This document shows, in pieces, positions 1-57,373 of a stretch of DNA of 57,373 nucleotides. The notes under the pieces were generated by a model. The model was not told where the DNA came from. It searched no databases and saw only the letters and a program-made list of their open reading frames with translations. Every line of letters starts with the position of its first letter. Position 1 is the first letter of the stretch. The position numbers were made by a program, and so were the translations under genes. Source of the DNA: Pseudofrankia coriaricola (lineage in GTDB: Bacteria > Actinomycetota > Actinomycetes > Frankiales > Frankiaceae); contig NZ_MBLO01000225.1 of the NCBI RefSeq assembly GCF_001854805.1, forward strand, positions 1-57,373, given 5' to 3'.

Positions 1-866
1 GTCGATGGCCGCTGGGGCGTTGATCTCTGAGGCGATGGCCTCTGGGGTGGTGACCGCCGCTCGGACGGCGGCGCCACCGGCGGCCGTGGAGCCGAGGCCC
101 GTGCCGACGGCGCGCCGTCGGCACGGGTCGTCGACTCGCGACGATCCTCGCCGGCGCGGTCCAGGTCAACGGCGTCCGCCGGCGGCGCCGAGGACGAGGA
201 GGAGCGCCGGGCGTCACCAGGCGGGGGCGACGCGGGTGGACGCGGCGCCGAGGCGGGAGCCGGAGCAGCCGGAGAGGCGGCGGCGGGCTTCGCCTGCTCG
301 GCCCCGGACGGCGTCTCGTCGGAGTCGTCCCGTGCGTCCGTCCCGGGCTCGTCGGCCCGGGTGCGCCACCAGGCGGGGCGTTCAGGCCCGCGGACCGTGG
401 TGGTTCGCGCCGCCGACGCGACGCCAGTCGGCGCCGCGCTCGCGGGCGCAGGGCTCGCCGAGGCGGCCTTGGCCGGGCTCTCGGCCGCCTTGGCCGGGCT
501 CTCGGCCGCCTTGGCCGACCCGGGGCTTCGCTCTCGCGCCGAGCCCGCCGATGGCGAGCTCCGCTCGGGCCGAGCGGTCTGTGGTGCGTCGGTCTTCCCA
601 CCAGCCGGGCCGGCCGGATCCGCCGGTTCCGACGGGGACCCGCGCTCTGCCGGGGTCTTCTCGACCGCCGGCGGGGCGGCGGCGGAGGCGACTGACAACG
701 CTCGCGCGTCGGAGGACCGATCGGTGCCCGCGTCCCGGCCTCCGGCCAGGTCGGCGGGTAGGACGGCGTCCGCGAGAGCCTGCGCCCGTTCCAGCGCGAC
801 CCGTCCCAGGGCGCCCGCCTGCGCGGTGTCGCGACGCAGAGACTCACCGTCGTCGGTCACGCCCAC
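1..866 (-). CDS. N-terminal part of an HtrA/trypsin-like serine protease (partial, runs off the left edge)
   Basis: A stop-free minus-strand frame runs from about 866 to the window edge, about 288 codons. The chosen GTG at 866 has GGAGGG just upstream; GTGs at 860, 881, 887 and 950 are alternatives. The visible part is a hydrophilic, Ala/Pro/Ser-rich region with no fold I recognise. It includes a heptapeptide repeat AKAAESP (three units, two exact, encoded by a 21-bp tandem repeat near 466-525). The protease domain itself lies outside the window. The identification is by position only: in actinobacteria sigE, rseA and a membrane-anchored HtrA-type protease are consecutive, and HtrA proteins often begin with such a disordered cytoplasmic segment. 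Confidence is good that this is coding, moderate for the family. Confidence 0.55.
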   Translation of the reverse strand, partial: MGVTDDGESLRRDTAQAGALGRVALERAQALADAVLPADLAGGRDAGTDRSSDARALSVASAAAPPAVEKTPAERGSPSEPADPAGPAGGKTDAPQTARPERSSPSAGSARERSPGSAKAAESPAKAAESPAKAASASPAPASAAPTGVASAARTTTVRGPERPAWWRTRADEPGTDARDDSDETPSGAEQAKPAAASPAAPAPASAPRPPASPPPGDARRSSSSSAPPADAVDLDRAGEDRRESTTRADGAPSARASAPRPPVAPPSERRSPPQRPSPQRSTPQRPS

Positions 867-1086
867 GGGCCCTCCGATCACGCCCACACCACTCGGAAGG
901 AACCCGGGCCCCTGGGCCCGCCTGCCCAGGGCGGCGTGCGCGGAATACACGGTAAAGCCTGTTGGTGAACCTACCCACAGCGGTTGGACAGACAACCCAC
1001 ATCAGGTAGCCGATTCACGGCCTGGAGGGCGCAACGTGACCTAGATACGCCATGCGGTGGCCCTGGTAGCCGAATTCCGCGGCGGC

Positions 1087-1803
1087 TCAGCCTCGGGCGG
1101 CGAACGAAACCGACGAGACCAATGGCGTCGTCCCGCCCCTGTTGACCACAGGTAGTTGGGTGGCGGGAGCGGGCGGGCGGATGGTTGTTCCGCGCGCGAC
1201 GGTCGGCTGGTCCCCCACGGCGGCGCCGGTCACCGTCAGCAGCATGAGCGCGGCGGACCCGACCAGGGTCCTGCGCACTCTCGCCTGGCCACGACCGGCC
1301 CGGCCCTCCTCCAGGCGGCGGATCCGCCGGATGCCCCCGGCCCGGGGAGACCGCGGGCGCGGGCGCGACAGATCGACCGCGGCCCCCGCCAGGTCGACCC
1401 GGCCGGGTGGTGCCGCCAGCCGCCCCCACGGCGACGGTCCTAACGCGGCCAGGCTCGTCGGCACCGCCAGCGGCAGGCGCGGGTGCGCCGCGCGCCGCCG
1501 GCTCGCGCCGCCCGGCCGCACCGGCCCGGGACGATGGACCGCCGCACCGCGGCCACCCGCGGCGCCGGTCGGTGCCAGCGGCTGCTGCCGCGTCCCGCCG
1601 AGACCGACAAGCCGGTCGGCCAGGCCCTCCGGCAGTGACGGGGCCCACAGGCCAGACAGCCGCTGCTTCATCCGCCGGTGTTCCGCGACCTCCTCGCGGC
1701 AGGCGGCGCAGTGCGCCAGATGGGCCAACGCCCGGTCTCGCTCATCGTGGCAAAGCTGGCCGTCCACGAGCGGGCAGAGCCGCTCGCCGAGGTGCGGCGT
1801 CAC
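1087..1803 (-). CDS. rseA: Zinc-binding anti-sigma factor (RseA-type) for the adjacent SigE
   Basis: This 238-residue protein should bind and silence the ECF sigma factor encoded just upstream. The ZAS signature H28-x3-C32-x2-C35 is present in an N-terminal domain of about 50 residues. A Pro/Arg/Gly-rich middle follows, then a hydrophobic stretch near residues 187-200 that could be a membrane segment. The GTG start at 1803 overlaps the sigE stop (GTGA), so the two are translationally coupled. The neighbour pair and the motif agree. The middle region is poorly conserved and gives no further clue. Confidence 0.85.
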
Positions 1804-2618
1804 GCGCGGCCTTCCCGCGCCGCGCCGATCTCGACGCCGACCACGCCCGCGGTCGCGCGACGTCGGCGGCCACGCGGCCGCGTTCCCCCCTCCCGAGAGA
1901 GAGCCGCCTCCGCCGGAGGCAGCGACGAGGCCGGCGGGACGACGTCGGCCGGGGCCGCCGACGCGGGCGGTACCGCGCCGATCTCGGCGGTCAGGGCCTG
2001 GGTCGGCAGCGCCACGCCCAGGCGTGACTCGCGCGGGGCGCGATCCGCCAGCGCGGCGCGCAGCATCGCCCTGCCCCGCGAGATCCGGCTGCGCACGGTG
2101 CCGAGCTTGACGCCCAGCGTCTGCGCGATCTCCTCGTAGGACAGTTGTTCGATGTCGCAGAGGACCACGGCCGCACGGAAGTCCGGTGGCAGCGCCGCGA
2201 GCGCGGCCTCGATGTCCGCGTCCAGGTGCGCCTCGGCGTACACGGCCTCCGGGCTCGCCTCACGACCCGCGAGCCGTTCCGTGTCCTCCGGGAGCGCGTC
2301 GAAGCGGATCTTCTGCTGGCGGCGCATCCGGTCGAGGAACAGGTTGGTGGTGATCCGGTGCAGCCAGCCCTCGAACGTGCCGGGGGTGTAGTCGGCGAGC
2401 GACCGGAAGACCCGGACGAAGACGTCCTGGGTGAGGTCCTCCGCGTCGTGCGCGTTGCCAGTGAGCCGGTAGGCAAGCCTGTACACCCGGTTGCCGTGCT
2501 CCTTGACCACGTCCTCCCAGGACGGTGGCACCCAGGCCGCATCGGCCGTTGGGCTGGGCACGACCGCCGAGGCCTGCTGGGCCGCCAGGACGGACGGCTT
2601 GGCGTCCGGTCCGTTCAC
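1800..2618 (-). CDS. sigE: ECF RNA polymerase sigma factor, SigE type
   Basis: A 272-residue ECF sigma factor. Sigma region 2 occupies about residues 35-105 ([20 protein letters not shown] is the core) and region 4 about 135-187 ([20 protein letters not shown] is the helix-turn-helix). It directs polymerase to envelope-stress promoters and is held by the coupled anti-sigma factor. The frame is open upstream to 3122, but that part overlaps the divergent methyltransferase. I chose the GTG at 2618, preceded by a GAGAGG-like ribosome site, which gives a normal N-terminus. Unusual is the tail after residue 190: about 80 residues rich in Ala, Pro and Arg, beyond the usual ECF length. A divergent methyltransferase beside sigE is the same arrangement as Rv1220c-Rv1221. 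Confidence 0.9.
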
Positions 2619-2820
2619 GGCTGCCTCTCGGTCGACTTTGAACGACGACCGTACTCGACGGGCAGGCCATGGCGCGGCAATTCCCGCTGCGGACACGAGC
2701 CCTTCTCCTCTCGGTCTGCTAGGACGACGCGGTAGCAGTGTGCGACATGGCTCGACACGAACTTTGATGAACGATGCAACGCGCCGCTCTTGCACGCCGT
2801 TCCCGTAGGCTGCGTTTGTC

Positions 2821-3483
2821 ATGCCGGACACCGACATCGGCGCACACGATCGAGCCGCCGCCTTCGCCGAGGGCTTCCTGCTGGAAGACCCCATCCTTCG
2901 TGCTGCCCGCGCACGTGCCGAGGAGGTCGGGATTCTCCCGGTCAGCCCCGGTGCCGGCGCGGTGTTGCGTTTCCTGGCCGCGTCCGTGGGCGCGCGTGCC
3001 GTCGTCGAGATCGGTACCGGGACCGGTGTCTCGGGTACCTGGCTGCTGCGCGGGATGCGGCCGGACGGCACGCTGACCACCATCGACGTGGAGGCCGAAC
3101 ACCTCCGGCTGGCCAGGCGCACCTACGCGGACGCCGGGATGGCGTCCAACCGCAGCCGCCTGATCACCGGCCGCGCCCTGGACGTCCTGCCTCGGCTCAC
3201 CGACGGGGCCTACGACCTGGTGTTCTGCGACGCGGACCGCCGGGAGGGCACCGAGTACCTCACCCAGGCGCTGCGGCTGCTGCGTCCGGGCGGTGTGGTT
3301 GTGTTCGCGGGCATCCTTATCGACGGCCTCGCCGCCGACCCAGCGGTTCGCAACCCGGAGGTCATGGCCATCCGGGAGCTTGCGACGGCGGTCCGCGACG
3401 ATGCCCGGCTCACCCCGATGTTGCTGAACGCCGGCGACGGCCTGCTGGTGGCCGCCGTCGCGAAGTCCTCGCCCGTCGGGTAG
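2821..3483 (+). CDS. Class I SAM-dependent O-methyltransferase (Methyltransf_3 family)
   Basis: A 220-residue methyltransferase of the catechol/caffeoyl-CoA type. The SAM-binding glycine motif [10 protein letters not shown] lies near residues 63-72. The acidic residue ending strand 2 is in TTIDVEAEH, and the metal-binding aspartate of this family fits the [10 protein letters not shown] segment. The substrate cannot be told from sequence. It is divergent from sigE with 202 bp between start codons, which must hold both promoters; the same pairing occurs next to sigE in mycobacteria, suggesting a long-standing link to the stress regulon. Length is normal. Confidence 0.85.
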
Positions 3484-3803
3484 CCGGGATCTCCGGGGTT
3501 CCCGCCGGATCGGCGACAGGGTTCCCGGCGAGCCGGCCTCGTCGGTCCGGGCGGCTGGCGGTCTGGGAGGTCGGCCGGCGGGTCCGGGCCCACGAGCCGG
3601 TGGTGGTGCTGTCACGTTTTCCAGCTCACTCCCATTGGCTTAGGGCCGCCTGAAGGCGCGGTAAGCATGTCGGCATTCCGACAGGCACGCGGGCGGTCGA
3701 GGCGGCGGCGGTGGGGCCCTGCTCAGGCGCACGCGACGGCGAACTAATGTCGAGTGGCGGTGTCCGCGCACCGTGGAACGAAGCGGCACCTGGGGGAAGG
3801 ATC
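3484..3803. other. Intergenic gap with a weak R1-like repeat fragment
   Basis: 320 bases without a convincing gene. Bases 3487-3530 resemble the R1 module described at 9483 (GCCGGATCGGCGACAGGGTT compared with GCCGATCCGGCAGGGACC). The rest is featureless except for the GGGGAAGG ribosome site at 3793-3800 that serves the next gene. Confidence 0.5.
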
Positions 3804-4505
3804 ATGTCGGGCAAGCGGTTCGGTGGTGGCACTTCCGGTGGGGATCCCAGGGAGCGCCGCCACCCGTCACGTCGGCGTCATCCGCTCTCCGTCGGCGGTC
3901 GCGGCGACCAGGGCAGCAACGGCTCGCTCGCCGCGTTCCTGGTCGGCGTCGCCGTCGTCGCCGGCCTGATCGGTTTCACCCTCAACCGGATGACCACCGG
4001 GAGCGACGGCACCCCCACGCCGGCGGTCACGCCGACCGCCGACGCCGCCACCGCGGCCGACCCGCTGGCCGGCCTGACCGCCGAACAGGTGGCGATCCGG
4101 CTGCTCGGCGCCGGCGTGCCACTGCGCACCTCGATCGTCTATGACGCGTCGAGCGACCCGAACCAGCTGCTCGGCAAGCCGGGCGGCTACACCAGCAAGA
4201 TCGCCTTCCTGGACGCCAGGACCGGCATCAGCCCGGCGGGTGTCACCAGCAAGGACCCGGTCGAGCAGGGTGGCAGCATCGAGGTCTTCGCCGATCCGGC
4301 CGCCGCGAGCTCCCGGGTTCAGCAGCTGCGGACGATCAGTTCCTCGAGCCAGCTGGTTCAAGAGGCCGACTACCAGCACGGCGGAGTAGTGCTGCGGGTG
4401 TCGCGCTACCTCAAAAAGGCGGACGCGGACGGCTATGGGGACGCGCTCGCCGCGCTCGCGACGTCAGCCGCCGTGGCGCCGGACGCCACGGCCACGGCCG
4501 GCTGA
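3804..4505 (+). CDS. Membrane-anchored protein of unknown function
   Basis: A 233-residue protein with a basic N-terminus, one transmembrane helix at about residues 41-60 (SLAAFLVGVAVVAGLIGFTL), a Thr/Pro/Ala linker to about residue 90, and an exported domain of about 140 residues. I do not recognise the domain. It has no lipobox and no enzyme motif that I can see. The ATG at 3804 is preceded by GGGGAAGG at the right distance, so I prefer it to the longer frame from 3711. It is followed 95 bp later by another small uncharacterised gene on the same strand. Confidence 0.75.
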   Translation: MSGKRFGGGTSGGDPRERRHPSRRRHPLSVGGRGDQGSNGSLAAFLVGVAVVAGLIGFTLNRMTTGSDGTPTPAVTPTADAATAADPLAGLTAEQVAIRLLGAGVPLRTSIVYDASSDPNQLLGKPGGYTSKIAFLDARTGISPAGVTSKDPVEQGGSIEVFADPAAASSRVQQLRTISSSSQLVQEADYQHGGVVLRVSRYLKKADADGYGDALAALATSAAVAPDATATAG

Positions 4506-4599
4506 GCATCCGGGGCCGCCGTCCGTGGTGCCACCCGGCCTGGCGATTCGGGACCAACGGGGCAGATTGACGCCGGCTCCCAACGGGAACCGCACCTCT

Positions 4600-4995
4600 G
4601 TGAACGTCCACGAGTTCTACACGGCCGACCCGCGGCGGCAGGAGTCCGAGGAGATCTCCTTCGGCGAAGGGTGGACCGATCACACGGACCCGTCGTCGAC
4701 CTACCGGCTGAGCTGGGTCGAGGTGACGGGTGAGATCTACGCCGTGCGCGAGCCCCACCCGGGCGGTGGCCTGCTGGCGGCGGTCTTCGACCACTACAAC
4801 GTCCACCAGGCCGACGTCGACGAGATGAAGGTGGAAATCCTCGCCGTCGCCGACCTGGCGAGTATCGAGAAGGCACTGGCCGGCTGGCGCGAGCGGCTCG
4901 GCGAGCATGACAGCCTGCGCTGGGCCCGCGAGCGGCTGAGCCCGATCCATCAGGCGGCTGAGGCCGAACGGGGACTCGACGCGCCGAACGTCTGA
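4600..4995 (+). CDS. Conserved hypothetical protein, 131 residues
   Basis: A soluble protein rich in acidic and aromatic residues (HEFYTADPRR at the start; YRLSWVEVTGEIYAVREPHP in the middle), followed by a helical, charged C-terminal half. Codon use and amino-acid composition look genuine. I do not recognise a family. The GTG at 4600 fits the first recognisable protein sequence, but no strong ribosome site precedes it; a TTG at 4567 and earlier codons are open alternatives. It converges with pepA. Confidence 0.65.
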   Translation: MNVHEFYTADPRRQESEEISFGEGWTDHTDPSSTYRLSWVEVTGEIYAVREPHPGGGLLAAVFDHYNVHQADVDEMKVEILAVADLASIEKALAGWRERLGEHDSLRWARERLSPIHQAAEAERGLDAPNV

Positions 4996-5078
4996 ACTCG
5001 GGCCAGAAGCCGGGCGCGAGCGGCACCACCGGCCAGCGGCGATGCCGCCGGCCCAGGAACGGCGCCGCCGGCCCGGCG

Positions 5079-6911
5079 TCAGGAAGCCGGGACGGCGGCC
5101 GGGACCGAGGAGTCGACGGCCGTCGGCGCCGCCGCCGTGGTGAGCCAGCGCAACAGGGTGCGCACGCCCCAGCCGGTGCCGCCCCGGGTGATCTCGGCGT
5201 CGTCGGAGTCCGCGCGGGCCGTACCGGCGATGTCCAGGTGCGCCCAGGGCAGCCCGTCGGTGAACTCGCGCAGGAACAGCGCCGCCGTGATCGACCCGCC
5301 ACCCACGTCCAGCGCCCGGCCGATGTTCGCGAGATCGGCGACCGGCGACTCCAGCGCCGGGCGGTACTCCTCGACGAGCGGAAGCCGCCAGACCCGCTCG
5401 CCAGCCTCCGCGGCGGCCGCGGTGAGCCCGTCAGCGAGCGCGTCGTCGGACGCGAACAGGCCGGCGGTGCGCCGGCCGAGCGCGACCGAGATCGCCCCGG
5501 TCAGGGTGGCGAGATCCACCAGCAGGTCCGCGCCGAGCGCGCCCGCCGCGTACGCCAGCCCGTCGGCGAGCACCAGCCTGCCCTCGGCGTCGGTGTTGAG
5601 CACCTCCACCGTCCGCCCGCCCCAGCAGGTGATGACGTCGCCGGGGCGCATCGCCGCGGCTCCGATCATGTTCTCCGCGATGCAGAGCAGCCCGGTGACC
5701 CGGCCGGGCGCGCCGAGCTCCGGCAGCGCGACCATGGTCGCGAGCACGGCCGCCGCGCCCGACATGTCCGTCTTCATCCCGGCCATCGACCCCGCCGGCT
5801 TGAGCGAGAGCCCGCCGGAATCGAAGGTGATCCCCTTGCCGACCAGGACGCGGTGCCCCAGCTCGGCGCCGTCAGCGGTCGGCGGCCCGTCGTAGCGCAG
5901 CTCGACCAGGTAGGGCGGGCGTACCGACGCCGCGCCGACCGCGACCAGGCCGCCGAAGCCGCGGGCCTCGAGTTCCCGGACGTCCATCAACGACGCGTCC
6001 AGCCCAGCCGCCCGCGCCGCCGCGACCGCCCGCGCGGCGAGCCATTCCGGTGATTTCACCAGGCTTGGCATGTTGACGAGATCACGGGCGGTCAGCACGG
6101 CCCTGGCGAGGACGCCGGCCCGTCGAACCGCCTCCGCGGCCTCCGCCAGCTCCGTCGGCGTCAGCGCGCGCGACGTCCAGACGATGACCTCGTCGACGCC
6201 ATGCCCGCGCTCCGGCCCCGTCACCGGCACGGCGGGCTCCTCCGCCGGCGAGACCTCATCCGTCTCCCTGGAGGCATCCGCGGCGTCCACGGCGTCGGTG
6301 ACGCGCTCGTCGCCCTGCAGGTCGGTCTGTCCGGCGGAGAGATCGCCAACCTCGGCATCCGCTGAGGCGGCGGTGACATCGGACGCGGCCTTCCCGGCGC
6401 CGCGGGGCTGCCGGTAGGAGGCGAGCGCGAGGCCCTCGGTGAACGCGGCCAGCGCCGCCGAGTCCGGGTCCGCGACCAGCGCCACCCGGTCGCCGGCGCC
6501 GGCCCGGCGGGCAAGCGCCGCGCCGGCCGAGCGCCAGTCGGCGCCGCTCCCGGTGCCGGCGCCCACCAGGAGAAGCCGGGCCGGGGGCTCGGCGCGGGCC
6601 AGCGGAACCAACAGAACCGAGCCAGCGTCGCCGCCGAAGGTGTGAGTGGTCAGCAGCGCGTCAAGATTGATACCAAGTTCGGCGCAGGCGGCGCCCGCTA
6701 TCGGGCTGACCTGGTAGCCATCCCTGACCGTGGCTGAGCCAGCCGTGCCGGCTTCGCCCGAGCCGCCCTGGCCGTCGGAAGCCGTCTCCTCGGACGACAG
6801 CACGACCACTGCGAGCGCGGACGAATCCGGCGCGGCCGGACCGCCGGGTCGTAGGGTGACCACCGGGACGCTCCAGCGCCCCAGGTCACCATCACGGATG
6901 GAGATAGTCAC
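5079..6911 (-). CDS. pepA: Leucyl (cytosol) aminopeptidase, M17 family
   Basis: A two-metal M17 aminopeptidase of about 610 residues that removes N-terminal residues from peptides. The catalytic domain is complete: the lysine and aspartate ligands are in VGKGITFDSGGLSLKP, the next aspartate in MKTDMSGAAAV, and the signature NTDAEGRL is intact. Between the N-terminal macro-like domain and the catalytic domain lies an extra acidic, low-complexity insert at about residues 171-233, rich in Asp, Ala, Glu and Ser, which explains the length above the usual 500. The GTG at 6911 has AGGGA close upstream and starts at VTISIRDGDLG. An ATG at 6965 is possible, and the frame stays open to 7196, where it overlaps the DUF3117 gene. 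Confidence 0.9.
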   Translation of the reverse strand: MTISIRDGDLGRWSVPVVTLRPGGPAAPDSSALAVVVLSSEETASDGQGGSGEAGTAGSATVRDGYQVSPIAGAACAELGINLDALLTTHTFGGDAGSVLLVPLARAEPPARLLLVGAGTGSGADWRSAGAALARRAGAGDRVALVADPDSAALAAFTEGLALASYRQPRGAGKAASDVTAASADAEVGDLSAGQTDLQGDERVTDAVDAADASRETDEVSPAEEPAVPVTGPERGHGVDEVIVWTSRALTPTELAEAAEAVRRAGVLARAVLTARDLVNMPSLVKSPEWLAARAVAAARAAGLDASLMDVRELEARGFGGLVAVGAASVRPPYLVELRYDGPPTADGAELGHRVLVGKGITFDSGGLSLKPAGSMAGMKTDMSGAAAVLATMVALPELGAPGRVTGLLCIAENMIGAAAMRPGDVITCWGGRTVEVLNTDAEGRLVLADGLAYAAGALGADLLVDLATLTGAISVALGRRTAGLFASDDALADGLTAAAAEAGERVWRLPLVEEYRPALESPVADLANIGRALDVGGGSITAALFLREFTDGLPWAHLDIAGTARADSDDAEITRGGTGWGVRTLLRWLTTAAAPTAVDSSVPAAVPAS

Positions 6912-7101
6912 ACTTCCCTGATCGCGATCAGCTACCACGGACCGAGACGGTTCTTCCCTGCCCATCGGCGTCGAGCGCCGAGGCAGAGCGAGGCTCGACC
7001 TCCAGGCAGTCCAGAGGAAGCTCTCCCGACGGACATCCGACACGAGCCCGCGGAAGCTACCCCCGCGCTGTGAGGGCGACGAGCAGGGCGGGCCGTCCGG
7101 C

Positions 7102-7269
7102 TTACCCGACCGCGGTCTTGAGGGCGTCGCCGAGCGCGCTCGCCTCGTCAGCGGTGAGCTCAACGACGAGCCGGCCCCCACCCTCGAGCGGGACACGCAT
7201 CACGATCCCCCGCCCTTCCTTGGTGACCTCGAGCGGACCGTCACCCGTCCGCGGCTTCATGGCCGCCAT
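7102..7269 (-). CDS. DUF3117 family small protein, 55 residues
   Basis: A short gene with a strong ribosome site (GGAAGAGG) before the ATG at 7269; a second ATG lies three codons on. The protein begins MAAMKPRTGDGPLEVTKEGR, continues with GIVMRVPLEGGGRLVVEL, and ends in an alanine-rich TADEASALGDALKTAVG. This is the nearly invariant actinobacterial DUF3117 protein (as I recall, Rv1211 in M. tuberculosis), of unknown function. Its place between the sigE block and the DivIVA/folP block matches that order in mycobacteria. Confidence 0.9.
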   Translation of the reverse strand: MAAMKPRTGDGPLEVTKEGRGIVMRVPLEGGGRLVVELTADEASALGDALKTAVG

Positions 7270-7575
7270 CGGTGCACCTCTTCCTGCCGTCGGACCTACG
7301 TCTGCCGACGATTATCCCGTAGCCGGGGCAGCAAACCGAAACACGGCCCTCCGCAGAGCCACAACGGTCGACGCAGCCGCCCCACCGATCTGCCAGGTCA
7401 GACCCGACGCCGGCTGATAGGTCCGGCGGCGCGGCGGACCAACGGTAGATCCACGGAGACTCGAAGGCGGACCCGGACAGAAGGTATGTCACGGATGCCC
7501 CGGTTTATGACGGGTCCGCGAGCCGGTGCGAGGTTCGGCGGGCAGCCCGGGCGGGTCGAGCGGGAGAACGATCGT
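7270..7575. other. Intergenic gap upstream of the DUF3117 gene
   Basis: 306 bases with no gene. It should carry the promoter of the DUF3117 gene and the 3' end of the DivIVA-like transcript. The string CCACCGATCTGCCAGGTC at about 7381-7398 resembles CCACCGATCTGACAGACCC, which occurs twice in the next gap (7984 and 8161). Confidence 0.4.
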
Positions 7576-7965
7576 CTAGGCCAGCGGAGGCTGGGAACTG
7601 GTGGGCGAGAACGCGTCCGTGGGGGCGGTACCCGACGCCGGCGGAGACGCCGGCAGATCCGCGTGGGCAAATGTGGCCAGCCGGACCAGTTCTTCGTCGC
7701 GACGGGCCAGCTCGTCATCCCGCCAGGCCAGCTCGCTGGCGAGCCTGGCGAGCAGTGCGTCCACCTCGGCCATCCGGTAGCCGCGGAAGGCAAGGTTGAG
7801 CCGGGCCGCGGCGACCTCACGCGCGCTGACCGGACCGGTCGCCGGCAGGCCGGTCGGCACGGCGTCCGGTGGGGCCGGCGCCATCCGGTCGAACCAGCCG
7901 ACGGCAAGTGCCGCGACCACGAACACCACTGCGGCGATCACGAGGACCTCGATGACGAGCACCAC
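7576..7965 (-). CDS. DivIVA-domain membrane protein
   Basis: A 129-residue protein with one N-terminal transmembrane helix (VLVIEVLVIAAVVFVVAALA, residues 2-21) followed by a short DivIVA-type segment: ARLNLAFRGYRMAEVDALLA at about 54-73, then a charged coiled coil to about 96 and a disordered tail. The FRGYRMAEVD core is the hallmark of the DivIVA/Wag31 N-terminal motif. In mycobacteria and Streptomyces a similar protein sits near folP2 and is thought to act in polar growth or septum placement; here that is inference. It starts at GTG 7965. Confidence 0.8.
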   Translation of the reverse strand: MVLVIEVLVIAAVVFVVAALAVGWFDRMAPAPPDAVPTGLPATGPVSAREVAAARLNLAFRGYRMAEVDALLARLASELAWRDDELARRDEELVRLATFAHADLPASPPASGTAPTDAFSPTSSQPPLA

Positions 7966-8481
7966 GCCCCGATGGTAGCTCCCCCACCGATCTGACAGAC
8001 CCGACCAGTCCTCGGCCCGGATGCTCGGCGCTGGTTCGGGGCCCGCAGTCAGATCGGCGGGGACCCCTCGCCTGGGTAGACGCCAAACCAGACCGTGTCC
8101 CGGACGCTCGGCGCTGGTTCGGGGTCGGCAGTCAGATCGGCGGGGACCCCTCCTGCTTCCCCACCGATCTGACAGACCCGGCTAGACCCTTGTCCGAACG
8201 CCCTGCTCCATCCGGGCCGGTCGTCAGATCCGGACCTCCCAGATCACGACCTCCCAGATCGCTGACCTCCCAGATCACGACCTCCCAGATCGGCTTCGCC
8301 GATCTGGCAGGGACCCCGTCCGCCGATCCGGCAGGGACCCTGTCGCCGATCCGGCAGGGACCCCGTCCGCAAGCTCCGCCGATCCGGCAGGAACCCCGGG
8401 GGACCCCTCGCGTGGGTAGACGTCAAGTAGCGGGGCGGCTGAGGTCGGCACGCGCGTCGGGGGGTCTGGCAGGCTCGGGGT
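7966..8481. repeat. Composite intergenic repeat cluster (R1-type modules)
   Basis: This 516-bp gap is almost entirely repeats. CCACCGATCTGACAGACCC occurs at 7984 and 8161. A block of about 54 bp (ACGCTCGGCGCTGGTTCGGG to GGCGGGGACCCCTC) occurs at 8016-8070 and 8099-8152, offset by 83 bp. GACCTCCCAGATC is repeated four times from 8233. A perfect hairpin (GATCGGC-TTC-GCCGATC) lies at 8288-8304 and is followed by four GCCGATC-GGCAGGRACCC units to 8397. GGGGACCCCTCGCSTGGGTA occurs at 8059 and 8399. No open frame with protein-like composition is present. In mycobacteria glucosyl-3-phosphoglycerate synthase (gpgS) lies between these two genes; here it is absent. Confidence 0.8.
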
Positions 8482-9423
8482 GTGTCTCGTGACGTCGCCG
8501 TGCCCACAGGTCCGCCCCAGGCAGCCGCGCGGGCGGCACCGGGTCCCGAGCGGCGGCCGGGGCCGCTGCGGCTCGGGACGCGGGTGTTCGGGCCGACCGA
8601 GACGGTCGTCATGGCAATCGTGAACCGGACACCGGACTCGTTCTTCGACCGCGGCTCCACCTACGGCGAGGCCGAGGCTCTGGCCGCCGTCGACCGGGCG
8701 ATCGCCGAGGGCGCGGGGATCATCGACATCGGCGCGGTCAAGGCCGCCCCCGGCGGCGAGGTGAGCCCGGTCGAGGAGCTGCGCCGCATCGGCGGGTTCG
8801 TCGCCCGGGTGCGCGCCGCCCACCCGGACGCGGTGATCAGCGTGGACACCTGGCGGGCCGAGGTCGGCCGGGTGGTGGTCGGCGAGGGAGCCGACCTGCT
8901 CAACGACGCCTGGGGTGGCGTGGAACCGGAACTCGCCGAGGTCGCGGCCGAGGGCGGAGTGGGCCTGGTCTGCACGCACGCCGGCCACCTGCCGCCGCGG
9001 ACCCGCCCGCACCGGATGAGCTATCCGGATGTCGTGGCCGACATCGTGGCCACCACCAGCGCACTCGCCGAGCGCGCCGTCGCGGCCGGGGTGCGCCCTG
9101 ATGCGGTGATCATCGACCCGGGGCACGACTTCGGCAAGAACAGCCGGCATTCGCTCGAGGCGACCAGGCGGACCGATGAGCTGGTCGCCACCGGGTGGCC
9201 GGTGCTGATGGCGATGTCGAACAAGGACTTCATCGGCGAGGCGCTCGACGCGGCCGTCGAGGAGCGGCTGGAGGGCACCCTCGCGGCGACCGCCGTCAGC
9301 GCCTGGCTGGGCGCCCGCGTCTTCCGCGCCCACCAGGTGGGAGCGACCCGTCGCATCCTGCGCATGGTGGCGGCCATCCGCGGCGACGCCGACCTAGCCG
9401 TGGCCCGCCGCGGCGTCGTCTGA
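8482..9423 (+). CDS. folP2: Dihydropteroate synthase-like protein, FolP2 type
   Basis: A 313-residue pterin-binding TIM barrel. The first signature is NRTPDSFFDRG. The second signature, usually DIGGESTRPGA in active synthases, is here DIGAVKAAPGGEVSPVEE, the change that marks the FolP2 group. The substrate and metal segments ISVDTWRAEV, LLNDAWGG and DPGHDFGKN remain. In mycobacteria FolP2 does not replace FolP1 for folate synthesis, so this may not be the sulfonamide target; that is knowledge of the family, not seen here. Start at GTG 8482 without a clear ribosome site; the first 35 residues are non-conserved, so a later start is possible. Confidence 0.85.
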   Translation: MSRDVAVPTGPPQAAARAAPGPERRPGPLRLGTRVFGPTETVVMAIVNRTPDSFFDRGSTYGEAEALAAVDRAIAEGAGIIDIGAVKAAPGGEVSPVEELRRIGGFVARVRAAHPDAVISVDTWRAEVGRVVVGEGADLLNDAWGGVEPELAEVAAEGGVGLVCTHAGHLPPRTRPHRMSYPDVVADIVATTSALAERAVAAGVRPDAVIIDPGHDFGKNSRHSLEATRRTDELVATGWPVLMAMSNKDFIGEALDAAVEERLEGTLAATAVSAWLGARVFRAHQVGATRRILRMVAAIRGDADLAVARRGVV

Positions 9424-9437
9424 GGCGGTCCCGCGGC

Positions 9438-9712
9438 GGACGCTTCGCGCCCGCCGCCGGGCGCCGCCTGTCGGGCGCTGAGCCTGACCTCCCAGATCGG
9501 CTTCGCCGATCCGGCAGGGACCCTGCTCCCCACGTGGTACCGAGGCTGAGGCGTATGACGGTGGTGGGCCTGATTCCGGGCTGACGACGTGGCTGGGTTG
9601 GCGCTGCGCTGATGCGCCGTCACCTTCTGTGGCCGAGTTGCGCATATTGCTCGCTAGAACGACGTCACATCCGCCGCGCGGCTTGATGCCGAGACCCTTG
9701 GGACGTCCAGAA
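9438..9712 (+). repeat. R2 dispersed repeat, copy A (contains an R1 module)
   Basis: Fills the gap between convergent folP2 and the LOG gene. Landmarks in order: GGACGCTTCGCGCCC, TGTCGGGCGCTGAGC, the R1 module (9483-9530), CACGTGGTACCG, GTATGACGGTGGTGGGC, CGGGCTGACGACGTGG, GGGTTGGC, a small hairpin GCGCTGATGCGC, CGTCACC, TGGCCGAGTTGCGC, CTAGAACGACGTC and CCGCCGCGCGGCTTG. The same landmarks recur at 12530-12725 (inverted), 25681-25880, 46992-47210 and, in part, 57215-57373. Confidence 0.85.
9483..9530 (+). repeat. R1 hairpin module within R2 copy A
   Basis: 48 bp, identical in full to the inverted copy at 12633-12680. The core is a perfect 7-bp stem with a 3-base loop, GATCGGC-TTC-GCCGATC (9495-9511), followed by CGGCAGGGACCC. 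The sites at 25.7 kb and 47.0 kb, otherwise like R2 copy A, lack this module. Confidence 0.9.
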
Positions 9713-9720
9713 CCGGCTCC

Positions 9721-10326
9721 CTAGTCGATCGGAGGGGCGGAAGCTTCGATGGCCTCGTCGGGGCTGGGCACGACCGTGGGGAGGGCCGCGACGGCGGCCT
9801 CCAGAAAGTCGAGGGCCTCGGTCGCGGTTGTGGCCCAGCGCAGCAGGTCGCGTGCGTTGGGGCGGACGAAGCCACGGTCGACGAGGCCGTCGACGAGCGT
9901 GTGCAGGTGGGCGAAGACCCCGTCGGGATCGCACACGACGATCGGCTTGGTGTGCATGCCGAGCATCGCCGCGACCCACACCTCGAACAGTTCTTCAAGC
10001 GTGCCGAGACCGCCGGGCAGCGCGAGGAAGGCATCCGCCCGACCGTCCATGATCGCCTTACGCTCCCGCATGGTCTCGGTGATGATCAGCTCGTCGGCGT
10101 CGGTATCCGAGACCTCCAGCTCCAGCAGCTTGCGCGGGATCACCCCGAGGGTGTGCGCACCGCCGGCGCGGGCGGCGCGGGCGACCCCGCCCATGCAGGA
10201 GATCGAGCCTCCGCCGGAGACCAGGTCGTGGCCGCGGGCGGCCAGCTCCGACCCGACCTGGGCGGCCAGCAGCACGTAGCCAGGGTCGATGCGCTCGGAC
10301 GACGAGCAGTAGACGCATATCCTCAT
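9721..10326 (-). CDS. LOG family protein (TIGR00730), putative cytokinin riboside 5'-monophosphate phosphoribohydrolase
   Basis: A protein of about 201 residues with the LOG fold. The nucleotide-binding glycine segment SGGGSISCMGGVA is near residue 40 and the family signature PGGLGTLEELFE near residue 100, with ETMRERKAIM between them holding the usual Arg/Lys. LOG enzymes release free bases from nucleotide monophosphates; in plants and some bacteria the product is active cytokinin. The ATG at 10326 starts at MRICVYCSSSE; a GTG three codons upstream is also in frame. It lies 47 bp downstream of a second LOG-type gene on the same strand, probably in one transcript. Confidence 0.85.
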   Translation of the reverse strand: MRICVYCSSSERIDPGYVLLAAQVGSELAARGHDLVSGGGSISCMGGVARAARAGGAHTLGVIPRKLLELEVSDTDADELIITETMRERKAIMDGRADAFLALPGGLGTLEELFEVWVAAMLGMHTKPIVVCDPDGVFAHLHTLVDGLVDRGFVRPNARDLLRWATTATEALDFLEAAVAALPTVVPSPDEAIEASAPPID

Positions 10327-10330
10327 AGGG

Positions 10331-10380
10331 CACACGGCCTCACCGGGGGCACGGCCTCACCGGGGGCACAGCCTCACGAG
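10331..10380. repeat. Short tandem repeat between the two LOG genes
   Basis: Three imperfect copies of a 17-bp unit (GGGGCACGGCCTCACCG) fill the 47-bp spacer. Read on the minus strand they contain GGTGAGG, which could act as ribosome sites for the downstream gene. Confidence 0.6.
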
Positions 10381-11336
10381 GCCACCCGGCCTGGCTCGCT
10401 CGGCGGGAGCGAGGGCCGCACGCCGCCCGGGCCCGCCGTGCCCTCGACGACCAGCCGGACCGCCTCATCGACGTCGTCGGTGATCGAGACCAGGTCCAGG
10501 TCGGTCTCCTTGATCCGGCCGGTCGCGGCGACCGTCGAACGCAGCCAGTCCAGGAGACCACGCCAGTAGTCGGTGCCCATCAGCACCACCGGGAACCGGG
10601 TCACCTTGCCGGTCTGTACCAGGGTGAGCGCCTCGAACAGCTCGTCGAGCGTGCCAAAGCCACCCGGCAGGCACACGAACGCCTCGGCGTACTTCACGAA
10701 CATCGTCTTGCGGACGAAGAAGTACCGGAAGCTGACCCCGAGGTCGACCCAGTCGTTGAGCCGCTGCTCGAACGGCAGCTCGATGCCGAGCCCGACGGAC
10801 AGGCCGCCGGCCTCCTGCGCGCCCCGGTTGACGGCCTCCATCGCGCCCGGGCCGCCGCCGGTGATCACGGCGAAGCCGGCGTCGGCCAGGGCGCCACCCA
10901 GCCGGCGGCCCACGGCGTAGTCCTGATGGTCGCGCGGTACCCGGGCCGACCCGAACACGGTCACCGCGCGCGGGAGGTCGGCGAGCAGGCCGAAGCCCTC
11001 GACGAACTCGCTCTGGATACGCAGCACCCGCCACGGGTCGGAATGGACGAAGTCCGCGGAATCCTGGTTGGCCAGCAGCCGCTGGTCGGCTGTGGAGTGG
11101 CGGACCTGCCCGCGCCGGGCGACCTGCGCGCCCCGGCGTTGTTCCGGCGGCGGTGGCGACAGGTGGTCGGTGTCGGGCTCGCCCTGGCTCTGCCCCGCGG
11201 GCACGGGCGTGCCGAGCACGTCCGCCGCGTCAGGCAGGGCGGCCGGCTCACCAGACTGGAAGCGTGTCACCACGGCACCATAGGCCAACCGCGGACCGGA
11301 CCCACGGGGCCGGTCAGTACGGCGCAGGTTTGACAT
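10374..11336 (-). CDS. LOG family protein, long form
   Basis: A 320-residue protein whose first 110 residues are disordered and not conserved. The catalytic part carries TGGGPGAMEAVNRGA, a conserved RKTMFVKYAEAFVC segment and the signature PGGFGTLDELFEA. This is the longer actinobacterial LOG paralogue (Rv1205-like), next to dapE, folP2 and dapD just as in mycobacteria. The ATG at 11336 lies within an unusual AT-rich palindrome and has no ribosome site, so a leaderless or very short leader is possible; starts further in are alternatives. Confidence 0.8.
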   Translation of the reverse strand: MSNLRRTDRPRGSGPRLAYGAVVTRFQSGEPAALPDAADVLGTPVPAGQSQGEPDTDHLSPPPPEQRRGAQVARRGQVRHSTADQRLLANQDSADFVHSDPWRVLRIQSEFVEGFGLLADLPRAVTVFGSARVPRDHQDYAVGRRLGGALADAGFAVITGGGPGAMEAVNRGAQEAGGLSVGLGIELPFEQRLNDWVDLGVSFRYFFVRKTMFVKYAEAFVCLPGGFGTLDELFEALTLVQTGKVTRFPVVLMGTDYWRGLLDWLRSTVAATGRIKETDLDLVSITDDVDEAVRLVVEGTAGPGGVRPSLPPSEPGRVAS

Positions 11337-11352
11337 ATGAGATAGATCATAT
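11335..11352. promoter_or_regulatory. AT-rich inverted repeat across the LOG start codon
   Basis: ATATGA-GATAGA-TCATAT is a perfect 6+6 inverted repeat in an AT-rich island of about 35 bp in otherwise 70 per cent GC DNA. On the minus strand TATGAT (11351-11346) lies nine bases before the A of the ATG at 11336, a spacing close to that of a leaderless promoter -10 box. It may be a promoter, an operator or both. Confidence 0.45.
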
Positions 11353-11399
11353 AAATCTGCGCGAGCGCGCGCGACGGGCGCCGAGTCCAGCCATCGCCG

Positions 11400-12491
11400 T
11401 CATGCCGTGGATCTCGCTGGTTTCACCCGCGCGGTGAGGTAGGCCCGCAGGACGCGCTCGGCTTCGTCGACCAGGGCCAGTTCGACGTACTCGTCGCGGG
11501 TGTGGGCGAGGTTGGGGTCTCCGGGGCCGTAGTTCAGGGCCGGGATACCGAGCGCGGCGAAGCGGGCGACGTCCGTCCAGCCGTACTTCGCCCGCGGGGT
11601 ACGGCCGGTGGCGGCCAGGAAGGCACCCGCCGCCGGCGCCGCCAGGCCGGGCGGCGCGCCGGCCGCGCTGTCGGTCAGTTCCAGCTCATACCCGGCGAGC
11701 ACCTCGCGGACGTGCGCGAGGGCGCCCGCCTCGTCCCGGTCCGGGGCGAACCGGAAATTGATCATCACGTCGCAGCGGTCCGGGATGACGTTGCCGGCCA
11801 CCCCGCCCGAGATGCGCACGGCGGACAGGCCCTCCCGATACTCACAACCGTCCAGGACCACCGCGCGCGGCTGGTAGGCGGCGAGCCGCGAGAGCAGGTC
11901 ACCCGCTCGGTGGATGGCGTTGTCGCCGAGCCACGAGCGGGCCGAGTGGGCCCGCCGGCCCGGCAGCGTCGCCACCACCCGCAGCGTGCCCTGGCAGCCC
12001 GCCTCGATCTCGCCGGCGGTCGGCTCCATGAGGACCGCGAGGTCGCCGTCCAGCCAGTCGCGGTGCGCCGCGACGAGCCGGCGCAGCCCGTTTCGGGCGG
12101 CGGCGACCTCCTCGTTGTCGTAGAACACCCAGGTCAGGTCGTGCGTCAGGCTCGCCAGTGGCACGGTGGCGGCGAGGTGCAGCATCACGGCGACGCCCGC
12201 CTTCATGTCGGACGTCCCGCAGCCGTAGAGCCGGTCGCCGTCGCGGCGGGCCGGCAGGTTCTCGGCGACCGGGACGGTGTCCAGATGGCCGGCGAGGACC
12301 ACCCTGCTGGGCAGGCCGAGATGGGTGCGCGCCACGACCGCGTCGCCATCGCGGTCGACGGTCAGGCCGGGCAGGCCGGCCAGGGCCTTCTCGACCGCGT
12401 CCGCGAGCGGCCCTTCACCACCGCTCACCGACTCGACGTCCACCAGCGCCCTGGTCAGCTCCCCCGGCGGCGCCGCGATGTCCAGCTCCAT
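11400..12491 (-). CDS. dapE: Succinyl-diaminopimelate desuccinylase
   Basis: A 363-residue M20 metallopeptidase-family enzyme that removes succinate from N-succinyl-LL-diaminopimelate in lysine and peptidoglycan precursor synthesis. Metal-site motifs are in order: AGHLDTVP near residue 68, [10 protein letters not shown] near 91, FYDNEEV with the catalytic Glu near 122, and an EPT segment near 153; the histidine in the dimer-domain part is in RRAHSARSW. The ATG at 12491 opens directly on conserved sequence. dapD lies upstream on the same strand, separated by R2 copy B. Confidence 0.92.
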
Positions 12492-12529
12492 GCCCGCACC
12501 CTATTGCCGAGCGTCCCGATGCCAAGCCA

Positions 12530-12725
12530 GCCACCGCCGGTGACAGCGCCTCTAGCGCAGCGTCAACGCAACCACGTCGTCAGCCCGGCACCACTCCAGC
12601 CACCGTCATACGCCTGTACCCGGCACCACGCGGGGAGCAGGGTCCCTGCCGGATCGGCGAAGCCGATCTGGGAGGTCAGGCTCAGCGCCCGACAGGCGCT
12701 GCCCGGTTGTGGGCGCGGAGCGTCC
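12530..12725 (-). repeat. R2 dispersed repeat, copy B (inverted, contains R1)
   Basis: Lies between the stop of dapD and the start of dapE. Read on the minus strand it shows GGACGCTCCGCGCCC, TGTCGGGCGCTGAGC, the complete R1 module (12633-12680), CGCGTGGTGCCG, GTATGACGGTGGCTGG, CGGGCTGACGACGTGGTT, GCGTTGACGC and CTGTCACCGG. It matches copy A over more than 60 bp around R1 almost without change, so the two are recent relatives. Confidence 0.85.
12633..12680 (-). repeat. R1 hairpin module within R2 copy B
   Basis: 48 bp, reverse complement of 9483-9530 with no mismatch. The hairpin core is at 12652-12668. Confidence 0.9.
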
Positions 12726-12740
12726 AGCAACGGGAGCGCC

Positions 12741-13580
12741 TCAGGCGCTGACGCCGTGCTCACGCAGGATGTCATTGAGGGCCAGCTTGTCGTGGATCTG
12801 GCCCTCGGCGAGGGTGCGCAGCACCACGATGCAGGGCATCGCGAAGTCCCCGCCCGGGAAGTTCTTGACCCGGCTGGCGCCGACCGCGACGGCCCGCTCC
12901 GGGATCTCGCCGCGCGGGTACTCCTCGCCGGTCGTGGCGTCGAACACGTGGGTGGACGCGGTGAGGATCGAACCGGCCCCGAGCTTCGCGCCACGGCGGA
13001 CCCGGGCGCCGTCGACCACCATGCACCGGCTGCCGACGAAGGCATCGTCCTCGATGACGACCGGCACGGCGTTCGGCGGCTCGAGCACGCCGCCGAGGCC
13101 GACACCACCGGAGAGGTGCACGTTGCGGCCGACCTGCGCGCACGAGCCGACGGTCGCCCAGGTGTCCACGAGGGTGCCGGAGTCGACGTAGCCGCCAATG
13201 TTGGTGTAGCTCGGCATGAGCACGGCGCCGGGCGCGATGTGAGCGCCCCAGCGGACGATCGCGCCCGGGACGACGCGGACACCGTCGAACCGGGTCTTGA
13301 GCGGCACCCGGTCGTGGTATTGGAAGGCACCGGCCGCCGACTCGACCATCGGCAGGACCTTGAAGGACAGCAGGATGGCCCGCTTGGCCCGCTCGTCGAC
13401 GACGACCGCGCCGCTCGCCGCGACCTGTGCGACCCGGGCCTCGCCCGCGTCGATGGCGTCGACGGCCGCGACCACGGCCTTGCGGGCGTCGGAGTCGTCC
13501 GGGCTCAGCTCGGCCCGGCGCTCCCAGAGCTCGTCGACGACGGGGTCAAGCGGAGAGGCGAAGGATTCAGAGGTGCTCAC
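12741..13580 (-). CDS. dapD: 2,3,4,5-tetrahydropyridine-2,6-dicarboxylate N-succinyltransferase
   Basis: A 279-residue left-handed beta-helix acyltransferase that succinylates tetrahydrodipicolinate. The hexapeptide-repeat part runs from about residue 125 to 225 (GVLMPS-type coils, GGYVDSGTLVDTWATVGSCA, GSRCMVVDGARVRRGAKLGA). The substrate region YHDRVPLKTRFDGVRVVPGA and the glycine-rich GGVGLGGVLEPP segment fit the actinobacterial group. I chose the GTG at 13580 (STSESFASPLD); the frame remains open to 13682, but that part looks non-coding. dapC, dapD and dapE lie in line on the minus strand, each separated by a repeat-bearing gap. Confidence 0.93.
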   Translation of the reverse strand: MSTSESFASPLDPVVDELWERRAELSPDDSDARKAVVAAVDAIDAGEARVAQVAASGAVVVDERAKRAILLSFKVLPMVESAAGAFQYHDRVPLKTRFDGVRVVPGAIVRWGAHIAPGAVLMPSYTNIGGYVDSGTLVDTWATVGSCAQVGRNVHLSGGVGLGGVLEPPNAVPVVIEDDAFVGSRCMVVDGARVRRGAKLGAGSILTASTHVFDATTGEEYPRGEIPERAVAVGASRVKNFPGGDFAMPCIVVLRTLAEGQIHDKLALNDILREHGVSA

Positions 13581-13700
13581 CCGCCCGACCCTAACCGCCC
13601 TGGACGGAGGAACAGGCCGAGGAGGTGCGAGGGGCGCAGCTGCCCACGGACCTCGGCTGGCCGGTCCTGGCGCCAGCCCCACGGGACCGGACGGCTAGAG

Positions 13701-13836
13701 GGCCAAAGGAGGTGCGAAAATGCTCCTCCTTCGCACCTCCGGAGGCCCCCGTCCCAGAAGCACTAACGGGCCAAAGGAGGTGCGAAAATGCTCCTCCTTC
13801 GCACCTCCGGAGGCCCCCGTCCCAGAAGCACTGACG
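13701..13836. repeat. R4: two 68-bp tandem repeats, each with a strong hairpin
   Basis: Units at 13701-13768 and 13769-13836 differ by a single base (CACTAACGG versus CACTGACGG). Each has a perfect 11-bp stem, GGAGGTGCGAA / TTCGCACCTCC (13708-13718 with 13730-13740 in unit 1), with an 11-base loop. On the plus strand the left arm reads AAAGGAGGTGCGAAAATG, an ideal Shine-Dalgarno at the usual distance from an ATG. The array fills the gap between the end of dapC and the start of dapD; it could serve as a terminator or as a leader structure. Confidence 0.85.
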
Positions 13837-13931
13837 GGCAGATCTCCACGCCCACTCGGACCCACCCGAAAAGCCAGCAGCCGCGCGATCACCTGGTGAT
13901 CACGCGGCTGCTGGCCGAGAACCGTCTGGCC

Positions 13932-15533
13932 TCAGCGGATGTCGGGCGGCTCCGCCGGCCAGGCGGGGTCGGGAGCCGGAGGGTTCCCGTAGGTGTCGGC
14001 GAGGCCGGCGATGTTGTCGAACACCGGTGGGCCCTGCCGGTTCCCCGCCTGACGACCGTCGGCCCGCTGGCCGGCGGCCGAGTGCCCCGTGTCGGGGCGC
14101 CCCAGGTCGGAATGCCCCAGGTCGGAGTGCCCTCGCTGGGTGTAGCCCGGCATCGTCGGCATCGCCCCCGGTCCCGGCTGCACCGGTCCCGGCTGCTGGC
14201 CATACCCCGGCTGCTGGCCAGGCTGGCCATATCCGGGCCGGGCCGGGCCGGGCGCGGGAGCGCCCTGTCCGTAACCGGGCACCGGCCTGGCCTGACCCGG
14301 CTGCTGCTGGCCGGCCTGCGGTGCGTGTCCGGCGGACGGGTACGCGTACCCACCAGTACGCAGGCCCCCCGTCGGCGGGCCGGTGCGCAGGCCCCCCGTG
14401 GGCGGGCCGGACGGCCGTGGCGGCGGCAGCATGGCCATCCGCTCGGGCACCGTCGCGACCTGGGCGTCCGGCGCGGTCAGCGCGACCCGGACATGCCGGC
14501 GGCCGGCCTCGCCGTAGAACGTGCCGGGCGCGACGAGCACGCCGACGCTGGCGAGGGCGTCCACCGTAGCCCAGGCGTCCTCCCCGCGGGTCGCCCACAG
14601 GTACAGCCCGGCCTCGCTGTGCTCGATCGTGAACCCGGCGACCGCCAGGGCCGCGCCGAGGACGGTACGCCGGTTGACGTACCGGGCCCGCTGGTCGGCC
14701 ACGTGCATGTCGTCCGCGAGCGCCGCCGTCATCGCCGCCTGGACCGGGTCCGGCAGCATGAGACCCGCGTGCTTGCGGAGCTCGAGCAGCTCGCGGACCA
14801 GCACCGGGTCACCGGTGACGAACCCGGCGCGATAGCCGGCCAGGTTCGACCGCTTCGACAACGAGTGCACGGCCAGCAGGCCCTCGTGCGAGCCGCCGCA
14901 GACGTCCGGGTGCAGCACCGAGACAGCGCGGGACTCCCAGCCCAGCTCGATGTAGCACTCGTCGCTCGCGACGATCGCGCCGCGCTCCCGCGCCCAGGCG
15001 ACGACCGCACGCATCTCGTCGATGCCCAGGCAGCGGCCGGTCGGGTTGGACGGGGAGTTGAGCCAGACCAGCGCCACTCCGTCCGCTGGCCCGTATACGG
15101 GCTCGCAGCGGGCGAGCAGCGCCCCGACCTCGTACGTCGGGTAGGCCGGCGTCGGCACCCAGACCCGGTCCCCAGGCCCCAGGCCGAGCTGGCCTGGGAG
15201 CTGGGCGACCAGCTCCTTGGTCCCGATCACCGGCAGCACCGCCGACGGGTCGACGAGCACCCCGAGCCGCCGGGCCAGCCAGCCCGCCGCCGCGTCGCGC
15301 AGCCCCGGGGTGCCCCACGTCAGTGGGTACCCCGGGGAGTTCGCCGCCGCGGCCAGCGCCTGCTGGACCACCGCCGGCACTGGGTCGACCGGCGTCCCGA
15401 CGGACAGGTCAACCAGCCCGTACGGGTGCTGGCTGGCCTTCTCCTTGTACTGGGCAAGGAGATCCCACGGGAAGTCGGGCAGCCGCACCTTCGACCGGGC
15501 ACGCCGGCCGGAGACCGCGGCGGGGTGTGGCAT
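13932..15533 (-). CDS. dapC: Succinyldiaminopimelate transaminase with a long Gly/Pro/Gln-rich tail
   Basis: A 533-residue class I/II PLP aminotransferase. Conserved parts: TWGTPGLRDA, PTPAYPTYEVGA, LNSPSNPTGR, SDECYIELGW, and the PLP lysine in LSKRSNLAGYR. The enzyme part ends near residue 385 (RHVRVALTAPDAQVATVPER). After this comes about 145 residues of low complexity: repeated Pro-Gly-Tyr-Gly-Gln, GHSDLGHSDLGRPDTGHS and a final DNIAGLADTYG. Known DapC proteins lack this. Start ATG 15533 (MPHPAAVSG) is the last before conserved sequence. Order fdxA-dapC on one strand agrees with M. tuberculosis fdxC-dapC. Confidence 0.88.
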   Translation of the reverse strand: MPHPAAVSGRRARSKVRLPDFPWDLLAQYKEKASQHPYGLVDLSVGTPVDPVPAVVQQALAAAANSPGYPLTWGTPGLRDAAAGWLARRLGVLVDPSAVLPVIGTKELVAQLPGQLGLGPGDRVWVPTPAYPTYEVGALLARCEPVYGPADGVALVWLNSPSNPTGRCLGIDEMRAVVAWARERGAIVASDECYIELGWESRAVSVLHPDVCGGSHEGLLAVHSLSKRSNLAGYRAGFVTGDPVLVRELLELRKHAGLMLPDPVQAAMTAALADDMHVADQRARYVNRRTVLGAALAVAGFTIEHSEAGLYLWATRGEDAWATVDALASVGVLVAPGTFYGEAGRRHVRVALTAPDAQVATVPERMAMLPPPRPSGPPTGGLRTGPPTGGLRTGGYAYPSAGHAPQAGQQQPGQARPVPGYGQGAPAPGPARPGYGQPGQQPGYGQQPGPVQPGPGAMPTMPGYTQRGHSDLGHSDLGRPDTGHSAAGQRADGRQAGNRQGPPVFDNIAGLADTYGNPPAPDPAWPAEPPDIR

Positions 15534-15564
15534 TCGGGAGGATCCCGGCGTCCCCGCTGGGCCG

Positions 15565-15745
15565 CTCAGTGCCACTGCTTCGCTCCGTCCGCAACGAACT
15601 CCGGCCCCGTCCTCGCTTCGCTCAGACGTGACCTCCGCTCGTTGCCTCCTGCGCTCAATGCCACGGCTGAGCTCCGTCCGCAACGAGCTCCGGCCCCGTC
15701 CTCGCTTCGCTCAGACGTGACCTCCGCTCGTTGCCTCCTGCGCTC
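15565..15745. repeat. R3: 89-bp tandem repeat in the dapC-fdxA gap
   Basis: GCTCCGTCCGCAACGARCTC starts at 15582 and again at 15671. The shared continuation is CGGCCCCGTCCTCGCTTCGC, then TCAGACGTGACCTCCGCTCG and TTGCCTCCTGCGCTCA; copies differ by about one base over 65. The last unit runs into the fdxA stop codon. A diverged third copy lies upstream of galE at about 19960-20022. Confidence 0.85.
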
Positions 15746-16067
15746 AGTGCTCGCCCTGCGGCGCCAACGCGGCCACCACAGGCGGGTCGTAGTCCAGAGC
15801 TCCGACCTTGGACGCGCCGCCAGGCGAGCCCAGTTCCTCGAAGAAGTTCGCGTTGATGTCGGTGTACGGCTTCCACTGCTCGGGCACATCGTCTTCGTAG
15901 TAGATGGCCTCAACCGGGCAGACTGGCTCGCATGCACCACAGTCGACGCACTCGTCAGGCTGGATGTAGAGCATCCGACCGCCTTCGTAGATGCAGTCGA
16001 CCGGGCACTCCTCGATGCAAGCCCTGTCCTTGACATCGACACAGGGCTCGGCGATGACGTAGGTCAC
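15744..16067 (-). CDS. fdxA: 7Fe-8S bacterial ferredoxin
   Basis: A 107-residue ferredoxin that carries electrons with one 3Fe-4S and one 4Fe-4S cluster. Cysteines are in CVDVKDRACIEECPVD (first cluster region) and CVDCGACEPVCPVEAI (second). The C-terminal tail (VPEQWKPYTDINANFFEELG) is typical of the mycobacterial FdxA/FdxC type. The GTG start at 16067 has GGAGGA eight bases upstream. The electron partner is not shown by the neighbours; ferredoxin next to dapC is conserved in actinobacteria. Confidence 0.95.
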   Translation of the reverse strand: MTYVIAEPCVDVKDRACIEECPVDCIYEGGRMLYIQPDECVDCGACEPVCPVEAIYYEDDVPEQWKPYTDINANFFEELGSPGGASKVGALDYDPPVVAALAPQGEH

Positions 16068-16154
16068 CGGATGTTCCTCCTCGGCTCACGGGCGACTGAT
16101 TCCTTAGTATCGACCTCGACCGTTCCGTGTCGACAGCAAGGGCGTTCGCTGGTC

Positions 16155-16427
16155 GTGTATGTCGTCCGCATCACTCGGGCCGACATCGGCGCGCGGGTCG
16201 TGATCCGGCGCCGCATCGCGGGGCCGGTGCCGCTGACGGACGTTATCGGAACCCTCCAGGCATGGACAGCCGGGGTCTTGACCATCGCGCACGCAAACGG
16301 CGAGATCATCAGCATTCCGGAGGACGATCTCATCGCGGCCAAGGTCATTCCCCCGCCCCCCATAAGGGGAGCACAGCGGGGTCGGCGACAGGATCCGGAC
16401 GCCCAGGATGTGGAGGCCCGCCCATGA
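16155..16427 (+). CDS. Small protein resembling the N-terminal beta-barrel of actinobacterial GNAT proteins
   Basis: A 90-residue gene, GTG 16155. The sequence (ITRADIGARVVIRRRI; LTDVIGTLQAWTAGVLTIAH; GEIISIPEDDLIAAKVIPPP) looks like the short SH3-like domain found at the front of certain acetyltransferases encoded beside fdxA in Streptomyces and mycobacteria. The acetyltransferase domain is missing: after a basic tail the frame stops at 16427. The stop overlaps the ATG of the next gene (ATGA), so the two are coupled. It may be a split or reduced form of the larger protein. The family call is tentative. Confidence 0.6.
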   Translation: MYVVRITRADIGARVVIRRRIAGPVPLTDVIGTLQAWTAGVLTIAHANGEIISIPEDDLIAAKVIPPPPIRGAQRGRRQDPDAQDVEARP

Positions 16428-17302
16428 GCGCCCGCAGCCGAGCCCAGTTCGCCGATGTCGTGCGCCAGACACCGATCGATCTCGCGCTCGCCTGTCAACT
16501 GATCGCGTCCGAGGCCGAGCCGGACGCGGAGGCCGCCGACGTGCCCGGCGCACTGGACCGGCTCGCGGACGAGGCGCGCCCGGTGCTCGTGGCCAAGACC
16601 ACACGCGCCACGGCCGCCGGCGCCACCCCCGGCGGCTCCGCCGAGGAGCTACCGGCCGGGCAGGACCCGATCGACGCCGCCGAGGCGCTGCACGAGTCAC
16701 TCGGCCTGCGCGCCGGGTTCGCCGGCCGCGAGAGCGACTACGACGACCTGCGGGCCTCTCTGCTGCCGGCGGTGCTGCGCCGCCGGCACGGCCTGCCGAT
16801 CATGCTCTCGGTCATCTGGCTGGAGGTCGCCTCACGGCTCGGCGTGCCGGCCTACCCGGTCGGGCTGCCCGGTCACATGGTGGTCGCGCTCGGCACCCCG
16901 CGGGAGTACGTCCTCGTCGACCCGTTCACCGGCGGCCGGCGGATCACCGTCCACGACGCGGCGGCCCGTGTCCGGGCCGCCGGGGTGCCGTTCAGCCGCG
17001 CTCAGCTCGCGCCGATGAGCTTCGAGGACCTGCTCGCCCGGGTGCTCGGCAACATCCGGGTGCTGGCCGCCCGCTCCGACGCCACCGCGACCCGGCTGTG
17101 GGCGGTCGAGCTGTCCCTGCTGCTCCCCCACCACCCGGCGAGCCTGCGCCGTGAACGCGGCGAGCTGCTGATCCGTCGCGGTGACTTCCTCAACGGCGCG
17201 ACCGACCTGGTCACCTTCGCCGACGCGGTCGAGGTCGCCGAACCCACCGCCGCCGCGGCGGCCCGCTCCGCGGCCATCTCCGCCCGCGCCCGCCTCAACT
17301 AG
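16424..17302 (+). CDS. Transglutaminase-like (SirB1 family) protein
   Basis: A 292-residue protein with the SirB1/Transglut_core2 pattern: YDDLRASLLPAVLRRRHGLP, IMLSVIWLEVASRLGVPAYP, LPGHMVVALG and VDPFTGGRR. In this family the usual transglutaminase cysteine is commonly absent, and here serine occupies MLSVIW; the histidine (GHMVV) and aspartate (VDPF) are present. A TPR-like helical segment follows at about 225-285. The biochemical role is not known. It is coupled to the small gene upstream and its stop overlaps the stop of the convergent membrane gene. Confidence 0.8.
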   Translation: MSARSRAQFADVVRQTPIDLALACQLIASEAEPDAEAADVPGALDRLADEARPVLVAKTTRATAAGATPGGSAEELPAGQDPIDAAEALHESLGLRAGFAGRESDYDDLRASLLPAVLRRRHGLPIMLSVIWLEVASRLGVPAYPVGLPGHMVVALGTPREYVLVDPFTGGRRITVHDAAARVRAAGVPFSRAQLAPMSFEDLLARVLGNIRVLAARSDATATRLWAVELSLLLPHHPASLRRERGELLIRRGDFLNGATDLVTFADAVEVAEPTAAAAARSAAISARARLN

Positions 17303-17823
17303 CGCGGGAGGGGGAAGGCGGTCAGGCCGCGGCGGCTGGGGCGCACGACGGCCACCAGGATGGGTGCCAGCACACCGATGGCCAGAAAAAGGTAGGCGGT
17401 GGACGAGGAGCGCAGCATCAGGTCACCCTCGGCGCGGGACGAGCCGAGCGCGAGCACGACCGGCGCCCAGCCGACCAGCATGATGCACGCGCCGAGCCGG
17501 GTCCCCGTCAGCCAGCGCACCAGCATCGGGACGCCGACGTTGCCGACGACGACGAGCAGCAGGCCGAGGGAGAGCAGCGTGTCACCCAGCCGCGGGCCGG
17601 CCGGCACGGCGGCCACCCCGTAGACACCCAGGACGACGCCCGCGAGCAGGCCGAACGCGTAGGCGCCGCCGAGGAAGAGCCGGGATGGCTCCGCCGGCTC
17701 GACGACCGACAGGCTGCCGAGCCCCGTCACCCTCGCCGCCACCGAGTCGGCCAGACCGCCCGCGCCGCCCGCGCCGGGCCCACCAGGCGTCGGTTGGCGC
17801 GGACCTGGGCTGGGACGAGGCAT
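17299..17823 (-). CDS. Small multi-pass membrane protein of unknown function
   Basis: A 174-residue protein with a Pro/Gly-rich cytoplasmic lead of about 25 residues and four likely membrane helices (AYAFGLLAGVVLGVYGVAAV; LLSLGLLLVVVGNVGVPMLV; ACIMLVGWAPVVLAL; AYLFLAIGVLAPILVAVV). The arrangement resembles DUF6113-type actinobacterial proteins found beside mshB. The ATG at 17823 begins MPRPSPGPRQ. It is downstream of mshB on the same strand with a 77-bp gap, so it is likely co-transcribed. Confidence 0.7.
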   Translation of the reverse strand: MPRPSPGPRQPTPGGPGAGGAGGLADSVAARVTGLGSLSVVEPAEPSRLFLGGAYAFGLLAGVVLGVYGVAAVPAGPRLGDTLLSLGLLLVVVGNVGVPMLVRWLTGTRLGACIMLVGWAPVVLALGSSRAEGDLMLRSSSTAYLFLAIGVLAPILVAVVRPSRRGLTAFPLPR

Positions 17824-17900
17824 ACGTCGACAGTAGCGCCGGGGCGCGCGTCGTCCCGCCGCCGGGCGCGACAGGGCGCGAGGCGGCGGCGACGGTGCGG

Positions 17901-18839
17901 CTAAGGCTCGAGGCCCGCGAACAGATCGGCCTCGTGGCCGACGTCGCCAGCGGCCGCGGCACCGCTGGCAGGCCCCGGAGTGCCCCGGGTGAGGACGTAG
18001 TGGTCGATCCCGAAGGCCTCCCGGCCGACGCCGTCGGCCAGCGCGAAGAAGAAGCCGTCGACGGCGATCTGGGTCCGATGCGCCCGCATCGCCGCGATCT
18101 TCGCCGAGAGGAACTCCGGCGCCTCGACCTGGGTCGTGATCTGCTCGTCCGGCACGCCCATCGGGATGTCGTCGGCGCTCGTCGCCCCGTGGAACGGGCT
18201 GTTCTCGTCCTCGGCGAAGTACTCGACGCCGCGTTGCACGAACGACTTCGGCACCGCCGTCTCGTACAGCTTCGACGGCGCCCACGGCGCCCCCGCCTCC
18301 GGGGCGAAGGCCGGGTCGGCCGCGGCGGTGAACGCGGCGACCGTGATCTGATGCGCCCGGATGTGGTCGGGGTGGCCATAGGCGCCGTTGGCGTCGTAGC
18401 TGACCAGCACCTGCGGGCGCACCTCCCGCACGACCCTTACCAGCTCGACCGTCGCCTCGGTGAGGTCCGCCTGCCAGAGGCAGCGCGGGTCGTCGTTGCC
18501 GGGGGTGCCCATCATCCCGCTGTCCCGGAACCGGCCGGCGCCGCCGAGAAACCGGTGGTCCGCCAGGCCCAGGGCGGCGCAGGCCCGCTCCAGTTCGCCG
18601 ATCCGGTAGCCGCCCAGCTGGTCGCCCAGGTCGCTGCGCAGGTTCACCAGCTCGGGGGCGAGCACCTCGCCGAGCTCACCGAGGGTGCAGGTGACCAACG
18701 TCACATGGGTGTCGGGACGCGCGGCGTACGCGGCGATCGTGATCCCGGTACCGATCACCTCGTCGTCCGGGTGGGCGTGGACGAACAGCACCCGGCGCGG
18801 CGGCGTTCCCGCCAGCCCGGTCGCTGGCGTCTCGCTCAT
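17901..18839 (-). CDS. mshB: N-acetyl-GlcN-Ins deacetylase of mycothiol synthesis
   Basis: A 312-residue zinc deacetylase of the PIG-L/LmbE fold that makes GlcN-Ins, the second step of mycothiol synthesis. The zinc-binding [11 protein letters not shown] is at the N-terminus and the second histidine motif [12 protein letters not shown] follows near residue 140. The aspartate-bearing [10 protein letters not shown] segment agrees with MshB and separates it from the paralogue Mca. The ATG at 18839 overlaps the galE stop (ATGA), so translation is coupled. Its presence places the organism among mycothiol-producing actinobacteria. Confidence 0.92.
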
Positions 18840-19918
18840 GCGCCGGGCCCGTCGTAGCCGCCGGGGTTGCGCCGCTGGAACTCCCAGGCGTCCCGGCACA
18901 TCTCGTCGAGGCCGCGGCGGGCGCGCCAGCCGAGCACGCCGATGGCGTGCGTCGGGTCGGCGACCAGTTCGGCGACGTCGCCGGCGCGTCGAGCGACCAC
19001 CTGGTACGGCAGCGGCCGTCCGCAGGCGACGCTGAACGCGTCCAGCAGCTGCCGCACCGACGTCCCGGTGCCGGTACCGAGATTGACGGCCCGGAAGCCC
19101 GCGGCGTCGCCGATGTGCTCAAGCGCCGCGCGGTGGCCTTCGGCGAGGTCCATGACATGGATGTAGTCGCGCACGCCGGTGCCGTCCGGGGTCGGGTAGT
19201 CGTCGCCGAACACCGACAGGTACTCCCGCCGACCGACGGCGACCTGCTGCAGGTAGGGCATCAGGTTGTTCGGGATCCCGCGCGGGTCCTCGCCGAGCAG
19301 CCCGGACGGGTGGGCACCGACCGGGTTGAAGTAGCGCAGCGCCATGACCTGCCAGTCCGGCTCGGCGGCGCACAGATCGGCCAGGATCTGCTCGCACATC
19401 CACTTGGTACGCGAGTAGGGGTTCGTGGGGCTGACAGGAGCGTCCTCCCGGATCGGGAGGACGTCGACATCGCCGTGGATCGAGCAGGACGAGGAGAAGA
19501 CCAGCCGACGAGTGCCATGCTCGCGCATCACCTCGACGAGGCGCAGCGTCGCGTTGATGTTCGTGTCGTAGTACTCGACCGGCATCGTCACCGACTCGCC
19601 GACCGCCTTGCGCGCGGCGAAGTGGACGACCGCCGCGACGGGTGTCGTGGCGAACAGCTTGCCGAGCGCGGCGACGTCGCGGACATCCCCTTCGACGAAC
19701 TCCAGCCTGTCGGCCGCGCTGCCCGCTACCTCTCGGATCCGGTCCAGGGCCCGCGGCGAGCTGTTGACGAAGCTGTCGACCCCGATCACCCGGTAGCCGG
19801 CCGTCAGCAGGTCCACGCACGTGTGCGACCCGATGAACCCAGCCGCCCCCGTCACCAGCACCGTCTCACCTGGCGTCGCGCTCACTGTGTTTCGGGTTCG
19901 CTCCGTCGCCGCACTCAT
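18836..19918 (-). CDS. galE: UDP-glucose 4-epimerase
   Basis: A 360-residue extended short-chain dehydrogenase. NAD-binding GAAGFIGSH is near residue 23 and the catalytic pair is in [11 protein letters not shown] (Tyr and Lys). The catalytic serine lies in [10 protein letters not shown], where the usual ATYG or AVYG is replaced by SIHG, a variant worth noting. The ATG at 19918 starts a 15-residue lead before the fold. It heads a two- or three-gene unit with mshB. Epimerases of this subgroup interconvert UDP-Glc and UDP-Gal, but the UDP-GlcNAc activity of relatives cannot be excluded. Confidence 0.88.
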
Positions 19919-19959
19919 CGCCCCCCCATCCGTCGCATTCGCGCCGAACGGGGCCCCTG

Positions 19960-20022
19960 CTCGGCCTCGTCCTCGTTCCTCGGACGAGACCTCCGCTCGC
20001 TTGCTCCTGCGCTCACGGACCA
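19960..20022. repeat. Diverged R3 copy upstream of galE
   Basis: CGGCCTCGTCCTCGTTCCTC, then GGACGAGACCTCCGCTCGCT and TGCTCCTGCGCTCA, match the R3 unit at 15.6 kb with scattered changes. It lies in the galE leader/promoter region. Confidence 0.7.
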
Positions 20023-20127
20023 CCCGTCTCCTTGGTATGGAGTCCGGCGGCGTCCTCGCGCGCCGGACGGCGTCGATGTCCGACCCCGACCGTACCGGCC
20101 GGACGCTACGCCCTAGGGACATCCCAC

Positions 20128-20156
20128 GCGGGAAGGTCGCTTCGCGACCTTCCCGC
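20128..20156 (-). terminator. Hairpin terminator of typA
   Basis: A perfect 13-bp stem, GCGGGAAGGTCGC / GCGACCTTCCCGC, with a 3-base loop, starts 11 bp past the typA stop codon. No T-run follows, as is common for actinobacterial terminators. Confidence 0.75.
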
Positions 20157-20166
20157 CAGCGGCGCC

Positions 20167-22062
20167 TTAGACGGCCGCCCGGCGGCGGGAGCGGAGCTTC
20201 TCGCGGTCGGCGGCTGCGAGGGCGACCTTGCGGATCCTGACAGTCGCCGGGGTGACCTCGACGCACTCGTCCTCGCGGCAGAACTCCAGCGCCTGCTCCA
20301 GGGTGAGCTGTCGGTTCGGGGTCAGCCGGACCAGCTCGTCGCCGGTCGACGAGCGCATGTTGGTGAGCTTCTTCTCCTTGGTCGGGTTGACGTCCATGTC
20401 GTCCGCCCGGGAGTTCTCACCGACGATCATGCCCTCGTAGACGTCGGTCATCGGGGGAACGAACATCGTGCCGCGCTCCTGCAGGTTGAACAGGGCGTAG
20501 GCGGTCGTCGGGCCGGAGCGGTCGGCGACCATCGAGCCGGTCGCCCGGGTGCGCAGCTCGCCGAACCAGGGCTCGTAGCCCTCGAAGACGTGGTGCAGCA
20601 GGCCGGTACCCCGGGTCTCGGTGAGGAACTCGGTGCGGAAGCCGATCAGGCCCCGGGCGGGCACCAGGTACTCCAACCGGATCCAGCCGGTGCCGTGATT
20701 GATCATCTGCTCGAGGCGGCCCTTGCGCACGGCGAGCAGCTGGGTGAGGGTGCCGAGGAACTCCTCGGGCGCGTCGATCGTGAGCCGCTCGACCGGCTCG
20801 TGCACCTTGCCGTCGACCTCCCGGATGACGACCTGCGGCTTGCCGACGGTGAGCTCGAAGTCCTCCCGGCGCATCAGCTCGACCAGGACGGCGAGCTGCA
20901 GCTCGCCACGGCCCTGCACCTCCCAGGTGTCCGGGCGCTCCGTCGTCAGCACCCTGATCGACACGTTGCCCACGAGCTCCGCGTCGAGGCGCGCCTTGAC
21001 CAGGCGGGCGGTGAGCTTCTTGCCGGACTTGCCCGCAAGCGGCGAGGTGTTCACGCCGACGGTCATGCTGATCGACGGCTCGTCGACGGTGATCACCGGC
21101 AGCGGGCGCGGGTCCTCGGGGTCGGCCAGCGTCTCACCGATGGTGATGTCCGGGATGCCGGCGATGGCGATGATGTCGCCCGGGCCCGCCTTCTCGGCCG
21201 GGGAGCGCTCAAGGGCCTGGGTCATCAGCATCTCGCTGACCTTGACCCGCTCCTGGGTCCCATCGGCGCGGCAGAGCATCACCTGCTGGCCGCGGTGGAT
21301 CGTCCCGTTGTGCACCCGGCACAGCGCGAGCCGGCCCAGGTAGGGCGAGGCGTCCAGGTTCGTGACCAGCGCCTGCAACGGCGCGCCCTCGATGTAGGTG
21401 GGCGTCGGGATGGTCTCCAGTAGCAGGTCGAACAGCGGCTTGAGGTCCGGGGAGTCCGGGCTGTCACCGTCGGCGGGACGGGTGGTCGATGCCCGGCCGG
21501 CCTTGGCGTTGCAGTAGATGATCGGGAACTCGATCTGCTCCTCGTCGGCGTCGAGGTCGAGGAACAGTTCGTAGGTCTCGTCGACTACCTCGGCGATCCG
21601 GGCGTCGGAACGGTCGACCTTGTTGATGACGAGGATCACAGGCAGCCGGGCGGCGAGCGCCTTGCGCAGCACGAACCGGGTCTGCGGCAGCGGGCCCTCG
21701 CTCGCGTCCACGAGCAGCAGCACGCCGTCCACCATCGCCAGGCCCCGCTCGACCTCGCCCCCGAAGTCGGCGTGGCCAGGGGTGTCGATGATGTTGATCG
21801 TGGTGTCGCCGTAACGGACCGCGGTGTTCTTCGCGAGGATCGTGATGCCCTTCTCGCGCTCCAGGTCCATCGAGTCCATGACCCGGTCGGTGAGGTCCTC
21901 GCTCGCATGCGCGCTGAAGGCGCCGGACTGGCGCAGCATCGCGTCGACCAGGGTGGTCTTGCCATGGTCGACGTGGGCGATGATCGCGATGTTGCGAAGG
22001 TCGGCGCGGCCGCGGACGACGCCGGTGGACTCGGCGCTGGTGGGCTCGGTGCTGGTCAGCAC
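20167..22062 (-). CDS. typA: Ribosome-associated GTPase TypA/BipA
   Basis: A translational GTPase of about 631 residues. G1 [10 protein letters not shown]3 [10 protein letters not shown] and G4 NKVD are all present in the first 150 residues. EF-G-like domains II, III and V follow, then the BipA-specific C-terminal domain ([32 protein letters not shown]). It acts on the ribosome under stress and in subunit assembly. I chose the GTG at 22062 with GGAG upstream, which leaves about 25 residues before the G domain. The frame is open to 22221, with an ATG at 22164 as alternative, but that part does not look coding. Confidence 0.92.
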
Positions 22063-22531
22063 GGTGGTGGGCTCCGGGGCGGACAGGGGGTGCTCGACCC
22101 CGAGATGATCGTTACGAGGAACGCCCGGATCCGATGACGGTGGCGCGCAACCACGGTCCCTCATGTCATGGTCCGTCGGTCCGGCGCCCGCCAGGCGTGC
22201 CGACAGCCCGGGCGGATCCAACTAGTCCGGCCGCGGGCGTCCGTTCCATCGTACGGACTCGCGCGGGGGCATTACGCCGCGCGAGAGCCTGGACACCCAC
22301 CCGCCGACGAGATTTCAACAACAGTACGACGCACGGCCCCGCGCGGAGAGGAACCGAAAGGGGACGAGCGCGCGGGACGACAGGCGGACAGAGGAACCGT
22401 GCCGGGTCGGCCGACGCCGGTCACCGCGGCCTGACTGGCCGGTCGGCGCGGGCCAGAGCGCGCGACGATGGCGACGCCGCGCGAACCCGCTAGTGCCCGC
22501 GGACCGGTCACCCAGCAGGTCGGACAGCGGG
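22063..22531. other. Intergenic gap upstream of typA
   Basis: 469 bases between mutT and typA, both on the minus strand. It contains an isolated AT-richer spot near 22311-22331 (GATTTCAACAACAGTACG) that may hold a promoter. I see no gene, RNA structure or member of the R1-R4 families. Confidence 0.4.
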
Positions 22532-23110
22532 TCAGACCGCGGGGAAGACCAACGGCTCCGGTTCGAGAAGGCGCCGACGCAGGGCATCGACGAGCGGCAG
22601 ATCGGCGGGCAGCCAGCTGACGTCCCCCAGCTCCGCGACGGACAGCCAGCGCAGTTCGCCGCCCTCGACCGCGCGCGGCGTACCGGAACAGATCCGGCCG
22701 AACCACACGCGCAGCCGCCAGCCGGGGCTCGCGAGCTCGACCTGGCCGAGCACCGGGCCAGCCTCGATCTGGACGTCGAGCTCCTCGCGGCACTCGCGTT
22801 CCAACGCCTCCAGCTCGTCCTCACCCGGCTCGACCTTGCCGCCGGGGAACTCCCACATCCCGGCGTAGGCCGGCGGCGACGTCCGCCGCGCGGCCAGCAC
22901 CCGGCGCTGGCCGTCCAGCAGCGCGACCGCCACCACCAGTCGCCCGCGGCCCGCACGGACGTCCCCGGGACCAGCGGCCGCGCTGGTCACTGGGGCTGTC
23001 GGAACCGGCGCGTCGGCTCGCGGCGGCCGCCCGACCCCGGCGTGGCGCGTCTGGAGCCCACCACTCGGCGCGGTGCCCGGCGCGGAGCCGGCATCCAGCT
23101 CGGGTTCCAT
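22532..23110 (-). CDS. mutT: MutT-type Nudix hydrolase
   Basis: A 192-residue protein with a classic Nudix box, GGKVEPGEDELEALERECRE followed by ELDV, matching Gx5Ex7REUxEExGU apart from the last glycine. The lead YAGMWEFPGGK and the segment VVAVALLDGQRRVLAARR are those of the MutT/8-oxo-dGTPase group, so sanitation of oxidised nucleotides is likely. The first 55 residues are disordered. ATG 23110 has GGAAAG upstream. Confidence 0.85.
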   Translation of the reverse strand: MEPELDAGSAPGTAPSGGLQTRHAGVGRPPRADAPVPTAPVTSAAAGPGDVRAGRGRLVVAVALLDGQRRVLAARRTSPPAYAGMWEFPGGKVEPGEDELEALERECREELDVQIEAGPVLGQVELASPGWRLRVWFGRICSGTPRAVEGGELRWLSVAELGDVSWLPADLPLVDALRRRLLEPEPLVFPAV

Positions 23111-23319
23111 ACCTGGTGACTTTCCCAGATCGCCGGGGCACCACGGGTAGCGACCCTCGCCCAACCGGACCAATGGCCCAACCACGGCGACGGTCGCGGT
23201 CAGGCAGCACCGGACGGTTCTCGGTCGTTCAGGGGCAGCGGCCCCGATGTCGGCACGCGCGCGATCTCATCGGAGCGGTCCGGTGGTCATCGCGGACGGC
23301 AGGCTGAGAAGGTGTTCGC

Positions 23320-24579
23320 ATGTCGGACTTGTCGCGACGGCCAGGTCGTGCCGTGGTGGAACGGCCGGCGCCAGACGCGCCCGGGAACGGGGCCCCGGGC
23401 CCGACGCGAGGACGGATCGTCGGGGTGGACGCGGCCCGCGGCGCGGCGCTGCTGGGAATGGTCGCGACGCACGTCATACCGCCGCTCGACGCGCAGGGCC
23501 GGCTTACCACGGCGCACCTGGTCGCGGCCGGGAGGGCGGCCGCGGCGTTCGCCGTGCTCGCCGGCGTGGCGCTCACGCTGGTGACCGCCCGGGCCGCCCA
23601 CCCGCGTACCTCGACCTTCGCCCGAGCGGTGTGCATCGGCGCCATCGGCCTGGCGCTCGGCCTGACGAGCACGCCGGTCGCCGTGATCCTGCCGTACTAC
23701 GCGGTGTTCTTCGTGCTGGCGCTGCCACTGCTGCGGGCTCCCCGATGGGTGCTCGCCGTGGTCGCGGCGAGCGCGCTCCTCGTCGAGCCGGTACTGAGCC
23801 AGCTGGTCCGCCCGCATCTGCCCGAGCCGCTGATGAGCAACCCGTCCTTCGACGATCTGGTCGTCTCGCCGTGGCGGCTCGCTCTGACGATCCTGCTGAG
23901 CGGCTACTACCCCGCGCTGGCCTGGATCGGATACCTCTGCGCCGGCATGTTCGTCGGCCGGCTCGACCTGCGCCGGACGCGGGTCGCCGGCCTGCTGCTC
24001 GGCACGGGCGCGGCGGTGGCGGTGGCGGCCTCGGCGCTGTCGTGGCTGCTGCTCGGCCCGCTCGGCGGGCGCGACGCACTGCTGGCCACGAGCTCGGTGC
24101 TTCCGGGCGTCGGCCCGATCGCGCCCAGCGAGGTCCCGTCCCTGCTCGAGGGCGGGCTGTATGGCAGCACGCCCACGCAGTCCTGGTGGTGGCTCGCCGT
24201 CGACACCCCGCACACATCCGCGCCGCTCGATCTGCTGCACACCACCGGCACGGCCGTGGCGCTGCTCGGCGCCGCCCTGCTCGTCGCTCGGCTCGGTGCC
24301 GCCGCGGCGGTCGTGATCTGGCCGCTGGCCGCGGTGGGCTCGATGACGCTGACCTGGTACACCCTGCACGCGTGGGTGCTCTCCACCGAGCTGCCGCGGG
24401 GTGACAGCTATGCCTGGCTCTACCTCCAGCAGGTGATCCCCATGCTGGTCCTCGCGTCGCTCTGGCGCCTGACCGGCCGCCGGGGCCCGCTGGAGGCGGT
24501 CATCTCGGCACTAGCCCGCCGGGCGTCCGCGCAGCACTCACCCGGCTCGCCGGCCCCACCGCGCGCGTCGTCCGCCTGA
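23320..24579 (+). CDS. Multi-pass membrane acyltransferase-like protein (DUF1624/HGSNAT-type)
   Basis: A 419-residue membrane protein with about ten hydrophobic helices. The N-terminal motif VGVDAARGAALLGMVATHV is typical of DUF1624/DUF418 proteins related to heparan-alpha-glucosaminide N-acetyltransferase, which move acyl groups across the membrane. A SPWRLALTILLSGYYPALAW segment and a C-terminal MTLTWYTLHAWVLS are also in that pattern. The acceptor is unknown. The first 30 residues are disordered. It converges with ychF, with only six bases between the stops. Confidence 0.75.
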   Translation: MSDLSRRPGRAVVERPAPDAPGNGAPGPTRGRIVGVDAARGAALLGMVATHVIPPLDAQGRLTTAHLVAAGRAAAAFAVLAGVALTLVTARAAHPRTSTFARAVCIGAIGLALGLTSTPVAVILPYYAVFFVLALPLLRAPRWVLAVVAASALLVEPVLSQLVRPHLPEPLMSNPSFDDLVVSPWRLALTILLSGYYPALAWIGYLCAGMFVGRLDLRRTRVAGLLLGTGAAVAVAASALSWLLLGPLGGRDALLATSSVLPGVGPIAPSEVPSLLEGGLYGSTPTQSWWWLAVDTPHTSAPLDLLHTTGTAVALLGAALLVARLGAAAAVVIWPLAAVGSMTLTWYTLHAWVLSTELPRGDSYAWLYLQQVIPMLVLASLWRLTGRRGPLEAVISALARRASAQHSPGSPAPPRASSA

Positions 24580-24585
24580 GCCGCC

Positions 24586-25662
24586 CTAAACGTTGAAACG
24601 GAAGTCGACGACGTCACCATCGGCCATGACGTAGTCCTTGCCCTCCATGCGGACCTTGCCGGCCGCTCGGGCCGCGGCCATCGAGCCCCTGGCCATCAGG
24701 TCGCCGAAGGAGACGATCTCGGCCTTGATGAAGCCACGTTGGAAGTCGCTGTGGATGACACCCGCGGCCTCGGGAGCCGTGTCGCCCTTCCTGATCGTCC
24801 AGGCGCGGGCCTCCTTGGGGCCGGCGGTCAGGTAGGTCTGCAGGCCGAGGGTGTGGAAGCCGATCCTGGCCAGCGCCGTCAGGCCGCTCTCGCTCTGCCC
24901 CAGCGATGCCAACAGCTCGGCGGCGTCGTCCTCGGGCAGCTCCAGCAGCTCCGCCTCGACCTTGGCGCACAACACGACGGCATCGGCGGGCGCGACGAGG
25001 CTCGCGAGCTCCTTGTGCCTGGCTTCGTCAGCGAGGGCGTCCTCGTCGACGTTGAAGACGTAGAGGAACGGCTTCGCGGTGAGGAGGAAAAGCTCGCGCA
25101 GCAGGGCAAGGTCGATCGACGGCGCGGCCGACAGGGGCCGTCCCTCGTCGAGGACCGCCCTCGCCGCCTCCACGGCGGCCAGCATCGCCTGCTTGGTCTT
25201 GTCGAGCTTGGCTTCCTTCGCGAGCCGGGGCAGCCGGTTGTCGATGGTCTGCAGGTCGGCGAGGATCAGCTCGGTATTGACGGTGGCGATGTCGTCCGCC
25301 GGGTCGACCCGGCCTTCGACGTGCACCACGTCCGGATCGGAGAACACCCGCACCACCTGGCAGACGGCGTCCGACTCACGGATGTTGGCGAGGAACTTGT
25401 TGCCGAGGCCCTGTCCTTCGGAGGCACCGCGCACCAGGCCGGCGATGTCGACAAAGCTGACGGTGGCCGGCACGATCCGCTGGCTGCTGTACAGCTTGGC
25501 GAGCTGCGCGAGCCGGGGGTCGGGCACCCCGACGACCCCGACGTTCGGCTCGATCGTCGCGAAGGGGTAGTTGGCGGCCAGCACGTCGTTGCGGGTCAAC
25601 GCGTTGAACAGCGTCGACTTCCCGACGTTGGGCAGCCCGACGATGCCGATCGACAGACCCAT
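24586..25662 (-). CDS. ychF: Ribosome-binding ATPase YchF
   Basis: A 358-residue Obg-family P-loop protein that hydrolyses ATP. Walker A is GLPNVGKST; the switch region carries [21 protein letters not shown], which is diagnostic for YchF. The G4 position reads FNVDED rather than NKxD, consistent with ATP specificity. A TGS domain ends the protein ([34 protein letters not shown]). Length and start are standard. It is divergent from rmuC, and R2 copy C fills the shared promoter region. Confidence 0.95.
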
Positions 25663-25680
25663 GCCTTGAGTTTACGGATC

Positions 25681-25880
25681 GGACGCTCCGCGCCCGATCC
25701 TGTCGGGCGCTGCGCGCCCTCTTCACGTGGTCCTGAGCACAGGCCCATGGCGATGGTCGGGCTGGGCCCAGGTCGGCGAGGTGGTCGCGTTGGCACAGCG
25801 CCAATGCACGGTCACTGTCGGTGGCCGGGCTGCACGACTGGCTCGCCAGAACAACGTCACGCCCTGCCTGGGGGTTGTCG
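25681..25880 (+). repeat. R2 dispersed repeat, copy C (no R1)
   Basis: Occupies the divergent ychF-rmuC promoter gap. Landmarks: GGACGCTCCGCGCCCGATCC, TGTCGGGCGCTGCGCGCCC, CACGTGGTCCTGAG, CATGGCGATGGTCGGGCTGG, GGTGGTCGCGTTGGCA, GCGCCAATGCAC and CGCCAGAACAACGTCACGCC. It is the most diverged full-length copy and lacks the R1 module. Confidence 0.75.
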
Positions 25881-25903
25881 GACCTGGATGGTTGGCTGTG
25901 CGC

Positions 25904-27313
25904 ATGGACGCGTCGGGGGTGCTGTTCGCGCTCGTCTGCCTGGTGTTCGGCGCGGGGGGCGGCTACCTCGTGGGCAGGCAGGCCGGGGCGCAGCGAGCGA
26001 ACGCCGACGTCGCCGGTCTGCGGACCGCGCTGGAGTACGAGCGCAAGTCGGCCGGCGAGCGGGTCGCGCTCGTCGAGCAGAGCCAGCGGCGCCTGGCCGA
26101 GACGTTCCAAGCGCTGTCCTCGCGGGCGCTGGAGGGAGCCAGCCGACAGTTCCTGGACCTGGCCGCCGCCCGCTTCGACGAGGCCGGCACCCGCGCACGT
26201 GGCGACCTCGACATGCGGCACGTCGCCGTCGAGAACCTGGTGACGCCGCTGCGCGAGACGCTCGCGCGGATGGAGGAACGGCTGCGCGAGCTGGAGACCG
26301 CCCGCACCGACGCCTACGCCACGCTCGTCGAGCAGGTGCGGGCCACCCGCGAGGCCTCCGACGCGCTGCGCACCCAGACCGCGCAGCTGGTGACCGCGCT
26401 GCGCAAGCCGCAGGCACGCGGCGCCTGGGGTGAGCTGCAGCTGCGCCGCGTCGCCGAGGTCGCCGGCATGCTGGCCCGCTGCGACTTCACGGAGCAGCAC
26501 ACCGTCACCGGTGACGAGGGAGAGACGACCCAGCGGCCGGACATGGTCGTTCACCTGGTCGGCGGGCGCAGCATCGTGGTCGACTCCAAGGTCCCCATGG
26601 CCGCGTTCCTCGAGGCGGCCGAGGCGGCCGAGGACGCGGTGCGGGCCGAGCGGCTGGCCGCGCACGCCAGGCACCTGCGCACGCACGTGGACCAACTGGC
26701 GTCAAAGGCCTACTGGCGCCGGATGGACTCGCCGGAGTTCGTCGTGCTGTTCGTCCCGGCCGAGGCCTTCCTGGCACCCGCGCTCGACCACGACCCTGGC
26801 CTGCTGGAGTACGCCGCCGGCAAGGGCGTGGTGCTCGCCACGCCGACGACGCTCATCGCGCTGCTGCGCACCGTCGCCTACGCCTGGACGCAGGACGCGC
26901 TGACCACGCGGGCCAAGGAGGTCTACGAACTCGGCCGCGAGCTGTACGCCCGGCTCGGCACTCTGGGTGAGCACGTCGACAGGCTCGGCGCGTCGCTGGG
27001 GCGGGCAGTGAAGGACTACAACGCGGCCGTCGGGTCGCTGGAGGGCCGGGTGCTGGTGTCGGCTCGCCGACTGGCCGGGCTGGAGGTCGTCGAGGAGGAG
27101 CTGGCCAGCCCCAAGCCCGTGGAGGTGGGCGTCCGCCCGCTGACGGCCGCCGAGCTCGTGGCCGAGCCCGGTGGGCCAGAACCGCTAGAAGAGCTGGACC
27201 TCGAGGGGCTGGAGCTGGTGTCGTCGGCGCCCTTCGCGACGCCGGCGGACACCGCCGGCGCGGCAGCCGCCCAGGCGGCTTCGCCGAGTACCGGAGCCCC
27301 CACGGAGAGTTGA
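25904..27313 (+). CDS. rmuC: DNA recombination protein RmuC
   Basis: A 469-residue protein with an N-terminal membrane helix (VLFALVCLVFGAGGGYLVGR), a long charged coiled coil to about residue 170, and the RmuC domain (GAWGELQLRRVAEVAGMLAR; VDSKVPMAAFLEAAEA; ATPTTLIALLRTVAYAWTQ), which has a PD-(D/E)xK-like core. RmuC limits recombination at short inverted repeats in E. coli, of some interest given the hairpin repeats here. ATG 25904; a GTG two codons earlier is also possible. The C-terminal 60 residues are acidic and not conserved. Confidence 0.9.
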   Translation: MDASGVLFALVCLVFGAGGGYLVGRQAGAQRANADVAGLRTALEYERKSAGERVALVEQSQRRLAETFQALSSRALEGASRQFLDLAAARFDEAGTRARGDLDMRHVAVENLVTPLRETLARMEERLRELETARTDAYATLVEQVRATREASDALRTQTAQLVTALRKPQARGAWGELQLRRVAEVAGMLARCDFTEQHTVTGDEGETTQRPDMVVHLVGGRSIVVDSKVPMAAFLEAAEAAEDAVRAERLAAHARHLRTHVDQLASKAYWRRMDSPEFVVLFVPAEAFLAPALDHDPGLLEYAAGKGVVLATPTTLIALLRTVAYAWTQDALTTRAKEVYELGRELYARLGTLGEHVDRLGASLGRAVKDYNAAVGSLEGRVLVSARRLAGLEVVEEELASPKPVEVGVRPLTAAELVAEPGGPEPLEELDLEGLELVSSAPFATPADTAGAAAAQAASPSTGAPTES

Positions 27314-27387
27314 AAAGGCCGGTGGCTGGTACAGCCGCGAACTATCGTGCTGACGCATTCTTAAACCTGGGGCGGTACCTTGCCCAC

Positions 27388-27951
27388 GTGAGTCTGCCCG
27401 ACCGGCAACCCGCCGGCCCCCGCGGTCGCCCCGACCGGCCACGCGGACCGGCCGACCGTCCCCCCATCGGACGGCGTCGCCCGACCCTGCAGCCGACGAC
27501 GGTGATCAGCGACAACCGTCGGGGGCTCACCGCCTTCGGCGCGTCACTGGTCGTACTGATCATCGGCGCGGTCGGCGCGGCCGCCGACGTGGCCGTCTTC
27601 GGGCATCTCGGCTGGATCTTCGGCGTGCTGTTCGTCTCGGCCTGCGCCGCGAGCACGTTGCGCACGCATGTGGACGACCTGGTGGGAGTCGCCATCATGC
27701 CGCCGCTGGTCTATGCGGCGATCACCGCCGGGGTCGGTTTCCTGCATCCGGCGACCGGCAGCGACGGCGGGCTCAAGACGAAGGCCATCGACATCGGTTC
27801 CGAACTGATCCTGCGAGCGCCGAGCCTCCTGACCGCCGAGCTGTTGGTGATCATCATCGCGCTGGTCCGCGCCCGCCGGGCGGCGGTGGCACGCCGCGAG
27901 CGCGCCCGCGCGATGGCGGCCAGCCGAACCCGCCGCGACGGCCGGCCGTAG
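27388..27951 (+). CDS. DUF6542-type membrane protein
   Basis: A 187-residue protein with a Pro/Arg-rich cytoplasmic lead of about 45 residues and four likely membrane helices (LTAFGASLVVLIIGAVGAAA; WIFGVLFVSACAAST; VGVAIMPPLVYAAITAGVG; LLTAELLVIIIALVRA), ending in a basic tail. Proteins of this kind lie downstream of ychF/rmuC/xseA regions in actinobacteria and are of unknown function. GTG 27388 is chosen because sequence upstream is not protein-like. It converges with glpX. Confidence 0.7.
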   Translation: MSLPDRQPAGPRGRPDRPRGPADRPPIGRRRPTLQPTTVISDNRRGLTAFGASLVVLIIGAVGAAADVAVFGHLGWIFGVLFVSACAASTLRTHVDDLVGVAIMPPLVYAAITAGVGFLHPATGSDGGLKTKAIDIGSELILRAPSLLTAELLVIIIALVRARRAAVARRERARAMAASRTRRDGRP

Positions 27952-28000
27952 CGCAGATCTGAGCCAGCCAGGTGGCCGACCCGCGAGCGATCCGCGCGGG

Positions 28001-29026
28001 TTAGAACGGGACCGTTGAATAGGCCTGAAGCTTGGTGAGCTGGTGCTGGCTGTCCACGCGGCGGATGGTGCCGCTGCGCGAACGCATGACCAGCGACGAC
28101 GTGCTCGCGCCGCCCGGCCGGTAGCGCACCCCGGCGAGCAGCTCGCCGTCGGTGATGCCGGTGGCGACGAAGAAGACGTTGTCGCTGTTCACCAGGTCGC
28201 CCGTGGTCAGCACCCGGGTGGTGTCGTGGCCCGCGTCCTCGACCTTGCGTCGCTCGTCGTCGTCGCGAGGCCAGAGACGGCCCTGGATCACGCCGCCGAG
28301 GCAGGTCACCGCGCAGGCAGTGATGATCCCCTCCGGGGTGCCCCCGACCCCGAGCAACAGATCGACACCGGTGTCCGCGGAGGCGGCCATCACGGCGCCG
28401 GCGACGTCGCCGTCCGAGATCAGCTTGACGCGCGCGCCCGTCGCCCGGATCTCGTCCACCAGCGTGGCGTGCCGCGGCCGGTCGAGCACGACGACGGTGA
28501 CGTCGCGCGGGAGGATGCCCTTGGCCTTTGCCACCGCACGGACGTTGTCCTCCACGGAGGCGTCGATGTCGACGACCGCGGCGGCCTCCGGGCCTGTCAC
28601 GAGCTTGTCCATGTAGAAGCAGACGCTCGCGTCGTACATCGTGCCGCGCTCGCTGACGGCCATCACCGAGACGGCGTTGTTCATGCCCTTGGCCGTCAGC
28701 GTCGTGCCGTCCACCGGGTCGACGGCGACGTCGCACTCGGGGCCCTCGCCCGAGCCGACCTCCTCGCCGTTGAACAGCATCGGGGCCTCGTCCTTCTCGC
28801 CCTCCCCGATGACGACCACGCCACGCATGGAGACGGTGCCGACCAGCCGGCGCATCGCGTCGACGGCGGCGCCGTCGGCCCCGTTCTTGTCGCCGCGGCC
28901 CACCCAGCGGGCGGCGGCGAGCGCGGCGGCCTCGGTCACCCGGACCAGTTCTAGCGCCAGGTTGCGGTCGGGTGCCTGGCCTTGCACGGCAAGCGGTTCG
29001 GGGACTGCGCTGCTGTCATGTGCCAC
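28001..29026 (-). CDS. glpX: Class II fructose-1,6-bisphosphatase
   Basis: A 341-residue gluconeogenic phosphatase of the GlpX type. Conserved parts: [40 protein letters not shown] (acidic metal ligands), [13 protein letters not shown] (the LiCl-sensitive phosphatase motif) and [15 protein letters not shown]. The start is GTG 29026. In most actinobacteria this is the only FBPase and it is paired with a divergent DUF4245 gene, as here. Confidence 0.95.
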
Positions 29027-29280
29027 AGCAGAAGACTAGTTCGCGGGCTCCGTCGCCGCCCGCGGTTGTGACCGCCGTCCGGTCCCGCCACGAGGCGCGG
29101 CGGCGGGCGGGCGCGGCGCGCGAAAACGGGCGCGGGCGGCCGTCATGCCCCCTCCGCACGGCGGCCGCCCACGCGTCACGTCCGACGCCTTGCTTGCCCG
29201 GAAGGTTGCGCCGGCCGGTGAGTGTCGGGCGCCACGCTCCCCCGGTCGTTGACCGCCAGGCCGACCAGCATCATGGGGGC

Positions 29281-29865
29281 GTGGCACGTAAGCGTGGTCA
29301 GGAGACCATTCGGGACATGACGCTCTCGCTCGCCGTCGTCATGGCGGGCGTCTTCGCCTTCGTCTTCTTCGTTCTCCCACGCGGCGACGACGAGCAGGCG
29401 GTCAAGGTCGTCGACAACGCCGCCGTGTCGGTCACCTCGTTCGCCCGGCAGGCCCCTTACCAGGTGCTCGCGCCGTCCGGCCTGGCCCAGGACCTGTGGA
29501 AGCCCACGTCCCTGCGGGTCCAGGCCCCCGGCGCGGTTCAGGGCGCCGACACCGACCTCGCGGTGCTGACCATCGGCTACGTGGTCGACCGCAAGGGCCA
29601 CCGGACGTTCGCTCGTTACGAGGTGAGCAACGCGCCGGACGCCGTGCAGCGCCTGCTCGGCAACCGCCCGGTAACCGGGCATCGCGCGATCGCGGGCGAG
29701 ACCTGGGACGAACGCCGCGACGACGACGGCCATCTGGCACTCACGCGCACGGCCGGCGGCTCCATCGTGATCGTCGACGACGGTGACGGCTCCGGCGGCG
29801 CGAGCCCCGCGGACCTCGATGCGCTCGCCGCCTCGGTGCGCCTGGTCTCGACGGCCTCCTCCTGA
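29281..29865 (+). CDS. DUF4245 membrane-anchored protein
   Basis: A 194-residue protein with a short basic N-terminus, one transmembrane helix (LAVVMAGVFAFVFFVLP, about residues 16-32) and an exported domain of about 150 residues typical of DUF4245 (FARQAPYQVLAPSGLAQDLW, ATAV-type core, SIVIVDDGDG). Its function is unknown. GTG 29281 is preceded by a run of five Gs. Divergent from glpX, an order conserved with mycobacteria (Rv1099c-Rv1100c region). Confidence 0.85.
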   Translation: MARKRGQETIRDMTLSLAVVMAGVFAFVFFVLPRGDDEQAVKVVDNAAVSVTSFARQAPYQVLAPSGLAQDLWKPTSLRVQAPGAVQGADTDLAVLTIGYVVDRKGHRTFARYEVSNAPDAVQRLLGNRPVTGHRAIAGETWDERRDDDGHLALTRTAGGSIVIVDDGDGSGGASPADLDALAASVRLVSTASS

Positions 29866-29910
29866 CCGCCCCGGGACCGCGCCCGCCGGCCCGCGGAAGG
29901 CCACCCGCCG

Positions 29911-30171
29911 TCAGAGTGGCGAGCGGCCCGGGCCGGGCGCGGGCTCGGCGGCGGCGATGCGGGCCCGGGCGCCCTCGAGGAGGGCCTGGCAGGTTCTGGC
30001 CAGTTCCTCGCCACGTTCCCAGAGGGCCAGCGACTCCTCGAGGGTGACCCCGCCCGCCTCCAGCCTGCGTACGACGTCCTCCAGCTCCGCGCGGGAGTCC
30101 TCGAACGTGGGCCCGCCGCCGGCGGGCCCGCCAGGCCGCACGGCGGCCTGCTCTGTGTTCGGCTCGGTCAA
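29911..30171 (-). CDS. xseB: Exodeoxyribonuclease VII small subunit
   Basis: An 86-residue protein with the complete XseB helical hairpin: FEDSRAELEDVVRRLEAGGV then TLEESLALWERGEELARTC. Several copies coat the large subunit in the ssDNA exonuclease. It follows xseA on the same strand with a 99-bp gap. Confidence 0.93.
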   Translation of the reverse strand: MTEPNTEQAAVRPGGPAGGGPTFEDSRAELEDVVRRLEAGGVTLEESLALWERGEELARTCQALLEGARARIAAAEPAPGPGRSPL

Positions 30172-30270
30172 GCGGGGCTCCTCAGTCTGCGTTCCTGGAT
30201 GTGAATCGGCGGGTGCCGGCCGCCACGCGCCGGGTGGTCGGCTGCCGGCTGACCCGGCTGGCTGGCCGGG

Positions 30271-31617
30271 TCAGGGAACGGGGTCCGGCGCCGGGTCCAG
30301 GCCTCGTGGAGGGGGCGGCGTCGGCGCGGGGCCTGGCACCGCCGCCCCCCGCGCCGAGGAGGCCGGGGCCGCCTCGCCGCCGGCGGCGAGGCCGGTGACG
30401 ACCGCTCCGAACGAGCCCCCCGCGACCCGGATCCGCAGTGCCTGGTCCGCGGTGAGCGCCGCCGGGTCCCGGACGATGGCGCCGCCCGCCGCGTCCTGCA
30501 CGAGCGCGTAGCCGCGATCGAGGGTCGCCGCCGGGGAGAGGGCACGCAGGCGGGCGGTGGCGTGGGTGAGATCGCGGCCCGCGACGTCGACGGCGTGCGT
30601 CACGCAGCGGCGCGCCCGCCGGGCGAGCGCGTCCACGGCCTCCGCCCGCCGGTCCAGCTCCCGGTGCGGCGCGGCGAGCACCGGCCGGCCGCGCAGGTCG
30701 GCGAGCGCGCGGCGTTCCCGCTCGACTCGCTGGTCGACCACCCTGCGGGCGCGGGCGCGCAGCTGCGCGACGATCGCCGCCTGCTCCGCGACGTCGGGCA
30801 CCACCCGCTTGGCGGCATCCGTCGGGGTGGAGGCGCGCACGTCGGCGACGTAGTCGAGCAGCGGGCTGTCCTGCTCGTGCCCGATCGCGGACACCACGGG
30901 AGTGCGCGCCGCGGCGACCGCGCGCAGCAGCGCCTCGTCGGAGAACGGCAGCAGGTCCTCCAGCGAGCCACCGCCCCGGGCGATCACGATGACCTCCACC
31001 TCCCGGTCGGCGTCGAGCTCGCGCAGGGCGTCGATGACCTGACCGGCGGCGAGCGCCCCCTGCACGGCGACCTCGCGGGTGACGATCCGCACCGCGGGCC
31101 AGCGGCGCCGGGCGTTCTCCACGACGTCGCGCTCGGCGGCGCTCGCCCGGCCGGTGATCAGCCCGACCGCCGTCGGCAGGAACGGGAGCCGGCGCTTGCG
31201 GGACGCGGCGAACAGCCCCTCGGAGGCGAGCAGCTGGCGCAGCGCCTCCAGCCGGGCGAGCAGCGCGCCCACGCCGACCGGCCTGATCTCGAAGACGTCC
31301 AGCGACAGGGTGCCCCGCCCGGCGTAGAACGACGGCCTGCCCCACACCACCACCCGCGCGCCGTCGACCAGCGCCGGCCCCACGGCGTCGCACACCGCTC
31401 GCGCGCAGGTGACCTGCAGCGAGACGTCCGCGACCGGGTCGCGCAGGGTCAGGAACACCGTGTTCATCCCGGGCCGGCGGGAGATCTGGGTCACCTGCCC
31501 CTCGACCCAGACGCGCCCGAGCCGGCTGATCCAGTCGCCGAGCGCGCGGGACACCGTCCGCACCGGCAGCGGCTGTTCGGGACTCGATGTCAACGCCACG
31601 CCCGCACGGTAGGACAT
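30271..31617 (-). CDS. xseA: Exodeoxyribonuclease VII large subunit
   Basis: A 448-residue protein with the N-terminal OB fold ([20 protein letters not shown]), the catalytic domain ([60 protein letters not shown]) and the C-terminal coiled-coil. The RGGGS and GHExDxxLxDxxAD motifs are intact. A proline-rich tail of about 40 residues follows. ATG 31617 gives MSYRAGVAL; a GTG five codons on (VALTSSPEQ) is equally reasonable. Confidence 0.93.
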
Positions 31618-31901
31618 ACCGACGGGCAGGTCCCGGCCCTGGGCCCCCGGGCGCGTGGCCTCGGCACGGTTTTCGACCTGGTGACGGCATGTTCCCAGGT
31701 ATGCCTTGCTCATCACACTGCCGGCCCGCCGTGGCACGACGCGCCGTCGACCGGCCGACACCCCCGTCCGGAACTCTTGTCCGCCCAGGCCGCTGACCAG
31801 GCACGACAGGCGGAAGCACTGAGTAGGACGGATGCCGGCAACGCGTGACGCACCTACGGCCGGTCTTCCCGCCGGGCCCGCGCCGCGTAGACTGCCGGGA
31901 C

Positions 31902-32861
31902 ATGGGGCGGGTCCTGCTGGCCAAGCCGCGCGGCTACTGCGCCGGTGTCGATCGAGCGGTTCAGACCGTGGAGAAGGCACTGGAGCTGTACGGCGTTCCG
32001 GTATACGTGCGTAAGCAGATCGTGCACAACGCTCACGTTGTCAAGACGTTGGAGGCGAAGGGTGCGATCTTCGTTGAGGAGACGGAAGAGGTGCCGCACG
32101 GCGCTACCGTCGTGTTCTCCGCGCACGGGGTAGCACCCACCGTGCACGAGGAGGCGACGGAGCGGAAGCTGCGCACCATCGACGCCACATGTCCGCTGGT
32201 GACCAAGGTGCATCACGAGGCGCGCCGGTTTGCCCGTGAGGACTACGACATCCTGCTCATCGGCCACGAGGGCCACGAGGAGGTCGTCGGCACCACAGGG
32301 CAGGCGCCGGACCGGATCCACCTGGTCGACGGCCCGGAGGACGCCGCTGGGGTGGCGGTGCGTGACCCCAAGCGGGTCGCCTACCTCTCCCAGACGACGC
32401 TCTCGGTCGACGAGACCATGGAGACGGTGGAGGCGCTGCGCGAGCGGTTCCCGCACCTGACGGGGCCACCGAACTCGGACATCTGCTACGCGACCCAGAA
32501 CCGCCAGGTGGCGGTCAAGGAGATCTCTCAGGCGGTCGACCTGATCCTGGTCGTCGGCTCGCCGAACTCGTCGAACTCGGTCCGCCTGGTCGAGGTCGCG
32601 CTCGACGCCGGCGCGCCGGCCGCGTACCTCGTCGACAACAGCGAGCAGGTACAGGAGCAGTGGCTCGACGGTGTGGAGACCGTCGGCGTCACCAGCGGCG
32701 CCTCAGTGCCGGAGGAGCTCGTCACCGAGCTGATGACCTGGCTCGCCGAGCGGGGCTTCAACGACGTGGACGAGGTCACCGCGATGGAGGAGCACCTCCT
32801 GTTCGCCCTGCCGCCGGAGCTGCGCCGCGACATCCGCTCCAAGGAGCGCGCCGCCGGCTGA
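31902..32861 (+). CDS. ispH: 4-hydroxy-3-methylbut-2-enyl diphosphate reductase
   Basis: The 319-residue 4Fe-4S enzyme that ends the MEP isoprenoid pathway. The three cluster cysteines lie in [20 protein letters not shown] and [10 protein letters not shown]. The catalytic Glu is in the EEVVGTTGQ segment region, and the SSNSxRLVEVA motif is present as [17 protein letters not shown] 31902 opens directly on the conserved [14 protein letters not shown] frame upstream to 31845 is open but not conserved. Divergent from xseA; a strong terminator follows. Confidence 0.96.
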
Positions 32862-32891
32862 GCAGCGCGACGTCCGCCCGCAACGACTCGT

Positions 32892-32949
32892 ACACAGGGC
32901 CGCTGGTCTGTCGCCGCCGCGCGATGGCCTGGCGGCCCTGTGTGTTTTT
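32892..32949 (+). terminator. Intrinsic terminator of ispH
   Basis: A perfect 12-bp stem, ACACAGGGCCGC (32892-32903) with GCGGCCCTGTGT (32932-32943), a 28-base loop, and then GTTTTTG. It begins 31 bp after the ispH stop. This is the one hairpin in the window with a real T-run. Confidence 0.85.
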
Positions 32950-33106
32950 GGTGCCGGGTGTCTGGCGCTGGCGACGATCGCGGCCACATCTCCTGACCCT
33001 GCCCGGGCCAGACTCGTTAGCCTGCGGGAAGTACCCGCGTCGCCTACCCGCGCATCGTGGCGGTCGAACGGCGGCGACCGGCTGAGGACGAGGAGCACCG
33101 AGCGGC

Positions 33107-34498
33107 ATGACCGAGCAGGAGTACCGGATCGAGCACGACAGCATGGGGGACGTTCGGGTCCCGGCCGACGCGAAATGGCGCGCACAGACCCAGCGCGCGG
33201 TCGAGAACTTCCCAGTGTCCGGGCAGCGCATCTCGCGGGCGCACATCGCGGCCCTCGCTCGGATCAAGGCGGCGGCCGCGACGGTCAACGCCAAGCTCGG
33301 AGTGCTGGACGGCGAGATCGCCGAGGCGATCGTCTCGGCGGCCACCGAGGTCGCCCGTGGCGACTGGGACGACCACTTCCCCCTGGACGTGTTCCAGACC
33401 GGTAGCGGCACCTCGTCGAACATGAACACCAACGAGGTCATCGCGACGCTCGCCACCGAGCGGCTCGGTCGGCCGGTGCACCCGAACGACCATGTGAACT
33501 GCTCGCAGTCGTCGAACGACGTGTTCCCGTCGTCGATCCACGTCGCCGCGACCCAGGGAATCGTCGCCGAGCTGATCCCGGCACTGGAGCACCTGGCGGC
33601 GTCGCTGTCGCGTAAGAGCGAGCAGTTCGCCGATGTGGTCAAGTCCGGGCGTACGCATCTGATGGACGCGACCCCGGTCACCCTGGGCCAGGAGTTCGGC
33701 GGCTACGCCGCGGCGGTGCGCCTCGGCATCGAGCGGCTGAACGCGGCGCTGCCGAGGATTGGCGAGCTGCCGCTGGGCGGCACCGCCGTGGGCACCGGGA
33801 TCAACACCCCGCCCGGTTTCTCCGCGACCGTCATCTCCGAGCTCGCGGCGAGCACCGGACTGCCGCTGACCGAGGCGCGCAACCACTTCGAGGCGCAGGC
33901 CTCCCGGGACGGCCTGGTCGAGGCGTCCGGTGTGCTGCGGGTCATCGCGTTGTCGCTCTACAAGATCTCCAACGACCTGCGCTGGGCGTCCTCCGGCCCG
34001 CGCGCGGGCCTCGGCGAGATCCACCTGCCCGACCTGCAGCCCGGCTCGTCGATCATGCCCGGCAAGGTCAACCCGGTCATTCCCGAGGCGGTCTGCCAGG
34101 TGGTCGCCCAGGTCGTCGGCAACGACGCGGCTGTGGCGTTCGGCGGCTCGGCCGGCAACTTCGAGCTGAACGTGATGCTGCCGGTGATCGCCCGCAATCT
34201 GCTGGAGTCAATTCACATCCTGTCGACGATCAGCCAGCTGTTCGCCGACCGCTGCATCGACGGCGTCGAGGCGAACGTCGAGCGTTGCCGCCGGTATGCC
34301 GAGTCGTCGCCGTCGATCGTCACGCCGTTGAACAAGTACATCGGCTACGAGGAGGCGGCGAAGGTCGCCAAGCTGTCGCTCGCCGAGGAGAAGACGATCC
34401 GCGAGGTCGTGCTGGAGCGCGGCTACGTCGACGCCGGCAAGCTCACTCTGGAACAGCTCGACGCCGCCCTCGACGTCCTCTCCATGACCCACCCGTAG
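33107..34498 (+). CDS. fumC: Class II fumarate hydratase
   Basis: A 463-residue TCA-cycle fumarase. Family motifs are [43 protein letters not shown] and the superfamily signature [15 protein letters not shown] with the catalytic loop serine. Being the iron-free form, it tolerates oxygen. ATG 33107 opens on a typical short lead ([19 protein letters not shown]). fumC near glpX and phoH2 is also the order in mycobacteria. Confidence 0.96.
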
Positions 34499-34506
34499 CC
34501 CTCCCG

Positions 34507-34581
34507 ACCGGTCCTGGCTTTCAAGGACCGGTGGAGGGACTTGTCCGCCGGGCGGGGAACGGCCTTAGCCGTTCCCCGCCC
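34507..34581 (+). terminator. Double hairpin after fumC
   Basis: Two perfect hairpins in succession: ACCGGTCCT / AGGACCGGT (34507-34532) and a 14-bp stem GGGCGGGGAACGGC / GCCGTTCCCCGCCC with loop CTTA (34550-34581). No T-run. The first begins 9 bp after the fumC stop. It may end transcription or protect the 3' end. Confidence 0.75.
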
Positions 34582-34758
34582 GCCGCGGCTTGGCCGCTGC
34601 CCGCCGTTGGTGTCGCCGATGGAACCGCGGCGGAAAAATGCGGGTAACAACCCCGGCAGTGTGGCCGTTTTTCCCGTTCAGTCTGGATACTCTCGGCACG
34701 CGCGCACACGGGGCCGGCTGACACGGGCCCGGGGCGGGGTCGCTGAGGGGGAGCCCGA

Positions 34759-36168
34759 ATGTTCGACTATGACGTCCTGGTCATCGGGTCGGGGCCGGGC
34801 GGCCAGAAGGCGGCGATCGCCGCCGCGAAGCTCGGCCGGCGCGTGGCGATCGTCGACAAGCGCGACATGATCGGCGGCGTCTGCATCAACACGGGCACGA
34901 TCCCCTCGAAGACACTGCGCGAGGCGGTCCTCTACCTCACCGGCCTTTCGCAGCGCGAGATGTACGGCCAGAGTTACCGGGTCAAGGACGACATCACCGT
35001 CGGCGACCTGTCGGCCCGCACGCAGCATGTGATCAGCCGCGAGATCGACGTCATCCGCAGCCAGCTCTCCCGCAACCACGTGACGGTCGTGACCGGGATG
35101 GCGAAGTTCCTCGACCCGCACACGCTTTCCGTGACCGGGCCGGACGGTCTCGAGGTGCGCCGGGTCTCGGCAGAGAAGATCATCATCGCCACCGGCACTC
35201 GGCCGGCGCGGCCGGACTCGGTGGCCTTCGACGGCCGCACCGTCGTCGACAGCGACCAGATCCTCAACCTTGACCGCATTCCCGGCTCGATGGTCGTCGT
35301 CGGCGCGGGCGTCATCGGTATCGAGTACGCCTCGATGTTCGCCGCGCTCGGGACGAAGGTCACCGTCGTCGAGCGCCGCGAGCGGATGCTCGACTTCTGC
35401 GACCTTGAGATCGTCGAGGCCCTGAAATACCACCTGCGTGACCTGGCTGTGACGTTCCGGTTCCGCGAGGCCGTGGTCTCCGTCGAGCGGCACAACGGCG
35501 GCACGCTCACCCTGCTGGAAAGCGGCAAGAAGATCCCGGCCGACACGGTGATGTACTCCGCCGGCAGGCAGGGCCTTACCGACGCGCTCGGGCTCGAAGC
35601 GGCGGGGCTCGCCGCCGACGGCCGCGGCCGCATCAAGGTCGGCAGCGACTTCCGCACCGAGGCCGATCACATCTACGCCGTCGGTGACGTCATCGGTTTC
35701 CCCGCGCTCGCGGCGACGTCGATGGAGCAGGGCAGGCTCGCCGCCTACTCGGCCTGCGGCGAGGAGGTGCACACGCTACGTGCCGACCTGATGCCAATCG
35801 GTATCTACACGATCCCGGAGATCTCCTACGTGGGGAAGACCGAGGACGAGCTGACGGAAAGCTCGATCCCGTTCGAGGTCGGCATCGCCCGCTACCGCGA
35901 GCTCGCCCGCGGCCAGATCGTCGGCGACTCCTACGGCATGCTCAAACTGCTGGTCAGCCCGGACGACCACAAGCTGCTCGGCGTCCACGTCTTCGGCACC
36001 GGTGCCACCGAGATCGTGCACATCGGCCAGACTCTGATGGGCTGCGGCGGCACCATCGACTATCTCGTCGACAGCGTCTTCAACTACCCGACGCTGTCCG
36101 AGTCCTACAAGGTCGCCGCGCTGGACGCCATGAACAAGATGCGCGCCGTCGCCCGCTTCAGCGGCTGA
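34759..36168 (+). CDS. sthA: Soluble (Si-specific) NAD(P)+ transhydrogenase
   Basis: A 469-residue flavoprotein of the pyridine nucleotide-disulfide oxidoreductase fold. FAD-binding [10 protein letters not shown] is at residue 10 and NAD-binding [17 protein letters not shown] near 182. At the usual redox-active disulfide (CxxxxC) the sequence is [15 protein letters not shown]: one Cys is kept and the second is Thr, as in SthA enzymes, which separates it from lipoamide dehydrogenase. It moves reducing power between NADPH and NAD+. The ATG has GGGGGAG upstream. Confidence 0.9.
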
Positions 36169-36199
36169 GGCCCGATCGCCGGAAACCGAGCCGGCGCGC

Positions 36200-36280
36200 C
36201 GCTCGCGGCCGCCATCGCGGCCGCCATCGCGGCCGTTGTCGCGGCCGCCATCGCGGCCGTTGTCGCTGTCGGGCGGAGGC
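36200..36280. repeat. 12-bp tandem repeat after sthA
   Basis: Five or so imperfect copies of CGCGGCCGCCAT / CGCGGCCGTTGT lie in the 154-bp gap between the convergent sthA and the first beta-lactamase-like gene. It is a candidate for variable copy number between strains. Confidence 0.75.
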
Positions 36281-36322
36281 GCGAGCGGCCGGTCCCTCCC
36301 TTTGTCCCGACGCGTGGCGCGG

Positions 36323-37573
36323 TCAGGATGCCGGCGGCGCGTTCGGGTCCGGGGCGACGGGAACGTACTGCCAGGCCAGGCGGGACAGGCCCGAGATGGT
36401 CTCGACGCCGATGGCCATGGTTCGGCTGTCGCGGGTGTAGGCGGCCATGATGTAGTCCTTGCCGGCGCCGTGCACGTGGGCGAGGCTGTTGATCACCCAG
36501 CCGCCGCCGTAGGGCAGCCAGCCATTCTTGATCTCTACCGACACGCCGGCCGGCACGCCGGCGGTCAGGCCCCAGCGCTGCGACGGGATGACCGTGTCCA
36601 GCAGGCCGGTGGCGGTCGCCATGGCGTTCGGGGACAAGCCCGAATCCGGATAGGAGACGGCCCGCAGCACGCGAAGCTGGTCGTAGGCGGTCGTCTTGGT
36701 CAGCCCCCAGGCCCCGCTCCGGCCGGCCGTGGTCGCGGTCATTCCTAGCCCGCGGAAGAACGCGTTCATCCCACTCTGCGCGCCGGCCGCACGCCATAGC
36801 GCGCTCGCCGACCCGTTGTCGCTGATGGAGATCATCGGCCTGGCTAGCCGCAGCTGCCCGGCCGTGAGCTGGCCGCTCTCGCCGGTCTTCGTGAGTAGCG
36901 CCGTCAGGATGTCGAGCTTGACCGTGCTGGCGGTCTCCCAGCCGTTCCGGGCGGAGTTCGTGACGTCCACGGTCAGTCCGGTGGCCCGGTCGTACAGGGC
37001 GACGCTGACGGCCCCGGGGCGCGTGGCCAGGTAGGAGCGGAACTCCGCCGCGAGGACAGGCGCGAACGACGGGTCCGGTTCAGCCGCGGCCGGCGGGCCG
37101 CTCGCGGTCGTCGGCGGCGCCGACCCGGCCGGCGCCAGCTCCCAGGTCGCCGCCGGGGATGCTGACGCGGATGTCGGCCCGGTCGGCCCGGTCGGCCCCG
37201 TCGGCGCGGTCAGTACGGCCGGCACGGCGGTCGGAGCCGGGGGCGTCGCGCCGGCCGATGTCGCACTGCCCGATGTGGCGCCGCCCGGTGTCGCGACCGC
37301 GAAGTCGATGCCGAAAATCCCCGCGAGCACCGAGTCGTCGGGGGCGTCCGTCGACCTCGTCGGCGCGGCCCGCTCGACGACGGCGGCGGTGGGCGGCGCG
37401 GCGTCGTCGAGCGCCGCCGCGGTCGCGGCCGTGGTGAAGGGCGGGACGCCGACGGCCGCGAGCGCGGCGACCCCCACGGCGGCCGTCAGGCCAGCCAGCC
37501 GCGAGCGAGAACGCGCCCGCGCGCGGCGACGGCGAGCCGACCGGCCGGAAACCATGACCGAATTTGTATGCAT
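36323..37573 (-). CDS. Exported serine hydrolase with class A beta-lactamase motifs, long paralogue
   Basis: A 416-residue protein with a basic N-terminus, a signal/anchor helix (about residues 27-53) and a disordered Pro/Thr/Ser linker to about 165 that contains a GPTGPTGPT stretch. The hydrolase domain follows. Active-site motifs are S216-T-V-K219, S251-D-N253 and K349-N-G351 (class A enzymes have KTG). The omega-loop glutamate region (E166 in class A numbering) is not recognisable, so beta-lactam hydrolysis is doubtful and a peptidoglycan role is more likely. ATG 37573; a second ATG at 37555. The domain is about two-thirds identical to the next gene, a tandem duplication. Confidence 0.8.
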   Translation of the reverse strand: MHTNSVMVSGRSARRRRARARSRSRLAGLTAAVGVAALAAVGVPPFTTAATAAALDDAAPPTAAVVERAAPTRSTDAPDDSVLAGIFGIDFAVATPGGATSGSATSAGATPPAPTAVPAVLTAPTGPTGPTGPTSASASPAATWELAPAGSAPPTTASGPPAAAEPDPSFAPVLAAEFRSYLATRPGAVSVALYDRATGLTVDVTNSARNGWETASTVKLDILTALLTKTGESGQLTAGQLRLARPMISISDNGSASALWRAAGAQSGMNAFFRGLGMTATTAGRSGAWGLTKTTAYDQLRVLRAVSYPDSGLSPNAMATATGLLDTVIPSQRWGLTAGVPAGVSVEIKNGWLPYGGGWVINSLAHVHGAGKDYIMAAYTRDSRTMAIGVETISGLSRLAWQYVPVAPDPNAPPAS

Positions 37574-37677
37574 CTCCGGCTACGCGCGATGTTTCGAATA
37601 GTTACAAATGCCTCAACTCTTCGCGGCCTCCGACGGTCGGCGGTGCCTCCGCGCGCGGAGGCACCGCCGAGATCGCG

Positions 37678-38556
37678 TCAGGCCGCCGGCACTGTCGACC
37701 AGGCGAGGCGAGACAGGCCAGAGATGGTGTTGATGCCCGTCTGCTCGGTCGCACTGTTGCGCGTGTAGACGGCCATGACATAGTCCTTGCCGGCCCCGTG
37801 CACGTGGGCAAGGCTGTTGACCACCCAGCCGCCGTCATAGGGCAGCCAGCCGTTCTTGAGCTGGAGCCGGACACCTGTCGGCACGCCCGCGGTCAGGCCC
37901 CAGCGCTGCGCCGGGATGACCGTGTCCAGCAGGCCGGTGGCCGTGGCCCGCGCGTTCGAGGACAGGACCGCGCCCGGGTAGGAGACCGCGCGCAGGACCT
38001 TGAGCTGGTCCAGGGCGGTGGTTTTCGTCAGGCCCCACTTGCCGCCGGCCCCGGCCGCCGTCGAGGTCATCCCGAGCCTGCGGAAGAACGCGTTCATCCC
38101 GCTCCGCCCGCCGGCCTGGTTCCACAGGGAGCTGGCCGCCACGTTGTCGCTGACCGAGATCATCGGCTTCGCCAGCTTCAGCTGCGCGGCCGTGAGTTTT
38201 CCGTTCTGCCCAGTTTTCGAGAGCAGGTCGGTCAGAATGTCCAGCTTTACCGTGCTCGCCGTCTCCCAGCCAGTACGGGGTGATTTGGTGACGTAGACGG
38301 TCCGGCCGCTGCGCCGGTCAAAGAGGGCGACGCTGACGGAACCCGGCCTGGTCGCGAGGTAGGAACGCCACTTCGCGGCCAGCGCGGAGGTGAACGACGA
38401 CGTCGTCGCCGCCGAGGCCGCGTTGGCCACCGGACCGGCCGCGACCAGCGCGATGGCGATGATCCCAGCACTGATCAAACCAGCTAGACGCACCTGGAGC
38501 CGCGCTGCGCCACCCGGGCGGCACGAAAGAACGGAACGACCATGAAAAAGCGCCAT
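37678..38556 (-). CDS. Exported serine hydrolase with class A beta-lactamase motifs, short paralogue
   Basis: A 292-residue protein with a signal peptide (LAGLISAGIIAIALVAAGPV, possible cleavage after ANA at about 46) and the same hydrolase domain as its neighbour, without the long linker. Motifs: S101-T-V-K104, S136-D-N138, K234-N-G236. As in the neighbour the omega-loop glutamate is not found. Shared long stretches include SYLATRPGxVSVAL, GWETASTVKLDILT and GLLDTVIPxQRWGLTAGVP. ATG 38556 has no ribosome site and the upstream DNA is unusually AT-rich. Confidence 0.8.
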   Translation of the reverse strand: MALFHGRSVLSCRPGGAARLQVRLAGLISAGIIAIALVAAGPVANAASAATTSSFTSALAAKWRSYLATRPGSVSVALFDRRSGRTVYVTKSPRTGWETASTVKLDILTDLLSKTGQNGKLTAAQLKLAKPMISVSDNVAASSLWNQAGGRSGMNAFFRRLGMTSTAAGAGGKWGLTKTTALDQLKVLRAVSYPGAVLSSNARATATGLLDTVIPAQRWGLTAGVPTGVRLQLKNGWLPYDGGWVVNSLAHVHGAGKDYVMAVYTRNSATEQTGINTISGLSRLAWSTVPAA

Positions 38557-38774
38557 GACCGCATGTCTACGTACGGCGCCCTACTAATGATATTTGCTCG
38601 CCGTAAAAGTTCTCGAAACTATTACTCACGCTCCGTGGCGATATTTTGTCAATATGCGGAAATTACGGCGGGAAGCGCTGGACCGGCTCATTTCCGTCAC
38701 GCCTGGCGCGGCGAAAGCAGATTCCGGCCGATCTGTTGCCACCCGATGCTCCGGCGCCGGACGGTTGACGGCGG
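38557..38774. promoter_or_regulatory. AT-rich upstream region of the serine hydrolase gene
   Basis: About 120 bp (38575-38700) are far lower in GC than the flanks, with CTAATGATATTTGCTCG and CGAAACTATTACTC. On the minus strand TATCAT (38592-38587) is a plausible -10 box 31 bp before the ATG. A related string, GTTTCGAATAGTTAC (37591-37605), lies upstream of the other paralogue. Confidence 0.4.
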
Positions 38775-39350
38775 TCAGCGGTTCTGGGTCGTCCCCGGGG
38801 CGGGCGTGGCCGCCGACACGTCGGGGGTGCGGCCGGCGGCCGCAGCCTTGGCGAGGTGGCGCGCCAACGAGCCGACCGCGGTGAGGGCAAAGAGCCTCAG
38901 CAGGGGACCCGTGCCGCGGCAGGCCGGCACGAAGGTCGCCCGCCAGCTGATGCGGGTGCCGCCGCCGGGCAGCGGGTCGAGCTCCACGATCCCCTTGTAG
39001 CCGTGGACCGGAATGCCGGACACGATCGTGTAGACGAGGCGGCGGGGCGGCACGTACTCGACGATCTCCTCGCGCGACAGGACCGGCCGCATGCCCAGCT
39101 CCCGGACCGCTCCGACGCCACCCGGCGCGGGCGTGCCCGTCCGGTACCAGCGGGAGCGCGGGACGAGCGGACCGGCCCAGGACGACCAGCTCGCGCCGTC
39201 GGCGAGCAGCGCGAAGACGGCGCCCGTCTGCGCCGAGGACTCGACGACCAGCTCGAAGGACTGCGACCCGTTCGCGGTGCGGCCACCGCCGCCCTCGCCG
39301 CCGCTCGCGGCCACGGCCCCGACGACGGCGCCGCCGTCATCCTGCGCCAT
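38775..39350 (-). CDS. SRPBCC/polyketide cyclase-like protein
   Basis: A 191-residue protein with a START/Bet v1-type helix-grip fold: QSFELVVESSAQTGAVFALL, the WSSWAGPL segment, and VPPRRLVYTIVSGIPVHGYK then a strand-rich end with ISWRATFVPA. Such proteins bind a hydrophobic ligand; the ligand cannot be inferred. The first 25 residues are glycine-rich, and the last 20 are disordered. It is 60 bp from a Nudix-like gene on the same strand, so the two may be co-transcribed. Confidence 0.75.
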   Translation of the reverse strand: MAQDDGGAVVGAVAASGGEGGGGRTANGSQSFELVVESSAQTGAVFALLADGASWSSWAGPLVPRSRWYRTGTPAPGGVGAVRELGMRPVLSREEIVEYVPPRRLVYTIVSGIPVHGYKGIVELDPLPGGGTRISWRATFVPACRGTGPLLRLFALTAVGSLARHLAKAAAAGRTPDVSAATPAPGTTQNR

Positions 39351-39410
39351 GCGTTGAACCTCCCGCCTCGGCCGGGCGAGCGCCAGCGGCTCCGGCCAGG
39401 AGCTGCGCGA

Positions 39411-39962
39411 CTACCGCAGAGCGGCCGGTGTCCGGGAGCTGCGCCGGAGCTTCGTCCCCAGTCTTCCAGGAACCTCGTCCACGGGAACCCACCGGACATC
39501 CGCCGCCACGTCGGCCCCGAGATCCCGAGAGGGCAGGTGAAGCAGGTAGCGGAAGTCATAGTGGACGTGCTCGAGCTCGTCGAGCTCGAGCACCGGATCG
39601 ACGGGTACCGCGTCGAGGTCGCAGGGCAGCGCCGACTCCGGGCGCAGCACGTTCGGGTCGATGCCGGTGAGCTCACGCAGTTGGCGCAGCACCGAGCCGA
39701 GGAGCGAACAGTCCTCTTCGGCGACGTGCCCGCCCGGGAGCTGCCATCCCGGCCGACTCGCGCCGCGGACTGTCAGAACGTGCTGGTCGGACGTCATCAC
39801 GACCGCCCGACACGCGAGGTGCGCCGGGAGAGTGCTACGCAAGGTGATCGGCGGGCCGAGCAGGGACAGGATGACGAGGTCACGGACCGTGTCCAGCTCC
39901 GAGGGGTTCGCCTCCACGTAGCCGAGCGCGGTGCTGACCACAGCGTTGTTCGACACGGTCAC
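39411..39962 (-). CDS. Nudix-fold protein with a degenerate Nudix box
   Basis: A protein of about 183 residues whose central part (RAVVMTSDQHVLTVRGASRP, GWQLPGGHVAEEDCSLLGSV, LRQLRELTGI) is clearly of the Nudix superfamily. The box is altered: in the REUxEE part the sequence is RQLREL, so the first Glu is Gln and the last Glu is Leu, and the upstream Glu position is occupied by acidic residues out of register. Metal-dependent hydrolysis may be lost or changed. GTG 39962 (VTVSNNAVVSTALG) is my choice; an ATG at 39992 is also open. Confidence 0.7.
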   Translation of the reverse strand: MTVSNNAVVSTALGYVEANPSELDTVRDLVILSLLGPPITLRSTLPAHLACRAVVMTSDQHVLTVRGASRPGWQLPGGHVAEEDCSLLGSVLRQLRELTGIDPNVLRPESALPCDLDAVPVDPVLELDELEHVHYDFRYLLHLPSRDLGADVAADVRWVPVDEVPGRLGTKLRRSSRTPAALR

Positions 39963-39992
39963 GCCAGGCAACGTACCCCCGCATTGCCCCAT

Positions 39993-40408
39993 CCATGCAC
40001 ACGGTCGGGCACCCTGGGCAAACTTTAAGGTATAGGTCCGATAACCCTACGTGCCCTCAATCGCGCCACTAAGGGATAAATATCCCTGGAAACGCCTGGG
40101 CATCCTCGATAGGAAATAGCTGCTCAGGTTTACACATACGCCGCTATGGAGGCAGCGTGGCGTTGGGGCCGGCCGCGAGCAGCCGGTCGTCACGCCCACC
40201 GTCTCACCGCCCACCGACGACAGCGCGCGCCACAGTGCGTAACCGGCGCCGCCCGGCGTCACGCCCGGCGGCGGCGCCTCGATGCGGGCGGGCCGTCGCC
40301 CGCACCAACCCGTTGCCGCCGACCAGTCGCGGAGCCCACGCCGGCCACGCGCGCCCCGTCACACACGCCTGGCATCGCGGGGCGGCGCCGGCCTCCCCCG
40401 CGGCGCCG
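39993..40408. other. Intergenic gap with a low-GC island and palindrome
   Basis: 416 bases without a convincing gene (a 71-codon minus-strand frame at 40047-40262 is not protein-like). Bases 40020-40140 are AT-rich for this genome and contain the perfect palindrome GGGATA-AA-TATCCC at 40073-40086, a possible operator or promoter element for the Nudix gene to the left. The rest is GC-rich filler after the adk stop. Confidence 0.5.
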
Positions 40409-41089
40409 TCAGCCGGCGCGCTTTACCGCGGTGACGGACGAGCCGCCGCCGGCGGGCGGCAGGCGCAGCCGCGCGCGGATGTCGGCCTGGACCGCGGGCA
40501 CCGGCTGGCGGGCGTCGACCACCGCCACGTATTCCTTGCGCTGGAAGATCTCCAGCACCGGCCGGGTCTTGCTCTGGTACTCGCGCAGCCGGACGGCGAG
40601 CGCCTCAGGGTTGTCGTCGGCCCGCCCGACCAGCGCGCCGCCGCACACGTCACACACACCCGCCTGCCTCGGCCGGCTGGCGATCAGGTTGTAGTCCAGG
40701 CCGCATCGGGAGCACAGCCGGCGGGCGAGCACCCGGCGCACGACCTCCTCGTCCGGGAGGTCGAGGTAGATCACCCCGTCGATGTCGTAGCTCTCCAGGA
40801 AGAACTCGGCCTGCCGGGCATTGCGGGGGAAGCCGTCGATGACGAAGCCGTAGTTCCAGTCATGGTTGGCCAGCCGCTCCCGCACGACCCGCTCGACCAG
40901 GTCGTCCTCGACCAGGTGCCCGCTGTCGACCGCCCGGCGCACCTGGGCGCCGATCTTGGTGTGGTTCTGCACGTTCCAGCGAAAGATGTCGCCGACGTTG
41001 ATGTGGACAAGGCCCAGGTCGGCGGAGAGCAGCCGCGCCTGAGTTCCCTTGCCGCTGCCCTGAACGCCCATGATGACGTACTTGCGCAC
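40409..41089 (-). CDS. adk: Adenylate kinase homologue with a zinc-type LID
   Basis: A 226-residue nucleoside monophosphate kinase. The P-loop is GVQGSGKGTQ, the AMP-site segment FVIDGFPRN is present, and the LID carries four cysteines (CSRCG and CDVCG, 20 residues apart) typical of zinc-binding adenylate kinases. The usual adk of actinobacteria lies in the ribosomal-protein operon; this gene instead lies 52 bp downstream of polyphosphate kinase 2 and is probably a second copy. ATG 41089 opens on MRKYVIMGVQGSGKGTQ. Confidence 0.85.
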   Translation of the reverse strand: MRKYVIMGVQGSGKGTQARLLSADLGLVHINVGDIFRWNVQNHTKIGAQVRRAVDSGHLVEDDLVERVVRERLANHDWNYGFVIDGFPRNARQAEFFLESYDIDGVIYLDLPDEEVVRRVLARRLCSRCGLDYNLIASRPRQAGVCDVCGGALVGRADDNPEALAVRLREYQSKTRPVLEIFQRKEYVAVVDARQPVPAVQADIRARLRLPPAGGGSSVTAVKRAG

Positions 41090-41141
41090 GCGGACCCCCT
41101 CCCTGACGTGGTGCCGGCCAGCCGGCGGACGTGGTGCCCAA

Positions 41142-41975
41142 TCAGTCCACCGCGTACCGGCGCGGGACCCAGGTCTGGCTGTCGATCGGCGGGCGTTTGT
41201 AGGCGCGCTGCTGGCGAGGCGGCAGGGTCACCTGTGGGCGCGGGACCTCCTGGTAGGGAACCTGGGAAAGCAGGTGCGAGATGAGGTTCAGCCGGGCCGA
41301 GCGCTTGTCGTCCGCGTCGACGACGAACCAGGGTGCCTCGCGGATGTCGGTATAGGCGAACATCTCGTCCTTCGCCTCGGCGTAGTCCACCCAGTGCGCG
41401 CGGGCCTGCAGGTCCATCTCCGACAGCTTCCAGCGTTTGCCCGGGTCCTTCATCCGGGCGTGGAAGCGGCGTTCCTGCTCCTCGTCGCTGACCGAGAGCC
41501 AGTACTTCAGCAGGATGATCCCCGAACGGACCAGTGCCCGTTCGAGCTGCGGGCAGGTGCGCATGAACTCGTCGTACTCGGCGTCGGTACAGAAGCCCAT
41601 CACGCGCTCGACCCCGGCACGGTTGTACCAGCTCCGGTCGAAGAACACGACCTCGCCGGCCGCCGGGAGATGAGCGATATACCGCTGGAAATACCACTGT
41701 GTGCGTTCGCGCTCGGACGGCGTCGTCAGGGCGACGACCCGGTAGTGCCGTGCGTTGAGCCGCTCGATGATCCGCTTGATCGTGCCGCCCTTGCCTGCCG
41801 TGTCGCGGCCTTCCATGACCACAACGACCCGCAGGCCGGAATGAACGATCCACTCCTGCATCCGAACCAGTTCGACCTGTAGCCGAGCCAACTCGGAATC
41901 GGCGTCCGCCTTCGACAGCCGCGCCGGCCGTTCCACCACGGCCTTGTCCTCACCACGCGCCTCACGCAAGCTCAT
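41142..41975 (-). CDS. ppk2: Polyphosphate kinase 2
   Basis: A 277-residue PPK2 that transfers phosphate between polyphosphate and nucleotides. Walker A is EGRDTAGKGGTIKR, Walker B is VVFFDRSWYNRAGVERVMGF, and the LID-like segment RRFHARMKDPGKRWKLSEMD is intact. Single-domain PPK2s act on nucleoside di- or monophosphates; the class cannot be fixed by eye. With the adjacent adenylate kinase homologue it forms an obvious AMP-ADP-ATP and polyphosphate pair. Start at 41975 (MSLREARGEDK). Confidence 0.92.
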   Translation of the reverse strand: MSLREARGEDKAVVERPARLSKADADSELARLQVELVRMQEWIVHSGLRVVVVMEGRDTAGKGGTIKRIIERLNARHYRVVALTTPSERERTQWYFQRYIAHLPAAGEVVFFDRSWYNRAGVERVMGFCTDAEYDEFMRTCPQLERALVRSGIILLKYWLSVSDEEQERRFHARMKDPGKRWKLSEMDLQARAHWVDYAEAKDEMFAYTDIREAPWFVVDADDKRSARLNLISHLLSQVPYQEVPRPQVTLPPRQQRAYKRPPIDSQTWVPRRYAVD

Positions 41976-42405
41976 CCCTCCGTTTCCCCGGCGCCCCGTC
42001 TCCCCGGAACGCCGGCACTCCAGCGGCCCGGCCTCGATGACACTCCGGCCTCCAGGACCCCTCAGCCCGTCCCAGGCGGGGGCTTATCGGTGCTGTCCCA
42101 TCGTTCCGCGCCATCGCCTAGGACGGTGGGCGGAAAGCGGAAATCCACGGTCCACCCACGGACGGTCACCATCGCGCGACGCCAGGACTGATCGGCGATC
42201 CGACAACGTCGCGGAACGAACCTCAAGTACCCGGTAGAACACGCATCGTCACCTGGACGATGGCCTGCCCTGTCGCGACAGCCCCGCGTGAGCTCCCTGC
42301 GACGTTCGCGACCGATCGGTCAGAACCGTAGGAGCCGCCTGAACACGCCAGACCAGGACAGTCCAGGATGAAGAGCGGTAATGGCACAAGGCGGAGGCGA
42401 GGCTA
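41976..42405. other. Intergenic gap between divergent ppk2 and the lipoprotein gene
   Basis: 430 bases. It must hold both promoters. I see no gene and no strong promoter match; GGAGG at about 42392 is the ribosome site of the lipoprotein gene. Confidence 0.4.
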
Positions 42406-44244
42406 GTGACCAGGACAGCGCGGACCTTCCTGATCGCAGACCTCCCGGCAGATCTGCCTGATCGGCTTTGCCGATCGGGCAGGGACCCCGGGCGGAGCCG
42501 ATCCGGCGGGAATCCCGTCGCCGATCGGGCCGGGACCCCGGGAACGACAGCGCCCGGCGGGACGGCGCCCGGACGGCCCACGGCCCGCGGCCGGACCACG
42601 CTGCGGCTGCTGGGTGCCGGCCTCGCGGCCACGGCGCTGGCCACGACGGTGGCGGCCTGCGGTGGAGGCAAGGACAAGCCGACGGGGCCACTCAACGTCA
42701 CCGTCACCCGCGGCCAGGAAGCGTCGGCGCCGTTCGCCTCGACAGGTGGCGAGGTCATCCTCGACCTGGGCACGGCGTCGCCGGAAGCGTCCTGGGGGAC
42801 GAACGGCGGCGAGTCCGCGGTCGTCTCGCTCTACGTCGACGACACCTACACGACGGACCTCGTCATCCCGGCGTCGTTCTCGATCCCGCGCAGCCTCGAC
42901 CTGGGCAACGTGCCGGCCGGCGACCACACCCTGAAGGTGAAGTTCGCCGATGACCGCTCCCCCGCCGCCGCCCACACGGCCAACCTCACGAACCTGAAGT
43001 TCCGCACCGTCACCGCCGCCGACGCCGGTTTCGCCGCCACCCAGTACGCCCCGGTCATCTACGGGCGCACCGGCCAGGGGGCGACGCCGGACGTCAGCGG
43101 GCCGTTCCAGAGCGCGGTGACCGACACCCCGATGGTCGAGTTCCACACCGAGGCCGCCTCGCCGACCACCGGCAACAAGATCTACCGCTACTCGGTCATC
43201 TACTCGAACGAGGACGGCGCCGCCTCTGTCCCGGAGACGCTCGCCCAGTGGGGGCGTAGCACCGACATCGCCTGGGTCTACCAGGTGGAGGTCAACGCCG
43301 CCGGTCAGGTCGTCCCCGGGAGCGCCGCCGTCCAGGGCCAGGACGGCTCCACCGTCCCCTTCACCGGCGGTTACGAGGGTACGCACGCCGTCGTCCAGAC
43401 CTGCGGGCTCGCCAACAGCGTGTGCGGGAAGACGGACGGGCAGATGCGTTTCTCGCTGTCCGCGCTCGACAGCCTCGACCCGCGGAGCGAGGCGCCCGAG
43501 GGGATCATGGACCGCAATCCGTGGACGTACTGGATGATGTCGCAGGAGCTCGTCCGCGAAGGCAAGACCGCCGAGGATCCGATCGACGACCCGACGGGGA
43601 GCCCGACCCAGCTGGCCGGTGACCCGCGGTCCTACCTCTACCTGGTGCTGCGCAAGTCCACTCAGGGCACGCCCAACACCGACGCGGCCTGGGTCGGGGT
43701 GTCGGTCGGCGTCAAGCTGGCCGGCAACCCGACGATCTACCGGTCGGACCTCGGAGTGGCCAAGTGGTCGCTCAGGCGGGACGAGCCGGCCGCGACCGCG
43801 ATCGAGCTGCCGCCGGGAACCGTGGCCGAGGACATCGAGCAGATTCGTGCGCTCCGGGTGGTCGGTTTGGGCCGGGACACCAAGGCGACGGTCCAGGTCG
43901 AGTCGATCGAGCGGGCCTTCTTCCTGGACGCCGACTACAAGCCGCAGGAGTCATTCCTGTTTGCTCCGGTGAAGGCCACGCTGACCTCGGCGAGCCCGGC
44001 CGTGACCCTGCTCGACCGCGCGAACGGACCGATCATCCGGACCAGTGCGTCCCCGACCGGGTCCGCCGACCCGAACGCGACGCCTTCCTCGACCGACACC
44101 CCGCTGCTGCCTGGGATCACGATCAGCCCGAGCATGTCGGTGAACCTGCCCGGGGGGAAGTCGCCGTCGGCGACGGCCACGCAGCCGTCCGCGCCCAGGA
44201 CCACCGATGCGTCGTCCAGAGCTACGCCGACAGCCACGCCCTGA
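42406..44244 (+). CDS. Secreted lipoprotein of unknown function with a repeat-derived N-terminus
   Basis: A 612-residue protein. A hydrophobic signal (LRLLGAGLAATALATTV, residues 66-82) ends in a lipobox VAAC with lipidated Cys85. The exported part (about 440 residues) is beta-rich and ends in a Ser/Thr/Pro tail. I do not recognise the fold; a C-x5-C pair (TCGLANSVC) is present. Oddly, residues 10-50 before the signal are encoded by R1-type repeats (42430-42545). No ATG, GTG or TTG is in frame between 42406 and the signal, and GTG 42406 has GGAGG upstream, so the repeat seems to be translated unless a CTG start is used. Confidence 0.75.
   Translation: MTRTARTFLIADLPADLPDRLCRSGRDPGRSRSGGNPVADRAGTPGTTAPGGTAPGRPTARGRTTLRLLGAGLAATALATTVAACGGGKDKPTGPLNVTVTRGQEASAPFASTGGEVILDLGTASPEASWGTNGGESAVVSLYVDDTYTTDLVIPASFSIPRSLDLGNVPAGDHTLKVKFADDRSPAAAHTANLTNLKFRTVTAADAGFAATQYAPVIYGRTGQGATPDVSGPFQSAVTDTPMVEFHTEAASPTTGNKIYRYSVIYSNEDGAASVPETLAQWGRSTDIAWVYQVEVNAAGQVVPGSAAVQGQDGSTVPFTGGYEGTHAVVQTCGLANSVCGKTDGQMRFSLSALDSLDPRSEAPEGIMDRNPWTYWMMSQELVREGKTAEDPIDDPTGSPTQLAGDPRSYLYLVLRKSTQGTPNTDAAWVGVSVGVKLAGNPTIYRSDLGVAKWSLRRDEPAATAIELPPGTVAEDIEQIRALRVVGLGRDTKATVQVESIERAFFLDADYKPQESFLFAPVKATLTSASPAVTLLDRANGPIIRTSASPTGSADPNATPSSTDTPLLPGITISPSMSVNLPGGKSPSATATQPSAPRTTDASSRATPTATP
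42430..42545 (+). repeat. R1-type repeat array inside the lipoprotein reading frame
   Basis: Contains GACCTCCCGGCAGATC, a perfect hairpin GATCGGC-TTT-GCCGATC (42460-42476) followed by GGGCAGGGACCCCG, then GCCGATCCGGCGGGAATCCC and GCCGATCGGGCCGGGACCCC. It is the same family as 8288-8397 and 9483-9530, but here it is in frame with a gene. Confidence 0.8.
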
Positions 44245-44278
44245 CGTTCTCGTGCCGTTCTCGTGCCCGAGGGGCCGG

Positions 44279-44306
44279 CCCAGGCTGGGGTCGGCCTCAG
44301 CCTGGG
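44279..44306. terminator. Bidirectional hairpin between convergent genes
   Basis: CCCAGGCTG / CAGCCTGGG, a 9-bp stem with a 10-base loop, fills the space between the stop of the lipoprotein gene (44244) and the stop of the convergent gene (44308). No T-run. Confidence 0.6.
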
Positions 44307-44307
44307 G

Positions 44308-44937
44308 CTAGCCCGCGGCCGCGGACGCGGTCGGTGCCGATGGGTCTTCCGACCCCGCGGCGACCGCGACCTGGGTGCTGGGCGACGCCAGCCCCGTCCA
44401 GGCCGAGTCGGCGGCGTCCAGCGAGGTGCTGGTGTCGTTCAGCAGCGTGGTCGGGGGGACCTGGGTGCCGTCGAAGAGCTGCGCGCACGACCGCGTGGCC
44501 TGCTTGAACGCGCTCAGGCCATCCGTCCACGCCTGGCCCGCGTCGCCGGCCGGCGTCGCGACGCCCGCGCTGCCGGCCGCGGCCGCGTGCGTCTCCAGCA
44601 GGGCGCACGCCGGTTGGAGCGCCATCCCGTTGGCCTCGGCGATCGCCTTGCGAACGTCTGCCTCCGCCAGGCCGATGTCCTTTCGATAGCCGTCAATCGC
44701 GGCGTACCACTCGTCGAGGTCGGGATCGGTGCCGGCCGGTGACTCGACAACCGCGGCGGCGCTCATCGCCGGGGGCGGGGCACCGACCGGCGTGCCACCG
44801 CCGCCCGTACCGCCGTAGACGCCGACCACGGCGACCACGGCGACGAGCCCAGCCCCGCCCAGGATCGTCAGCCCTCGGCGCCGTTCGGAGGCGCTGAACT
44901 CGTCCCAGGTCCGATACTCCTTGCGCCGCCCCGCCAC
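44308..44937 (-). CDS. Membrane-anchored protein of unknown function, 209 residues
   Basis: A short cytoplasmic lead (AGRRKEYRTWDEFSASERRR), one transmembrane helix at about residues 22-42 and an exported Ala-rich helical domain of about 150 residues with two cysteines (PACALLETH and TRSCAQLFDG) that could form a disulfide. No family recognised. The GTG start at 44937 fits the protein-like composition. Convergent with the lipoprotein gene. Confidence 0.65.
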   Translation of the reverse strand: MAGRRKEYRTWDEFSASERRRGLTILGGAGLVAVVAVVGVYGGTGGGGTPVGAPPPAMSAAAVVESPAGTDPDLDEWYAAIDGYRKDIGLAEADVRKAIAEANGMALQPACALLETHAAAAGSAGVATPAGDAGQAWTDGLSAFKQATRSCAQLFDGTQVPPTTLLNDTSTSLDAADSAWTGLASPSTQVAVAAGSEDPSAPTASAAAG

Positions 44938-45225
44938 CCCGGCTCCTTGCTATCAGACCCACCGCATGCCCCTCGGCCTCGCCGAAGGTCGCGACCATGC
45001 CCCGACCGCGCCAGCGCCGGCCCGGGAGTCGGCCACCCTTAGGACAGACGCACAGCTCGGGGACCACGTTGTCCCGCCGAGCCCAGCGCCGTCCCGTCCC
45101 ACGCCGGGCGTTTTGCCACCGTTCCAGGATTCATGGGTTCGGTGATGCTCCGGTGGGACGGAGCCGCGCGCCCGTGGCAGGGGCGTTGGCGCAGTCCGGG
45201 CTGATGTGGGCGGTGAGCGGCGCGG

Positions 45226-45990
45226 CTACTCGAGCAGGTCGGGCTCGCGCCGGGTGATCTGGTCCCACAGGGGCTGGAAGTTCAGCCAGCCGGTGAGAGG
45301 GTTCCCGTTGAGATCGTGAGTGAGCCGGGCGTTCTCGTGGGCGATGTGCGTCACCGTGCCCGCGGCCTTCGCCAGCAGCTGCACCTGCGCCGAACGCTCC
45401 ATCGTGATGAACCACCACGCGGCCGTGTCGACCGTGTCGCCCACGGTCAGCAGGCCGTGGTTGGCGAGGATGACGGCCTTGTGGCCGCCGAGCGCCGCGG
45501 CGATCCGCTTGCCCTCGTCAAGATCGAGCACGACGCCGCCGAACTCCTCGAACAGGCCATGGTCCTCGTAGAAGGCGCACGCGTCCTGCGTGATGGGCTC
45601 GAGCAGCTGGCCGAGGGTGGACAGCGCCCGGCCGTAGGTCGAGTGGCTGTGCGCGGCGGCGACGACGTCCGGCCGGGCCTGGTGAATCTGGGAGTGGATC
45701 GCGAACGCGGCCGGGTTCACCGGGTAGCGGCCCTCGACCGTCTCACCGGCCTGGTTGACCAGGATCAGGTCGCTCACCCGGATGTGGGAGAACGAGACGC
45801 CAAACGGGTTGACCCAGAAGTGATCGGTGAGCTCCGGATCACGCGCGCTGATGTGGCCCGCGACGCCCTCCTCGAAACCGAACCAGCCGAATATCCGCAG
45901 GGCGGCGGCGAGCCGCTCCTTGCGGTGCTGGCGCTCCTGCTCGACGGTCTCGAACGTGGGCGGCAGCCGGAAGATCAGGTTGTCAGCCAT
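45226..45990 (-). CDS. Class II aldolase/adducin family protein
   Basis: A 254-residue zinc aldolase-fold protein. Zinc ligands are in AAAHSHSTYGR (two His) and in LANHGLLTVG (third His); EGVAGHISARDPE and FWVNPFGVSFSHI are the substrate-phosphate side. Members include L-fuculose-phosphate aldolase and ribulose-phosphate epimerases, but many actinobacterial ones have no known substrate and I cannot choose. ATG 45990 starts at MADNLIFRLPPTF; the frame is open further upstream, where it overlaps the next gene. No sugar-pathway neighbours. Confidence 0.85.
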   Translation of the reverse strand: MADNLIFRLPPTFETVEQERQHRKERLAAALRIFGWFGFEEGVAGHISARDPELTDHFWVNPFGVSFSHIRVSDLILVNQAGETVEGRYPVNPAAFAIHSQIHQARPDVVAAAHSHSTYGRALSTLGQLLEPITQDACAFYEDHGLFEEFGGVVLDLDEGKRIAAALGGHKAVILANHGLLTVGDTVDTAAWWFITMERSAQVQLLAKAAGTVTHIAHENARLTHDLNGNPLTGWLNFQPLWDQITRREPDLLE

Positions 45991-46110
45991 GCCACTAGCG
46001 CACCACATGGCCCCCACGAGTCGGACACCGGATCGGCCAAAGGGACTGGTGACGTGCCTGCCGACCCGGTGCCGGCGGCCCCTGGCCGTTGAAGGCAGAA
46101 TCCCGGAGTC

Positions 46111-46923
46111 GTGGGCACTCGGGTGATTGAGAACTACCTCATCGACATGGACGGCGTCCTCGTGCACGAGGCGCAACCCATCCCGGGCGCGGACCGGTTC
46201 CTCGCCTCGATCACGTCCGCCGGCCTTGGCTACCTGGTCCTGACCAACAACTCGATGTTCACCGCCCGGGACCTGCAGGCCCGGCTGCGTGGCTCGGGCC
46301 TCGACATCCCGGCCGAGCGGATCTGGACGTCGGCGCTGGCCACCGCCAAGTTCCTCGACACCCAGCGCCCCGGCGGGACCGCCTACGTCGCCGGCGAGGC
46401 GGGTCTGACGACGGCGCTGCACGAGATCGGGTACGTCCTCACCGACCGCTCGCCCGACTACTTCGTGCTCGGCGAGACCAGAACGTACAGCTTCGAGACG
46501 ATCACCAAGGCGATCCGGCTGGTGCGCGACGGCGCCCGGTTCATCGCGACGAACCCTGACCCGACGGGCCCCTCCGCCGAGGGCCTGTTGCCGGCGACCG
46601 GCTCGGTCGCCGCCATGATCACCAAGGCCACCGGAATCGATCCCTACTACGTAGGCAAGCCCAACCCGCTCATGATGCGCACCGGCCTCAACCGCCTCTC
46701 CGCGCACAGCGAGACCACCGTCATGATCGGTGACCGGATGGACACCGACGTGATCGCCGGTCTCGAGGCCGGGATGGACACCGTGCTCGTCCTGTCCGGC
46801 ATCACCGCCCGCGCCGACATCGAGCGCTACCCCTTCCGCCCGACCGCCATCGTGGGCAGCGTCGCCGACATCCAGGTCGGCCAGGACGTCCACACCCTGA
46901 CGACAACCGGCGAGACGGCCTAA
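46111..46923 (+). CDS. HAD-IIA (NagD-like) phosphatase
   Basis: A 270-residue HAD phosphatase of the NagD subgroup. Motif I is LIDMDGVLVHE, motif II is LVLTNNSMFTARDL, motif III Lys is in YYVGKPNPLMM and the acidic motif IV is MIGDRMDTDVIAGLEAGMDT. E. coli NagD prefers UMP and GMP; the substrate here is unknown. GTG 46111 has a GGAG close upstream. Followed by R2 copy D. Confidence 0.88.
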   Translation: MGTRVIENYLIDMDGVLVHEAQPIPGADRFLASITSAGLGYLVLTNNSMFTARDLQARLRGSGLDIPAERIWTSALATAKFLDTQRPGGTAYVAGEAGLTTALHEIGYVLTDRSPDYFVLGETRTYSFETITKAIRLVRDGARFIATNPDPTGPSAEGLLPATGSVAAMITKATGIDPYYVGKPNPLMMRTGLNRLSAHSETTVMIGDRMDTDVIAGLEAGMDTVLVLSGITARADIERYPFRPTAIVGSVADIQVGQDVHTLTTTGETA

Positions 46924-46991
46924 TGCCACTCCAGCGAGCGTTCACCCGACGCTGAAACCAGCGAAATCAGGATCAGTCGGGGCGAGGCGCT

Positions 46992-47210
46992 GGACGCGCT
47001 CTCCCCGTGTCGGGCGCTGAGCGCCCTCCTCGCGTGGTGTTGGGCCCTGGCATATGGCGGTGGTAGGGCTTGGGCCGGGCTGACGACGTGGTCGGGTTGG
47101 CATTGCGCCGATGCGCTGTCACCAGGTGTGGCTGAGGTGCGCTTACTGGTCGCTGGAACGGTGTCGCGAGCCGCCGCGCGGCTGGACATCCGAGCCACGG
47201 GATGTCGGTC
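46992..47210 (+). repeat. R2 dispersed repeat, copy D (no R1)
   Basis: Landmarks: GGACGCGCTCTCCCCG, TGTCGGGCGCTGAGCGCCC, TCGCGTGGTGTTGGGCC, CATATGGCGGTGGTAGGGC, CCGGGCTGACGACGTGGTC, GGGTTGGC, GCGCCGATGCGC, TGTCACCAGG, TGTGGCTGAGGTGCGCTTAC, TCGCTGGAACGGTGTCGCG and CCGCCGCGCGGCTGG. It lies between the NagD-like gene and the tetR promoter and lacks the R1 module seen in copies A and B. Confidence 0.85.
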
Positions 47211-47303
47211 GGCAGGCCGCTGGGAAGCCCCGTCCGCGGTTCGGGAGCAGCGCGCCCCCGCCGACGGCGCCCGGATTGCCGGCCTGCACATATCCGCCAG
47301 GAG

Positions 47304-47321
47304 AGTTGAACACGTTCAACT
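47304..47321. promoter_or_regulatory. Palindromic operator upstream of the TetR gene
   Basis: AGTTGAAC-AC-GTTCAACT, a perfect 8+8 inverted repeat with a 2-base centre, 54 bp before the tetR start. Its size and symmetry are those of a TetR-dimer binding site, and its place predicts autorepression of the tetR-yndJ-DUF1990 operon. Confidence 0.75.
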
Positions 47322-47374
47322 TCGGGGCTAGCGTTGGTGTCGACGGGTTCTGTCGGCCCCATGGAAGGTGTCCG

Positions 47375-48169
47375 GTGGCCAGCCACGACAGCGGGAAGCC
47401 CCACGATCACAGCGACGGCACCCACAACGACGGCAACGGCAACGGCAAGCACACCGGGGACGCGGGCCGGGCGCTGCCCCCCGGCAGGGGTGCCGCGACC
47501 CGGGCGCTGGTGCTCGAGACGGCCCTGGCCTCCTTCCGAGACCAGGGCTACGAGCGGACCACGATGCGCGGCATCGCCAAGGCGGCCGGTGTCTCGCTGG
47601 GCAACGCGTACTACTACTTCGACTCGAAGGAGCACCTGGTCCAGGAGTTCTACGCCGCGATCCAGGCGGGACACCGCCAGCGAGCCGCCGAGGCGCTGCG
47701 GTCACCGGACCTCGCGGACCGGCTGCGCCGCGTGATCCACGCGGGAATCGACGAGATGACGCCGTACCACTCCTTCGCCGGCTCGTTCATCAAGGTAGCC
47801 ATCCCGCCGACCGCGGCGGCCAGCCCGTTCAGCCGGGAGTCGGCCGCGGCCAGGGACACCGCGGTAGGGCTGTTCCGGGACGCGCTCGAAGGCCCCGCCG
47901 GTCCCTCCGGGACCGCGCGGCCCACGGCGCCGGGCGGCCCGCTGGCGCCGGATCTCCCGGAGCTGCTCTGGCTCGCCTACCTCGGCATCACCCTGTTCTG
48001 GGTCTACGACCCGTCGCCCGGCCAGGCACGTACCCGCCAGCTGGTGGACTCCGCCGCGCCACTGACCGCCCGGTCGATCGCGCTGACCCGAATCCCCCTG
48101 CTGCGCTCCGTCGCGGACGACCTCCACACCCTGGTGTCCGAGCTGCGTCTGAAGGGCTCGCGCCGATGA
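47375..48169 (+). CDS. TetR family transcriptional regulator
   Basis: A 264-residue regulator. After a His/Asn/Gly-rich lead of about 45 residues comes the TetR DNA-binding domain: LETALASFRDQGYERTTMRG, IAKAAGVSLGNAYYYFDSKE and HLVQEFYAAI. The ligand domain (about 100-255) is not recognised. GTG 47375 has GGAAGG upstream. The stop overlaps the start of the yndJ-like gene (ATGATGA), so the three-gene unit is coupled. The palindrome at 47304-47321 is its likely operator. Confidence 0.85.
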   Translation: MASHDSGKPHDHSDGTHNDGNGNGKHTGDAGRALPPGRGAATRALVLETALASFRDQGYERTTMRGIAKAAGVSLGNAYYYFDSKEHLVQEFYAAIQAGHRQRAAEALRSPDLADRLRRVIHAGIDEMTPYHSFAGSFIKVAIPPTAAASPFSRESAAARDTAVGLFRDALEGPAGPSGTARPTAPGGPLAPDLPELLWLAYLGITLFWVYDPSPGQARTRQLVDSAAPLTARSIALTRIPLLRSVADDLHTLVSELRLKGSRR

Positions 48170-49158
48170 TGACGTCTGTCGTCGCGACGCCGCGTGTGCC
48201 CGCGTCGCCCGTCCCGCCGGTCGCGTCGGCCGCCGCGGCGACGGGGCTGAGCCCGTACGGCGCCGGGCTGCTCGCCCTGCTGATCCTGATCGGCATGCTC
48301 GTCGTCGTCCCGTGGGGACTCGGGCTGCTCGACCTGGACATCCTTGACCCGCTCCGCCGCTGGTGGCTGCTGACCGCCTTCCCCGGCGTGGCGTCGTTCC
48401 TCGTCCCCCGTGGCCCGGCGGCCGCCGCCCTCGCCGGCGTCTACGCCGCCGGAACCCTTGCCCTGCTCGCGGCACTGCCCGAGGTCACGCGACGCACGAC
48501 GGTCCGGCGGCCAGCGGCTCCGACAACGTGGCCAGCGACGGCGGCGAGGCAGGCGGCGTGGGCGGTCCCGGTCCGGGCGGCCATGGCGAGCGCGCTGGTC
48601 GCACCGATGATCGCGTCCAGCGCGCTGGTGGCCGCGCGTGCGGGCTATCCGCTCTTCGGGTTCTCGCCGACCGTTCTCACGCTCACGGTCGCGCACTTTC
48701 ACTACGCCGGCTTCGTCGCCGCGCTGATCGCCGCCCTCGTCTGCCGAGCCCTGCCCGGCGATCCACGAGCGGGGGCCGCCGCCTGGTCGGTTCCCGCCGG
48801 AACCCTGGTGGTCCTCGCCGGTTTCTTCCTCTCCGACTGGGTCGAACTCGCCGGCGCCGTGGTCCTGACGGCCGGCCTGTGGCTGGCCGCCTGGCTCACC
48901 TGGAGTCGGATCCGGCCGCGCGGCGACCGTCTGACGCGCTGGCTGATGGTCATCTCCTGCGCGGTGCTTCCCGTCAGCATGGCGCTCGCGCTCAGCTGGG
49001 CGGTGGGACGAGCGGCGGGCCTTCCCCACCTCTCGGTCACCTGGATGATCGCCACGCACGGCGTCGCCAACGCACTCGGCTTCGCCGTCTGCGCCCTGCT
49101 TGCCTGGCGCACGCTCGACCGCCCCACACCGGCGACCCCCACGAAGGCATCACCATGA
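48166..49158 (+). CDS. YndJ-like membrane protein
   Basis: A 330-residue protein with about eight to ten hydrophobic helices. The HFHYAGFVAALIAALVCR segment and the late MIATHGVANALGFAVCALLA segment are those of the YndJ family, which in Bacillus is encoded next to DUF1990 genes. The His residues in both segments are conserved in the family as I recall it. Function unknown, sometimes called a transporter without proof. Start and stop both overlap the neighbours (ATGA), showing a tight operon. Confidence 0.7.
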   Translation: MMTSVVATPRVPASPVPPVASAAAATGLSPYGAGLLALLILIGMLVVVPWGLGLLDLDILDPLRRWWLLTAFPGVASFLVPRGPAAAALAGVYAAGTLALLAALPEVTRRTTVRRPAAPTTWPATAARQAAWAVPVRAAMASALVAPMIASSALVAARAGYPLFGFSPTVLTLTVAHFHYAGFVAALIAALVCRALPGDPRAGAAAWSVPAGTLVVLAGFFLSDWVELAGAVVLTAGLWLAAWLTWSRIRPRGDRLTRWLMVISCAVLPVSMALALSWAVGRAAGLPHLSVTWMIATHGVANALGFAVCALLAWRTLDRPTPATPTKASP

Positions 49159-49760
49159 CAACCGACGACCCGCATGACGCCGATCCGGCCCGGCGCGACC
49201 GCGGCCGGCCGACCCAGACCCCCGAGCCAGCGGCCAGCGGCTCCGGCGCCTTCACCTATAACGAGGTCGGCGCGACCAGGAACGCGTCCCTTCCCGCCAC
49301 CTACCATCACCTGCTTCACCACGTGCCCGTCGCCACCGGCACCGCCGGTCTCCGCGCGGCGGCCGACGCACTGCTCACCTGGCAGATGCATCAGGCAGCG
49401 GGGCTACGGGTACTCGCCTCCGCGCCGAGAGCCGAGCCAAGCGTGACGGTCACCTCGCGGCTGGGGCTCGGACCGCTGCGGATCAGCGCACCTTGCCAGG
49501 TCGTCTGGGTCGACGACGACCCGGGCACGGACAGCGCTGGCTTCGCCTACGGGACGCTCCCGGGCCATCCCGAGTCAGGCGAGGAATCCTTCGTGCTCAC
49601 CCGGGACAGTGATGACGTCGTGTGGCTGACCATCCGGGCATTCAGCCGCCCGGCGACGCTCCTCCCACGCCTGGCAGGCCCGGTCGGCCCCATGCTCCAA
49701 CGCCACCTCGCCACCCGATTCGCGAACGTCCTACGCCGCCTGGCCGACGCCGCGGGCTGA
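49155..49760 (+). CDS. DUF1990 family protein
   Basis: A 201-residue protein. After a disordered lead of about 35 residues the DUF1990 core is visible: FTYNEVGATRNASLPATYHH, LLTWQMHQAAGLRV, FAYGTLPGHPESGEESFVLT and WLTIRAFSRPATLLPRLAGP. DUF1990 proteins have an unknown role, perhaps ligand binding, and are commonly encoded with YndJ. ATG 49155 overlaps the preceding stop. Confidence 0.8.
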   Translation: MTTDDPHDADPARRDRGRPTQTPEPAASGSGAFTYNEVGATRNASLPATYHHLLHHVPVATGTAGLRAAADALLTWQMHQAAGLRVLASAPRAEPSVTVTSRLGLGPLRISAPCQVVWVDDDPGTDSAGFAYGTLPGHPESGEESFVLTRDSDDVVWLTIRAFSRPATLLPRLAGPVGPMLQRHLATRFANVLRRLADAAG

Positions 49761-49994
49761 CAGGTCACCGCGAGGCGAGTCCGCTACGGCCCAACCGTGC
49801 CACACGGCCCGGATCTATGGTGATGGGTAAGACAGTGATGACTTATACTCCCCCAAGAGGATCTACCAGGCAATCTGTACCCCAGGAGAAGCACCGTGGC
49901 CGACGAGCTGATCGACCAGATGGTCACCGCCGCCGAGGCTGACTACGGCGTGAGGGTGACTCGGGAGCGCGGCCGCATCGACGGACGGCACGGA

Positions 49995-50016
49995 CGTCCG
50001 TACACTTGTACGGACG
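49995..50016. promoter_or_regulatory. Operator of the TacA-TacT toxin-antitoxin pair
   Basis: CGTCCGTACA-CT-TGTACGGACG, a perfect 10+10 inverted repeat with a 2-base centre, 18 bp upstream of the antitoxin ATG at 50034. Extra half-sites (ACGGAC) lie at 49981 and 49990. TacA-type antitoxins bind such palindromes to repress their own operon. Confidence 0.8.
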
Positions 50017-50033
50017 CCAGGATCGGAGGAGCC

Positions 50034-50318
50034 ATGGTTGCCTCGGCGGCCTCCGGACGCTTCGAGTTCCGCGTCCGGCCCGAGCTCAAGCAGCTGATAG
50101 AACGCGCGGCCTCGCTCATGAACCAGACCGCGTCGGACTTCGCCCGGACCGCCGCGGAGGAACGCGCCGTGGAGGTGCTGCGGGAGCACGAGCTCATCAC
50201 GCGAGTACCGGTGGACTTCTTCGACGCGCTGCTGGCTTCTCTGGACGCTCCGCCCGAGCCCAACGACGCGTTGACGCGCGCCGCCGCGCGGCTGGATTCC
50301 GTCATCGAACGACGGTGA
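50034..50318 (+). CDS. tacA: DUF1778 (TacA-type) antitoxin
   Basis: A 94-residue antitoxin with an N-terminal ribbon-helix-helix (FEFRVRPELKQLIERAASLM, NQTASDFARTAAEERA) for DNA binding and a C-terminal toxin-neutralising part (VPVDFFDALLASLD). It should bind the palindrome just upstream and cover the acetyltransferase toxin encoded next. ATG 50034 has a strong GGAGGA. The frame is also open from a GTG at 49896 with its own AGGAGA, which would give 140 residues and place the operator inside the gene; the short form fits the family. Confidence 0.85.
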   Translation: MVASAASGRFEFRVRPELKQLIERAASLMNQTASDFARTAAEERAVEVLREHELITRVPVDFFDALLASLDAPPEPNDALTRAAARLDSVIERR

Positions 50319-50815
50319 CCGCGGGCCGATTCGTCAGCGAGGCCCTGGGCGCCAGCCACATCGCGGACCACTTCGAGAGCGGCCAGCCTGAGCTCGACGA
50401 CTGGCTGCGTCGCCATGCTCCTGCCACGGAGTCACGTCGAACCGGTCGAACCTTTGTCTGGTCCGCCGACGGACGAGTGGTCGCCTACTACACGATCGCG
50501 GCCCATCTCCTGATGCGTGACGATCTACCGAGGGCGTTGGGCCGTGGGAACCCCGTGCAGATCCCCGCCGTGCTGCTGGCGAAGCTGGCGCTGGACAAGA
50601 CGCTCCAGGGCCAGGGGTTCGGTGGACTACTGCTCGCCGACGCCGTCGACCGCATCGTCGAGGCAGCTCGGACCGTCGCCGCGCGGTTCATCGTGGTCGA
50701 CGCGATCGACGAGCAGGCGATCTCCTTCTACGTCAAGTACGGGTTCGTCTCGGTGCCGTCCACCAACCGCCTGGTGAAGAGGATGAGCGCCGCCGCGGCG
50801 CAGGTCAGCCGCTGA
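50315..50815 (+). CDS. tacT: GNAT-type (TacT-like) toxin
   Basis: A 166-residue acetyltransferase toxin. The acetyl-CoA loop is LQGQGFGGLLL at about residues 98-108; the catalytic tyrosine is in ISFYVKYGF near the C-terminus; the strand RTFVWSADGRVVAYYTIAAH is typical. TacT toxins acetylate the amino acid on charged tRNA and stop translation. GTG 50315 overlaps the antitoxin stop (GTGA). Toxin and antitoxin are complete, so the pair looks functional. Confidence 0.87.
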   Translation: MTAGRFVSEALGASHIADHFESGQPELDDWLRRHAPATESRRTGRTFVWSADGRVVAYYTIAAHLLMRDDLPRALGRGNPVQIPAVLLAKLALDKTLQGQGFGGLLLADAVDRIVEAARTVAARFIVVDAIDEQAISFYVKYGFVSVPSTNRLVKRMSAAAAQVSR

Positions 50816-51139
50816 CGATGCGCCACGTGACACTGCTCGATGCCTGTTGGCGGGAGTCAGGACTCTGCAGAGACCATGCCCACCGGCAGCTGACGCCGGT
50901 GCCGCCGAGGCCGCAGTAGCCGTTCACTGACACCTTCGGCGAGGCCGTACTCACCCCGGCGGGCTGGCAGGTCACTCGGGCCGCGTACTGCAACCTGATC
51001 ATGGGTCTCGGGACTCTCGACCTGCGCCGCCCGCCCTGACCCTTCCGACATCGGCAGCGGGTCACGACGACCTGGCCGTCAGCCGGTCAGAGCGCTGGCC
51101 AACCCGCTGAGACCTCAGCGCGAATGGCAGTAGCGAGTT
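50816..51139. other. Intergenic gap with an msrA 3'-end fragment
   Basis: 324 bases. The only clear content is the msrA fragment at 50880-50927. After it, 50922-51039 reads on the plus strand as a stretch of about 38 codons (TPAGWQVTRAAYCNLIMGLG region) to a stop, possibly another gene remnant; I cannot name it. Confidence 0.45.
50880..50927 (-). pseudogene. Fragment of the msrA 3' end
   Basis: 34 bp (50892-50925) are identical to 52279-52312 in msrA, and the flanks are similar. On the minus strand it encodes [13 protein letters not shown], the C-terminal end of MsrA. No more of msrA is present, so this is a remnant or a recombination duplicate. Confidence 0.8.
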
Positions 51140-52063
51140 CTAGCTGCGGGTGAGGTCCTCGGCGGTGGTCACGGTGATTGCGCGGCGCAGCCACAGGCGG
51201 AGCTGGCCGGCGTCGCTACAGGCCAGCACCTGCTCGCGGAGCCTCTCAGGCACCTTTAGGCCGCGGTCCTCAAGTACAGCCAGCACCGCTCGTGCCTCGC
51301 CGCGTGCCTCGCCGCGCGCCTCGCCCCGTGCCTCGCCCCGCGCCTCGGCCTCTCGGTCGATCCTGTTGTAGACCTCGTTGTGGTACCGCTGGCCAGTGGC
51401 GGTGGTCATCAGGTACTGCTCCCATCGTGTGTGGGTCACCGGAGAGAACCCGCCAGTTATCACGTCATCGTAGAAGCGCTTCTGGTCACGTTCCAACCCG
51501 TCGAGGACGGCGAGCAGCGCTTCGAACATCGTGGCGACGGCGTCCTCGCCTCGATGACAGAAGGCCGAGAACAGCACTCGCATGGGGTGGGTCGTGGACA
51601 CCGTCCTGTCGACGATCAGGTCGATGTCAGCTGGGGTGACGAACCGCGGGTATAGCCGCACCGCCGAGGTATCCCGGGCGATCTCGTCGTGGTACCAGGC
51701 GGCGACAGCCGGGTGAGGGAAGAAGACGACCAGCGTGCTGGGAACCATGACCGGTTTCTTCTTCTTGATGGACTTGGTGAGTTCTGCCTCCGTCTGCGCA
51801 CAGTAGAGCTTCCAGGTCGCCAGCTTGCCAGGTTCCGCGGCGCTTTGGACCTCCACGACCGTCGCCCGCGCCGGGTCGTCGTCCTCATCGGAGAGCACGA
51901 TCAAGGTGTCCGCCTGGAACATGCGTGGACGGACCGTGGGATCCGACAGGCGTGCGCGACGGTAGGGCGCGACCCGGTCGCCGAGCTGGGCTTGGATCCA
52001 GTCGGGCAGCGTCGGGTCCGCTCGGATCATCACGAGGAGCGCCTCGTGAGCGTTGGACGGCAT
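51140..52063 (-). CDS. Rpn/PD-(D/E)xK family putative nuclease
   Basis: A 307-residue protein of the type often called Rpn family recombination-promoting nuclease or putative transposase. The core shows ADTLIVL and VVEVQSAAEPGKLATWKLY, fitting the D-(x)n-E-x-Q part of the PD-(D/E)xK fold; a helical segment (RVLFSAFCHRGEDAVATMFE) follows. Near residue 240 is a fivefold EARG repeat coded by 12-bp tandem repeats (about 51293-51352). It lies between the two copies of the msrA 3' end. The start at 52063 (MPSNAHEALL) is typical. Confidence 0.75.
   Translation of the reverse strand: MPSNAHEALLVMIRADPTLPDWIQAQLGDRVAPYRRARLSDPTVRPRMFQADTLIVLSDEDDDPARATVVEVQSAAEPGKLATWKLYCAQTEAELTKSIKKKKPVMVPSTLVVFFPHPAVAAWYHDEIARDTSAVRLYPRFVTPADIDLIVDRTVSTTHPMRVLFSAFCHRGEDAVATMFEALLAVLDGLERDQKRFYDDVITGGFSPVTHTRWEQYLMTTATGQRYHNEVYNRIDREAEARGEARGEARGEARGEARAVLAVLEDRGLKVPERLREQVLACSDAGQLRLWLRRAITVTTAEDLTRS
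51290..51352. repeat. 12-bp coding tandem repeat in the Rpn gene
   Basis: Five near-exact copies of GCCTCGCCGCGT (reading EARG on the minus strand). Being a multiple of three, copy-number change would alter protein length without frameshift. Confidence 0.8.
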
Positions 52064-52204
52064 GACTGGATCATTACTGATGGGTCAGACAGTCCAAACC
52101 AGGGCACGCAAAGCCCACGTCCAGACTGATTTGACAATTATCTCGACATGTGCAACGGAACCACGACCGGCCTCAGCTGAGAGGGCGTCGGTCCCACGCC
52201 GCTC

Positions 52205-52238
52205 GGTGGTGGTCAGACCGCCCGGTCTGACCACCACC
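52205..52238 (-). terminator. Hairpin terminator of msrA
   Basis: A perfect 15-bp stem, GGTGGTGGTCAGACC / GGTCTGACCACCACC, with a 4-base loop, starting 5 bp after the msrA stop. No T-run. Confidence 0.75.
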
Positions 52239-52242
52239 CCCC

Positions 52243-52902
52243 TCAGGCCTCCGAGGCCGCGAGGCCGACCGGGCAGGAGACGCCGGTGCCGCCGAGGCCG
52301 CAGTAGCCGTTCGGGACCTTGTGCAGGTACTGCTGGTGGTAGTCCTCGGCGTAGTAGAACGGGCCGGCCGGAGCGATCTCGGTGGTGATCCGGTCGTGGC
52401 GGGCGGCCGTCAGCCGCTGCTGGTAGGCGTCGCGGCCGCGCGCGGCCGCGGCGGCCTGCTCGTCGGAGTACGTGTAGATCGCCGAGCGGTACTGACTACC
52501 GACGTCGTTGCCCTGCCGCAGTCCCTGTGTCGGGTCGTGCGCCTCCCAGAAGACCGACAGCAGCTTCTCGTAGCTGACCTCGCTCGGGTCGAAGACGACC
52601 TGTACGACCTCGGTGTGCCCGGTCAGGCCGGAGCAGGTCTCCTCATAGGTCGGGTTCGGCGAGTACCCGCCGGCGTAGCCGACCGCGGTCGAGTAGACGC
52701 CCGGGGTCTGCCAGAACTTCCGCTCGGCGCCCCAGAAACAGCCGAGGCCGAACACGGCGACCTCGAGCCCCTCGGGGAACGGGCCCTCGAGTGGAGTACC
52801 CAGCACCGCGTGCAGCTCCGGTACCCCGAACAGCCGCCGCTCGTGCCCGGGCAGCGCCTTCTCCGGCGAGACAATCGTCGCCACGCGCCGTCCGAACAAC
52901 AT
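52243..52902 (-). CDS. msrA: Peptide methionine sulfoxide reductase A
   Basis: A 219-residue MsrA that repairs methionine-S-sulfoxide in proteins. The catalytic cysteine is in [14 protein letters not shown] near residue 60; [20 protein letters not shown] and [12 protein letters not shown] are standard; the resolving cysteines are in the C-terminal [16 protein letters not shown] 52902 has a GGAGG nine bases upstream. A 42-residue lead before the core is normal for the group. Its 3' end is duplicated at 50.9 kb. Confidence 0.95.
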
Positions 52903-52985
52903 GTCGCACCACCTCCGGTGGCTTGGAGATTCCACCCCGCACAACAGCGTGAAAGGGTGCGTCGTTCCCTCGGCACAACGGAAGT

Positions 52986-53023
52986 GGGTGGCGGATCAGG
53001 GCTGTCCCCGTGATCCGCCACCC
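52986..53023 (-). terminator. Hairpin terminator of phoH2
   Basis: A 13-bp stem, GGGTGGCGGATCA / TGATCCGCCACCC, with a 12-base loop, about 48 bp after the phoH2 stop. Confidence 0.65.
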
Positions 53024-53070
53024 CGTCATGCACCGCGGGCCCGAATCGGGCCGTCAGGCGAAGCGTCTTC

Positions 53071-54363
53071 CTATAGGACCAGGTCCTCCAACATCGTCGT
53101 GACCAGGGCAGCGATGGGCGAGCGCTCGGAGCGGGTGAGCGTGACGTGCGCGAACAGCGGGTGGCCCTTCAGCGTTTCGATCACCGACGCGACGCCGTCG
53201 TGCCGGCCGACTCGCAGGTTGTCACGCTGCGCCACGTCGTGCGTGAGCACCACCCGGGAGCCCGCGCCCAGCCGGGAGAGCACAGTGAGCAGCACGCCGC
53301 GCTCCAGCGACTGCGCCTCGTCGACGATCACGAAGGAGTCGTGCAGCGAGCGGCCGCGGATGTGCGTCAGCGGCAGCACCTCGAGCATTCCGCGTTCGAC
53401 GACGTGGTCGATGACGTCCTCGGACACCAACGCACCGAGGGTGTCGTAGACAGCCTGCGCCCAGGGGGCCATCTTCTCGTTCTCGCTGCCGGGCAGATAG
53501 CCGAGGTCCTGACCACCGACGGCGTAGAGCGGGCGGAAGACGACGACCTTGCGGTGCGCCCGGCGCTCCATCACCGCCTCAAGGCCGGCGCACAATGCCA
53601 GCGCCGACTTCCCGGTGCCGGCCCGGCCTCCCAGGGAGACGATCCCGATCTCCGGGTCGAGCAGCAGGTCGAGAGCGACGCGCTGCTCGGCGCTGCGGCC
53701 GTGCAGCCCGAACGCCTCCCGGTCGCCGCGCACCAGCTTCACCGACTTGTCCGAGCAGACCCGGCCGAGCGCGGAGGCGCTGCCGCCGGCGGCGGTCAGC
53801 ACCAGACCCGTGTGGCAGGGCAGCTCGGCCGCGGCCGGGAGGGTGAGGTGCTCGCCCGCATACAGCCGGTCGAGGTCCTCCTGGCTCACCCCGAGCTCCG
53901 CCGTTCCGCCCCAGCCGGTGTCGACGGGCTGCAGCGCCCGGTACTCCTCGGCGTCGAGGCCGACCACGGAGGCCTTGACCCGCAGCGGCATGTCCTTGGT
54001 GACGAGGACCACGTCGTCGCCGTCCGCGGCCAGGTTGAGCGCGACGGAGAGGATGCGCGAGTCGTTGTCGCCGACTCGGAACCCCGGTGGCAGCACCGTC
54101 GGGTCGGTGTGGTTGAGTTCTACTCGCAGCGTTCCGCCGGTCTCCAGCGGTAGCGGGTGGTCGAGCCGCCCATGCTTGATGCGTAGGTCGTCCAGGATGC
54201 GCAGCGCCTCCCGGGCGAACCAGCCCAGTTCGGGGTGGTTTCGCTTGGCCTCCAGCTCCCCAATCACAACGAGGGGGAGCACGACGTTGTGCTCCGCGAA
54301 TCGCAGCAGCGCGCGAGGGTCAGACAGCAGCACGCTTGTGTCGACGACATGCGTTCGTGGCAC
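53071..54363 (-). CDS. phoH2: PhoH2-type PIN-PhoH protein
   Basis: A 430-residue fusion. The N-terminal PIN domain carries the acidic residues in [16 protein letters not shown] and [12 protein letters not shown], with [13 protein letters not shown] as the fourth. The C-terminal PhoH ATPase has Walker [34 protein letters not shown] as Walker B, and [14 protein letters not shown]. PhoH2 of mycobacteria is an RNA helicase with RNase activity. A small antitoxin gene (phoAT) precedes phoH2 in mycobacteria; I find none here. ATG 54363 opens on [10 protein letters not shown]. Confidence 0.92.
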
Positions 54364-55059
54364 ACGCCCACCCGCTTACTCGGAGTTGTCCGGGATAGAC
54401 CCCACAGGGGGCCGGGTCCCGGCCTCCTGGCGTTGTCGCGACTGCGGCACGTAGGGGCCTCCCAGCGGTCCAGCCCAATGCCAGACCACGACTTGAGACG
54501 TCAGGGCATCACGGTAGCCGCAGGTAGGAGCGTTGGCGACCAACTTTGCCGAACACGTCGCGAAAGTACACCGACGCCTTCCGTAACGCAGATGGCACAG
54601 CATCACCGCGACGGCCCACATTGGACGCAAACCACTACCCTGCGCATCCAACATAAGCCGCGACGTCGCCGCCTCGACGCCCACGCGATGCAGTTGAAAG
54701 CGCTGCCGCGACGTGAGTCCCGTCACTCCACGACCACGCTGCGATCGCTGTCCAGCACGAACTCGCAAGACGCGTTATCACCCTCCGCTCATACCCAGCA
54801 GAAGACGATCATCACCCACTCGGCCCCCACGCCTCGATCGATCACAGGCAGTTATCGGTATCAGTTACCGGTATCGGGCCACCCCGGCGACGTAGGGACC
54901 ACCTGAGCGGGCCGAACCCCGGCGTTTCATGCGCTCGGACTTCAGGCGACGAGCCGGAAGGTGACCCCATTCCGGTCAGCCATCCACGCGCCCCAGCCCC
55001 TGACCGCGGCGGCGTATCAGTACTGGCACGCCCCAGCTGCCTCGGCCACAAGGCACGCC
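54364..55059. other. Gene-free region upstream of phoH2
   Basis: 696 bases between phoH2 and the DUF255 gene. The longest frames (54376-54768 minus; 54235-54906 plus) have Arg/Ser-rich compositions unlike coding genes here. CAGTTATCGGTATC and CAGTTACCGGTATC are direct repeats at 54849-54875 beside GATCGATC, a possible regulatory site. GC is slightly lower than in the neighbours. I see no RNA gene. Confidence 0.45.
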
Positions 55060-57135
55060 TCAGGCCGGCAGGCGCGCCCCCAGCAGCCGGCGGACCTCGT
55101 CGGCCGTCCGCGCGGGTCGCTCGCAGACGAAGTGCCGACAGACGTACACGCCGGGCTCGGGCCGGTCGGCGGTGAGGGGGCCGGCCGTCACCACGACCGT
55201 GCCGGGAGTGGTGCCGAGCCGCGCGAGCCGTTCCAGGTCGGGCCGGCCGACGACGGCGACCTCGGGCGGGCCGGCGAGCAGCGCCTCCGCGACCGCGCCC
55301 GCATGTCCGGCGAACCGGGCGTCCCGGCCGAGCAACGGTGCGAGCAGGCCGATCGTGGCCTCGGCGTCCTCACGGTGCCCGGCCGAACCGGTGAGCGCGG
55401 CGTACGTGAGCAGCGCGCCGGCGAACGCCGACTGGCCCGACGGCGTCGCCGAGTCGGAGATCTCGCGGGGCCGGCGCAGCAGCGTCGGCGCGTCGTCGGC
55501 GGTGTCGTAGAAGCCGCCGTCCGCGGCGCGGAAGCGGGCTCGGGCGACGTCGAGCAGCTGGCCGGCCAGCTCCAGCCACTCGAGCGCGCCGGTCACCTGG
55601 TGCAGCGCGAGAAAGCCGTCGGCGACGTTGCCGTAGTCCTCGAGCACACCCACGTTCGGGCCCACGCGGCCCTCCCTGCTGGTGCGGCGCAGCCGGCCGT
55701 CGACGACGTGCACGTCGCGCAGCAGCACCGCCGCGCGCTCCGCGGCCGCGACCCACTCCGGCTCCTCGAACAGCGCGCCCGCCTCGGCGAGCGCGGCGAT
55801 CGCCAGGCCGTTCCAGCTGGCCACCACCTTGTCGTCGCGCGCGGGCTGCGGGCGGGCGGCTCTCGTGGCCGCGAGCGCGGCCCGCACCCGGGCGAACCGG
55901 TCGGCGTCGTCGGGGTCCGCCGGCAGGGCGAGCACGGACGACCCGTGCTCGAAGGTGCCCATATCGGTGACCTCGAACAGCCTGGCCGCCCAGGCGGCGT
56001 CGTCCGGGTCGAGCGCGGCGGCCAACTGCGCGGGCGTCCACACGTAGCTCGCCCCCTCGACCGGCTGATGGGCGTGGCCGTGCGCCGGCGTGGCCGCGTC
56101 GGCCGATCCGCCCGGCGAGGACACCGCGCCGTCGTCGCCGTGCGCGTCCGTGGGCGGTACCGCGTCGGCGTCCAGCGCGGAGGAGAAGCCGCCCTGCGGG
56201 GTCCGCAGATCGGCGAGCAGGAAGGCGGCCGTCTCGCGGACCACCCGCGCGGCGAGCGGGTCGCCGGTCGCCCGCCACAGATGCAGGTAGATCCTCAGCA
56301 GCTGGGCGTTGTCGTAGAGCATTTTCTCGAAGTGCGGGACGGTCCACGTCGCGTCGACGCTGTAGCGGGCGAATCCGCCGGTGAGCTGGTCGTAGATCCC
56401 GCCGCGGGCCATCCGTTCGCAGGTGAGGGCGACCATGTCGAGCGAGCGCTCGTTGCCGGTGCGGGCGTGGTGGCGCAGGAGGAGCTCGGCGACCATCGAC
56501 GGTGGGAACTTCGGCGCGCCGCCGAAGCCGCCGTGGCGTGGGTCGAACCGGGCGGCGAGCTGGTCGACCGCCGTGTCGAGCAGCTCGCCGTCCAGCCGGA
56601 CGGCCGGGCCGCGGCCGCTGGCGATGGGCGCCTCGGCGGCCTCGGCGAGCTTGCGGGCGATGTCCGCTCCGGAGGACTCGATCTCCTCGCGGCGGGTGTC
56701 CCAGGCGGACGACACCGCCGAGAGGACCTGGCGGAACGAGCCCATCCCTGGCCGGGCCGTCGGCGGAAAATAGGTGCCGGCGAAGAACGGCTCACCCGTC
56801 GGGGTCAGGAACACCGTCATCGGCCAGCCGCCATGCCCGGTCAGCGCCACCGTGACGTCCATGTACACCGAGTCGACGTCCGGGCGCTCCTCCCGGTCGA
56901 CCTTGATACTGACGAAATGGTCGTTCATGTAGGCCGCGGTGGTCTCGTCCTCGAACGACTCGTGCGCCATGACGTGGCACCAGTGGCAGGACGCATATCC
57001 GACCGACAGCAGCACCGGGACCTGGCGGCCGGCCGCCTCGGCGAACGCCGCCGGCTCCCACGGCCACCAGTCGACCGGGTTGTCGGCGTGCTGCAGCAGA
57101 TAGGGGGACGTCTGGTCAGCCAGCCTGTTCGCCAC
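55060..57135 (-). CDS. DUF255 thioredoxin-domain protein (YyaL/spermatogenesis-associated 20-like)
   Basis: A 691-residue protein. The N-terminal thioredoxin-like domain ([32 protein letters not shown]) carries a CHWCHVM redox motif, with [15 protein letters not shown] and [20 protein letters not shown] typical of DUF255. The rest is an (alpha/alpha)6-barrel of N-acylglucosamine 2-epimerase type. Substrate unknown. The GTG at 57135 has GAAGGAG upstream. Related genes sit in the Rv1084 neighbourhood, again matching mycobacterial order. Confidence 0.93.
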
Positions 57136-57214
57136 AGAAGCTCCTTCACGGGGTCACGACGCACTCCGTGACGCTATTGCTCCACGGGGTCTTCCCGCTC
57201 ATGACACGGCGCCG

Positions 57215-57373
57215 CGCTCCGCAGCGGCCCGCGCGCCCCTCCCTGCAACCTACCCACGCAACCCGGCCATAGCCGGTGACAGCGCATTGGCGCACCGCCA
57301 ACCCAGCAACACACCGACCCCGTCCCACGCCGGCCCCGGCCATGCACCTCAGCCCCGAAACCACGCCCAAGAG
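57215..57373 (-). repeat. R2 dispersed repeat, copy E (partial, diverged)
   Basis: Read on the minus strand: GGGTTGGCGGTGCGCCAATG, CGCTGTCACCGG, ATGGCCGGGTTGCGTGGGTA. It matches the second half of R2 (hairpin GCGCCAATGCGC and the GTCACC block) upstream of the DUF255 gene and may continue to the window edge. Confidence 0.6.

Follow-up and report, generated by a model that had tools for sequence, protein, structure and literature searches.

The window analysed here, a stretch of 57,373 nucleotides from Pseudofrankia coriaricola (contig NZ_MBLO01000225.1), holds five copies of R2, a non-coding repeat family of about 250 bases in a Frankia-like soil bacterium. R2 lies between genes, and its copies come and go. 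All five copies reported in a first-pass annotation of the window are real and belong to one family, which is larger than first described; the ends of copies 1–4 are revised below. H1 and H2 denote the hairpins ahead of the core, R3 a separate palindromic repeat, G000 the window's own genome and G001–G007 relatives of the same genus. The features are as follows.

9424–9712, plus strand: R2 copy 1, whole, directly after the stop codon at 9421–9423.
9424–9468, plus strand: H1 hairpin of copy 1, class A (covarying stem, RNA fold).
9486–9523, plus strand: nested palindromic repeat R3 of copy 1, in the H2 position (repeat finding).
9526–9659, plus strand: core of copy 1 (profile match).
12516–12740, minus strand: R2 copy 2, whole, directly after the stop of the minus-strand gene 12741–13682.
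12695–12740, minus strand: H1 hairpin of copy 2, class A (covariation, RNA fold).
12640–12677, minus strand: nested palindromic repeat R3 of copy 2 (repeat finding).
12523–12637, minus strand: core of copy 2, truncated at its 3′ side (profile match).
25676–25700, plus strand: H1 hairpin of copy 3, with a locally different stem and a cap as in class A.
25701–25850, plus strand: H2 and core of copy 3 (profile match; core common to G003).
About 46979–47206, plus strand: R2 copy 4, a class B element running from GGGGCGAG to GGATGTC (sequence, own-genome search).
47008–47158, plus strand: H2 and core of copy 4, used as query (profile match).
57242–57373, minus strand: R2 copy 5, partial, cut by the contig end, which is also the window end at 57373 (profile match; orthologous copies in G001 and G004).

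De novo repeat finding paired 9550–9666 with 25742–25858 (70%) and with 47049–47165 (79%), and 9438–9542 with the inverted stretch 12621–12725 (92%). The copies at 47010, 9510, 25702 and 12522 were recovered by a whole-genome profile search with E values of 6.9e-32, 2.2e-25, 8.7e-25 and 1.0e-19, respectively, and copy 5 (57365–57242, minus strand) by a profile search of sampled loci with E = 2.8e-14. Many more copies exist in the genome (11.2 Mb in 280 contigs), so the refuting outcomes named in the first-pass annotation did not occur. A 221-bp query around copy 4 matched at least 62 places at E ≤ 0.01, with the best 40 of 235 candidates scored, and a sequence-only profile built from 39 R2 copies (E ≤ 0.001, best 150 candidates scored per genome) gave at least 154 matches. 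This genome has some 150 copies or more. At the end of the window's contig (57215–57373) and in G000 contigs C1, C19, C20, C60, C61, C102 and C169, copies come within about 25 bases of a contig end; the repeat therefore seems to break the assembly, and copy counts are floors.

Six of the seven same-genus relatives carry R2, with 5–33 profile matches each (G001, 33; G004, 23; G003, 11; G005, 8; G002 and G006, 5 each), and the seventh, G007, gave no match at E ≤ 0.001. The profile found nothing in 27 genomes from the family's other genera (E ≤ 1e-4, with 89 candidates scored in each). Among named genomes, a pattern scan picked out Frankia nepalensis CN7 and Pseudofrankia asymbiotica. Rfam models gave no match within the window at gathering score, and a literature search found no paper naming R2 in the titles or abstracts surveyed. 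An origin of R2 from plasmids was considered and set aside, there being no match among plasmids.

The anatomy of R2 was read from 110 own-genome loci or stretches (the window, L002–L030 and L109–L188; 582 kb, partly overlapping and chosen for their R2 content), which hold 169 core matches, or 152 once identical cores are removed. The parts follow one order: H1 hairpin, TGTC, H2 hairpin (GGRCGC-TGA-GCGYCC), TCC, G-rich core, TGTGGCTGGGTTGCGC, GCTCGCCAGAACGACGTC and 3′ end, which in full copies is CCATGGGATGTC. Blocks that recur in the core are CACGTGGT, CATATGGCGGTGGT, GACGACGTGG, GGGTTGGC, GCGC-N4-GCGC and GTCACC. A short form without the roughly 45 nt ahead of the 3′ end makes up most of L017–L030. 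H1 comes in interchangeable classes: A (GGCNNTCCCG...GACGCTCCGCGCC...CGGGCNNNGCC), B (GGGGCGAGGCGCTGGGCGCGCTCGCCCC), C (with a GCGCTGGACGCGC cap) and others. We rejected H1 as an independent repeat, since in this sample, chosen by core, 49 of 52 class-A caps have a core no more than 120 nt away; with the same reservation about the sample, this also holds for all 82 H2-like places.

R3 (GACCTCCCAGATCGGCTTCGCCGATCCGGCAGGGACCC) lies inside several R2 copies, within H1, H2 or the core, and also stands alone: 11 of its 22 places in the sampled own-genome loci are within 120 nt of an R2 core and 11 are farther away. In copies 1 and 2 the nested palindrome takes the position occupied in other copies by the H2 right arm. 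R3 occurs in the window at 8279–8316, 42451–42488, 9486–9523 and 12640–12677, alone, clustered or nested within R2 hairpins. Other repeats in the window are a direct pair of 300 nt (36371–36670 and 37699–37998, 82%) and two tandem arrays, with an 89-nt unit at 15563–15740 (94%) and a 68-nt unit at 13695–13830 (97%).

That the copies have no open frame in common is correct insofar as each frame is closed in at least one of the 65 full cores, yet one antisense frame is stop-free in 49 of them. Differences between 15 equal-length cores are spread over the codon phases as 0.36, 0.37 and 0.27, which has no coding look, and a coding reading of R2 was not supported.

We compared the syntenic regions of six relatives and, for other own copies, 13 loci with fetched counterparts; a joined-flank query covered about 15 of 26 chosen loci. 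This comparison revealed insertion polymorphism at copies 1 and 2 and at other loci. The gap orthologous to copy 2 is empty in all six relatives. Copy 1 is absent from the orthologous gap of G001, G002, G004, G005 and G006; in G003 the flanks were not cleanly placed, and the region there is without a nearby core. The core of copy 3 is present only in G003 among the relatives compared; in G004 the H1 stem is accompanied by an H2-like part and by a short piece that resembles the core but stays below threshold, and the orthologous H1 stem is kept, with another cap, in both species. The divergent gene pair at copy 3 is present in G001 without the core, which does not bear out the earlier proposal that R2 must include promoters in two cases. 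The core of copy 5 is present in G001 and G004. At copy 4, 391 bp separate the matching flanks in the own genome (46909–47300), compared with about 2.4–2.5 kb without an R2 core in G001 and G004; copy 4 lies at the junction left by a deletion or a replacement.

Beyond the window, fetched counterparts lacked the core at 13 of 13 loci in G001 (that of L020 gave a partial match only) and at 6 of 7 in G004, the exception being L206. Over all informative sites R2 is missing from 13 of 14 in G001 and 6 of 9 in G004, the additional sites being L006, which adjoins a G001 copy (its counterpart was not fetched), and the G004 copies beside L111 and at L120, the orthologue of L052. Several sites (copies 3 and 5, L006, L111, L113, L115 and L120) are common to several species, so not all R2 copies are recent. 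At class A sites the codon position of the gene end is unchanged in the relatives; the stop codon itself often differs, and the DNA behind it is unrelated. Both relatives at L110 are without the core yet have TGA-GGC at the joint, which points either to the decay of a copy or to a GGC that was already there. At L004 and L017 the class B joints are clean: the empty sites read TGTC/GGCG and TGTC/CGGC, and the filled sites TGTC-GGGGCGAG...GGGATGKC-TGTC. At L011, also class B, 33 bp of the target are missing and a single TGTC remains.

These precise joints, flanked left and right by TGTC at L004 and L017, the recurrent 3′ end and the closeness of some copies (nearest-core identity among 105 cores has a median of 87% and reaches 97.7%) speak for the reading of R2 as a classical MITE belonging to a DDE or HUH insertion sequence, its autonomous partner having been overlooked or lost. 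We regard this reading as improbable. Terminal inverted repeats are absent: in class B, which runs from GGGGCGAG... to ...GGGATGTC, neither end is the inverse of the other, and the same goes for class A. The triplet ahead of CGGGG in class B is TGT in 18 of 32 cases, TGC in 5 and another in 9, and the left flank is thus often unlike the TGTC on the right. When the own genome was searched for the 18-nt 3′-end pattern with one mismatch allowed, all 19 places found held an R2 core; no longer insertion sequence with that end was therefore seen, and R2 as the end of such an element was rejected. Y1 transposases of the IS200/RAYT type (PF01797) are absent from the own genome and from 7 of the 8 genus genomes, the eighth having one match. 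A search for the IS91-type Y2 enzyme (PF04986) gave no match, as did its control search. Group II maturases matched four times in G000 and eight times in G005; G005 has only 8 R2 matches, so there is no correlation with copy number, and group II intron involvement was discarded. The first-pass annotation had called R2 a MITE or a structured intergenic element of this lineage. The description fits a mobile and structured element, found in a single genus, with high copy number, empty sites and covarying hairpins. A strict MITE is not supported: inverted ends are absent, a target duplication is not established, and the own genome showed no longer insertion sequence with the R2 3′ end.

The placement of R2 relative to genes was examined with gene calls from a simple codon-position GC score, single calls of which may be wrong. 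An upstream gene was called for 121 of the 130 copies of sufficient length (nine were dropped), and it runs in R2's sense at 90 of the 121 (p = 7e-8) and at 78 of 108 distinct gene ends, a count used because tandem copies share a gene. GGC, there part of H1, follows the stop codon immediately at 44 of 67 gene ends with a same-sense R2 within 130 nt, whereas it does so at 9 of 223 gene ends that have no R2 for 330 nt (Fisher p = 4e-26). Among relatives, for which there was no control set and a few sites are orthologous to own copies, this holds for 13 of 21 R2 gene ends. All three stops occur in front of R2 (TGA 35, TAG 18, TAA 14), with TAA over-represented about three times (14 of 67 R2 gene ends versus 15 of 223; p = 0.002). 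The first 5 nt past the stop pair exactly with the nucleotides just before the core in 19 of 60 cases, with 12 of 60 at offset −1 and 0–6 at other offsets.

Two hairpin finders gave low counts. An automatic stem finder, which misses bulged stems, placed a stop triplet at 13 of 60 non-B stems, and a simple finder at its lowest threshold put R2 hairpins at offset 0 in 3 of 78 cases, compared with 4 of 155 controls. We take these counts to reflect the internal loop of H1, on which such finders fail, and for that reason used the sequence-based GGC test. Docking does not extend to every member of the family: a stem was found for 32 class B hairpins, and none of these touches a called gene end, although some follow a class A H1. 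The earlier remark that gene contexts differ between copies is half right: convergent and tandem contexts both occur, yet a same-sense gene usually lies in front, often at zero spacing. R2-bearing gene pairs are convergent in 39 of 107 cases versus 25 of 189 neighbouring pairs without R2 (p = 7e-6) and tandem in 54 of 107, and distances from R2 to the next gene vary widely. Docking sites at tRNA ends were tried as an alternative at 11 loci; tRNAs were found at L182 only and were not adjacent to R2. At L113, around position 2669, a well-conserved upstream frame appears by eye to continue across H1 as far as the TGA of the H2 loop, so that the repeat may supply a stop codon there.

Hairpin covariation was assessed in 25 class-A sequences, namely 17 of 19 listed own copies (two duplicates were left out), six from relatives picked by eye, and copies 1 and 2 of the window; to bring the inner stem into register, one gap was shifted manually. 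Across 22 pairs in H1 and H2, 98.7% of cells are paired, compared with 44–48% in slid controls. Relative to shuffles, which ignore relatedness, there were 44 double-change cells versus a mean of 12.5 (0 of 2,000 shuffles reach 44) and 7 pairs with a double change versus 4.6 (14 of 2,000 reach 7), and extra pair types were not in excess (11 versus 10.2). The core shows next to no covariation: only 4 of 33 pairs predicted by RNAalifold on 39 copies have any double change. With no Rfam match either, we rejected an RNA-gene reading of the core; H1 and H2 themselves covary. As RNA, copy 1 (z −3.18 for 9421–9540, a stretch that includes the nested repeat), copy 2 (z −3.14) and L122 (z −3.80) fold better than shuffles, and copy 3 (z −1.76 for 25673–25740) and copy 4 (z −0.41) are unremarkable.

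Stem changes are also matched between close orthologues. In two pairs of loci from the own genome and G004 (L120/L052 and L115/L206) several stem pairs have changed on both sides while the coding flank is nearly unchanged, including a compensated change from G-C to A-T in H2 of L120. L113 and L032 differ by one compensated pair, and L113 and L051 by changes without full compensation. At L122 and L145 the gene end, stop codon included, forms part of the left arm, to which the right arm is exactly complementary at the outer end.

The arms of L122 and L145 and the compensated changes would suit a mutational process, in which quasi-palindrome correction by template switching rather than selection maintains the hairpins and docking reflects survival of the insertions that disturb genes least. 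We think this unlikely: survival alone gives no zero spacing at different stops when the gaps hold other allowed positions, and control gene ends seldom start with GGC. In G004 the gap at copy 1 is just TGA-GC-CCTAG between two convergent genes. The ancestral gap there may have been a few bases, so selection alone could explain copy 1, but hardly the 44 docked ends among 67.

Docking at stops, the excess of convergent pairs and the covarying stems could also mean that R2 is a functional transcription-end cassette that spreads by recombination because it is useful. Such a cassette might be bidirectional, with H1 and H2 serving one strand and a C-rich, Rho-type loading stretch the other; on the R2 strand the G skew, (G−C)/(G+C), is 0.228 in 129 cores and 0.006 in 167 control stretches, which makes the antisense transcript C-rich. 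This explanation appears rather doubtful, given the presence/absence turnover at orthologous genes, the class B copies that lie elsewhere, some of them upstream of genes, the many tandem pairs and the missing T tract. H1 is followed by TGTCGG rather than by a T run and is therefore not a canonical intrinsic terminator, that is, a GC-rich hairpin with a T run.

Among known systems, REP and BIME elements are nearest to R2 in behaviour. REPs and REPINs are palindromes of 20–40 bp, tagged at one foot and dispersed between genes; R2's H2 carries a TGTC tag, and the H2-like places in the sample chosen by core all lie near a core. RAYT-associated REPs have PF01797 in the genome, which the R2 host lacks, and R2 differs from REP/BIME elements in its length of about 250 bp, its long non-palindromic core, its fixed order of parts and its frequent zero-spacing docking at stops. 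CGTC-tagged REPs have no dedicated transposase and are listed from five phyla that do not include Actinobacteria; their stems begin with AT pairs at the first two positions and carry a CCA tail, whereas R2's H2 begins with GG (TGTC GGGCGC..GCGCCC TCC) (PMC3733652). In E. coli, REP hairpins also lie close behind stop codons, with translation effects proposed and 446 of 4,072 (11%) within 15 nt (PMC12306157); the denominators of this figure and of the R2 count directly at the stop differ in kind. MITEs (PMC10969869) are short, non-coding, non-autonomous and present in high copy, as R2 is, although R2 is without terminal inverted repeats, a proven target duplication or a partner insertion sequence that was seen. 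MIRU, a distant actinobacterial parallel, are mobile intergenic units of mycobacteria that resemble R2 in their codon-level placement, but they are described as inserting at start codons and carrying an in-frame coupling ORF (PMC12548453), whereas R2 docks at stop codons of all three kinds. In R2, one antisense frame is open in 49 of the 65 cores and none in all of them. R2 works like a REP/BIME element but is filed under none of MITE, RAYT-REP, CGTC-REP or MIRU, because at least one defining feature of each is not found in it.

R2 is dispersed, is gained and lost between close species, and has modular, covarying hairpins, of which H1 often docks directly behind stop codons; from these patterns we infer how it spreads and what it may do. 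R2 is probably a non-autonomous, palindrome-built mobile repeat of the genus, composite and REP/BIME-like in character, that becomes the 3′-end hairpin of host genes. Its spread would involve single-stranded (hairpin) DNA, by transposition or by template switching, and not a DDE transposase that cuts inverted repeats. Copies would be placed or retained where H1 becomes the 3′-terminal hairpin of a gene, and H1 may there end transcription or protect the RNA against decay from the 3′ side. Changes matched between the arms might be kept by selection for the hairpin, by copying between paralogues or by hairpin-templated repair. More tentatively, and with less than even confidence, R2 could be a mobile element whose own machinery recognises gene ends, docks exactly behind the stop in sense and brings a replacement 3′-end hairpin with cassette-exchanged arms.

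Small repeats behind genes are common; nucleotide-exact docking at any of the three stops, together with matched-pair hairpin changes between close relatives, is unusual. R2 makes testable how palindromic repeats spread without a dedicated transposase and how high-GC actinobacteria acquire and replace the 3′ ends of their genes, and the family offers a presence/absence marker for the genus.
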